37,184 bases of DNA from Candidatus Magasanikbacteria bacterium CG1_02_41_34 (GTDB lineage Bacteria > Patescibacteriota > Patescibacteriia > Magasanikbacterales > UBA922), in contig MNVD01000027.1 in NCBI GenBank assembly GCA_001871445.1, positions 1-37,184 on the forward strand. Reading direction: 5' to 3'. Below the pieces are notes generated by a model. That model made no database searches and was not told where the DNA came from. It was given only the letters and a program-made list of their open reading frames with translations. Both the position numbers and the translations under genes were made by a program. Position 1 is the stretch's first letter. Every line of letters begins with the position of its first letter. Shown piece after piece: positions 1-37,184 of the stretch.

Positions 1-2
1 TC

Positions 3-1205
3 ATCTGGACGACGTCAGGTGGAAATTCCGAACGTATAGGATCTGCAAAAAAGAAAATTGCTGGCGCACTTATGGGGCTATTCCTTGCCGTGCTCTCGTA
101 TTCACTACTAAATATTGTCAACCCGGCTCTCGTCAATATTCGTCTTCCGCAAGTGTGGAAGTTCAACACGCAAGGGATTGCTCCGCCGTACTGTGATCAG
201 CTTGCAACAGAAAAAAACTTGGCAGAAATAGCAGGTTCAAATGAGATGACCCCGGCGCAAATAGATCAACAAAGTAAAAATATACCAACAGCTGAAAAAT
301 ATACAACAACATCGACCAAGGCAGGGTGCGGATTTTCTTACTTTGTTGAAGGTGCAAATGATTTGCTCTGTACTGGACGCATGTGTACTAGTGGCAAACT
401 CTGTATAAAATATAAACAAGGAGACCAACTTAAAAAAGAACTGAACTGGCGATGTATGGAATCCAACCTGATGATTTCCGTAAAACTCACTGGATTGTGG
501 ACTGGGCTTCTCTCTAATTTTGGTGCACTAAGCAATTTTCTCGAGACTGTAGAAGAATCAGGATCCTGGATAGATAAAACAATCGATGATCCTGAATTTT
601 GGCCAGTATGTGAACGAGGAAATGGACAGCTCTATAATGACGGAATAGTCAAGAGCCAAGATTGGAAAACACTCGAACGAGAGAATAGAATAGTAGAAAC
701 AATTGGCACATCTTCTAGTATCAATCCAAAACTCCATGACTATGACATTATTTTCCAAAATTTTGGATTGGAGGACAGTCAGTGGTGCAACCAACGAAGT
801 GATAAAACATACGATACATTCAAAGGGTTGTTTGTCATGATAGAAGTAAAAGAAGAAGGTGATGATACTGATCCAGACCTTTGGATCGGTCAAGCAGAAC
901 CAAAAGAAAATAACTCTACTTCAGCAGTAGTAGGCACATGGCTTAATGCTAGACAAAAAGAAATTGGCACAAACATGACATACTCCAACTACATCCCAAA
1001 AGAAAATTTAGAAAAAGGTGTCCAACTCGAAGTGCTGGTCAGTGATGCGGTCTTTCAGACCATTGAAACATATACAGGGGATTCAGACAACAACCAAATG
1101 CCTCGAGTTGACGACGGTGGTGATCCTATCCGCTGCAAAAAAGAAAATCCGAGTGATAAAAAATGTGATCAATCAAAAAATCCACTAACCCCAAGACCTC
1201 GATAA
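3..1205 (+). CDS. Pilin-like membrane protein with long cysteine-containing domain, 5' end missing
   Basis: The reading frame is open from base 3, so the gene begins outside the window; 400 residues are visible. The first visible part has a Gly-Gly-Asn then Lys-rich stretch followed by one hydrophobic helix (about visible residues 21-45, ending in an Asn-Pro-Ala-Leu-Val motif). That resembles the second helix of the small TrbC/VirB2-type pilin-like proteins common in Patescibacteria, where such genes sit near type IV secretion/pilus genes. After it comes a polar domain of about 350 residues with about ten cysteines, including a CxxxxCxxxxxxC cluster near bases 367-404, and a short Lys/Pro tail. 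I infer an anchored extracytoplasmic domain stabilised by disulfides. No enzyme motif was recognised. The exact family is uncertain because the N-terminus is missing. Confidence 0.6.
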   Translation: MWTTSGGNSERIGSAKKKIAGALMGLFLAVLSYSLLNIVNPALVNIRLPQVWKFNTQGIAPPYCDQLATEKNLAEIAGSNEMTPAQIDQQSKNIPTAEKYTTTSTKAGCGFSYFVEGANDLLCTGRMCTSGKLCIKYKQGDQLKKELNWRCMESNLMISVKLTGLWTGLLSNFGALSNFLETVEESGSWIDKTIDDPEFWPVCERGNGQLYNDGIVKSQDWKTLERENRIVETIGTSSSINPKLHDYDIIFQNFGLEDSQWCNQRSDKTYDTFKGLFVMIEVKEEGDDTDPDLWIGQAEPKENNSTSAVVGTWLNARQKEIGTNMTYSNYIPKENLEKGVQLEVLVSDAVFQTIETYTGDSDNNQMPRVDDGGDPIRCKKENPSDKKCDQSKNPLTPRPR

Positions 1206-1257
1206 AACAATATATGATTCAAATACTCAGCATGCAAAGGGTAAGACTATGGCGTTG

Positions 1258-1286
1258 TTGACAAAACCAAAAAATCCGTGTATGGT
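1258..1286 (+). promoter_or_regulatory. Sigma-70-type promoter of uvrA
   Basis: TTGACA at 1258-1263 and TATGGT at 1281-1286, with a 17-bp spacer. The predicted start of transcription is near 1293, giving a leader of about 28 nt before the ATG at 1321. No clear Shine-Dalgarno site lies in that leader. Confidence 0.6.
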
Positions 1287-1320
1287 GTAAGGCAATCTTA
1301 CTTCATCTGTGTCTTTCCTT

Positions 1321-4152
1321 ATGCCAAAACAAGATGTCATCTCGATAAAAAACGCACGCGTACACAATCTCAAAAACATTTCTCTCGACATTCCAAAAAA
1401 TAAATTGACGGTCATTACCGGTCTTTCTGGCTCAGGAAAATCGTCTCTTGCGTTTGACACCATCTACGCAGAAGGGCAACGTCGCTATGCAGAAAGCCTC
1501 AATGCATATGCACGACAATTCATGGATTTGCAAGATAAGCCTGATGTCGACGATATCGAAGGACTGTCCCCAACCATCGCTATTGATCAAAAAACCATTT
1601 CCAATAATCCTCGTTCCACTGTGGGAACTACCACAGAAATTTATGATTACCTCCGTCTTCTTTTTGCACGTATTGGTGTACAGTACTGTACAACCTGTCA
1701 CATCCCAGTCCACCATGCATCACCAGGAGAAATCACAGAATCTGTTCGAAACCTCATCCGTGGCAATGGAGTAGTAACACTCATTGCTCCCCTTTTTCAC
1801 CAAGCAGAAATAAAACAAAAGTCACTCCTCGCAGAACTCGAACAAACAGGATACAACCGCATACGTATCAATGGCGCTGAACATCGTATCCACGATATCA
1901 AGACACTCTCATTTGATAAAACAAAACGATACGACGTCGATATTATTCTTGGTGAGATCGAAGAAAAACAAAAACAACATCTGCATGCGCTTATTGAAAA
2001 AGCGCTCGACCTTGGAAATGGAGCTATTCTCACACTTACAGAACATGGCGACGAAACAACATACAACACCACTCCAGCATGTGGACAATGTAACAATGTG
2101 TTTCATCTGATCGAACCACGAAGCTTTAGTTTCAACAGTCCACATGGAGCATGTCCTCGCTGTACAGGACTTGGTATTACACTTGATGTAGATCCAGAGC
2201 TTGTCATTCCAAATCCACGACTGACGCTGGCAGAAGGCGCTATTCAGCCATGGACGCGTATTGTTGGCAACCAACACAAATATCAAGAAATCCTTCAAGC
2301 CGTTGCCGATGCACACAATTTTTCTGTACACATTCCTCTGAAAGATATGCCACAAAAAGCAATGGATGTTATTTTGTACGGAACAGACGGACAAGAATAC
2401 ATGATTGGCAAAAAAAACATGCACTATGATGGTGTCGTACCAAACTTGATTCAACGCCATGCAGAAACAGATTCAGATTATGTTCGAAAAGAAATTGAAG
2501 CATACATGCGAGAACGTATCTGTCCAGTATGTAATGGCAAACGACTCAAAGAAACATCACTCTCGGTCAAAATTGGTGAGTGGAGTATTGCTGACATTGG
2601 TGAGATGACAGTCGAAGAAGCGCTTGATGCGTTTGCAATTATTGGTGATGAGAAAAAAAATACTCTCACACTTTCCAAAACTCACATTGCAGTAGCCTTG
2701 CCTCTGGCAAAAGAGATGATAAAACGAGTCCGTAACTTACTCGATGTGGGACTGTATTACTTATCGCTTGATCGTTCTGTGCATACACTCTCTGGAGGAG
2801 AAGCACAGCGCGTTCGTCTGTCAACGCAACTTTCAACGGGCCTCACTGGTGTTATCTATATTTTGGATGAACCTTCTATTGGTCTTCATCCAAAGGATAA
2901 CGATACGTTGATCGCAACACTCAAAAAATTGCGTGATCTCAAAAATACGGTGATTGTGGTAGAGCATGATCAAGCTATGATGGAAGCAGCTGATTTTATT
3001 GTGGACATAGGACCTGGTGCAGGCACAGGCGGCGGAGAAGTTATCGCTACAGGGACTGCGGCTATGATAAAGAAAAATAATTCGTCACAAACAGGACAAT
3101 TTCTTTCTGGCAAAGCAACCATTCCAGTTCCAAAAAAACGTCGAAAAGGAAATAAAAAAACCATTGAGATTAAAGGCGCACGTGCATTTAATCTCAAAAA
3201 TATTGATGTTTCCATTCCACTCGGGACACTCACGTGTGTGACTGGTGTGTCAGGATCAGGAAAATCTAGTTTGATTATCGATATTCTGAGTAAAGCACTG
3301 CACAAAAAGTTTTACCGTGCAAAAGCAGAACCAGGTGAACACAAAAGTATCAAAGGCATGACAAACATAAAGAAAGTTATTTCCATTGATCAATCCCCTA
3401 TCGGACGTACACCTCGAAGTAACCCCGCGACATACACAGGCGTCTTCACCGCTATTCGTGATGTCTTCACAAATGTTCCTGAAGCAAAAATGCGTGGCAT
3501 GGATGCGGGAAAATTTAGTTTTAATGTCAAAGGTGGTGGACGATGCGAAGCATGTGCAGGACAAGGATACGTGACGATTCCAATGCAATTTTTGTCAGAC
3601 GTCTTTGTTGAATGTCCAGAGTGTGAAGGAAAACGATACAACCAGGAAGCACTCGACATTCATTACCGAGGCAAAACAATTGCAGATATTCTCTCTATGA
3701 ATGTCGAAGAAGCATATAGTTTTTTTCGAGATGTCCCCGCTATTGCTGACAAACTTCGTATCTTGCGTGACGTAGGACTCGGGTATGTAGGACTCGGGCA
3801 ATCTGCGACGACACTGTCAGGTGGAGAAGCACAACGTATCAAACTTGCAACAGAACTTGCTCGTCGCAGCAATGGCGACACACTCTATATTCTTGACGAG
3901 CCAACAACAGGATTACACTTTGGTGATATTGTTCGATTGCTCGAAGTATTGACACAGCTAGTAGAAAAAGGGAATACAGTGCTTATCATCGAACACAATC
4001 TCGATGTTATTAAATCAGCAGATTGGGTAATTGACATGGGACCAGACGGTGGCAAACGCGGTGGTATGGTAATTGCACTGGGAACACCCGAAACGATCGC
4101 ACAAGAAACAAACAGTTACACAGGCATGTACCTCAAAGCATTGCTCAAGTAA
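1321..4152 (+). CDS. uvrA: Excinuclease ABC subunit A
   Basis: UvrA is the DNA-damage sensor of nucleotide excision repair. It dimerises, loads UvrB on damaged DNA and hydrolyses ATP. Visible in order: first Walker A (GLSGSGKSS, residues 34-42), a CTTC half zinc-binding motif in the UvrB-binding region, a CxxC...CxxC zinc module (CGQC then CPRC, near bases 2080-2160), ABC signature LSGGEAQRVRLS, a second Walker A (GVSGSGKSS, near base 3245), the C-terminal zinc finger (CEAC...CPEC, near bases 3550-3625) and a second LSGGEAQRIKLA signature. The length, 943 residues, matches the family. I chose the ATG at 1321; a GTG at 1309 is in frame but sits four codons upstream without support. It faces the H1-like gene across a shared terminator. 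Confidence 0.97.
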   Translation: MPKQDVISIKNARVHNLKNISLDIPKNKLTVITGLSGSGKSSLAFDTIYAEGQRRYAESLNAYARQFMDLQDKPDVDDIEGLSPTIAIDQKTISNNPRSTVGTTTEIYDYLRLLFARIGVQYCTTCHIPVHHASPGEITESVRNLIRGNGVVTLIAPLFHQAEIKQKSLLAELEQTGYNRIRINGAEHRIHDIKTLSFDKTKRYDVDIILGEIEEKQKQHLHALIEKALDLGNGAILTLTEHGDETTYNTTPACGQCNNVFHLIEPRSFSFNSPHGACPRCTGLGITLDVDPELVIPNPRLTLAEGAIQPWTRIVGNQHKYQEILQAVADAHNFSVHIPLKDMPQKAMDVILYGTDGQEYMIGKKNMHYDGVVPNLIQRHAETDSDYVRKEIEAYMRERICPVCNGKRLKETSLSVKIGEWSIADIGEMTVEEALDAFAIIGDEKKNTLTLSKTHIAVALPLAKEMIKRVRNLLDVGLYYLSLDRSVHTLSGGEAQRVRLSTQLSTGLTGVIYILDEPSIGLHPKDNDTLIATLKKLRDLKNTVIVVEHDQAMMEAADFIVDIGPGAGTGGGEVIATGTAAMIKKNNSSQTGQFLSGKATIPVPKKRRKGNKKTIEIKGARAFNLKNIDVSIPLGTLTCVTGVSGSGKSSLIIDILSKALHKKFYRAKAEPGEHKSIKGMTNIKKVISIDQSPIGRTPRSNPATYTGVFTAIRDVFTNVPEAKMRGMDAGKFSFNVKGGGRCEACAGQGYVTIPMQFLSDVFVECPECEGKRYNQEALDIHYRGKTIADILSMNVEEAYSFFRDVPAIADKLRILRDVGLGYVGLGQSATTLSGGEAQRIKLATELARRSNGDTLYILDEPTTGLHFGDIVRLLEVLTQLVEKGNTVLIIEHNLDVIKSADWVIDMGPDGGKRGGMVIALGTPETIAQETNSYTGMYLKALLK

Positions 4153-4172
4153 AACATATTTTCATAACATAC

Positions 4173-4201
4173 AAAAAGAACCTCTTACGAGGTTCTTTTT
4201 T
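4173..4201. terminator. Bidirectional intrinsic terminator between uvrA and the H1-like gene
   Basis: A 12-bp stem (4173-4184 with 4189-4200) and a 4-nt loop, with an A-run on one side and a T-run on the other, so it can stop transcription from both convergent genes. Confidence 0.85.
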
Positions 4202-4212
4202 GATGAAGTATA

Positions 4213-4419
4213 TTACTTCTTCTTAGCGGCAACTTTTCGTTTCTTTGCAGCTGGTTTTCGTTTTGCAGCTTTTCGTTTCTTTGGTGCTGCTTTTTTTGCA
4301 ACTTTTCGTTTTGCAGCTTTTCGTTTCTTTGGTGCTGCTTTCTTTACAGCTCTTCGTTTTGCTGGCTTGCGAGCTACTTTTTTCTTAGAAGCTGGCTTGC
4401 GTTTTTTTGCTGTTGGCAT
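4213..4419 (-). CDS. Histone H1-like lysine/alanine-rich DNA-binding protein
   Basis: This 68-residue protein consists almost only of Lys, Arg, Ala, Val and Pro. It contains near-exact tandem repeats built on AAPKKRKAAKR separated by KPAAKK- or VAKK-type linkers. Such sequences resemble the C-terminal domain of eukaryotic H1 and bacterial H1-like proteins (Hc1/Hc2, AlgP tails), which bind DNA non-specifically and compact it. No globular domain is present. The start at 4419 is fixed by a strong AGGAGG (complement at 4428-4433) 8 nt upstream, which is much stronger than at most neighbours. An in-frame ATG 60 nt upstream lacks such a site. I infer a nucleoid-associated role. Confidence 0.8.
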   Translation of the reverse strand: MPTAKKRKPASKKKVARKPAKRRAVKKAAPKKRKAAKRKVAKKAAPKKRKAAKRKPAAKKRKVAAKKK

Positions 4420-4583
4420 ATTGGCACCTCCTTTCTTAATGAAGATATATTCTTTTGACATGACCATGGTGCATCCCAAAAGATATGTTTACTTTACACG
4501 ACAAGCATGGGTGTAAAATAATATGATCGACCTTTGTATCAATAGTATAATTGTTTTCCATTTTTTTTGAAACAACGTACAAC

Positions 4584-4615
4584 AAAAAACTGTGCATAAC
4601 TTGCACAGTTTTTTT
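4584..4615. terminator. Intrinsic terminator downstream of the DUF389 gene
   Basis: The inverted repeat AACTGTGCA...TGCACAGTT is flanked by A- and T-runs. On the minus strand it lies just after the DUF389 gene and ends in a U-run. It also separates that gene from the H1-like gene. Confidence 0.75.
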
Positions 4616-4644
4616 GTAACTTTTTTTTATTTTTTTTTTGGAAA

Positions 4645-5310
4645 CTATGTTTGCGTTGTTGAATTTGTTTTTTCTAATTCTTTTCCAAATCCTAAAACTA
4701 CAAACATAAGAATACTTCCAAAACAAATTCCTACAATATTAAAAGCATACAACAACATACTTTGACGAAATAAAAACATGTTATTGATAGACAGTGCAAT
4801 CCCCGCAACAGCAATCGGTGGAATGATTGCAGCAGCGATGGCAATCCCTGTTACAAATTCTTTGATCTTTGGTCTTGCATATGCAAATGTACCGGCAAGT
4901 CCACTGATACATGCGACAACAAAATATAACATGTCTGGTTTACTTCTACTGAGTATTTCTCCAGTAATAAATGTTTGTTCCGTAGCAAAGACAGAAGCTA
5001 TAGAACCAATAGCAGCCGCAACAAATAACGAAAGCAGTGTCCCAAATACAATGGAAAGAAGTGAACGCCACAAATCTGTTCCTTGTAAAATAAGAACGCT
5101 CAGCGACAAGACAAACAATGGTGTGACAAGCGGTGCAACCACCATAGCCCCAATAATAACGGCAGTATTGTTCATCAAGAGTCCCAATGCTGCGAGCGCT
5201 GACGAAAAACTAATAAGAATATAAAAATCCTTTGAATGCGGCGTGACTTCTGCGAGTCGTTTTTGTGTCGCATGACGAATACGCGCAACCGGAGAAAAAA
5301 ACCATGGCAT
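4645..5310 (-). CDS. DUF389 family integral membrane protein
   Basis: A 221-residue protein with about six hydrophobic helices. It contains the typical DUF389 segment (LMNNTAVIIGAMVVAPLVTP, about residues 45-64) and a second conserved stretch (GIAIAAAIIPPIAVAG, about residues 155-170). The family has no firmly established function; members are predicted transporters or channels of the inner membrane. The N-terminal Arg/Lys-rich part before the first helix is probably cytoplasmic. It follows the HD-domain gene by 5 nt on the same strand, so the two probably share a transcript that ends at the terminator at 4584-4615. Confidence 0.85.
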   Translation of the reverse strand: MPWFFSPVARIRHATQKRLAEVTPHSKDFYILISFSSALAALGLLMNNTAVIIGAMVVAPLVTPLFVLSLSVLILQGTDLWRSLLSIVFGTLLSLFVAAAIGSIASVFATEQTFITGEILSRSKPDMLYFVVACISGLAGTFAYARPKIKEFVTGIAIAAAIIPPIAVAGIALSINNMFLFRQSMLLYAFNIVGICFGSILMFVVLGFGKELEKTNSTTQT

Positions 5311-5315
5311 ATATA

Positions 5316-6071
5316 CTATGATGAGACACGAACAAAGGCAAAGGAAAGATCTTGCTCCAATTGTACAATGATCTGTTCAAGTTTGACATGCATATTGTCT
5401 ATCCACGCTTGTCCATATCGTTCTATATGCCATTCCATAATAGATTCTTCATGACTCCAAATCATAAATTCTTTGAGCACTGCCATGAGTTGTTCTTTTG
5501 CTGCTTGTGTTTTTACTTCAAGAAATGCTGTCGAAATAAACCACCAAACCATGATACGATACGCATAATGATATGATAAGGAAGAATCAACAAGCTGTTG
5601 TATATCACGTGTTCGTTCACTGGCGAGAGTATCTACAGTATCTGCATCTTGCAAAATATCTAGTAAGAGTCGCATACGTTTTGTAAGAAACATACGAGAA
5701 AATACTTTTCCTGTGCCAACACTTTTTGCCAAGATAAGACGACTTGCAAGCCAAGCCGTACGATTCCACTTCCCTGTTTTTATCGCAGTCCAGGCTAAAA
5801 TAATAGCTGAAAGTGTATCATCAATAAAAGGCATCAATACAAATGATGGTTTTTTTGTCATCACACGAGAGATATCATGCCACCATGCACTGAGCTTTAG
5901 TGCATCGAGATGAGATGATTTTGTGATATGAAGTTCTCTCGCTATGACTACAGCATAGTCTGCAACTCGCTCAGCATGACGATGATCATGAAGTGGGTCA
6001 TGACTCCCCATGAGTATAGATTCTGCCTGTGAGATGAGAGATTGAACGCTTTGTGTAGTGTTGAGAGGCAT
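5316..6071 (-). CDS. HD-domain metal-dependent phosphohydrolase
   Basis: A 251-residue protein. The HD superfamily signature is visible: HDHRHAERV at residues 28-36, WWHD at 63-66 (the paired His-Asp) and a later DADTVDTL segment (about residue 142) that can supply the last metal ligand. HD proteins are metal-dependent phosphohydrolases acting on nucleotides or similar phosphoesters; nothing here fixes the substrate. The C-terminal third is helical and has no recognisable second domain. It is the first gene of a two-gene unit with the DUF389 gene 5 nt downstream. I saw no clear Shine-Dalgarno site. Confidence 0.8.
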   Translation of the reverse strand: MPLNTTQSVQSLISQAESILMGSHDPLHDHRHAERVADYAVVIARELHITKSSHLDALKLSAWWHDISRVMTKKPSFVLMPFIDDTLSAIILAWTAIKTGKWNRTAWLASRLILAKSVGTGKVFSRMFLTKRMRLLLDILQDADTVDTLASERTRDIQQLVDSSLSYHYAYRIMVWWFISTAFLEVKTQAAKEQLMAVLKEFMIWSHEESIMEWHIERYGQAWIDNMHVKLEQIIVQLEQDLSFAFVRVSS

Positions 6072-6189
6072 ATAAAGATATATAGTATCTTCAGAATATC
6101 ATATATATTGTAAGGCTTCAACTGCCATGCCTTGATTTCTTCTCTGTTTTTTGCTACGCTATGAGCATTCTTTCTATAAGAATGCGTAC

Positions 6190-6287
6190 GCGCCTGTTTC
6201 CGATTGAATCGGGACAGTGGTTAGAGTACGACGCTTATAACGTCGGAGTCGATGGTTCTCCCGATTTAATCGGGACCGTCCAGGCAC
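6190..6287 (+). pseudogene. tRNA-Ile copy disrupted by two 17-nt palindromes
   Basis: This is a near copy of the intact tRNA at 6323-6395. Both start with GCGCCTG, and bases 6215-6258 are identical to 6335-6378 (anticodon arm and variable loop included). In the D-arm, four bases (AACT) are replaced by a 17-nt palindrome at 6198-6214. In the T-loop, four bases (AATT) are replaced by another at 6259-6275. The acceptor end reads CAGGCAC instead of CAGGCGC, leaving one mismatch in the acceptor stem. The D-stem 5' strand is lost, so normal tRNA folding is unlikely. I call it a pseudo-tRNA, although a non-standard structured RNA cannot be excluded. Confidence 0.8.
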
Positions 6288-6322
6288 AATTTGTTCTTTC
6301 TACGTTTCTGCGCGTTTTCCAC

Positions 6323-6395
6323 GCGCCTGTAACTCAGTGGTTAGAGTACGACGCTTATAACGTCGGAGTCGATGGTTCAATTCCATCCAGGCGCA
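6323..6395 (+). tRNA. tRNA-Ile (anticodon UAU)
   Basis: A full 73-nt cloverleaf: acceptor GCGCCTG/CAGGCGC with discriminator A, D-stem ACTC/GAGT, anticodon stem CGACG/CGTCG with loop CTTATAA (anticodon TAT at 6356-6358), a 5-nt variable loop, and T-stem GATGG/CCATC with loop TTCAATT. CCA is not encoded. A UAU anticodon reads AUA directly, instead of the common bacterial CAU anticodon modified by TilS. A palindrome-disrupted copy lies 35 nt upstream and 3'-end fragments lie downstream. Confidence 0.93.
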
Positions 6396-6399
6396 CGAT

Positions 6400-6428
6400 T
6401 TTCTTGTATCTTTTCCGAGTACAAGAAA
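6400..6428 (+). other. Hairpin after tRNA-Ile
   Basis: TTTCTTGTA pairs with TACAAGAAA around an 11-nt loop, starting 4 nt after the tRNA. There is no run of T behind it, so it may be a processing or weak termination structure. Confidence 0.5.
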
Positions 6429-6440
6429 TATAATATATTT

Positions 6441-6490
6441 AACATCGGAGCCGATGGTTCTCCCGATTTAATCGGGACCGTCCAGGCGCA
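6441..6490 (+). repeat. tRNA-Ile 3'-half fragment with palindrome, left of the GIY-YIG gene
   Basis: Bases 6441-6460 match the end of the anticodon arm, variable loop and T-stem of tRNA-Ile with two changes. The 17-nt palindrome follows at 6461-6477, then CCGTCCAGGCGCA (6478-6490), the T-stem 3' strand plus acceptor 3' strand. The nuclease start codon comes 2 nt later. Confidence 0.8.
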
Positions 6491-6492
6491 CT

Positions 6493-6837
6493 ATGCACTA
6501 TGTTTATTTTCTCTGGAGTGACTCTCTGCAAAAAATATATATAGGCGAAACACCAAACGTTCTTACTCGCCTTGCCTACCACAATAGTGGAAAACAGCGG
6601 TATACAAAAGCAGGAATTCCCTGGAGGGTCATAGGATATATTCCATTCCCCACAAAAACTGAAGCAAAAATAGAAGAAAAAAGATTAAAAAAATGCAAAA
6701 ATAGAAATTATTACCGATGGTATTTACAAAAAAACGGTAAAAAAAACAAGAAGAATAATCGAAGGTTCTCCCGATTGAATCGGGACCATCCAGGCGCACA
6801 ACGTGCATCACAAAAATTAAGGCTGCAATTGTTTTGA
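6493..6837 (+). CDS. Small GIY-YIG nuclease within tRNA-Ile fragments
   Basis: A 114-residue frame. The first 83 residues look like a single-domain GIY-YIG nuclease (YhbQ/UPF0213-like). YVY stands at the GIY position (residues 3-5), KIYIGET holds the YIG part (about 14-20), NVLTRLAYHN carries the conserved Arg and the following helix, and KIEEKRLKK holds the metal-binding Glu. Such enzymes cut DNA with one metal ion; homing and repair members exist. The natural end is probably near residue 83 (RWYLQKNGK). After an A-rich stretch the frame runs into the tRNA/palindrome repeat at 6761-6799, which encodes RRFSRLNRDHPGAQRA. A frameshift or loss of stop in the A-run is therefore likely. No Shine-Dalgarno site is visible. 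Confidence 0.75.
   Translation: MHYVYFLWSDSLQKIYIGETPNVLTRLAYHNSGKQRYTKAGIPWRVIGYIPFPTKTEAKIEEKRLKKCKNRNYYRWYLQKNGKKNKKNNRRFSRLNRDHPGAQRASQKLRLQLF
6761..6799 (+). repeat. tRNA-Ile 3'-end fragment with palindrome, inside the 3' end of the GIY-YIG frame
   Basis: GAAGGTTC, then the 17-nt palindrome at 6769-6785, then CCATCCAGGCGCAC (6786-6799). This is the same module as at 6453-6490 and forms the right-hand direct repeat around the nuclease gene. Confidence 0.8.
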
Positions 6838-6895
6838 CGGTTTCCTCCAGGATTAGGGAGGATCCAGCTAAGCCAACAATTTCATCCAGGCGCAC
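6837..6895 (+). repeat. Further decayed tRNA 3'-end fragments before rluA
   Basis: GACGGTTT followed by CCTCC...GGAGG and ATCCAG (6837-6866) copies the plan T-stem, palindrome, T-stem but with a different palindrome. TTCATCCAGGCGCAC at 6881-6895 is another copy of the tRNA-Ile 3' end. The rluA start codon lies 12 nt later. Confidence 0.6.
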
Positions 6896-6907
6896 ATATA
6901 CTATTTT

Positions 6908-7879
6908 ATGAATACAGAATCCTACATCGTAGACGAGGCACACAACGGCAGCCGACTCGACCTCTTTCTTTCAGAGGTTTCTTCGCATTCACGATCACAC
7001 ATAAAAAAATTGGTGTCACACGGATACATCTATATAAAAAATGCACCAGCAAAAAAAGCAGGTTCAATTGTCAATGAAGGAGATACTGTTCGATTGGAAC
7101 CCGAAGCATCGTATGAAAAAGTTCGAAAAGAAGAAAAAGATGACACTTCTCTCTTTGCAAAAATAATAGTTCTTGGAGAAACACCAGACTACGTTGTCAT
7201 TCACAAACCTGCAGGACTCCTTGTCCACCCTACAGATGCAGGTGAAACAGTCACCCTTACTGCATGGCTTGTTTCAACATATCCAGACATAGCAGGTGTC
7301 GGAGAAAATCCAATCCGCCCAGGCATTGTACATCGTCTTGATAAGGAAGCGTCGGGTGTCCTGGTCGTTGCACGAACGAACGACATGTTTCAACATCTCA
7401 AACAACAATTTCAATCCCGCACTATCGAAAAAGAATACACAGTCCTCGTCTATGGGGCATTTGAAAAAAATGAAGATACGATTGATTTTGATATCGATCG
7501 TGGAAAAGATGGACGCATGGTATCACGCCCAAAAATGAAAGATGTCACACTCAACACCGTCGATGATATTCAACCAGGCAAAGAATCACGTACAGATTTC
7601 AAAGTCATCAAACGCATAGGACGCTTTTCGCTCCTCTCTGTCCGCATACATAGTGGTCGCACCCATCAGATCCGCGTACATATGTTTGCATGTGCACATC
7701 CAGTCGTAGGTGATACCCTCTACTTCAATAAAAATCTTTTGAAAAAAAGTGAAACAAAACTTGGTCGCCTTTTTCTTCATTCAACAAGACTCTGTTTTGA
7801 AGATTTGTCAGGAGACAAACAATGTTTTGAATCTCCATTGCCAGGAGAATTGCAGTCGTACCTAGATTCTTTAGTATAG
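6908..7879 (+). CDS. RluA-family pseudouridine synthase
   Basis: A 323-residue protein that isomerises uridine to pseudouridine in rRNA or tRNA. The N-terminal S4 RNA-binding domain (about residues 14-60: RLDLFLSE...KKAGSIVNEGDTV) is followed by the catalytic domain. Motif II, HRLDKEASGVLVVAR (about residues 143-157), contains the catalytic Asp. The later RIHSGRTHQIRVHM motif (about 248-261) is typical of RluA/RluC/RluD. The S4 plus catalytic layout is that of RluD/RluC, but the modified position cannot be read from sequence. It is followed 23 nt later by gmk, probably on the same transcript. Confidence 0.93.
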   Translation: MNTESYIVDEAHNGSRLDLFLSEVSSHSRSHIKKLVSHGYIYIKNAPAKKAGSIVNEGDTVRLEPEASYEKVRKEEKDDTSLFAKIIVLGETPDYVVIHKPAGLLVHPTDAGETVTLTAWLVSTYPDIAGVGENPIRPGIVHRLDKEASGVLVVARTNDMFQHLKQQFQSRTIEKEYTVLVYGAFEKNEDTIDFDIDRGKDGRMVSRPKMKDVTLNTVDDIQPGKESRTDFKVIKRIGRFSLLSVRIHSGRTHQIRVHMFACAHPVVGDTLYFNKNLLKKSETKLGRLFLHSTRLCFEDLSGDKQCFESPLPGELQSYLDSLV

Positions 7880-7902
7880 CTGTCACCACCTACGAAAAAA
7901 CT

Positions 7903-8481
7903 ATGAAACACACAGGTCATCTTATTCTCATTTCTTCCCCATCCGGGGGTGGAAAAAATAGTGTCATCAAAGAAATGATTGCTCGTTTTGACAACGCAAC
8001 GCAGTTTGTGACCACCACAACACGGGAAAAGCGTGACGGAGAAATAGATGGCACAGATTATCATTTTCTGTCTCAAAAAACGTTTGAAGAAAAACTGGAT
8101 GCTGGAGATTTTGTCGAATACAATGACTACGCCGGCAATCTGTATGGAACTGAAAAAGAAAAACTCGAAACATCACTTGAAAAATTTGATCTCGTATTTT
8201 CACAGGCAGACGTCAATGGCAAACACAGCCTCGACAAACTCAACATTCCTCATCTTTCTATTTTTCTTATGCCAGAGAGCATGGATATATTGCGTGAGCG
8301 CATCATCAATCGTGGTGGTGTCAGTGAAGAAAAAATGCACGAACGACTACACATTGCAGAAGAAGAACTCGAAACATCAAAAGATTATGATTATCGAGTA
8401 GTGAATAAAGAAGGAGAGCTTGAAAAAACGGTGGAAAAGATTAGGAAGATTATTGAGGAGTATCAAAAGAAATCTAAATAA
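7903..8481 (+). CDS. gmk: Guanylate kinase-like protein
   Basis: A 192-residue protein of the family that phosphorylates GMP to GDP with ATP. The P-loop region reads SSPSGGGKNSVIKEM (residues 12-26). The GMP-binding segment TTTTREKRDGEIDGTDYHFLS (about 38-58) and YGTEKE (about 86-91) are present, as is the Arg-rich lid. The P-loop is odd: family members have GPSGxGKS/T, and here the Ser/Thr after Lys that coordinates magnesium is Asn (GKNS). The next Ser might take over. The start has no clear Shine-Dalgarno site. Length is usual for Gmk. Confidence 0.88.
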   Translation: MKHTGHLILISSPSGGGKNSVIKEMIARFDNATQFVTTTTREKRDGEIDGTDYHFLSQKTFEEKLDAGDFVEYNDYAGNLYGTEKEKLETSLEKFDLVFSQADVNGKHSLDKLNIPHLSIFLMPESMDILRERIINRGGVSEEKMHERLHIAEEELETSKDYDYRVVNKEGELEKTVEKIRKIIEEYQKKSK

Positions 8482-8509
8482 ACAAATTCAAAATAATACA
8501 AAAAGAAAG

Positions 8510-8539
8510 CGACCCCACCGGTAAAACCGAGTGGGGTCG
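8510..8539. terminator. Terminator between gmk and the convergent orphan gene
   Basis: CGACCCCAC (8510-8518) pairs with GTGGGGTCG (8531-8539), and the loop itself can form CGGT/ACCG. On the minus strand it is followed by a T-rich run, which fits termination of the orphan at 8559-8894. Confidence 0.7.
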
Positions 8540-8558
8540 TGTTGTAGCGGGCGCACCG

Positions 8559-8894
8559 CTACATCTCCTTTGGTTCCTGCGAGCCGATCGTCCATTCAAG
8601 CACGCAGGTCAGATCATCGGCATCCGTCTTCGTGACAAACGGCGTACCTTCGATGAGTAACCTAATTGCCAATGGAAGAAACCACGAAAGATAGTCGTAC
8701 AAGAACACTGGTAATACGGTTTCACCATCAGGCTTTTGAAACTTTGGCCCTCCGACATAGTATGAACCAACGATGCAACGCCCATCAGACAGCAGGATCT
8801 TGACCACAGTAGGCCCCTCGGACGCAGGAGAAGGACGACATGTCCCAATGGCCTCCAAGAGATCTTCTATGTTTTCCGCGATAAGTTCAAGCAC
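8559..8894 (-). CDS. Orphan protein of 111 residues, unknown function
   Basis: I do not recognise the family. The frame is open far upstream, but the promoter at 8923-8951 places the transcript start near 8916, so the upstream ATGs are untranscribed. The GTG at 8894 has a GGGGGA 6 nt upstream and gives a 111-residue product. It starts with an acidic helix (LELIAENIEDLLEAIG), has a short beta-rich middle (VVKILLSDGRCIVGSYYVGG) and ends with a Trp/Glu-rich tail. A hydrophobic stretch (FLYDYLSWFLPLAIRLLIEG) may be an amphipathic helix. GC content and codon use are higher than in flanking genes, as in the other orphans of this window. Confidence 0.6.
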   Translation of the reverse strand: MLELIAENIEDLLEAIGTCRPSPASEGPTVVKILLSDGRCIVGSYYVGGPKFQKPDGETVLPVFLYDYLSWFLPLAIRLLIEGTPFVTKTDADDLTCVLEWTIGSQEPKEM

Positions 8895-8922
8895 GTTTTT
8901 TCCCCCAATAAAACGATAGAAA

Positions 8923-8951
8923 AATATAACAGATACATACATAAATGTCAA
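8923..8951 (-). promoter_or_regulatory. Promoter of the 8559-8894 orphan
   Basis: On the minus strand TTGACA (8951-8946) and TATATT (8928-8923), spacer 17. It is back to back with the promoter at 8974-9002. Confidence 0.65.
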
Positions 8952-8973
8952 CCAAAAAATACTTCCTACCCAC

Positions 8974-9002
8974 TTGCACAAACCCTCCATTTCCTCTATA
9001 AT
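8974..9002 (+). promoter_or_regulatory. Promoter of the metallo-beta-lactamase-fold gene
   Basis: TTGCAC (8974-8979) and a perfect TATAAT (8997-9002), spacer 17. The predicted start is near 9009, with a leader of about 25 nt lacking a Shine-Dalgarno site. Confidence 0.7.
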
Positions 9003-9033
9003 AGTGTCACTATTTTTCTGTTTTTGAACCACT

Positions 9034-9648
9034 ATGCATATCTCTTGGCTCGGTAATTCCGCAGTAAAAATCCAGACAAAACCACTTGACGAAGACGTCA
9101 CAGTCGTTATTGACCCATACAAACAAGAACAAGGAAATTTTCCTCGCAGTCTTTCTCCACAAATAGGTCTCTACACCCGTGGGGAAGAAAATTCTATAAC
9201 GCTCTCAGGTGATCCATTTGTCCTCTCTACACCTGGCGAATGTGAAACAAAAGGTGTCCTCGTGACTGCAGTACAAGGACACGAAGAAGGACAGATCTTC
9301 CTTCGTGTGGATAGTGAGTATCTCAGTGTTGGACATCTTGGCAACGCATCAAAACAACTCACTGACGCCCAACTCGAAGTCCTCGCTGACGTCGATGTTC
9401 TTATTATCCCTGTCGGCGGCAAAGGCTGCTACAATGCAGAAGATGCTGCAAAAGCAGTGAATGCAGTTGAACCTCGCATTGTGATCCCTATCATGTTCAA
9501 AAGCGATATAGATCCAGATGCCGAACCAGTATCTACATTTATAAAAGCATACGGTGCAAAGGACGTCGTTGAGGAAACAAAAACTATTATCAAGAATAAA
9601 GATCTCCCGCAGGAAGATACACGCGTTATCGTGTTGACGAAGGAATAA
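9034..9648 (+). CDS. Metallo-beta-lactamase-fold protein without the usual metal motif
   Basis: A 204-residue protein resembling the UlaG-like Zn-dependent hydrolases (MHISWLGNSAVKIQT start, then VTVVIDPY, and a late IPVGGKGCYNAEDAAKAVNAVEPRIVIPIMF). In active members a HxHxDH motif follows the second strand. Here the corresponding part (FVLSTPGECETKGVLVTAV) has no such motif, so most of the metal site is missing. The fold may be kept for a non-catalytic or altered role, a situation common for this CPR/Parcubacteria version. It is transcribed from its own promoter. No Shine-Dalgarno site is seen. Confidence 0.75.
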   Translation: MHISWLGNSAVKIQTKPLDEDVTVVIDPYKQEQGNFPRSLSPQIGLYTRGEENSITLSGDPFVLSTPGECETKGVLVTAVQGHEEGQIFLRVDSEYLSVGHLGNASKQLTDAQLEVLADVDVLIIPVGGKGCYNAEDAAKAVNAVEPRIVIPIMFKSDIDPDAEPVSTFIKAYGAKDVVEETKTIIKNKDLPQEDTRVIVLTKE

Positions 9649-9703
9649 TGTTGTATGTTCTTCTTCTTCGTAAGTGGGAGAAATGTGCTAAGCTATCTGC
9701 TCT

Positions 9704-10261
9704 ATGAGCCAGCAGCAAAACGCAAAAACAATTGAAGGACGATTGAAACAAGATATCGACAATACGATCGATGCACTTGAGGCAAGTATCCGTGGCAATG
9801 AAACGCACATAAACGAACATGGGAAAACAGGAAGGCGAAAAAGAATTGACCCACGCGATAGGATTGCTCAGGACTATGCCAATCATGCATACAAACAACG
9901 CATTGTTTGGACATCGGTCGGATTCATCACTATCTCAATCATGAGCATGTGGGGCTGGAATATGCGAACAGTATTCTACGATGCTTCGAATGGAAAGTAT
10001 GCAGTAGAGACACCGCTCAGTACCGTTGGCGCGCGCTTTACAGAAGCCATGCAAATAGCTGGCGCAAAAGATGCGCAGGCAGAAGAATCAGAAAGCATCC
10101 GTACAGCAGCAGACGTCTTAAAAGACGTCGTTGTCGCAGCCACAGCGATAAGTACAGAAGAGGCATCACCTCCATCCACACTTGATACCCTTGCCAATAC
10201 CCTCTCGACTCACGTATCCTCTACACCAACAAGTACTGATAATACGACAACAACACCCTAG
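9704..10261 (+). CDS. Single-pass membrane protein of unknown function
   Basis: A 185-residue protein. The N-terminal 60 residues are charged and helical ([30 protein letters not shown]). One transmembrane helix follows (about residues 66-87, [19 protein letters not shown]), then an extracytoplasmic Ala/Thr/Ser-rich tail ending in [12 protein letters not shown]. No named domain is recognised. The stop is 2 nt before the gyrA start, so it is probably co-transcribed with gyrA, but nothing shows a functional link. Confidence 0.75.
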
Positions 10262-10263
10262 CT

Positions 10264-12786
10264 ATGGCAAAAAAGAAAATGATACAACCTGTAGAAAAAA
10301 TGAGCGCTGAAGAAGCATCTTCAAACATCGGGCATGTCGAACCTATTGAACTCGTCGATGAGATGCGTACGTCGTATCTCGACTACGCGATGAGTGTCAT
10401 TGTTTCTCGTGCACTACCAGATGTTCGTGATGGACTGAAACCAGTACATCGCCGTATTCTCTATGCGATGTGGAAAATTGGTCTCAGACACAATACAAAA
10501 TTTCGAAAATCCGCCCACGTCGTCGGTGAAGTGATGGCAAAATACCATCCACACGGTGACTCGGCTATTTATGACTCCCTTGTTCGTATGGCACAGGATT
10601 TTTCTATGAGAGATCCACTCGTCTTTGGGCAAGGAAACTTTGGTTCTATGGACGGCGACAATGCCGCTGCCATGCGTTATACCGAAGCAAAACTCCAAAA
10701 GATTGCCGAAGAATTACTTTTTGATATAGAAAAAGAAACCGTCGACTTTGCACCTACATACGATTCTTCTAACAGAGAACCACGTGTCTTGCCAGGACGA
10801 TTGCCAAACTTGCTCCTGAACGGAAGTATGGGTATCGCGGTTGGTATGGCAACAAATATTCCTCCACACAATTTGAAAGAATTATGTGAAGGAACCATCC
10901 ACCTGATTGAAAATTCAAAAGCAACGGTGGAAGAACTCAATGAATTTATCAAAGGACCGGACTTCCCTACCGGTGGTATCATCTATAGCAAACCAGATAT
11001 TCTTTCTGCATATTCAACTGGCCGTGGTGGTATCGTGATCCGCGCAAAAACAGATATTTCTGAAGGGAAAACTGGCACACACAAAATCGTGGTGACAGAA
11101 GTCCCATACCAAGTAAACAAATCAAAATTGATTGAAAAAATTGCAACCTTGGTACAGGAAAAGAAAATCGAAGGTATCAAAGATCTTCGTGATGAATCCA
11201 ACAAAGACGGCGTTCGTATTGTGATAGAAATGAAAAAAGATGCGTATCCAAAAAAAGTACTCAACAAATTATTCAAACTGACAGAACTCCAAACGACCTT
11301 TCACGTCAACATGATTGCACTGGTTGATGGTATTCAGCCACGACTTTTGAATCTAAAAACAGTTCTCGAAGAATATATCAAACATCGAGAAGTGGTCATA
11401 CGACGTCGTACACAATTTGATCTTAATAAAGCAAAAGAGCGTGCACACATTCTCGAAGGGTTGAAAATGGCACTCGATAAAATCGACCAAATCATCAATA
11501 CCATTCGAAAATCAAAAGACAAAGATGAAGCAAAAATAAACTTGATGAAGCAGTTCAAATTTTCTGAACGCCAAACTGTTGCCATTCTCGAAATGCGTTT
11601 GCAACAACTTGCAAACCTGGAACGAAAGAAAATTGAAGATGAATTGAAAGAAAAAATGGCACTCATCAAAGAACTCGAAGCCCTCCTCGCAAGTGAAAAA
11701 AGAATTCGTGGAGTGGTCAAAACAGAATTGCTAGAAATTCAGACACAATTTGGAAGTCCACGAAAAACTCAGATCATTGCACATGGTGTAAAAGAATTCA
11801 AAATGGAAGACCTCGTCGCAAACGAAGCAACGATCATCATGGCAACGCGAGATGGGTATATAAAGCGTATGCCAGCTGATACCTTCAAAACACAAGCCCG
11901 TGGTGGCAAGGGTGTCATCGGTCTCACCACAAAAGAAGAAGACGTCATTGAACACTTGATTGCAACCAATACGCATGACAATCTCCTCTTCTTTACCACC
12001 CGTGGTCGTGTCTTCCAACTTCGTGCCTACGACGTGCCACAGGCGACCAGAACATCAAAAGGACAAGCGCTAGTAAACTTTCTCCAGCTTGCACCAAATG
12101 AAAATGTCTCTGTAATTCTATCCATGGACGATGTCCTCAAATACAAAAATCTTGTCATGGTGACAAACAAGGGAACAATCAAAAAATCTGCTCTTGAAGA
12201 TTTTAAGAAAGTTCGTGCATCAGGACTGATTGCATTGAAACTAGCAGAAGACGATATGCTCGAGTGGGTTCGTCCATCAAGTGGCAAGGATGATATTATT
12301 ATTGCCACCAGCCAAGGACAAGCCATCCGATTTAAGGAAAGCGGTCTGCGCCCAATGGGACGCACGGCAAAAGGTGTCCGTGGCATGAAATTGAAATCAA
12401 ATGACACCGTCGTTGGCATGGATGTCGTCTCTCCAGAACTTGTGAAAATAAAAGTTCTCGAGATGCTCGTCATTTCTGAAAATGGTCTTGGAAAGAAAAC
12501 GGAACTCAATGAATACAAAGTCCAAGGTCGAGGAGGAAGTGGTATCAAGACTATGGCAGTGACGACAAAGACAGGCCCAATCATCAGTATGCGTGTTATC
12601 AACAATACTGAGAATCAAGATACTCTTTTGATTTCACGAAAAGGACAGGTCGTTCGTGTGCCACTGAAATCTGTCTCCACACTCGGCCGAGCAACACAGG
12701 GTGTTCGCATCATGCGATTCAAAGCAGAAGGCGACACCGTTGTAGGTATGGCACTCTTGCTCGGAGAAATAGAAGATGTAGAATAA
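10264..12786 (+). CDS. gyrA: DNA gyrase subunit A
   Basis: GyrA is the breakage-reunion subunit of gyrase and introduces negative supercoils with GyrB. The N-terminal region [33 protein letters not shown] (about residues 37-69) and the quinolone-region [19 protein letters not shown] are clear. The catalytic Tyr is Y139 in [10 protein letters not shown]. The C-terminal beta-pinwheel repeats include the GyrA-box, here [12 protein letters not shown] (about residue 545) instead of the common QRRGGKG, which still keeps RGGKG and supports gyrase over topoisomerase IV. The length, 840 residues, is normal. gyrB is not in the window. A terminator follows. Confidence 0.95.
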
Positions 12787-12807
12787 ATTTATATTAGAAG
12801 AAAGAAA

Positions 12808-12831
12808 AAAACATCCCGATTGGGATGTTTT
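12808..12831. terminator. Bidirectional terminator between gyrA and ruvA
   Basis: AAAACATCCC and GGGATGTTTT around a GATT loop, with an A-run before and a T-run after. It serves the convergent gyrA and the pepA-ruvA unit. Confidence 0.85.
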
Positions 12832-12882
12832 TTATGATATATTTATTGAAACAATATTTTCTGTACATTTCCAAATAAAGTT

Positions 12883-13467
12883 CTATCTAGATAATGTTTG
12901 TAAAGCATCGCGTAAGAGCTGTTCTGTCGACTTTCCTTTGGCATCACACGTGAGTGCGGCTGCTCGCGCATCTTCTCTAGAATATCCCATCGATACCAAC
13001 CCATCAATTACATCTTCGAGAATATCACCACCAACAGTCTGTCTTACATCACCATTTCCCGATCTCTTTTGCATTTTTGATTTCAATTCTACTACCATGC
13101 GCTCTGCTGTCTTCTTTCCTATCCCCTGTACAGCAGAGAGGTATTTTGCATCAGCACGAAGGATAGCATCTTCGATATCATGTATTGATCCAATCGCAAG
13201 GATGTTCATCGCGCTTTTTGGCCCGACGCCAGAAACAGATAAAAGCAATGAAAAAAATGATTTTTCTTCTTTTGTACGAAAGCCGTAGAGATCCATGGCA
13301 TTTTCTGATACTTTCATATGCGTATGAAGTTCGATTTTTTTTCCGACAGCAAGTTCTGATGCGTGCACACCCGTGAGGGTAATATCATACCCAACACCAC
13401 CACTCGTAAGAAGTACGATGGTACTATGTTCTTTTGCGTAAACGGTGCCGGTGAGGAACGATATCAT
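12883..13467 (-). CDS. ruvA: Holliday junction branch migration protein RuvA
   Basis: A 194-residue protein. It binds four-way junctions as a tetramer and recruits the RuvB motor during recombination repair. The N-terminal OB fold (MISFLTGTVYAKEHSTIVLLTSGGVGYDI), the two helix-hairpin-helix motifs (LLSVSGVGPKSAMNIL, about 78-93; LSAVQGIGKKTAERMVVEL, about 113-131) and the C-terminal RuvB-contacting helices (VSMGYSREDARAAAL) are all present. It is the last gene of the unit pepA, hypothetical, ruvA, 20 nt after the hypothetical gene. Confidence 0.95.
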   Translation of the reverse strand: MISFLTGTVYAKEHSTIVLLTSGGVGYDITLTGVHASELAVGKKIELHTHMKVSENAMDLYGFRTKEEKSFFSLLLSVSGVGPKSAMNILAIGSIHDIEDAILRADAKYLSAVQGIGKKTAERMVVELKSKMQKRSGNGDVRQTVGGDILEDVIDGLVSMGYSREDARAAALTCDAKGKSTEQLLRDALQTLSR

Positions 13468-13487
13468 AAATATAAAAAATGAAAAAA

Positions 13488-13964
13488 CTAACTTTGATTC
13501 GTGGTCAGATATGTAAAGAAGTTATCTTCATTTCCCAAAAGAAATACAGATAACGCGCCTCTGACTTCACGAGGTAATTTCTGTTCTTTCTGAATAAGCT
13601 GTGCATTTGCAACTTCCAGCAATTCTCTATCATCCCCTGCAATTTCTTTCATCTCTTTTGCTTTGTTGTATGCGTGTACAGCCTCTTGCACAACAACATT
13701 CTGTTCTTGCTCCGGTAAACCCTTTTTTATTAAAACTCTCAAAACGTATGCCTTAAACAATGGTTCAAATTGATCACTTTCTTTTTCAGGTGACTGAATG
13801 ACAAACGCGGACGGATCCGTTGGTTCATCTTCAGGTTCTGCTACAATCACTTTTGGTAATTCCGTTCCAGGCTGTGTTTGATCGTCACCGGCATCAGGCA
13901 CAGGCTTCACAAACATACTCGGATCTGTAGGCTCGTCACCTGTAAAATTTTTTCTTCTTATCAT
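13488..13964 (-). CDS. Hypothetical soluble protein with an N-terminal repeat
   Basis: A 158-residue protein with no recognised family. The first 65 residues are acidic and proline-rich and contain a repeated motif (DEPTDPSMFV and DEPTDPSAFV, about 40 residues apart), which looks like a disordered linker or a peptide tag for a partner. The rest is predicted helical (FKAYVLRVLIKKGLPEQEQNVVVQEAVHAYNKAKEM...). No signal peptide or membrane helix. It starts 5 nt after the pepA stop and precedes ruvA by 20 nt, so it is probably co-transcribed with both. Confidence 0.75.
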   Translation of the reverse strand: MIRRKNFTGDEPTDPSMFVKPVPDAGDDQTQPGTELPKVIVAEPEDEPTDPSAFVIQSPEKESDQFEPLFKAYVLRVLIKKGLPEQEQNVVVQEAVHAYNKAKEMKEIAGDDRELLEVANAQLIQKEQKLPREVRGALSVFLLGNEDNFFTYLTTNQS

Positions 13965-13969
13965 ATATG

Positions 13970-15469
13970 CTACGATAAATACTCAATCATCGTTTCAATA
14001 CCAAATCCATTGGCACCATGTCGAATCCATGGTTTTCCTTTTCCTCCATAATAACTACAGGACAAATCGATGTGCGCCCATGGATATGCAGATTCTCCGG
14101 TTTCAAAATTCTTTGTAAAAAATTCTAGAAAAGCTGCAGCAGTAGATGCCCCAGCATACCCACGTCCACCCACGTCTCCGACATTTGCGACATCCGCGAC
14201 TTCACTTTTTATCGCTTCCGTATACTCTTCTCCGAGTGGAAGGCGCCACAATTGTTCTCCTGTTTCCACACTACTTTTCATCATTTTTTCTATCATTGAT
14301 TCTTCTTGAGAAAATAATCCAGAACGTTCATTACCCAATGCGACCATACACGCTCCAGTGAGTGTCGCAAAATCAATAACTTCTTTTGGTCGGTATTTTT
14401 TTGCATAGGACAGCGCATCACATAGGATCAATCGTCCTTCTGCATCGGTATTGCCAATCTCGACAGTTTTTCCCTCCATGTTGACCAAAATATCATCTGG
14501 TCGATACGATTCCCCTCCTGGCATATTTTCACACGCTGGCATGAGAGCAACAATATTTTTCTTCAGCGCCAATGCGGCGGTAGCACGCACTGTCCCGAGC
14601 ACAGTAGCAGCGCCAAGCATATCAAACTTCATATCTGTCATATACGCACTCGGCTTCAGTGACAGTCCACCAGAATCAAACGTGATTCCTTTTCCTACCA
14701 GCACTGTTGGCTTTTCTGTTTTCTTTCCTGCCATGTATTCCATAATAATAAACTGCGGAGGAAGTGCAGATCCTTGTGCCACACCGAGAAAACATCCCAT
14801 ACCAAGATTTTTTACTTCTGCTTTTCCTAGCACGCTCACTTTTATAGACGGAAATGTTTTGGCAACGTTTTGTGCTGCTTTTGCAAGAAACACAGGAGTC
14901 ATAATAGTCGGTGGTGTATTTGCGAGATGTCGCGTTTCATTGATTGCACTCTCGAGAATTACTCCTTCTTCCATACCACTTTGCCATGCACGTTTTTCAT
15001 TGCCCGAGATGTTGAGAAATGCGAGATGTTTCAATGGCTCAACGCGTGCATCTTTTTCACTTTTGTGTTCATCAAATGCATAACTTGCAAGTCCGACTGC
15101 AAGCACCGTTTGTCGTCCAGCCTTTTTTGTACCAAATAGTTTTGTTACATCATCTGGAATAACCATTGCAAGCGATGTATATTTTTTTCCTTGCAGAGAA
15201 ATCACTGACGCACCGACGGCGTGCTTCCACGTGCGAACATTCAGATCTTTTTTTTTTCCAAGACCAATCAGAAGAACACGTGGTGTTTCCTTTTCACCGG
15301 TATAGAGAAGAGATGTTTGCAATTTTTTCCCTTCAAAATCTTTGAGCCCTCGCACATGCGAGACAACGGTCCCAAATCTTTGTATATCCTTATCGCCTTC
15401 ATCTTCAAATAAAGGCAGAATAAGACAATCTGCTTTCTGCCCTTCCTTCGCCAACGAAAATGCTGTCAT
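13970..15469 (-). CDS. pepA: Cytosol (leucyl) aminopeptidase, M17 family
   Basis: A 499-residue protein that removes N-terminal amino acids using two metal ions. The N-terminal macro-like domain (about 1-170) is followed by the catalytic domain. Metal and catalytic motifs are clear: VGKGITFDSGGLSLKP (about 255-270, with the catalytic Lys and Asp ligands), DMLGAATVLG (Asp ligand) and the M17 signature NTDAEGRL (about 337-344, with Asp and Glu ligands plus the catalytic Arg). Some M17 proteins also bind DNA (PepA in cer/XerCD recombination); no evidence here for that role. The promoter -10 at 15475-15480 suggests the mRNA starts at or next to the ATG. Confidence 0.94.
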   Translation of the reverse strand: MTAFSLAKEGQKADCLILPLFEDEGDKDIQRFGTVVSHVRGLKDFEGKKLQTSLLYTGEKETPRVLLIGLGKKKDLNVRTWKHAVGASVISLQGKKYTSLAMVIPDDVTKLFGTKKAGRQTVLAVGLASYAFDEHKSEKDARVEPLKHLAFLNISGNEKRAWQSGMEEGVILESAINETRHLANTPPTIMTPVFLAKAAQNVAKTFPSIKVSVLGKAEVKNLGMGCFLGVAQGSALPPQFIIMEYMAGKKTEKPTVLVGKGITFDSGGLSLKPSAYMTDMKFDMLGAATVLGTVRATAALALKKNIVALMPACENMPGGESYRPDDILVNMEGKTVEIGNTDAEGRLILCDALSYAKKYRPKEVIDFATLTGACMVALGNERSGLFSQEESMIEKMMKSSVETGEQLWRLPLGEEYTEAIKSEVADVANVGDVGGRGYAGASTAAAFLEFFTKNFETGESAYPWAHIDLSCSYYGGKGKPWIRHGANGFGIETMIEYLS

Positions 15470-15474
15470 AGCAA

Positions 15475-15480
15475 AATATA
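15475..15480 (-). promoter_or_regulatory. Probable -10 box of pepA
   Basis: TATATT on the minus strand ends 5 nt before the pepA ATG. The expected transcription start is at about the A of the ATG, i.e. a leaderless mRNA. The -35 area falls in the heptamer repeat and has no good match. Confidence 0.45.
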
Positions 15481-15486
15481 CGTATT

Positions 15487-15521
15487 ATGTTACATGTTAC
15501 ATGTTACATGTTACATGTTGC
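15487..15521. repeat. Five tandem heptamers upstream of pepA
   Basis: ATGTTAC is repeated four times without change (15487-15514), then once as ATGTTGC. The array covers the -35 area of pepA, so copy-number change would move upstream DNA relative to the -10 box. Confidence 0.9.
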
Positions 15522-15545
15522 TCCGTCAACCGTCTTTGCCAAACA

Positions 15546-15571
15546 AAAAAACTCCCTGTTAGGAGTTTTTT
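15546..15571. terminator. Bidirectional terminator upstream of pepA
   Basis: AAAAAACTCC and GGAGTTTTTT around CTGTTA. It isolates pepA from the upstream minus-strand orphan pair. From 15572 to about 15754 I see no gene, only GC-rich sequence with small inverted repeats. Confidence 0.8.
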
Positions 15572-15754
15572 TACACATCGCTCTGTCGAATAGACTTCGA
15601 AAGACTGATGTTGGAGAGGCGGATAACCGGGGCCTCTCGTCCCGTGTGTCGCAAAGTGCGACGCAGAATAACTCTGCAAGGTTCCCTCACTTTATGCCGT
15701 CAGTTGGTTGTCCCGACGGCGGACGTAGTTGATGACGGGTACTTCGCTCGCACT

Positions 15755-15777
15755 AGTGTCGCTAGTTCAGCGACACT
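15755..15777 (-). terminator. Strong hairpin at the 3' end of the orphan pair
   Basis: AGTGTCGCT and AGCGACACT around a 5-nt loop overlap the stop codon of the second orphan (15762-15764). There is no U-run, so it may be an RNA 3'-end stabiliser or a weak terminator. Confidence 0.5.
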
Positions 15778-16004
15778 ACCAACATCTCAGCACCCGTGGC
15801 GAGAGCCTCAGCCTCATCCGCGAGGGACATGAGGTAGTAGAACTCATCGTAGTTCCTGACCGACGCCCGTGCCGCAAGCGACAAGAAGATCCGAGCAGGG
15901 ACTGATTGCGCGACCACCAGAAGTGCTCCCTTGAAGCGAGAACGGAAGTGGAAACACGTCGACCTTAGGTGTCCACCAGAGGTGTAGACCTGGTTGGATC
16001 CCAT
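15762..16004 (-). CDS. Second small orphan of an overlapping pair
   Basis: An 80-residue frame whose ATG overlaps the stop of the preceding gene by one base (TGATG), which suggests translational coupling. The first 25 residues are basic with two Ser/Gly/Cys-rich turns; the rest (GALLVVAQSVPARIFLSLAARAS...LADEAEALATGAEMLVVSLN) looks like a helix-rich fold. No family recognised. Base composition is GC-rich like the first orphan. The main doubt is whether the overlap frame is really translated. Confidence 0.45.
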   Translation of the reverse strand: MGSNQVYTSGGHLRSTCFHFRSRFKGALLVVAQSVPARIFLSLAARASVRNYDEFYYLMSLADEAEALATGAEMLVVSLN

Positions 16005-16219
16005 CAGTCGTCATCCTCGCGGTAGACGAGGTTGCAGCCGTCGGTGGGGGTGATGTTCTCCTTTGCGAGCTCCTCCCCGACGTACTCAAGGACGACTGCG
16101 TTGTCCAGTGCATCATCGTCTTGATGGGGGTCCAAACGGAGCATCGAGGCCGACGCGAAGACGGCAGCAGCCGGCGTGTACGCAGCCCAGCGTACACGGG
16201 TAGTAGGTCCATCAGACAT
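16004..16219 (-). CDS. First small orphan of an overlapping pair
   Basis: A 71-residue acidic protein (DPHQDDDALDNAVVLEYVGEELAKENI...VYREDDD) after a short Ala-rich N-terminus. The start at 16219 is chosen because TGGAGG lies 8 nt upstream; in-frame ATG at 16255 has no such site. The family is not recognised. It is GC-rich relative to pepA and ileS and is followed by a second frame through a TGATG overlap. A possible promoter is at 16340-16367. Confidence 0.55.
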   Translation of the reverse strand: MSDGPTTRVRWAAYTPAAAVFASASMLRLDPHQDDDALDNAVVLEYVGEELAKENITPTDGCNLVYREDDD

Positions 16220-16339
16220 GTACAGTTCCTCCAGGTGACAAATTATTCCGCGCAAAACGAGATAGTCGCTCGGTCACCAGCAAGCCACATGCTCTATATT
16301 TTTCAAAAAAACACAGAACATGGTGCTCAGATATACAAA

Positions 16340-16367
16340 AATATATCATAGAAACCTAGCAGATCAA
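16340..16367 (-). promoter_or_regulatory. Possible promoter of the orphan pair
   Basis: Minus strand TTGATC (16367-16362) and TATATT (16345-16340), spacer 16. The leader would be about 115 nt long. Confidence 0.4.
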
Positions 16368-16393
16368 AGAGGATTTGTCAAGATACTATCCAC

Positions 16394-16423
16394 AAAAAAA
16401 AGACTCGCTATGTATAACGAGTC
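16394..16423 (-). terminator. Intrinsic terminator of ileS
   Basis: GACTCG and CGAGTC (16402-16423) around a 10-nt loop, followed on the minus strand by eight U (16401-16394). It lies 20 nt after the ileS stop codon. Confidence 0.8.
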
Positions 16424-16443
16424 ATTTCATAGTGCTTTTGGCT

Positions 16444-19362
16444 CTATACCTTCTTCAATCCCAATCGAACTTCATGCCCAGACAGCCCGACGTTCTCACC
16501 ATCCCCTTCTACAATATCATCTGCCAACACGCTCGACATCAATTCTTCTTTAAAGTCGATAAAGACAGATTGAAGGAATGCATCGTCTGTTTTATACAAC
16601 AACACAACTCTATCCTCGCGCGTCAGTCCCTGATCCTTTCGCATCTGATTCACCGCACGGACAACTTCACGTACAAGACCTTCTTTTTTGAGATCATCAG
16701 TGATTTCTATCTGTAACAGTATAGTTTCTTCAGGTGTTTCTGGAAATAATCTTATTTCAAACCAAGCAGATTCATCTTTTTCATATTCGCTAAGATCCAA
16801 AGAAATGATTTCTTTTACATTAATTTCTTCTTTTAATACCTCTTGATATTCTGGAGGAATTTCATAATTTGATCCAATCATCAATTTCGATAATGGCTGT
16901 CTTGAATTTATTTTTTTCAATTTTCTTCCAAACAAAACTCTAGATGCCAACTCTCGTGTCATAGACATATTCTTCAATACGTCAGTCTCAATCTTGTCCT
17001 CAACGTTTGGCCACTCAACAAGATGAACAGATTCGATTTCTAGATTTTTTGATTTTTTGATTTCTTGATATATTTTTTCTGCCAAAAACGGCGTAAACGG
17101 CGCCATGACTTTACTGAGTTCAAGAAGTACATGCCCAAGCGTTGCAACGGCAGCAGCTTTGTCTACTTCGTCATCACCTTTGAATCGATCTCGACTACGA
17201 CGAACATACCACTGTGACAAATCTAGAATAAAATCCATGATAGGACGACTTGCTTCCGGCAAATTGTATGCCTCCATTCCATCTGTAACGGCTTTCTTTA
17301 ATTCTGCCAATCTTGCAAGTATCCAACGATCAAGAACATGTTGAGACTGTTGACTGTCGTCTGTTGACTGCCGTCCATCTGCAAACATCATGTAAAACTC
17401 AACCACATTCCACAGTGTATTCACAACTTTGTTGTACACTTCTCTGACACCGGTCTCAACAAAGTTCAAATTTTCTGCCTGCATGACTGGCGACGTCACG
17501 AGATAATATCTCAGTGCATCCGCACCATATTTTTCGAGCAACTCATTTGGGTCTGGATAATTCTTCAGCTTCTTGCTCATTTTCTTTCCATCTTCTGCAA
17601 GCACAATACCGTTCACGATGACATTCTTGAATGCTGGTTTTCCTTTGATCGCGCTCGCAATGATGTGCAGATAATAAAACCATGCACGTGTTTGATCTTG
17701 CCCTTCTGCAATACATTCTGCAGGAAATCCTTGCTCAAAAACTTCTGGATGTTCGAATGGATAATGCACCTGTGCGTATGGCATAGAGCCAGAATCAAAC
17801 CACGTATCGAGCACGTCGGGAACACGGGTATAGGTCTTTCCATCTTTTTCAAACGTAATCTTGTCGACGATATGTTTGTGCAGATCGTCTACTTTTTGTC
17901 CTGACAATGTTTCGAGTTCTTCTACGGATCCAATACATATTTGATCACCATCTTCACTTTGCCAAATAGGAATCACCGATGCCCAAAATCGTTGACGAGA
18001 AATAGACCAATCTCGCGCACCTTCGAGCCACTTTCCAAAACGACCTTCCTTGATATGTGCAGGAGACCAATTGATATCTTCAGCAAGTTCGAGTGCTTTC
18101 TCTTTTACTTTTGTGACATCAACAAACCAACTATCTGTTGCGTAGTTGAGAAGTGGTGTATCACAACGCCAACAGTGTGGGTAGCTGTGTTCGTATTTTT
18201 TCTTTGCAAATAATTTTCCATTGTACGCGAGCCACTTCACGATTTCAATATCCGTTGCCATGTGATCCTCTACCGGCTTCACATGCATGCCAGCAAAATC
18301 GGTCACTTCTTTTTTGAACAATCCATCCATACCAACATGCTGGATGAATGGCACTTTTTCTTTTTTGAATACTTCGTAATCGTCTGTGCCAAATGCAGGC
18401 GCGAGATGAACAAGTCCAGTTCCATCATCAGTCGTCACAAAATCTGCTGTCACGACACGGAAACTATTTTCGCTATCAGCATAATATGGAAAGAGTGGCT
18501 CGTACGTAAGTCCAACCAAATCTTTTCCACGCACTTGTGCTAATACTTCAAATTCTTTCCCTTCAAAATTTGCCATCAACAAATCTTTTGCAACTACATA
18601 GTGTGCGTCTTCAAACTTCATCACGCTGTATTCCAAATCTTCTCCAACCGCAATCAAGACATTTCCTGGCAATGTCCATGGCGTCGTTGTCCATGCAAGC
18701 AAGTATGCATCACCATCAATATCAAGTTTTTCTTTTGCATTGGTAAGTCTGAATTTTGCAGTAACCGAAATATCTTTGATATCTTTGTACCCTTCACTCA
18801 CTTCTTGTTGTGATAATGTCGTCTCGCAACGAGGACAAATATGCATTGGCTTGTAGCCTTTGTAGATATATCCAGCATCCCAAAGTTCTTTGAATACCCA
18901 CCACACAGATTCCATATACTTCACATCCATCGTACGATATGCATGCTTCATATCTACCCAACGTCCAAGTCGATGAATGGTCTTTTCCCATTCACTCACA
19001 TACCCAAGCACTTTTGAACGACAGAGTTCATTGAATTTTTCAACACCCATGTCCTCGATATCTTTTTTACTTTTTGTACCAAGTTCTTTTTCAACAATGT
19101 TTTCAATCGGCAATCCATGACAATCCCATCCCCATACGCGATTGACACGATGCCCTTTCATCGTTTGATATCGAGGGACAACATCTTTCATCACTGAACC
19201 AACGATGTGACCATAATGTGGCAGCCCAGTTGCAAATGGAGGGCCATCATAAAAAACATACGCATTATCAGCAGATCTCTGGTCTATAGATTTTTGGAAC
19301 GTGTCGTTCTCTTTCCAGAACGATAATATTTCATGTTCGTGTTTACTGGCATTGTATGGCAT
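16444..19362 (-). CDS. ileS: Isoleucyl-tRNA synthetase
   Basis: A 972-residue class I synthetase that charges tRNA-Ile. The HIGH motif appears as HYGH (residues 49-52) within PPFATGLPHYGHIVG. WGWDCHGLPIE follows, the CP1 editing domain occupies about 180-400 with TTPWTLPGNV, and KMSKS appears as GKKMSKK near residue 594. A zinc-type CPRCETTLSQQEVSEGY motif lies near residue 178. The C-terminal anticodon-binding part is long and lacks the C-terminal zinc finger of E. coli IleS. This layout matches the eukaryote/archaea-like (type 2) IleS, a form often linked with mupirocin tolerance. Expression is probably controlled by the T-box leader at 19429-19640. Confidence 0.95.
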   Translation of the reverse strand: MPYNASKHEHEILSFWKENDTFQKSIDQRSADNAYVFYDGPPFATGLPHYGHIVGSVMKDVVPRYQTMKGHRVNRVWGWDCHGLPIENIVEKELGTKSKKDIEDMGVEKFNELCRSKVLGYVSEWEKTIHRLGRWVDMKHAYRTMDVKYMESVWWVFKELWDAGYIYKGYKPMHICPRCETTLSQQEVSEGYKDIKDISVTAKFRLTNAKEKLDIDGDAYLLAWTTTPWTLPGNVLIAVGEDLEYSVMKFEDAHYVVAKDLLMANFEGKEFEVLAQVRGKDLVGLTYEPLFPYYADSENSFRVVTADFVTTDDGTGLVHLAPAFGTDDYEVFKKEKVPFIQHVGMDGLFKKEVTDFAGMHVKPVEDHMATDIEIVKWLAYNGKLFAKKKYEHSYPHCWRCDTPLLNYATDSWFVDVTKVKEKALELAEDINWSPAHIKEGRFGKWLEGARDWSISRQRFWASVIPIWQSEDGDQICIGSVEELETLSGQKVDDLHKHIVDKITFEKDGKTYTRVPDVLDTWFDSGSMPYAQVHYPFEHPEVFEQGFPAECIAEGQDQTRAWFYYLHIIASAIKGKPAFKNVIVNGIVLAEDGKKMSKKLKNYPDPNELLEKYGADALRYYLVTSPVMQAENLNFVETGVREVYNKVVNTLWNVVEFYMMFADGRQSTDDSQQSQHVLDRWILARLAELKKAVTDGMEAYNLPEASRPIMDFILDLSQWYVRRSRDRFKGDDEVDKAAAVATLGHVLLELSKVMAPFTPFLAEKIYQEIKKSKNLEIESVHLVEWPNVEDKIETDVLKNMSMTRELASRVLFGRKLKKINSRQPLSKLMIGSNYEIPPEYQEVLKEEINVKEIISLDLSEYEKDESAWFEIRLFPETPEETILLQIEITDDLKKEGLVREVVRAVNQMRKDQGLTREDRVVLLYKTDDAFLQSVFIDFKEELMSSVLADDIVEGDGENVGLSGHEVRLGLKKV

Positions 19363-19428
19363 AGGATAGAAAGCTAAGAAGGCTTGAAAAGCTCGGGAGA
19401 CTGAGAATGATCCAGGTTTTCTTCAAAT

Positions 19429-19640
19429 AAAAAAACACCGCATGCTCAGGGGCCCAATATTTGGACGGTACCACCCTGATATGGTGCTCATTACAGCGCT
19501 AACGGGCTTACCCGGAGAGGTCTATACCCCGCCTTTCGTGAAAGGCGCGGGTTCTTCTCCCAACGCGTCGTGACTTTATCGTGTACCTTTGTGGTACTAC
19601 GATTGTGGTATCACGGCTCCCTGTTGATAGCAGGTCAAGC
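19429..19640 (-). promoter_or_regulatory. T-box riboswitch leader of ileS
   Basis: The minus strand carries the T-box core AGGGTGGTACCG (complement 19461-19474 area), which pairs with the CCA end of uncharged tRNA. Upstream are a compact stem I (CGTGA/TCACG, ATCGT/ACGAT and GTACC/GGTAC in one nested arm, about 19616-19567) and a CGCCTTT/AAAGGCG hairpin. Downstream, CAGGG/CCCTG and CACC/GGTG can form a terminator ending in seven U (19435-19429) about 65 nt before the ileS ATG. This fits transcription attenuation: uncharged tRNA-Ile stabilises the antiterminator. The short stem I lacks obvious distal loops. Candidate isoleucine specifiers are AUA (19579-19577) on the 3' side of the internal loop or AUC (19603-19601). 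Confidence 0.85.
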
Positions 19641-19661
19641 ATTGTTGTAATTGTTATCTAT

Positions 19662-19690
19662 ACAGTAATAAAAAATTGCTTTGTTGTCAA
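19662..19690 (-). promoter_or_regulatory. Promoter of the T-box/ileS transcript
   Basis: Minus strand TTGACA (19690-19685) and TACTGT (19667-19662), spacer 17. It starts only about 23 nt after the reverse transcriptase stop codon. Confidence 0.55.
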
Positions 19691-19712
19691 TAGAATGAAA
19701 AAGTAGATAGCA

Positions 19713-20720
19713 TTATGCTTCGCTCAAAAGCCAGTGCATATTCCTCAATTCCTGCTCGACGTTGTATGTATCTCCGTGCGATAAAAGCCCAAGATATGAG
19801 ATGAACACCTCGTCTTTGGGATTATCAACAAATTTTCTGAACATGCGTTCTTTGGTCTTTCTTCGGAGTATGGTGTGATGTGGAAAGCGAACCCAGCCGA
19901 GAAAATCTACTCCTGAAAATACTGACTCTAGGGTAACTTTACTCGGATGAAGTTCAAGGTGCAATCTGTCACACAGAAAATGGCTTATCGGCTGAATAAG
20001 AGAGTGAAGTTCGTTCTTGTCTTGCGAAAGAAAAACAAAATCATCGGCATACCGAATATAGTATTTCTGTTTCAATACATGTTTTACCCACTGATCAAAT
20101 ATGTTCATGTATACATTGCCAAATAATTGCGAAGTAAGATTGCCAAGAGGCAGTCCTGCTTCACGTCGCCTTTCACCATGGTAGCTGTCTATAATGTTTT
20201 GCAAAAGCCACAGAATGTCTTTGTCGGAAATATGCACTGAAAGGATTGCCATAAGCACCTCGTGATCAATGCTGTCAAAAAACTTTCTGATGTCGCACTT
20301 GAGCACCCAGCACGTTTTTGTATGGTTTTGCCCAACCTTTCGAGCGAACGTATCGAATCGGTCTATGGCTTTGTATACGCCCTTGCCAAGACGGCATGAG
20401 TACGAATCATGTATAAATATTTTGTCGAAGTGCGGATAGAGCTTGCGGTAAACAGCATGGTGAAGCAAACGGTCTTGCACGCTCGCTTTATGGATATGAC
20501 GGCGTTTCGGGTCGTTAATAAAAAAGCTCTTGTAATCACCGTGCAGATACGTTTTATCCGTTAGTTTTTCTCCAAGTGATACAATATTGTCTATGAGGTG
20601 AATGGAAAACTCCTCGACATCGGGCTTTGAACTTTTGCCAACCAAAAACTCGCTCCATGCAGAGTACAGATTTTCAAGAGAAAATATATCGCTATAAACT
20701 AAATCACATTTATTTTTCAT
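19713..20720 (-). CDS. Diversity-generating retroelement reverse transcriptase
   Basis: A 335-residue RT. It copies the TR RNA with errors at adenines, and the cDNA replaces the VR of the target gene (mutagenic retrohoming). Motif A (LKCDIRKFFDSIDHEVL, about residue 142), the DGR hallmark LGNLTSQ inside GLPLGNLTSQLFGN (about 190; group II intron and other RTs typically have QGxxxSP here), the catalytic YADD (about 223) and FLGW follow the usual order. No maturase or endonuclease domain is present. I chose the ATG at 20720 because upstream residues of the longer frame overlap avd on the other strand. The gene lies in the same orientation as TR and target, about 410 nt beyond TR, but avd lies between them on the opposite strand. 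Confidence 0.93.
   Translation of the reverse strand: MKNKCDLVYSDIFSLENLYSAWSEFLVGKSSKPDVEEFSIHLIDNIVSLGEKLTDKTYLHGDYKSFFINDPKRRHIHKASVQDRLLHHAVYRKLYPHFDKIFIHDSYSCRLGKGVYKAIDRFDTFARKVGQNHTKTCWVLKCDIRKFFDSIDHEVLMAILSVHISDKDILWLLQNIIDSYHGERRREAGLPLGNLTSQLFGNVYMNIFDQWVKHVLKQKYYIRYADDFVFLSQDKNELHSLIQPISHFLCDRLHLELHPSKVTLESVFSGVDFLGWVRFPHHTILRRKTKERMFRKFVDNPKDEVFISYLGLLSHGDTYNVEQELRNMHWLLSEA
20671..20698 (+). promoter_or_regulatory. Candidate avd promoter inside the RT gene
   Basis: TTTTCA (20671-20676) and TATAAA (20693-20698), spacer 16. It lies within the first codons of the RT on the other strand, the only place an avd promoter could be this close. Confidence 0.35.
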
Positions 20721-20736
20721 GTTATGCAATACAGCT

Positions 20737-21093
20737 ATGAATTCCCCTCTCAGTAATTCCGACATTCCAATCCTCGCCAAGCTCGGTGAGGCGTATAAGT
20801 CATGGCATTTGTACATTCAGCACGTGCCGAAGATTACCCGCTTCACGCTCGGTGCTAAGATAGACAATCTATTTACCGAGTGTATTCACCTTGCACTCCT
20901 CGCCAGTCATCAACCAAGAGAGAAAAAATCGGAAACGATTGAACTGCTCAATAACAGATTTGATTCGCTCAAGTTCTTTTTGAAACTTTTGTGGGAAGTC
21001 AAAGCGATAAATACAAACGTCTTTACGCAGATTAGCATACAACTTGCAGAAGTTGGACGAATGATTGGCGGGTGGATGAAACATAGCCGATAA
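20737..21093 (+). CDS. avd: Avd-like accessory protein of the DGR (four-helix bundle)
   Basis: A 118-residue helical protein. Avd forms a basic pentameric barrel that binds the RT and template RNA and is required for retrohoming in studied DGRs. The family pattern is visible: DIPILAKLGEAYKSWHLYIQHVPKITRFTLGAKIDNLF, a helix pair in the middle (RFDSLKFFLKLLWEVKAI) and the conserved end QLAEVGRMIGGWMK. The ATG at 20737 is favoured over 20719, whose ATG overlaps the RT start codon on the opposite strand. Unusually, it is transcribed away from the RT: the two genes are head to head with overlapping 5' ends, whereas avd and RT usually share a strand. Confidence 0.85.
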   Translation: MNSPLSNSDIPILAKLGEAYKSWHLYIQHVPKITRFTLGAKIDNLFTECIHLALLASHQPREKKSETIELLNNRFDSLKFFLKLLWEVKAINTNVFTQISIQLAEVGRMIGGWMKHSR

Positions 21094-21096
21094 ACA

Positions 21097-21119
21097 AACC
21101 CCGCCATTTCGGCAGGGTT
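21097..21119. terminator. Hairpin between avd and the template repeat
   Basis: AACCCCGCC and GGCAGGGTT (one G-U pair) around a 5-nt loop, 3 nt after the avd stop. On the minus strand it follows TR and precedes TTTGTTT, so it could end both the avd mRNA and the TR RNA. Confidence 0.6.
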
Positions 21120-21130
21120 GTTATGAAAAG

Positions 21131-21246
21131 ACTCGCAGACGGCCAGGAACTCGTAGTTTGGATTCCATTTGTCGTTGTCGATGTTCTGGTTGAGGTTCCG
21201 TTCGTGGTTGTTCTCGTTTACGATGAACGCAGCACGCGAGCCGCCG
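21131..21246 (-). repeat. DGR template repeat (TR)
   Basis: These 116 bp align without gaps to the VR at 21706-21821. There are 19 mismatches, each at an A of the TR on the minus (coding-sense) strand; no G, C or T of that strand differs. About 30 A lie in the variable core (21158-21219), so 19 of 30 are changed. Both edges are constant: 27 bp at 21131-21157 (corresponding to the VR 3' side, the expected homing-initiation end) and 27 bp at 21220-21246. In sense orientation it is rich in AAC/AAT codons, which open to many amino acids when A is randomised. Confidence 0.95.
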
Positions 21247-21503
21247 CAAAAATTGTGTAATGAGACATCCATAACACTGCCCGCCGATTGCTCGGCATGG
21301 CTGTATTTAATATGGAGACGTTATCTCTCTACCACACTACACCGAGTATTTTCATAAGGAACAAAACGACAGCACTGCACGCAAAGCCGTAACCTTGCAT
21401 ATTCTCACTTATCGCAGTGTCCAGATTTCAATCGCCCAAAGCTTTATCCGCCGAAGTTTTTAACGTAGGCGGGCGTAGCCGTGGACTGAAACATTTACTT
21501 TCC
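21247..21503 (-). ncRNA. Probable 5' part of the TR RNA, non-coding
   Basis: There is no convincing gene in this stretch. From the promoter at 21511-21519 a transcript would run about 257 nt before reaching TR and could end at the hairpin at 21119-21097, making an RNA of about 400 nt. A frame starting at 21272 runs into TR, but it has no counterpart in the target upstream of VR and is probably a relic or chance. Confidence 0.5.
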
Positions 21504-21510
21504 GTTTGGA

Positions 21511-21519
21511 ATTATAGCA
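21511..21519 (-). promoter_or_regulatory. Extended -10 promoter upstream of TR
   Basis: TGCTATAAT on the minus strand: a consensus TATAAT with the TGn extension. No good -35 box. The predicted start is near 21504, heading into TR and then the RT gene. Confidence 0.6.
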
Positions 21520-21534
21520 TAAAATGAAGCACCC

Positions 21535-21579
21535 CGCGCGTTACTCGTTCTTTCGAACTTTCACACGCGGGGTGTAGGT
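21535..21579 (-). terminator. GC-rich hairpin with GAAA tetraloop, probable end of the target mRNA
   Basis: The outer stem CACCCCGCG/CGCGGGGTG encloses GTTC-GAAA-GAAC with a GNRA-type loop. It is followed by CTTCATTTT on the minus strand and lies between the target gene and the TR promoter. Exact ends are approximate. Confidence 0.6.
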
Positions 21580-21599
21580 AGTCGCTCGGTCGGCGTCGA

Positions 21600-21681
21600 C
21601 CCCCGACTACGTCGGGGGAAGAAACCAAGTGTCCCTGCCTGCCGGCAGGCAGGCAAGTGACCAATCCCGACTGAGTCGGGA
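21600..21681. repeat. Three palindromes just downstream of the variable repeat
   Basis: CCCCCGAC-TAC-GTCGGGGG (21600-21618), the perfect 20-bp palindrome CCTGCCTGCCGGCAGGCAGG (21634-21653) and TCCCGACTGAGTCGGGA (21665-21681). The last lies 24 bp past the VR end. A hairpin/cruciform at that side of VR is known to help target recognition in the Bordetella phage DGR. The 21665 copy belongs to the same 17-nt family as the copies in the tRNA-Ile array. Confidence 0.8.
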
Positions 21682-21703
21682 AAGGCCACAAGGACCCAAG
21701 TGA

Positions 21704-22297
21704 CTACTCGCAGACGGCCAGGAACTCGTAGTCCGGATGCCACCGGCCGTCGTCGACGTCCTGGTCGAGGCTCCGTCCGAGGTCGCTCCCGTCCACGATG
21801 AACGCAGCACGCGAGCCGCCGATGAAGGCGACCAGAGGGTAAGCTCCCCGCCCGAGCTGCTTGTCCTTGGCGGGCGGCAGAAGGGCCTCCGCGGCGTTGG
21901 GCTCACGCAGACCACGCTCGCGACAGTAGACCTTGAAGTCGTCGCGGTAGACCCACCCGTCGGTGCGCTTGAGCTCCTCGCCCGAGATGAGGAGGTACCG
22001 CACCTTGACGACGCTCTCCCCGCTGACGGGGTAGTTCTCGTCGGTGATGGCGGGGTTGACATACCCCTCGTACTTGGCCTCCTGCACGTTCCGACTGACC
22101 ACATTGGGTCCGAGCATGAGCTCGTGCTCAATGATCTTCTCGTCGACACCGACGAACTTCCCCTCGACCAGATCCTGCAGTGCCTTCAGGGCACGCTGCG
22201 GATCGTAGGGGTACTCCGTCTGTCCGACCTGCCGACCGATCTCGGCGAGCTTCCTCGAGAACTCTCTGCACTGATCGCCCGTGAGCTTGTAGCTCAT
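21704..22297 (-). CDS. DGR target protein with C-terminal variable region
   Basis: A 197-residue protein. The last 39 residues (from GGSRAAFIV to YEFLAVCE) are encoded by the VR, and such DGR targets usually end in a C-type-lectin-like fold where the variable residues form the binding surface. Compared with TR, 15 residues differ (for example Asn to Asp, Ser or His; Glu to Gly; His to Leu; Lys to Arg). The N-terminal part starts with a helical segment (LTGDQCREFSRKLAEIGRQ) and a YPYDPQRALKALQDLVEGKF motif that I cannot name. No signal peptide or membrane helix, so export is not evident. The start at 22297 has AAGGAGG 6 nt upstream. GC-rich codon use differs strongly from ileS and rpiB. Confidence 0.88.
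   Translation of the reverse strand: MSYKLTGDQCREFSRKLAEIGRQVGQTEYPYDPQRALKALQDLVEGKFVGVDEKIIEHELMLGPNVVSRNVQEAKYEGYVNPAITDENYPVSGESVVKVRYLLISGEELKRTDGWVYRDDFKVYCRERGLREPNAAEALLPPAKDKQLGRGAYPLVAFIGGSRAAFIVDGSDLGRSLDQDVDDGRWHPDYEFLAVCE
21706..21821 (-). repeat. DGR variable repeat (VR)
   Basis: The VR copy of the TR ends at the target's stop codon (TAG at 21706-21704). The 19 substitutions relative to TR, read on the coding strand, are 16 A-to-G, 2 A-to-C and 1 A-to-T. Confidence 0.95.
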
Positions 22298-22360
22298 GAC
22301 AACCTCCTTGGTGTGACATACATCGCCAGTTATCCTAACCAACAATGCATGTCGTGGTTT

Positions 22361-22418
22361 GACTGGAGGAAATCCCCAGTCTTCTTTTGGTGTACTTGGC
22401 TTAAATACGCCAAAAGAA
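22361..22418 (-). promoter_or_regulatory. Two leader hairpins upstream of the target gene
   Basis: TTCTTTTGG/CCAAAAGAA (22418-22382) and GACTGG/CCAGTC (22381-22361) would form in the target leader, about 60 nt before its start codon. A weak promoter match (TTGTCA, TATACT, spacer 15) lies upstream near 22430-22460. A regulatory role is inferred only. Confidence 0.4.
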
Positions 22419-22483
22419 TACAAGCAGCTCCAGTATATATCAAAGAACAAATTGACAATTATTTTTAACACAATCTCACTATT

Positions 22484-22511
22484 TTGTCAAGTTCCTCCCC
22501 TATGCTACAAT
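22484..22511 (+). promoter_or_regulatory. Promoter of rpiB
   Basis: TTGTCA (22484-22489) and TACAAT (22506-22511), spacer 16. The leader of about 75 nt contains two inverted repeats, TCCCGCAAAGCGGGA (22542-22556) and ATCCCG/CGGGAT (22556-22573), which share a base and are partly alternative. Confidence 0.6.
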
Positions 22512-22593
22512 GAACACATCTAGGAACGAATTTGTTAATCGTCCCGCAAAGCGGGATCCCGTCTCTGCGGGATTACTAGTTAGTTGTTAATTT

Positions 22594-23055
22594 ATGTACA
22601 CTGGCCCTCTCTCTATCGCCTCCGACCACGGTGGCTACAAATTGAAAAAGCGACTCGTCCGTTTTATTGAAAATGAATTGAAAGGTGAAGTAGAAGACAT
22701 GGGCCCACACGAATACGAAGAAACGGATGACTACCCAGACTACGTTGTGCCACTTGCAGAAAAAGTGAGTTCAGAAGGTGGACGTGGCATTGTCATTTGT
22801 CGCAATGGCATCGGTGTTTGTATCACTACAAATAAAGTACATGGCATCCGCTGTGGTATCGGCTACAATATCGACGTCGCAGAATCCATGATGAAAGATG
22901 ACAATACCAATATCCTTGCCCTCGCTGCAGATCATCTCTCCGAAGATCATGCGATGGCAGTAGTGAAGAAGTGGCTGGAGACAAAGTTTAGTGAAGCAGA
23001 AAGACATGTACGACGGCTCACGAAAGTGGCAGCACTTGATGTGCAGAAAGAGTAA
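22594..23055 (+). CDS. rpiB: RpiB/LacAB-type sugar-phosphate isomerase
   Basis: A 153-residue protein of the family that interconverts ribose-5-phosphate and ribulose-5-phosphate (RpiB) or related sugars. The N-terminal SDHGGYKLKK (residues 9-18), YPDYVVPLAEKV (about 49-60) and the active-site Cys region VICRNGIGVCITTNKVHGIRCG (about 67-88) are present. In most RpiB this reads CGTGIG; here the GT pair, which helps bind the phosphate, is RN, so the substrate might differ. The next gene is an Rpe-like epimerase, which supports a role in the non-oxidative pentose phosphate route. Confidence 0.88.
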   Translation: MYTGPLSIASDHGGYKLKKRLVRFIENELKGEVEDMGPHEYEETDDYPDYVVPLAEKVSSEGGRGIVICRNGIGVCITTNKVHGIRCGIGYNIDVAESMMKDDNTNILALAADHLSEDHAMAVVKKWLETKFSEAERHVRRLTKVAALDVQKE

Positions 23056-23060
23056 AGATT

Positions 23061-23151
23061 ATCTTTTTGCTTTCGCAAAAAAAAGATTGAAGATTGGTTT
23101 TTTAGTCTTTAATCTTATTTCGATGTAATCGAAATAGAGTCTTCAATCTTT
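23061..23151 (+). terminator. Terminator and nested inverted repeat between rpiB and rpe
   Basis: First hairpin: ATCTTTTTGC/GCAAAAA-AAAGAT (23061-23087). It overlaps a larger structure, AAAGATTGAAGA (23082-23093) with TCTTCAATCTTT (23140-23151), which encloses TATTTCGAT-GTA-ATCGAAATA (23116-23136). The two cannot form fully at once. Confidence 0.6.
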
Positions 23152-23190
23152 CCCCGCACTAGTTCATAACAACGATTTACCCAAAAACCT

Positions 23191-23850
23191 ATGATCCAAA
23201 TTATCCCTTCCATCCTCGTTCCAGATGAAGCAACATTTATTGCATGGTCACAAGCAGTAGAAGAAGTACTGCCCATGATCCAGCTCGACATCGCAGATGG
23301 CAAATTTGTTCCAAATGACACCTGGGCAGATCCTGATGTAGTCAGTGAACGGCTACACATCGACTGTGAACTCCATCTCATGGTTGCTGACCCACTCGAA
23401 GAAATACGTATTTGGGAAGAAGTGCCACAGGTAAAACGCGTTCTTGTTCATTATGAATCTGATCCAGACAATATAAAAGATATTCTTTCTCAGGTACAAT
23501 CATACGGCTGGGAAGTAGGTCTTGTGTTGAATCCTGAAACACCTATCGATGTCGTAGATGATCTGATTGAAGATATCGATGCACTCATGTTCATGGGCGT
23601 TGTCCCCGGAAAACAAGGTCAACGATTTATTCCAGAAACAATCGATAGAATAAAAGAAGCTCGTGAAAAATTTCCTCGCTTGTTTATAGAACTCGATGGT
23701 GCAGTCAATGAAGACACGATCGAAGATATTGTGAACGCGGGCGTCAGTGCCGTATGTCCAGGGAGTGCAATTTTTGGGAATGAACGGAAACCAGCGGAGA
23801 ATGTAAAAAGAATGCGAGAGCTTATACACAGGTTGACTGAGCAAAAGTAG
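23191..23850 (+). CDS. rpe: Ribulose-phosphate 3-epimerase-like TIM barrel
   Basis: A 219-residue protein of the family that interconverts ribulose-5-phosphate and xylulose-5-phosphate. Family markers are visible: IIPSILVPDE at the N-terminus, QLDIADGKFVPN (the first Asp-containing catalytic strand), CELHLMVADP (metal-binding His), FMGVVPGKQGQRFIPE (phosphate and loop region), IELDGAVNEDT (second catalytic Asp) and CPGSAIFG (phosphate site). Some motifs deviate from classical Rpe (for example DGHFVPN is DGKFVPN, removing one typical metal His), so a related hexulose-phosphate activity cannot be excluded. It follows rpiB on the same strand. Confidence 0.85.
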   Translation: MIQIIPSILVPDEATFIAWSQAVEEVLPMIQLDIADGKFVPNDTWADPDVVSERLHIDCELHLMVADPLEEIRIWEEVPQVKRVLVHYESDPDNIKDILSQVQSYGWEVGLVLNPETPIDVVDDLIEDIDALMFMGVVPGKQGQRFIPETIDRIKEAREKFPRLFIELDGAVNEDTIEDIVNAGVSAVCPGSAIFGNERKPAENVKRMRELIHRLTEQK

Positions 23851-23869
23851 GTTGATACCGTATAGCAGT

Positions 23870-23875
23870 TATAAT
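23870..23875 (+). promoter_or_regulatory. -10 box of the trxB-like gene
   Basis: A perfect TATAAT. The expected start is near 23882, about 7 nt before the ATG at 23889, so the mRNA would be nearly leaderless. No good -35 box at the usual distance. Confidence 0.5.
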
Positions 23876-23888
23876 ATTGAATCACTGT

Positions 23889-24866
23889 ATGAGCAAAGAA
23901 CATAACGATCTTCTCGACCTCGTCATCATCGGCGCATCTGCTGCCGGCCTTTCAGCATCAATTTATGCTGCTCGACGAAACCTCAACTTTGTTGTTGTTA
24001 GTATGGACATCGGCGGTGAAGTCTCTCGATCAGGCGACGTCGACAATTGGCTCGGTATCGAGCACACGAACGGTGTCGAACTTGCTGCACAATTTCAAAA
24101 ACATGCGGAGAGCTATAATGTCGACATCAAAAATGGCCATGAAGTCACAAAAATCACACAAGAAGAAAACATCCATATCGTCCATGCAACATATGGTTCG
24201 AAAGAAAAACAATATCGAACAAAAGCAGTCATCATCGCAAGCGGTATCCACCCACGCCACCTTTCTATCCCAGGTGAAGGCGCACTGCTGCATAAAGGCA
24301 TCACATACTGCACGGTCTGCGATGGACCATTGTACAAAGGCAAAACGACCGCAACCATCGGTGCTGGCAATGCTGCCGTTGAATCCGCCCTTATGATGGC
24401 TGGCATTGCCAAGAAAGTATATCTTGTCACAAAATATCCAGACGATCCAAAAACACAAGGCGGTTTTCCAAAAGCGGAAACAGTATTGATTAACAAAGTA
24501 AAAGCACTCGAAAATGTTGAGATTATCTACAATGCAAATACAACAGACATTCTCGGCACAGACTTCGTTACTGGGCTTCGGTACGAAGATACAGTAACAA
24601 ATGAACCAACGGAAATTGCAACCGACGGCGTTATGGTTCACATCGGTATGATCCCAAATTCAGATTTTGTGACATGTGGAAAAAAAAATAAACAAGGTGA
24701 AATAGAAGTATCTCTTCGATGTGAAACGACCTGTGCTGGTGTATTTGCAGCAGGCGATGTTACTGATATTCCATACAAGCAAATCATCATCTCTGCAGGC
24801 CATGGTGCAACAGCAGCACTCTCGACAATTGATTATATCAATCGATGGGAGCCGAAAAATGTGTAA
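23889..24866 (+). CDS. trxB: Thioredoxin reductase-like flavoprotein
   Basis: A 325-residue FAD- and NAD(P)H-dependent disulfide reductase. The FAD-binding Rossmann motif (VIIGASAAGLSASIYAARR, about 13-31), the redox-active CTVCDGP (about 140-146), the NAD(P)H-binding GAGNAAVESALMM (about 162-174) and the C-terminal FAD motif GVFAAGDVTDIPYKQI (about 287-302) are present. Canonical TrxB has CATCDGF; here Thr-Val fills the CxxC. The usual NADPH motif GGGxSAxE is GAGNAAVE. I start at ATG 23889, because the upstream TTG at 23877 precedes the likely transcription start. It probably keeps thioredoxin or a similar partner reduced. Confidence 0.9.
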   Translation: MSKEHNDLLDLVIIGASAAGLSASIYAARRNLNFVVVSMDIGGEVSRSGDVDNWLGIEHTNGVELAAQFQKHAESYNVDIKNGHEVTKITQEENIHIVHATYGSKEKQYRTKAVIIASGIHPRHLSIPGEGALLHKGITYCTVCDGPLYKGKTTATIGAGNAAVESALMMAGIAKKVYLVTKYPDDPKTQGGFPKAETVLINKVKALENVEIIYNANTTDILGTDFVTGLRYEDTVTNEPTEIATDGVMVHIGMIPNSDFVTCGKKNKQGEIEVSLRCETTCAGVFAAGDVTDIPYKQIIISAGHGATAALSTIDYINRWEPKNV

Positions 24867-24966
24867 CACGCAGCATTTTGATTTCAGTATCTCAACACAA
24901 AGCAAACAGTTCATCGTTCTGGTGGACTGTTTATTTTTTGCTCTGATTTTGATAGAATATACTCAT

Positions 24967-25191
24967 ATGATATTCAGAATTCTCGGTGCTATAGGCCTCC
25001 TCTTTATCACCTATGGTGTGCTCACAAAAAAAGAGGTAACGCGAAATATAGTCTTTATTCTTGGTGGCCTTTCTCTTCTCAGTTATAGTGCATATCTGAA
25101 AGATCCCATTTTTATCCCCCTCCAAATTATCTTTACCCTAGCAAGCATCTACGAACTTTTACTCATACAAAAAATAAGGCATAATACATAA
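24967..25191 (+). CDS. Small membrane protein, paralogue A
   Basis: A 74-residue protein with about three hydrophobic segments, separated by a basic KKEVTR loop and an AYLKDP loop. The family is not recognised. It aligns over its whole length with the next gene (pattern G..LL..Y.V..KKE/EKE...D/NI..I.G...L.YA/SAY....IF......A...E/LLI), so the pair arose by tandem duplication. The ATG at 24967 is chosen over the long upstream frame because that frame overlaps trxB. A TAGAAT sequence at about 24954 places the promoter very near the start. Confidence 0.65.
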   Translation: MIFRILGAIGLLFITYGVLTKKEVTRNIVFILGGLSLLSYSAYLKDPIFIPLQIIFTLASIYELLLIQKIRHNT

Positions 25192-25224
25192 TTATTGATT
25201 CTTACTTATTGCCTATTAACTTCT

Positions 25225-25563
25225 ATGCTTTTTCAATCCCTGATTCCCTACCTTCCCTCCTCTATCGCCGAAACATGGATCTTTGTTGGTGCGGGAATTT
25301 CTATCATTCTCCTCGTATATGCAGTGTTCATAGAAAAAGAACATCGCCAAGATCTGATTCGACTTGTCGGTACCGGCGGACTTCTCACCTATGCCATCTA
25401 CATACACAATCTTATTTTTACGATTGCCATGGCAGCACTTGCCGTAGCGTCGTTGGTAGAATTTATCGAAATTATGTTAGGGTTGCACAAACACAGCCCA
25501 GAAGATTTGCAACGCTACAAAACATTTGTTCGCACAAAAAATCTCGAACCCAAACAAGAATAA
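25225..25563 (+). CDS. Small membrane protein, paralogue B
   Basis: A 112-residue protein with three hydrophobic segments (SSIAETWIFVGAGISIILLVYAVF, GTGGLLTYAIYI, LIFTIAMAALAVASLVEF) and a charged C-terminal tail (HSPEDLQRYKTFVRTKNLEPKQE) that paralogue A lacks. Acidic/basic turn EKEHRQDLIR corresponds to KKEVTRNIVF in paralogue A. Function unknown. I start at ATG 25225; a TTG at 25195 is in frame but has no site. It lies 33 nt downstream of paralogue A and 36 nt upstream of the kinase, probably in one transcript. Confidence 0.65.
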   Translation: MLFQSLIPYLPSSIAETWIFVGAGISIILLVYAVFIEKEHRQDLIRLVGTGGLLTYAIYIHNLIFTIAMAALAVASLVEFIEIMLGLHKHSPEDLQRYKTFVRTKNLEPKQE

Positions 25564-25599
25564 TTTTTGTTAAAAAAGATTGTTTATTGCTTATTCTCT

Positions 25600-26574
25600 A
25601 TGCTTGACCTTATCACAATAGGAGATTCACTCGTCGATATTTTTTTCATTATTAATGAAGGGAATGTTGGTTGCACCCTTGATAAAAACCAGAAAAAATT
25701 GTGCTTCAATTATGCAGAAAAAATGTCGATTGAACAAAGTACTCACTCAGTTGGTGGCAACGCAGCGAATGTAGCAGTAGGCGCGAGAAAAATTGAATTG
25801 AAAACAGCAATAGTAACAGAGCTTGGTGACGATATCAATGGACAAGTCGTTCTTGATGCACTCCAAAAAGCAGACGTTGACCTCTCGCTGATAACAATTC
25901 ACAAAGGCAAAGAAACACGATATTCTGTTGTTCTCAATTATGCGAGCGAACGGACTATTTTATCCTACCATGCAGAAAGAAAATATGATCTTCCATCACT
26001 GCCAGAAACAACATGGATTTATTACACCTCACTTGGCAAAAATTTTGAAAAACTTCAAAAACAACTTGTTACTTATTTAAAAAAGCATCCTGAAGTAAAG
26101 CTTGCCATGAATCCAGGATCATATCAGTTTGCACATGGACTTGAGACCATCCAACAACTTCTTCCACACGTCTCAGTACTTATGGTAAACAAAGAAGAAG
26201 CAGCAAAACTCGCCAATAAAACAGCAAGATCTAGCATACCAAGCCTCCTCAAAATGCTCCATGCAGTAGGCCCTCATATTGTAGTCATAACCGATGGAAT
26301 GAAAGGATCGTACGCTTCTGATGGTACACATCAGTATATGATGCCTCCATACCCAATACAGGCAACAGCAAAGACTGGCGCTGGAGATGCCTATACCAGT
26401 GGTTTTCTCTCAGCTATTGTTCATGGCAAAAATGTCTCTGAGGCCATGATGTGGGGAACAGCAAATGCTGGGGGAGTGATCCAAAAATTTGGTGCCCAAG
26501 AAGGCCTTCTCTCAAAAAAAGGAATTCTTTCTCTTCTCGAAACACATAGTACACTCCAACCAAAGGAACTATAA
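25600..26574 (+). CDS. PfkB-family carbohydrate/nucleoside kinase
   Basis: A 324-residue ribokinase-fold kinase. Visible: N-terminal LDLITIGDSLVDIFF, the GGNAANVAVGARKIELKTAIVTELGDD segment (PfkB signature 1, about 52-78) and the C-terminal AKTGAGDAYTSGFLSAIVHG (about 258-277), which holds the anion hole and the catalytic Asp in GAGD. The family phosphorylates ribose, fructose, adenosine and related substrates; the substrate here cannot be read. An insertion between residues 17 and 45 (NEGNVGCTLDKNQKKLCFNYAEKM) forms the lid. It is followed by the ATP-grasp genes, which have a separate promoter. Confidence 0.9.
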   Translation: MLDLITIGDSLVDIFFIINEGNVGCTLDKNQKKLCFNYAEKMSIEQSTHSVGGNAANVAVGARKIELKTAIVTELGDDINGQVVLDALQKADVDLSLITIHKGKETRYSVVLNYASERTILSYHAERKYDLPSLPETTWIYYTSLGKNFEKLQKQLVTYLKKHPEVKLAMNPGSYQFAHGLETIQQLLPHVSVLMVNKEEAAKLANKTARSSIPSLLKMLHAVGPHIVVITDGMKGSYASDGTHQYMMPPYPIQATAKTGAGDAYTSGFLSAIVHGKNVSEAMMWGTANAGGVIQKFGAQEGLLSKKGILSLLETHSTLQPKEL

Positions 26575-26611
26575 ATATTCCTACATATAGCCAATTCTCA
26601 TACTCCAGGCA

Positions 26612-26639
26612 TTGACAAATGGGGATATTCTGCTATACT
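26612..26639 (+). promoter_or_regulatory. Promoter of the ATP-grasp cluster
   Basis: TTGACA (26612-26617) and TATACT (26634-26639), spacer 16. The predicted start near 26646 is 7 nt before the ATG at 26653, so the mRNA is nearly leaderless. Confidence 0.7.
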
Positions 26640-26652
26640 TTGAGCCACTACT

Positions 26653-28020
26653 ATGAAAAAAACTACTAACAACTTACTTGTTCCACTTGCCTTGGTAGGA
26701 AAACTCTATGATCACATGATCAAGGTGGTCAAACCAAGCGAGGAATTGAATGAAAAAAATATCATTCTTTATGTTGGAAAACTTTTTCCACACATGTATG
26801 CAGCCCTGCGTGCATTTGAAAAAGCCGAAGATAGAACATTCCGGCTTGGACTTATTTACGATAATAAAACAAAGCTTGATGAATTTACAGAAAAAATCGT
26901 CGACAAACTCGACATTGTTATTCCATGTGACTTTTCATCTGATACCGCTATCCAAGAAGCTCTAGCTCCTTTTCAGGATGAAATTTTGGTGTTGACAACA
27001 CGCAGCGAGGATCAAATTACTGCGTTTGCTCGGATTGTGCCATACGTTCCTTTTGTCCATGCACCGACAGAGACGTCTCTCTTGTGGGCCACTGATAAAA
27101 TAGCCATGCGAAAACACCTCCGTAGTTACAACAAAAACATTACCCCCTCTTTCATGGTGGTCAAAGACACAGAAAAAAAGAGTATCCAAGCAGTCCATGA
27201 AACACTTACGTTTCCGGTGATTGTAAAGCCAGCAGGCCTCGCAGCCAGCAGACTTGTAGGAATTTGCTATCATAAAGAAGAATTGTCTGATTTTCTTAAA
27301 AGAGTATTCAAAGAAATAGAAACTGTGTATAAAGAAGACGGCGGCAATGGCATACCAAAAGTATTGGTGGAGGAATTTATGGAGGGACAGCAATACTCTA
27401 TTGATGTCTATGTTACAGATGTTGGACGTATGTACTTTTGTCCCATGGTATCTGTAAAAACTGGCAAAGCAATTGGGTTTGATGATTTCTTTGGGTATTT
27501 ACAAATGACCCCGACGCTCCTCAATGAGGAAAGCATCGCCCAAGCTGAACAAGTCGCGGAACAAGCGATCCGAGCAATGGCATTGCGCAGTACCACTGTT
27601 CATGTTGAACTTTTGAAAACAGAGCAGGGCTGGAAAGTGATAGAACTTGGGCCACGTATCGGTGGATTTCGTCATATGCTCTACGAAGCAGCGTTTGACT
27701 TCAACCATACAGCGAATGACATCCTTATCAGACTCCCCAAAAAACCACATATCAACAAAAAAGAACATGGCTATGCAGCTGCCATGAAGTTTTTTGCAAA
27801 AGAGGAGGGCAAACTAATAAAACTGGGGGGCATAAAAAAAATTCAAGAACTAAAATCATTAAAAAAAATATATATAAATAAAAAAGTTGGGGACTCATGC
27901 AAATTTGCAAAGCATGGTGGTAGCAGCGTATTTAACATTATCCTTGTCAATAAAAATCGTTCAGAACTGCTTGCTGATATCCGACGTCTCGAGCAGACGG
28001 TGGATATTCAAGTTGAATAA
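26653..28020 (+). CDS. ATP-grasp carboxylate-amine ligase, paralogue 1
   Basis: A 455-residue ligase. Residues 1-150 form the N-terminal (preATP-grasp) domain. The ATP-grasp part starts at TDKIAMRKHLRSYNKNITPSFMVV and includes FPVIVKPAGLAASRLVG (Lys on ATP), VLVEEFMEGQQYSIDVYV, VHVELLKTEQGWKVIELGPRIGG (metal-binding Glu and Arg) and a C-terminal domain ending EQTVDIQVE. The layout resembles L-amino-acid ligases such as BacD or CarB-like halves. The family joins a carboxylate to an amine through an acyl-phosphate. The substrate is unknown. It is the first of three consecutive ATP-grasp genes and aligns along its length with the next one. Confidence 0.85.
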   Translation: MKKTTNNLLVPLALVGKLYDHMIKVVKPSEELNEKNIILYVGKLFPHMYAALRAFEKAEDRTFRLGLIYDNKTKLDEFTEKIVDKLDIVIPCDFSSDTAIQEALAPFQDEILVLTTRSEDQITAFARIVPYVPFVHAPTETSLLWATDKIAMRKHLRSYNKNITPSFMVVKDTEKKSIQAVHETLTFPVIVKPAGLAASRLVGICYHKEELSDFLKRVFKEIETVYKEDGGNGIPKVLVEEFMEGQQYSIDVYVTDVGRMYFCPMVSVKTGKAIGFDDFFGYLQMTPTLLNEESIAQAEQVAEQAIRAMALRSTTVHVELLKTEQGWKVIELGPRIGGFRHMLYEAAFDFNHTANDILIRLPKKPHINKKEHGYAAAMKFFAKEEGKLIKLGGIKKIQELKSLKKIYINKKVGDSCKFAKHGGSSVFNIILVNKNRSELLADIRRLEQTVDIQVE

Positions 28021-28094
28021 CAGCATACCTATCTTTTTTTAGAAATAACGTACCTCTTCCATAGGTGCGCTTTCTTTCTCTTCCTACTACACAT

Positions 28095-29366
28095 ATGTCT
28101 GGACCAAAAGAATATATTTTATTTATATCACAGGCGACTTCTTCGGGTATACAAGCGGTATCCATGTGTAACACACTTCTAAAAAAGAACTTTAAGGTAC
28201 TTGTGTTGCGTGATAAAAACTTGCCACAACGATATCCTGAAGATACTAAAGATGTAACGTTTCTTTCTTGTGATTTTTCAAAACCATACGATATTGAAAA
28301 AACACTTCACGCATACAAACCACATATCAAAGCCGTGACATTTTATGGTGATGAACTTGCGAGTCTTTCTGCACAGATAGTACCTCACCTTCCATATATT
28401 TCCCATCCTTCATCAGAAAGTCTTCATTGGTCCACGGACAAAATTGCCATGCGGCAACTGTTTCAGGCGCATGACCCAAACATTACACCATCATTTACCA
28501 TAGTAAAAGATACCGAAGAAAAATCTATCGAGCGCATTATCAAAAAAGTTGGGTTTCCACTTGTTATTAAACCCGCAGGTCTTGCTGCAAGTCTACTCGT
28601 TACAATGTGTTATCATGAGGATGAACTACGAAGTTCTCTCAAAAAAATATTCAAAAAAATTGAAAGAATTTACAAAGAAAACAATAGAACAACTGTTCCA
28701 AAAATTTTAGTTGAACAATTTATGGAAGGAGAGATGTATTCAATCGATGCATATGTTGATAAAAAAGGATCTGTCAATTTTTGTCCGATGGTCTATGTCA
28801 AAACAGGAAAAGCCATTGGCTTTGATGATTTTTTCAACTACATGCGCATTACCCCAACGCAATTGAAAGAATCTACTGTGGAAAAAGCGGAAGACGTTGC
28901 CAAAAAAGCAATTCATGCATTGAATCTCCGCTCCACCACAGCACATATTGAACTAATGAGAACAGAGGATGGATGGAAAGTTATCGAACTAGGCCCACGC
29001 ATTGGAGGATTTCGTACTGATATGTATGCGTTATCTCATGGTATACAACATAGAATGAATGACATTCTTATTCATCTCGGAGAAAAGCCAGTCATACCAA
29101 AAAAACAACTGGCATACGTAGCTGTCCTAAAATTGTATGGGAAGAAAGAGGGAATACTTCAAAATATAAAAGGTATTCGAGCAATAAAAAAACTTGCCTC
29201 AATCAAAGAAGTGAGAATGAATCTCAAACCGGGTGACAAATGCTTGTATTCAAAGCATGGAGGAAAAGCTGTATGCGATATTATTCTTGCACATAAAAAA
29301 AGACCTGAATTACTGGCAGATATCAGACGCGTTGAACAAATGGTAGACATACAGGTAACCAAATAA
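28095..29366 (+). CDS. ATP-grasp carboxylate-amine ligase, paralogue 2
   Basis: A 423-residue paralogue of the previous gene, with the same landmarks: STDKIAMRQLFQAHDPNITPSFTIV, FPLVIKPAGLAASLLV, ILVEQFMEGEMYSIDAYV, AIGFDDFFNYMRITPTQL, AHIELMRTEDGWKVIELGPRIGG and the ending EQMVDIQV. Residue identity looks close to one half by eye. The N-terminal domain is shorter and differs more, so the two may use different substrates. I start at ATG 28095; a GTG at 28065 is in frame without support. The 74-nt gap from the previous stop contains no obvious terminator, so co-transcription is likely. Confidence 0.85.
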   Translation: MSGPKEYILFISQATSSGIQAVSMCNTLLKKNFKVLVLRDKNLPQRYPEDTKDVTFLSCDFSKPYDIEKTLHAYKPHIKAVTFYGDELASLSAQIVPHLPYISHPSSESLHWSTDKIAMRQLFQAHDPNITPSFTIVKDTEEKSIERIIKKVGFPLVIKPAGLAASLLVTMCYHEDELRSSLKKIFKKIERIYKENNRTTVPKILVEQFMEGEMYSIDAYVDKKGSVNFCPMVYVKTGKAIGFDDFFNYMRITPTQLKESTVEKAEDVAKKAIHALNLRSTTAHIELMRTEDGWKVIELGPRIGGFRTDMYALSHGIQHRMNDILIHLGEKPVIPKKQLAYVAVLKLYGKKEGILQNIKGIRAIKKLASIKEVRMNLKPGDKCLYSKHGGKAVCDIILAHKKRPELLADIRRVEQMVDIQVTK

Positions 29367-29396
29367 CAACCATCAGTAACCTTTTTTTATACAAAT

Positions 29397-30317
29397 ATGA
29401 AAATTCACCTTCTTATCCCAAACATCCCAACAAATCCAGATTCAGCACTGCGCAAAAGTATTGATCTCCTTAGTGAATCAGCACGTGTGCGCGGACATGA
29501 ACTTATATTGGTAGACACAAATCAATGCAAAATGAGATTTACAGATAAACCAGAAGTACTCATTAATAATAAAAAAGAACGGATTAATGTCATGATTATT
29601 AAGGCATCATTTTCTTGGAAAAATGCTGACATTCACGCAAGCCTTATCAAACAGTTTGAACTTGTCGGTGTTAACATGGTCAATTCTTTTGACGCCATTG
29701 CAACAGCAAAAAATAAAATCCGATCACTTCAAATTCTCAGCATGGAAAAAATACCTATTCCAAAAACATATGTGCTCAGATCTTCTGAGTATGTCTCTGA
29801 CATCATGAAGGACATTGGAGCATATCCTGTTATCCTCAAATCCGTAAGTGGTGCAAAAGGAATTGGTGTTTCTATACTCGAATCAGAACGTGGGCTCAGA
29901 TCCATTATTGAAATGATGATCGAAGATGACAATTCTAACCCACTTATCGTTCAGGAATATATCAAAGAATCCCGCGGAAAAGATTTAAGAGTGGTCGTGG
30001 TAGGAGGAAAAATTGTGGCAGCCATGAACCGCATAGCCACGAGAAAAGGCGAATTTCGTTCCAACTTTTCACTCGGCGGACGCGTAAAAATTGCTGAACT
30101 CACAGCTGAAGAAAAAAAGATTGCTATCAAAGCAACAAAAGCATTTCATCTTGATTTTGCAGGGGTGGATATTATCCGTTCAAAAACGGGACCAAAAGTT
30201 TTGGAAGTAAATTCAAATCCAGGTCTTGCAGGTATCACAGAAGCGACGAATATCGACGTTGCGGGGTATATCATTGATCTCGCGATACAACGAGCAAAAG
30301 AAAAAAAGAAGCGATAA
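29397..30317 (+). CDS. RimK-like ATP-grasp ligase
   Basis: A 306-residue ATP-grasp enzyme of the RimK/alpha-L-glutamate ligase group, which adds amino acids (often Glu) to a C-terminal carboxylate of a protein or small molecule. Visible: NSFDAIATAKNKIRSLQILSMEKIPIPKT, YPVILKSVSGAKGIGVSI (Lys and glycine-rich loop), IVQEYIKESRGKDLRVVVVGGKIVAAMNRIA, EFRSNFSLGG and VLEVNSNPGLAGIT (metal-binding Glu, Asn). RimK proper modifies ribosomal protein S6; related enzymes act on cofactors and peptides. It is only 30 nt behind paralogue 2 and ends at a terminator, so it belongs to the three-gene cluster. Confidence 0.88.
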   Translation: MKIHLLIPNIPTNPDSALRKSIDLLSESARVRGHELILVDTNQCKMRFTDKPEVLINNKKERINVMIIKASFSWKNADIHASLIKQFELVGVNMVNSFDAIATAKNKIRSLQILSMEKIPIPKTYVLRSSEYVSDIMKDIGAYPVILKSVSGAKGIGVSILESERGLRSIIEMMIEDDNSNPLIVQEYIKESRGKDLRVVVVGGKIVAAMNRIATRKGEFRSNFSLGGRVKIAELTAEEKKIAIKATKAFHLDFAGVDIIRSKTGPKVLEVNSNPGLAGITEATNIDVAGYIIDLAIQRAKEKKKR

Positions 30318-30331
30318 TTTCGCTTCTTTTT
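30303..30331. terminator. Bidirectional terminator after the ATP-grasp cluster
   Basis: AAAAAGAAGCG and CGCTTCTTTTT around a 7-nt loop; the stop codon of the RimK-like gene is inside. The convergent hypothetical gene ends immediately after. Confidence 0.85.
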
Positions 30332-31057
30332 TTATACAACGATGATTGTATCAAATCCTCTCACTTTGAGCTCTCGTCGCCTGCCATGAAAATGTTCGTG
30401 TGCTTTTTCCACTTCTTCTTGACTATACTCCTGACCGAGCAATACAAGCCCGTATTCAAATCCTCGAATGTGTTCTCGCATCTCTCGTGCAATCATAGGA
30501 TGTTCCTGTGCATCGTCAGCCATCACACGGATATCACTGAGTTGATTTTCTAGATTGTCAAGGAGTGATGTAAATTCTTGGACTGATGCTTGAAATTGCT
30601 TGTGTCCAGTTCCTTTGATAGACTGTATTGCGTATGCCTTGATATGTGTATCCATGTCTACCAAGGCATGATTAAGTTCGATACGCTCATCAACCGTAAA
30701 AAAGGAAGCAGGAGCACCACTATGAATATCTCGTAATGTCCCTCCATGTGCTACAAATTCATCAAATTTTTTTTGCATTTTCTTGGAAAGAGCTGCACGA
30801 AAAAATTTCTCGCCAACAATACCCTCATGCAATCCAACGACTTCTTGCAACGATTTTCTATATGACCACACACGCTTTCCAAAAATGATCATGGTATCCT
30901 CTATGTCTTCTCGAGACAATTCAGCATCTTTCTCTACATGCTCGAGCGCATGGCGCATTTCTTCTTCAAGATCTGTCGGCAATACAGGCGCTACAAATGC
31001 ATAGAGCTGTCTGAATATTTGTTTTGTATATTGTGTGGTTGGCAACAGTGTATCCAT
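30332..31057 (-). CDS. Helical hypothetical protein
   Basis: A 241-residue protein, mostly helical with heptad-like acidic/basic segments (DLEEEMRHALEHVEKDAELSREDIEDTM; ELNHALVDMDTHIKAYAIQSI; EFTSLLDNLENQLSDIRVMADDAQEHP). No membrane helix in the chosen product and no named domain. The ATG at 31057 is chosen; the frame extends upstream into hydrophobic residues that overlap the SpoU gene end, which is unlikely to be coding. It follows the SpoU methyltransferase by about 35 nt on the same strand. Confidence 0.7.
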   Translation of the reverse strand: MDTLLPTTQYTKQIFRQLYAFVAPVLPTDLEEEMRHALEHVEKDAELSREDIEDTMIIFGKRVWSYRKSLQEVVGLHEGIVGEKFFRAALSKKMQKKFDEFVAHGGTLRDIHSGAPASFFTVDERIELNHALVDMDTHIKAYAIQSIKGTGHKQFQASVQEFTSLLDNLENQLSDIRVMADDAQEHPMIAREMREHIRGFEYGLVLLGQEYSQEEVEKAHEHFHGRRRELKVRGFDTIIVV

Positions 31058-31091
31058 ATACTGCAAGTATATCAAAGCTAGACAGAAGATA

Positions 31092-31562
31092 CTACTGATA
31101 TCTGAGGGCATACATCGCAATACCAGCAGCAATACTGACATTCAAACTTTCTTTTTTACCAAGCATTGGTATATGCACTATAGCATCACACAGTGCCAAA
31201 GCCTCATCTTCTACACCATCTACCTCATTTCCTACAATCAATGCAATGCTCGCATTTTCAGGGAACACTGATGCTTTCACACCAATTTCGATACTTTCTT
31301 CATTTTTTTCCAGTCCAACAATTGTATATTCTTGCACTTTCAATTCTCGAACCAACTCAAGAAGATCATCCCGCTTTTCCCAGGGCATCCATGTTTCAGC
31401 GCCAAGTGAGACTTTGTCTATTTGAATTTTTGGTGGTGTCGCGGTGTATCCAACAAGATACAATTTTGAAATGCCAAATGCATCTGCCGTTCGAAACATC
31501 GCACCAACATTATGGCACGACCGAATATTTGGCAACACAAGGACGATGTCTCTCTGGTTCAT
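31092..31562 (-). CDS. SpoU/TrmH-family RNA 2'-O-methyltransferase
   Basis: A 156-residue SPOUT-fold enzyme that methylates ribose 2'-OH in tRNA or rRNA using S-adenosylmethionine. Motif 1 NIRSCHNVGAMFRTADAFGI (about 12-31, with the catalytic Asn and Arg), motif 2 IALIVGNEVDGVEDEAL (about 107-123) and motif 3 HIPMLGKKESLNVSIAAGIAMY (about 130-151) form the knotted cofactor site. The product has only the catalytic domain with no N-terminal RNA-binding extension, as in TrmL and related short forms. The target is unknown. It is divergent from the Xer recombinase gene, whose promoter lies between. Confidence 0.9.
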   Translation of the reverse strand: MNQRDIVLVLPNIRSCHNVGAMFRTADAFGISKLYLVGYTATPPKIQIDKVSLGAETWMPWEKRDDLLELVRELKVQEYTIVGLEKNEESIEIGVKASVFPENASIALIVGNEVDGVEDEALALCDAIVHIPMLGKKESLNVSIAAGIAMYALRYQ

Positions 31563-31583
31563 AGAACACTACCCTATCATAGG

Positions 31584-31612
31584 TTGTATGAATTTGTGAA
31601 GTGTCGTACAAT
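31584..31612 (+). promoter_or_regulatory. Promoter of the Xer-type recombinase
   Basis: TTGTAT (31584-31589) and TACAAT (31607-31612), spacer 17. The predicted start near 31619 is about 6 nt before the ATG at 31625. Confidence 0.6.
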
Positions 31613-31624
31613 ATATATACTTTT

Positions 31625-32599
31625 ATGGCAAAAACACTCGATACGTATCTCACTGAATATCTTGAGCATCTCGAGATAGAAAAAAATCGTAGTCCAAAAA
31701 CACTCGAAAATTATGCGTTTTATTTAGGTCGTTTTTTAGAATACTTGGGTGGAAAAAAGTCCCCTGCCGCCATTACGCATGAAGAAGTAAGAAAGTATCG
31801 ATTGTGGCTCAATCGCCTCATCGATGTTCATGGTGAACCCCTAAAAAAAAATACACAAAATTATCATCTTATCGCGCTCAGATCCTTTTTGAAATATTTG
31901 GCGAAGCGCGATATTAACACGCTCGTTGCAGAAAAAATAGAACTCATGAAAATGCCAGACCGCGATGTGAGTTTTCTCGAAGGCAGTGATCTGAATCACA
32001 TTCTCGAAGCACCGCTCAAAGAACAACATGAAAGTGAAAGCCCAAATACAGTGCTTCAAAAATATCGTGATAAAGCCGTTCTCGAACTTTTATTTTCTAC
32101 GGGACTTCGTGTCTCTGAACTGGCGACACTTCAGAAGGAAGATATCAATCTTGCACGTGACGAATTTAGTATTGAAGGAAAAGGTGGCAAACGTCGTGTC
32201 GTATTTCTTTCTGAACAAGCAAAGTACTGGATCAAAAAATACCTTGGTCTTCGAAAGGACATGAATCCATATTTATTTATATCCCATGACAAACGAAAAC
32301 AAGAAGATCGAACAAAGGCAAAGGGGCAATCTCAATATGATCACCTGACACCAAGGTCTGTCCAACGCCTCGTGAAAAAATATGCCAAAATGGCTGGCAT
32401 TACAAAGCCAGTTTCTCCTCATACCCTCCGCCACTCGTATGCAACAGATTTGCTGCAAAATGGTGCTGATATTCGCTCTGTACAAGCCATGCTGGGACAC
32501 TCCTCCATCACAACGACACAAATCTATACCCATATTACTGACAGAGAATTGAAAAATATTCATAAAAAATTTCATGGCAAAGGGAGAAAGCATGATTGA
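31625..32599 (+). CDS. Xer-type tyrosine recombinase
   Basis: A 324-residue site-specific recombinase. The N-terminal SAM-like domain (LDTYLTEYLEHLEIEKNRSPKTLENYAFYLGRFLEYL) is followed by the catalytic domain with Arg in STGLRVSELATL (about residue 161), Lys in EGKGGKRRV (about 190), HTLRHSYATDLLQNGADIRSVQAMLGHSSITTTQIYTH (about 265-301) holding HxxR, the third His and the nucleophilic Tyr. Length and motif spacing match XerC/XerD; no partner Xer is in the window. Chromosome dimer resolution is the likely role. It also lies directly upstream of a tRNA-Arg gene, a common attachment site of integrases. ATG 31625 is used; the frame starts earlier without support. Confidence 0.9.
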   Translation: MAKTLDTYLTEYLEHLEIEKNRSPKTLENYAFYLGRFLEYLGGKKSPAAITHEEVRKYRLWLNRLIDVHGEPLKKNTQNYHLIALRSFLKYLAKRDINTLVAEKIELMKMPDRDVSFLEGSDLNHILEAPLKEQHESESPNTVLQKYRDKAVLELLFSTGLRVSELATLQKEDINLARDEFSIEGKGGKRRVVFLSEQAKYWIKKYLGLRKDMNPYLFISHDKRKQEDRTKAKGQSQYDHLTPRSVQRLVKKYAKMAGITKPVSPHTLRHSYATDLLQNGADIRSVQAMLGHSSITTTQIYTHITDRELKNIHKKFHGKGRKHD

Positions 32600-32643
32600 C
32601 ATTTGCTCATTTTCCCGCTATGATGTCGAAGTATTTGCCTCAC

Positions 32644-32715
32644 GAGCCCATAGTTAAATGGATATAACAGGAGCCTTCTAAGCTCTCGTTCCAGGTTCGA
32701 TTCCTGGTGGGCTCA
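32644..32715 (+). tRNA. tRNA-Arg (anticodon UCU)
   Basis: A 72-nt cloverleaf: acceptor GAGCCCA/TGGGCTC with discriminator A, D-stem GTTA/TAAC, anticodon stem GGAGC/GCTCT (one G-U) with loop CTTCTAA (anticodon TCT, 32677-32679), T-stem CCAGG/CCTGG with loop TTCGATT. It lies 45 nt after the Xer gene. CCA is not encoded. It reads AGA/AGG codons. Confidence 0.93.
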
Positions 32716-32727
32716 CACTGTAGTTTC

Positions 32728-32800
32728 TGCCTTGGACGAAAATAGATATAACACAGTCCTTCTAAGCTAGTCACGTAGATACGATTCCTACCATGGGTAC
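32728..32800 (+). pseudogene. Decayed second copy of tRNA-Arg
   Basis: The D-arm (AAATAGATATAACA), the anticodon loop with flanks (CCTTCTAAGCT) and the T-loop end (CGATTCCT) match the intact tRNA, while stem sequences between them have changed and mostly no longer pair. Of the T-stem, GTAG/CTAC can still form. Confidence 0.65.
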
Positions 32801-32907
32801 AATTTTGTAAAACCAAGGTCTTGTGGTCAGGCTAAGAAATAATAAACCTTTACTTTCAAAAAATGCAGTGATAGGATACCCTTAGGCTACCACCCAGGAG
32901 TATAGAC

Positions 32908-33204
32908 ATGCGTCACAATAGGAGCCAGCATAGCTGGCTGTTCACCTTTCTCTTCATAGCGCTGGCCATGTCAGCGCTGTTCTCAGGCTGTAACAGCCAC
33001 TGCCCCGGCTCGTTGATCGGCTACATCATAGGATTCGCCATACTCGTGGCAATACTGGGTTTCTTCCTAGGCACCTTTGGTGTGGTCATCGCTGTAGCCC
33101 TCTTCATTGGCTTCATGGGTGATGAGGGTTGCAAGCATGGAACGCCCTGTGGATGCAATGCCGCGGCAGCTGCCATAGCGCCCCCCCCGACAGCATCCGA
33201 CTAA
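32908..33204 (+). CDS. Orphan lipoprotein-like membrane protein
   Basis: A 98-residue protein. The N-terminus looks like a lipoprotein signal: RHNR basic end, hydrophobic LFTFLFIALAMSALF, then SGC (Cys at residue 28). Two further hydrophobic helices follow (LIGYIIGFAILVAILGFFLGTFGVVIAVALFIGFMG), then a Cys-containing tail (GCKHGTPCGCN) and PPPTASD. The start at 32908 has CAGGAG 9 nt upstream. The family is not recognised. A run of eight C (33181-33188) lies near the end, where slippage would change the last residues. GC-rich relative to its neighbours. Confidence 0.65.
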   Translation: MRHNRSQHSWLFTFLFIALAMSALFSGCNSHCPGSLIGYIIGFAILVAILGFFLGTFGVVIAVALFIGFMGDEGCKHGTPCGCNAAAAAIAPPPTASD

Positions 33205-33224
33205 AAGAGAACCTCCGTGTTCGC

Positions 33225-33274
33225 CGCGATGGCCTCGTACACTTAACCAGATGTGAGTGAACGAGACCATCGCG
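33225..33274 (+). other. Large GC-rich hairpin after the orphan lipoprotein gene
   Basis: CGCGATGG-C-CTCGT (33225-33238) pairs with ACGAG-A-CCATCGCG (33261-33274), 13 bp with one mismatch and a 22-nt loop, 21 nt after the stop. A run of eight T follows about 25 nt later, so it is not a classic terminator. Confidence 0.6.
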
Positions 33275-33357
33275 CTCGTAAGATATGCATGAAACTTGTT
33301 TTTTTTCCCTTTATACTGCACTATATATGTGTAGTTTATTTTTATTAAGAAAAGCAT

Positions 33358-34095
33358 ATGGGCTATTTCTTCGGTCTCGTCCTCGTCATTCTCCTGATCT
33401 CCATCCGACAGGTAAATGAATACCAACGTGGTGTAAAATTTCAACTTGGAAAATTTGTCCGTGTCGTGAACCCAGGATGGAGGCTGGTTGTGCCAGTGTT
33501 TCAAAGCATGACAAAAGTAGACATGCGTACCAAAGCAGTAGATGTCCCCTACCAAGAAGCAATTACACGGGATAACATCTCTGCAAAAATAAATGCGGTT
33601 ATTTATTACAAGGTCGGAGATGCCGGCAAAGCTATTCTCGAAGTAGAAAACTTTTGGTTTGCGGTGAGCCAGCTTGCACAGACAACCATGCGAAATGTTG
33701 TAGGTGAACTCGAGCTTGATGAACTGCTTGCCAATCGTGAAGCAGCGGCAGAAAAAATTAAAACAATTGTAGACAAAGCCTCTGATCCTTGGGGAATTAT
33801 TGTACAAAGCGTAGAACTCAAGGATGTAGTGCTTCCAGATGACATGCAACGTACCATAGGAAAACAGGCAGAGGCTGAACGAGAACGCCGTGCTGTCATT
33901 ATCAAATCAGAAGGTGAAAAATCCGCAGCACAAAACCTTGCTGATGCGGCAGAGATGCTATCACGCCAGCCAGGAGCACTTCACCTGCGAACACTCAACA
34001 GTCTCAACGATATTTCTTCAGACCAATCCAATACAGTTATCTTTGCAGTACCTTTAGAAATTCTTCGGGCATTTGAACGAATTGGTGATAAATAA
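33358..34095 (+). CDS. Slipin/stomatin-like SPFH-domain protein
   Basis: A 245-residue protein. One N-terminal membrane helix (residues 2-15) is followed by the SPFH/band-7 domain: VNEYQRGVKFQLGKFVRVVNPGWRLVVPVFQSMTKVDMRTKAVDVPYQEAITRDNISAKINAVIYYKV. Then comes a helical coiled-coil part (DDMQRTIGKQAEAERERRAVIIKSEGEKSAAQNLADAAEML). SPFH proteins form membrane-associated oligomers, and slipins often pair with an NfeD-type protein, which is absent here. The length is near the normal 250. It is followed by a terminator. The exact membrane function in this organism is unknown. Confidence 0.92.
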   Translation: MGYFFGLVLVILLISIRQVNEYQRGVKFQLGKFVRVVNPGWRLVVPVFQSMTKVDMRTKAVDVPYQEAITRDNISAKINAVIYYKVGDAGKAILEVENFWFAVSQLAQTTMRNVVGELELDELLANREAAAEKIKTIVDKASDPWGIIVQSVELKDVVLPDDMQRTIGKQAEAERERRAVIIKSEGEKSAAQNLADAAEMLSRQPGALHLRTLNSLNDISSDQSNTVIFAVPLEILRAFERIGDK

Positions 34096-34116
34096 TCATC
34101 ATACAAAATTAAACAA

Positions 34117-34147
34117 AAAAAACACTTCTCTTTATGAAGTGTTTTTT
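34117..34147 (+). terminator. Intrinsic terminator of the slipin gene
   Basis: AAAAAACACTTC pairs with GAAGTGTTTTTT around a 7-nt loop, ending in a T-run. Confidence 0.85.
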
Positions 34148-34179
34148 AAAAAACAATACAATGAGAGCTCTTTGTGTTC

Positions 34180-34208
34180 TTGACATTTTTGTCCTCTTCC
34201 CGTATACT
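34180..34208 (+). promoter_or_regulatory. Promoter of tRNA-His
   Basis: TTGACA (34180-34185) and TATACT (34203-34208), spacer 17. The expected start is near 34215, about 78 nt before the tRNA. Confidence 0.75.
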
Positions 34209-34292
34209 CATTTTCGTTCCTTCTCGCATGTCCTTCGCTCTCAAAAGAGTAATATTCATTACAACCTAGCATAATAAGCAGACACCTTGAGG

Positions 34293-34364
34293 GGTGGCTA
34301 TGGTGTAGTGGTAACACAGAGGTTTGTGGTACCTTTATCACGGGTTCGATCCCCGTTAGCCACC
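34293..34364 (+). tRNA. tRNA-His (anticodon GUG)
   Basis: Cloverleaf with G at position -1 (34293) opposite C73, acceptor GTGGCTA/TAGCCAC, D-stem GTGT/ACAC, anticodon stem GAGGT/ACCTT (one G-U) with loop TTGTGGT (anticodon GTG), and T-stem ACGGG/CCCGT. The extra 5' G is the histidine identity element. Confidence 0.95.
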
Positions 34365-34383
34365 CCTGAGGGTATCTCGATGT

Positions 34384-34407
34384 AAAAAGGCTTTCATATG
34401 CCTTTTT
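34384..34407 (+). terminator. Intrinsic terminator of tRNA-His
   Basis: AAAAAGGC and GCCTTTTT around an 8-nt loop, 20 nt after the tRNA. Confidence 0.8.
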
Positions 34408-34452
34408 GTATTTATTATAAAATCTAGATTATATAAACCCAGCTTTGGATAC

Positions 34453-34487
34453 AAAAAAACGACTCTCTTTCGAAAGTCGTTTTTTTG
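34453..34487. terminator. Intrinsic terminator of rpsA
   Basis: ACGACT/AGTCGT plus flanking A and T runs, just downstream of the rpsA stop on the minus strand. Confidence 0.8.
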
Positions 34488-34495
34488 TTGTGCGA

Positions 34496-35698
34496 TTATT
34501 TGGCTGTTTCTATGTTCTTTTCTTCACTCTTTTCTGCAATAATTTCCTCTGACTTTTCTTCCTTTTTTTCTTCAACTTTTTTTTCTTCTTTCTTTTGTTC
34601 TGCCTTTGGCTTTACCCCTTCGAGGCGAAGACCAAGACGATGTTCAGCTGGTTCAATGTTGACGATTTCAAATTTTCGTACATCACCAACTTTGAATTCT
34701 TCGCCCATTTTATCTTCTCCCATCTGTCCATTGGACAATTCTGATATATGTGCAAGACCGTGTATATCATTGTCGAGACGAATCATGAGACCAAAAGGTT
34801 CCACTTTATGAATCTGTCCCTCAACAATTTGTCCCATTTTGTAATTATCTTTGACACTCTTCCAAGGATCATCAACGAGACGCTTGATAGAAAGATAGAT
34901 TTTTGATTTGTTCAGGTCGATGATTTGTGCTTTCACACGATCACCAATTTTGAGAACATCTTTTGGATGATCAATGCGTTGCCATGCAATTTCTGAAATG
35001 TGCACGAGCCCTTCGAGGCCTTCACCAAATTTGATGAATGCACCAAATGAGGTAAGTGCACCTACTTCTCCTTCGATAATATCACCGATCTTGTATGCAT
35101 CAAGTACTGCTTTTTGAGAATCTTCCCAAACAGCTTTTTCTGACACAATAAGTTTTTCATTGTTCTTATTTGCGTCGAGTACTTTTACTTGCATGGTCTT
35201 GCCGATGTGTTGCTTCAGATGTTCAAGAATACGATTTTTGTCTCCACCTGGCACACGTGGGTAATTTTCTGGAGAAAGTTGTGATACTGGCATAAACCCG
35301 ACAAGCGCGTCGACTTGTACCATAAGACCACCTTTGTTCGCATTAACGATTTTTCCTTCCAATGTCAATCCATTTTTGACAAGTTCTTCCATACGCTTCC
35401 AGACAATCTCGTGTCCAGCAGCTCGGAAAGACAATTCCATTTCACCATTTTCATTTTCTTGTTCTACGACAGTTGCTTCTACTTCGTCGCCAATATGTAT
35501 ATTTGAAAATTGGTCTGATTCACTAAAGAGTTCATGTCCGCGAATAACACCAGTAGTCACACCACTGACATCGATACGAACTGCACCATTATCTACAGAG
35601 ATAACCGTACCTTTTATCAATTCACCTTCTCCTGGGAGCTTGGTAAAAAACTTCTTCAAAAGGTCACCAAATGACCCTTTCTTTTCTTCGTCTGACAT
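34496..35698 (-). CDS. rpsA: Ribosomal protein S1-like, four S1 domains
   Basis: A 400-residue protein. S1 binds mRNA on the 30S subunit and helps initiation where Shine-Dalgarno sites are weak. Four S1 (OB-fold) repeats are visible: GELIKGTVISVDNGAVRIDV; GLTLEGKIVNANKGGLMVQVDALVGFMPVSQL; GDIIEGEVGALTSFGAFIKFGEGLEGLVHISEIAW; GQIVEGQIHKVEPFGLMIRLDNDIHGLAHISELS. The tail is Lys/Glu-rich (KKEEKKVEEKKEEKSEE). E. coli S1 has six repeats; four-repeat forms are usual in Gram-positive and CPR genomes. I start at MSDEEKKGSF (35698), as the longer frame crosses its own promoter. Confidence 0.92.
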   Translation of the reverse strand: MSDEEKKGSFGDLLKKFFTKLPGEGELIKGTVISVDNGAVRIDVSGVTTGVIRGHELFSESDQFSNIHIGDEVEATVVEQENENGEMELSFRAAGHEIVWKRMEELVKNGLTLEGKIVNANKGGLMVQVDALVGFMPVSQLSPENYPRVPGGDKNRILEHLKQHIGKTMQVKVLDANKNNEKLIVSEKAVWEDSQKAVLDAYKIGDIIEGEVGALTSFGAFIKFGEGLEGLVHISEIAWQRIDHPKDVLKIGDRVKAQIIDLNKSKIYLSIKRLVDDPWKSVKDNYKMGQIVEGQIHKVEPFGLMIRLDNDIHGLAHISELSNGQMGEDKMGEEFKVGDVRKFEIVNIEPAEHRLGLRLEGVKPKAEQKKEEKKVEEKKEEKSEEIIAEKSEEKNIETAK

Positions 35699-35772
35699 AT
35701 TATAAATAATAATTACCCCACAGGTGACGAAACCCGTATGAGGATCCCCAAAAGGGATGATTGAGCCGAGAG

Positions 35773-35801
35773 AGCATACCATAAAATTTCACATATTGCA
35801 A
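35773..35801 (-). promoter_or_regulatory. Promoter of rpsA
   Basis: Minus strand TTGCAA (35801-35796) and TATGCT (35778-35773), spacer 17. The leader is about 68 nt and contains a short inverted repeat, but no strong Shine-Dalgarno site. Confidence 0.6.
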
Positions 35802-35818
35802 GAGGCACACAATCTATG

Positions 35819-35842
35819 AAAAAACCAAGCTTTTTGGCTTGG
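35819..35842 (-). terminator. Intrinsic terminator of the upstream orphan
   Basis: CCAAGC (35842-35837) and GCTTGG (35830-35825) around a short A-rich loop, then six U (35824-35819) on the minus strand. A second GC-rich hairpin (CGGACGGACTGAG/CTCAGTCCGTCCG, about 35885-35921) lies upstream of it without a U-run. Confidence 0.75.
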
Positions 35843-35944
35843 ATATGCGTTTTTTTTTGACAGTATTTTGTATTAGAGCAAGCGACGGACGGACTGAGTG
35901 CTCTAGGCTCAGTCCGTCCGCGCGTGTGCGTGTGGTGTGTCGCG

Positions 35945-36265
35945 CTACTTGTGAGCGACGACAACCACCTTCTGGGGGGGGAAAAGATGAAACTCGCTAC
36001 CGTCGTCGCAAGGGGCACCTGCGTCGGCGTTGGCTTCTTCGCCTCCTTGTTCTTGGCAGGTGATCATCTTCCCGTCCTGTCCCTTCATGATGTAGAGTGG
36101 AGAGAGGTCAAACTCCTCCTTCTCTGCCTCAAACGTGGACGGCTGGCGTGCCTGAGATGACGTAGTCTCGACCATCATGGCCTCCTCAGCAACTGGCGAG
36201 TGCCAGTCGCGAGGGTAGAACACCAGGAACGCAATCAGCGTCCCAATCGCAAGAAAAACCCTCAT
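35945..36265 (-). CDS. Orphan membrane-anchored protein
   Basis: A 106-residue protein. An N-terminal hydrophobic segment (residues 2-18, RVFLAIGTLIAFLVFYP) can be an uncleaved anchor. The rest is acidic and flexible (VAEEAMMVETTSSQARQPSTFEAEKEEFDLSPLYIMKGQDGK, EEANADAGAPCDDGSEFHLFPPQKVVVVAHK). No family recognised. The start at 36265 has a strong GGGAGG 7 nt upstream. A run of eight C (minus strand of 35974-35981) lies in the last codons, as in the orphan at 32908-33204. GC-rich like the other orphans. Own promoter at 36320-36348. Confidence 0.65.
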   Translation of the reverse strand: MRVFLAIGTLIAFLVFYPRDWHSPVAEEAMMVETTSSQARQPSTFEAEKEEFDLSPLYIMKGQDGKMITCQEQGGEEANADAGAPCDDGSEFHLFPPQKVVVVAHK

Positions 36266-36319
36266 GTGTGTCCCTCCCAGGACTTCCTCCCCCTAGGGGG
36301 AGGTGCGTGTGATTGCAAT

Positions 36320-36348
36320 AGACTACAGGAGAATCCTCATTTGGTCAA
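36320..36348 (-). promoter_or_regulatory. Promoter of the 35945-36265 orphan
   Basis: Minus strand TTGACC (36348-36343) and TAGTCT (36325-36320), spacer 17. A perfect inverted repeat CCTCCCCC/GGGGGAGG (36285-36302) lies in the leader just before the Shine-Dalgarno site. Confidence 0.5.
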
Positions 36349-36367
36349 TGCCCCATGTGTATAGCCC

Positions 36368-36396
36368 TTGACAACACATTCGTCTTCCTATAGAAT
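36368..36396 (+). promoter_or_regulatory. Promoter of rplS
   Basis: TTGACA (36368-36373) and TAGAAT (36391-36396), spacer 17. The leader of about 90 nt contains GTTCCC-TAC-GGGAAC (36428-36442), which could be a ribosomal-protein leader hairpin. Confidence 0.65.
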
Positions 36397-36491
36397 ACGC
36401 GCACGATATGACGTTGAGTGTCTCTATGTTCCCTACGGGAACAAGGGCGAACAATCCCCCAACCTCTCGATCATTCAGTAATTTTATCTAT

Positions 36492-36923
36492 ATGTCAGAA
36501 GATATAAGAATGGCACTCAAGCCAGGGATGATAGTCAAAGTTCACCAAAAAATTAAGGACGTTAACGCAAAGGGAGAAGAAAAAGAACGTATTCAAATCT
36601 TTGAAGGAACCATCCTTGCAATCAAACATGGCAAGGAAGCAGGTGCAACTGTAACTGTCCGAAAGATTTCCGACGGTGTGGGAGTAGAAAAAATTTACCC
36701 AATCCATTCCCCAGTCGTAGAAAAGATCGAACTTGTTCGACAGATGAAAGTAAAACAAGCTCGACCATACTTTCTTCGTGAATACAAAAAGAAACTTACC
36801 GAAGTACGACAAGTACAAGGTGTGAAAAAAACAGAAAAAGTTGAAAATCCTCTTGTGAAGAAGGAAGTAGTACGGATGGATGAACCAGTTGTAGAAGAAG
36901 CTGCTGAAAAAACAAAAGAATGA
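36492..36923 (+). CDS. rplS: 50S ribosomal protein L19
   Basis: A 143-residue protein at the interface of the ribosomal subunits. The core is recognisable: KPGMIVKVHQKIKDVNAKGEEKERIQIFEGTILAIKHGKEAGATVTVRKISDGVGVEKIYPIHSPVVEKIELVRQMKVKQARPYFLRE. A Lys/Glu/Val-rich C-terminal extension of about 35 residues is beyond the usual 115-120. I start at ATG 36492 (MSEDIRMALKPG); the ATG at 36510 is also possible. The longer frame from 36408 crosses the leader hairpin and looks non-coding. An IS200/IS605-type insertion ends 5 nt after the stop. Confidence 0.92.
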   Translation: MSEDIRMALKPGMIVKVHQKIKDVNAKGEEKERIQIFEGTILAIKHGKEAGATVTVRKISDGVGVEKIYPIHSPVVEKIELVRQMKVKQARPYFLREYKKKLTEVRQVQGVKKTEKVENPLVKKEVVRMDEPVVEEAAEKTKE

Positions 36924-36927
36924 ATTA

Positions 36928-36948
36928 CCCCGCAGCAAGCTGACGGGG
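36928..36948. mobile_element. Subterminal hairpin of an IS200/IS605-family element, right end
   Basis: CCCCG-CAG-CAAG-CTG-A-CGGGG: an imperfect palindrome with one bulged A, 10 nt past the transposase stop. IS200/IS605 elements have such hairpins at their ends, where the single-strand-specific transposase binds. TTAC occurs just before it (36924-36928). The other end lies outside the window. Confidence 0.6.
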
Positions 36949-36957
36949 TCTCATCAC

Positions 36958-37184
36958 TTACATAAGTAGTTTAAGCTGCTTTTCACGATGTATCTCTTGA
37001 TACGTTTTTCCTTGGTTTTTTACGTAATTCTTTATTACGGTCTCGTTTGCATAGGCGCCCACCGTATTCAAATAGTAACTACTACTCCAAAATGTTCCTC
37101 CCCACAACATCGTCTTTACGCCTGGGTGTTTTCTAAATATCTCTCGTGCTGTGATACTTTTTGTTATTTGTGCTATCTTGCTTG
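36958..37184 (-). CDS. tnpA: IS200/IS605-family Y1 transposase TnpA, C-terminal part, cut by the window edge
   Basis: Reading the minus strand from 37182, 74 residues are visible: SKIAQITKSITAREIFRKHPGVKTMLWGGTFWSSSYYLNTVG..., then NYVKNQGKTYQEIHREKQLKLLM and stop (TAA at 36960-36958). The segment ITKSITAREIFRKHP...LWGGTFW matches the family, and YVKNQ holds the catalytic Tyr and the Gln that helps bind metal (YxxxQ). The N-terminal part with the HUH motif is outside the window. No sign of a tnpB in the visible part. The enzyme would excise and insert single-stranded DNA next to a short target such as TTAC. Confidence 0.88.
   Translation of the reverse strand, partial: SKIAQITKSITAREIFRKHPGVKTMLWGGTFWSSSYYLNTVGAYANETVIKNYVKNQGKTYQEIHREKQLKLLM

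Follow-up and report, generated by a model that had tools for sequence, protein, structure and literature searches.

The window analysed here is a 37,184-nucleotide stretch of DNA that makes up the entire contig 16 in the genome of Candidatus Magasanikbacteria bacterium CG1_02_41_34 (1.04 Mb, 36 contigs, 96.75% complete). It contains a complete diversity-generating retroelement (DGR) of a patescibacterium, with reverse transcriptase (RT), Avd, TR, VR, and target all intact (Table 1), which confirms what had been proposed in an earlier reading of the sequence alone (hereafter, the sequence-only reading). The TR and VR align without gaps over 116 nt and, exactly as that reading had it, differ only at adenines: the 19 mismatches all fall on the 35 A of the TR (19/19) and none on its C, G, or T (0/81; hypergeometric P = 1.4e-12), with 16 changes from A to G, two to C, and one to T. 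A direct-repeat search of positions 19,000–23,500 recovered this pair independently as the sole direct-repeat family, and no further TR/VR copy was found in the whole 1.04 Mb genome. Identity at 81/81 non-A positions would fit recent homing. DGRs as such are a known kind of element, and their earlier description from CPR bacteria (Patescibacteria), which the sequence-only reading had mentioned, is borne out by the accessible text of Roux et al. 2021 (PMC8144416).

Table 1. Features of the DGR locus (window coordinates) and GC-rich orphan genes on two other contigs of the same genome (G000).
Feature	Position	Strand	Basis
DGR-type reverse transcriptase, 335 aa, LGNLTSQ and YADD	19713..20720	-	PF00078 7.5e-25; phrog_1423 6e-105
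bAvd-like accessory protein, antisense to TR/RT	20719..21093	+	profile searches; start overlaps RT start; alternative in-frame start 20737
Terminator-like hairpin immediately past TR, with T-rich tail (arms 21111-21119 / 21097-21105)	21090..21119	-	sequence
TR	21131..21246	-	repeat search and ungapped alignment
Predicted structured 5' scaffold of template RNA (P1, P2, P3)	21247..21505	-	covariation; start inferred from -10 box
Scaffold part under covariance model R1 (P2 ~21378-21401; P3 closing stem 21255-21342)	21251..21406	-	R1 124.5 bits, E 9e-27 (score not independent)
Extended -10 promoter-like element TGCTATAAT	21511..21519	-	conserved position across loci
GC hairpin (CACCCCGCG/CGCGGGGTG)	21530..21574	-	sequence; just upstream of putative template-RNA promoter
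VR 3' flank, CTTGG-type repeats and three palindromes (21600-21618, 21636-21655, 21665-21681)	21600..21705	-	3' VR flank alignment
VR, last ~39 codons of target	21706..21821	-	repeat search and ungapped alignment
Target gene, 197 aa: helical N-terminus (1-47) and C-type-lectin-like domain (52-197)	21704..22297	-	ORF and AlphaFold model; 64% GC in 42% GC genome
GC-rich orphan genes, contig 19 (L105)	471-1388, 10093-11697, 11949-13778, 14264-14779	-	GC3, Pfam
GC-rich orphan gene, contig 20 (L106)	13514-14308	+	GC3, Pfam

The RT gene, whose start we set at 20,720 rather than at the longest-ORF start (20,816), adjoins the TR/VR pair and carries both motifs that had been picked out from its translation. 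RT relatives occur in 43/86 genomes of the order, one of them (in G012) being 75% identical and set in the same layout as in the window; the window RT very probably belongs to DGR clade 2 (assigned without an RT tree), a clade restricted to Patescibacteria according to the accessible text of the survey (PMC8144416). The neighbouring Avd-like gene, likewise foreseen, scores above the cut-off of Pfam bAvd (PF22296; 48.3 bits, cut-off 40), matches PHROG Avd (3e-17), and stays under the cut-off of NCBIfam DivGenRetAVD (70.2 bits, cut-off 80); its strand is the opposite one. This orientation is general: avd was found in 107 of 131 RNA-anchored loci (some loci counted twice) and lay on the opposite strand in 107/107. 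Among loci of the order with a detectable TR/VR, the usual layout is target and VR, a gap of 300–460 nt, TR, 0–63 nt, opposite-strand avd, and an RT whose start coincides with that of avd or lies close to it; exceptions are few (L079 has a second, distant target and L082 a TR downstream of the RT). In the DGR of phage BPP-1, avd, TR, and brt all point in one direction, and RT–Avd is recruited by a structured spacer located 3' of the TR (PMC12875486; PMC8867640, accessible text). Tested for this arrangement, the window element was found not to have it.

The VR is, as had been read, the 3' end of the target gene, an intact ORF with its stop codon at 21,704–21,706. The target family has no match in Pfam, NCBIfam, or PHROG, peptide-pattern scans of genomic and viral contig collections returned no relative, and whole-genome searches found scattered homologues in 7/86 genomes of the order (its own genome counted); no signal peptide is obvious by eye. 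Modelling of the C-terminus, where the sequence-only reading had suspected a C-type-lectin fold, supports that suspicion: the AlphaFold model (pLDDT 82.5, above 85 in the C-terminal part) is uncertain for two N-terminal helices and confident for a domain beginning at residue 52, and in a VIA-align comparison of residues 52–197 nearly all rows were either C-type-lectin domains (CTLDs) or folds of the formylglycine-generating-enzyme type, the best Z being 7.4 (2.9 Å). Foldseek with the same model gave no significant E-value (E >1), and because of this and a Z below 8, we place moderate confidence in a predicted C-type-lectin fold of the variable domain. Elsewhere, N-terminal modules of ~50 aa are common to different DGR targets, in which they are fused to unrelated middle domains (L050/L057/L060/L074, L051/L058/L083/L087, and L055/L078).

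The target is also compositionally unusual, its GC3 being 0.87 versus a mean of 0.35 (sd 0.08) for genes of the genome. A-to-G mutation by the DGR was rejected as the origin of this GC-richness: the depletion affects T along with A, and DGR-less homologues of the target are GC-rich, too. Other genes of this AT-rich genome are likewise GC-rich (GC3 0.74–0.92) and lack any Pfam match, and the target may therefore be one member of a broader group of GC-rich orphan genes. Throughout the phylum, DGR targets are GC-rich compared with their surroundings, the 300 nt 5' of the VR exceeding the RT region in 74/74 loci (L048–L161; mean 0.57 vs 0.40).

The homing stem-loops of BPP-1 sit in the region 3' of the VR. 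By analogy, the VR 3' flank of the window would be the corresponding place and may have the corresponding role. In a DGR-less homologue of the target (L011, 7686–8256), from a genome in which no RT was detected, the 3' end is still VR-like and is followed by a CTTGG-type flank near-identical to that of the window. The idea that CTTGG repeats tag all GC-rich genes of the genome was rejected, as none occurs elsewhere in the 374 kb sampled. The GC hairpin between this flank and the putative template-RNA promoter is a probable target-gene terminator. The window DGR as a whole is located between ileS and rpiB–rpe (16,444–23,850). At this junction, G060 (L061) has a DGR, G114 (L128, another order) an RT-less cassette, G071 (L069) a target homologue, and the congener G035 (L142) other genes, one of them GC-rich; judged from these loci, the site seems to receive insertions repeatedly. 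A T-box-like motif (AGGGTGGTACCGTCC, 19,464–19,480, minus strand) that Rfam does not recognise is present in the leader preceding ileS.

What the sequence-only reading missed is the RNA itself: the ~260 nt between the putative promoter and the TR are, on the evidence of covariation, a conserved structured RNA. RNAalifold predicted 33 pairs from 16 leaders, with compensatory changes in 27. Our covariance model of P2–P3 (R1; P1 lies outside it) was built from 14 loci, the window being one of them, so that the window's own score is not independent. In 50 R1 hits from loci not used in building, 95.9% of pair cells are standard and 29/32 pairs are changed on both sides; 464 cells are changed on both sides, versus 131 when shuffled and 50–104 when slid, and sliding the partner by 1–3 columns lowers pairing to 37–49%. 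Pair counts from R1-guided alignments are biased towards the model, a bias that is answered here because a sequence-only alignment of 39 of the 50 independent hits yields the R1 fold again. The P1 stem, into which the window copy has inserted an extra hairpin, covaries in 74 sequences (71–74 of 74 paired per position, with many pair types), and the P3 closing stem ends directly before the TR (model end to TR start, median 0 nt in 110 independent TR/VR pairs). An Rfam 15 covariance search of positions 19,300–22,600 returned no relevant match at gathering level or at E ≤ 1.

Signals that could delimit a transcript flank this RNA and the TR. An extended -10 box (TGNTATAAT-like), ~75 nt before P2, reaches threshold in only 81/127 loci, versus 13/127 shuffled, and 67/81 of these boxes fall inside one 10-nt interval. 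Under a tightened criterion (a looser one matched 85/127 shuffles), 98/117 loci have a terminator-like hairpin with a T-run 100–160 nt past the R1 end, compared with 9 shuffled and 12 random segments. In the first 130 nt 3' of the TR, RNAalifold predicted no consensus structure, on which ground we rejected the idea of a conserved RNA extending through the antisense avd. Taken together, the positioned -10 box, the scaffold, and the terminator after the TR point to a template RNA that appears to be a self-contained transcript of ~400 nt. The earlier remark that the layout might not be known was a good hunch, the antisense avd and this putative transcript being the interesting part of the element.

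At the level of order, class, and phylum, matches to R1 occur in 29/86, 115/381, and 69/380 genomes, respectively, and at least 100 of the 149 hits in the class are followed on their own strand by a DGR RT, at a distance of 148–636 nt (median 552). Among the class RTs listed, ~56 of 156 lack a nearby R1 hit, for which contig ends, divergence of the RNA, or a different type of RNA may account; the scaffold is therefore not universal even in CPR DGRs. A 28-nt P3-loop pattern, searched over 84,980 species, gave at least 80 records, all 80 of those listed matching R1, and a single match in a viral collection, also R1-positive; among the listed matches with a named lineage (many are titled only ‘bacterium’), all are Patescibacteria but one titled Planctomycetota and one titled Rokuibacteriota. 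The contigs so titled (L177 and L192, respectively, the latter locus with 63% GC) each carry R1 RNA, RT, and antisense avd, and would reflect either transfer or misbinning. Judged by its matches, the scaffold RNA can serve as a marker for the same DGR elements across a whole phylum.

Additionally, the RNA occurs without an RT in the downstream sequence examined (at least 1.5 kb) in 25 rows, corresponding to ~22 distinct loci. Scaffold, TR, and VR are all present in L110, L128, and L129, with 14/15, 21/21, and 13/13 mismatches on A, and tblastn, which divergent RTs may escape, found neither RT nor avd within ~5 kb of them. RTs are encoded elsewhere in G114 and G155, and G054 has partial RT matches elsewhere; L127, L131, and L132 look decayed. 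The ~22 loci suggest non-autonomous cassettes, which genomes could carry because the template RNA, as proposed here, is self-contained.

The mutation spectrum was compiled from 110 TR/VR pairs, selected because A accounts for 80% or more of their mismatches. In these, A is changed at 54% of positions and non-A at 0.65%, and A becomes G in 61%, T in 22%, and C in 17% of changes; A before C becomes C in 3%, a figure confounded by codon selection. The RT of BPP-1 in E. coli shows 59% C misincorporation, that is, A to G (PMC12875486), so A to G is the leading change in both, and the A-to-G excess of the window (16/19), considered as an oddity, was rejected as one in view of these two values. The low A-to-C rate before C differs from BPP-1, in which it is raised.

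We regard it as highly probable that the locus is a complete DGR and that its template RNA is transcribed as a unit of its own, on the grounds of the A-only TR/VR pattern, the gene identities, the conserved layout, the RNA covariation, and the positioned promoter and terminator. In the mechanism that we propose, the extended -10 promoter would start an RNA read from right to left, whose first ~260 nt would fold into the three-part scaffold, with P3 closing directly before the TR; the TR would follow, and the terminator hairpin would end the transcript just before the antisense avd. RT and Avd would bind the scaffold, the TR would be copied with misincorporation opposite adenines, mostly giving A to G, and the cDNA would replace the VR at the 3' end of the target, altering the ligand face of a C-type-lectin-like protein. 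From sequence, we infer transcription, RT–Avd binding by the scaffold, present-day retrohoming, and the function of the target.

Duplicates of ~84% identity do occur, and the TR and VR might be an ordinary diverged pair; with every difference on one base of one strand, at the P value given above, and with the same kind of asymmetry in 110 relatives, we consider the chance of this negligible. A less remote reading takes its cue from the position of the leader: leader and terminator upstream of a gene, here an RT downstream on the same strand, have the anatomy of attenuation, and the folded RNA could be a regulatory 5' UTR (attenuator or sensor) for read-through past the terminator into the RT rather than a binding scaffold of the template RNA. 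We judge this improbable, given that ~22 loci keep the RNA without an RT nearby, some (L128 and L129) with A-only TR/VR mismatches, that the RNA abuts the TR at a fixed distance, and that an antisense avd intervenes between RNA and RT.

Improbable, too, is a BPP-1-like design in which the needed structured RNA also lies 3' of the TR, within the antisense-avd strand, the 5' scaffold being a mere addition. In BPP-1, the structured spacer that separates TR from brt is indeed required (PMC12875486; PMC8867640, accessible text), and the antisense strand of avd occupies its place, into which transcripts could read through; yet the terminator-like hairpin stands right after the TR in most loci, ileS starts within ~150 nt of the TR end in the RT-less cassette L128, and no consensus structure was predicted directly 3' of the TR. 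A separate template RNA with a 5' scaffold remains the preferred reading.

The element is like the Bordetella phage BPP-1 DGR (mtd-avd-TR-brt) in its RT, Avd, A-only TR/VR differences, VR at the 3' end of a predicted C-type-lectin target, and predominance of A to G, which BPP-1 shows in vivo (PMC12875486), and unlike it in its antisense avd, the terminator-like hairpin after the TR, and the conserved scaffold 5' of the TR. With DGR clade 2 it shares host phylum, cellular location, and A bias, whereas the template-RNA scaffold, antisense avd, and RT-less cassettes are not mentioned in the accessible text of that survey, which took RT genes as its starting point (Roux et al. 2021; PMC8144416). 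Separate template ncRNAs, with targets or incomplete loci served in trans, have parallels in the Trichodesmium TR RNAs (cited in PMC8867640) and the trans-acting DGRs of PB-PSB1 (PMC10907252), in other hosts and with no common scaffold reported in the accessible parts of these papers. The template-RNA architecture is new as far as Rfam 15 and the openly readable literature go, and an earlier mention is possible.

Among bacterial systems for directed protein hypermutation, DGRs are the best known, and work on their mechanism rests, to our knowledge, almost entirely on one phage element. We think it likely that patescibacterial DGRs use a permuted template RNA—5' scaffold, TR, and terminator, from its own promoter—that constitutes an uncatalogued RNA family, and that non-autonomous cassettes of target, scaffold, and TR without an RT are diversified in trans and have been overlooked by RT-based surveys. 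Searches based on the RNA can reach DGR cassettes that RT searches miss, and a self-contained template module that could act in trans is a possible engineering handle. A phylum-wide, covariation-supported scaffold lying on the opposite side of the template offers a directly testable alternative DGR design.
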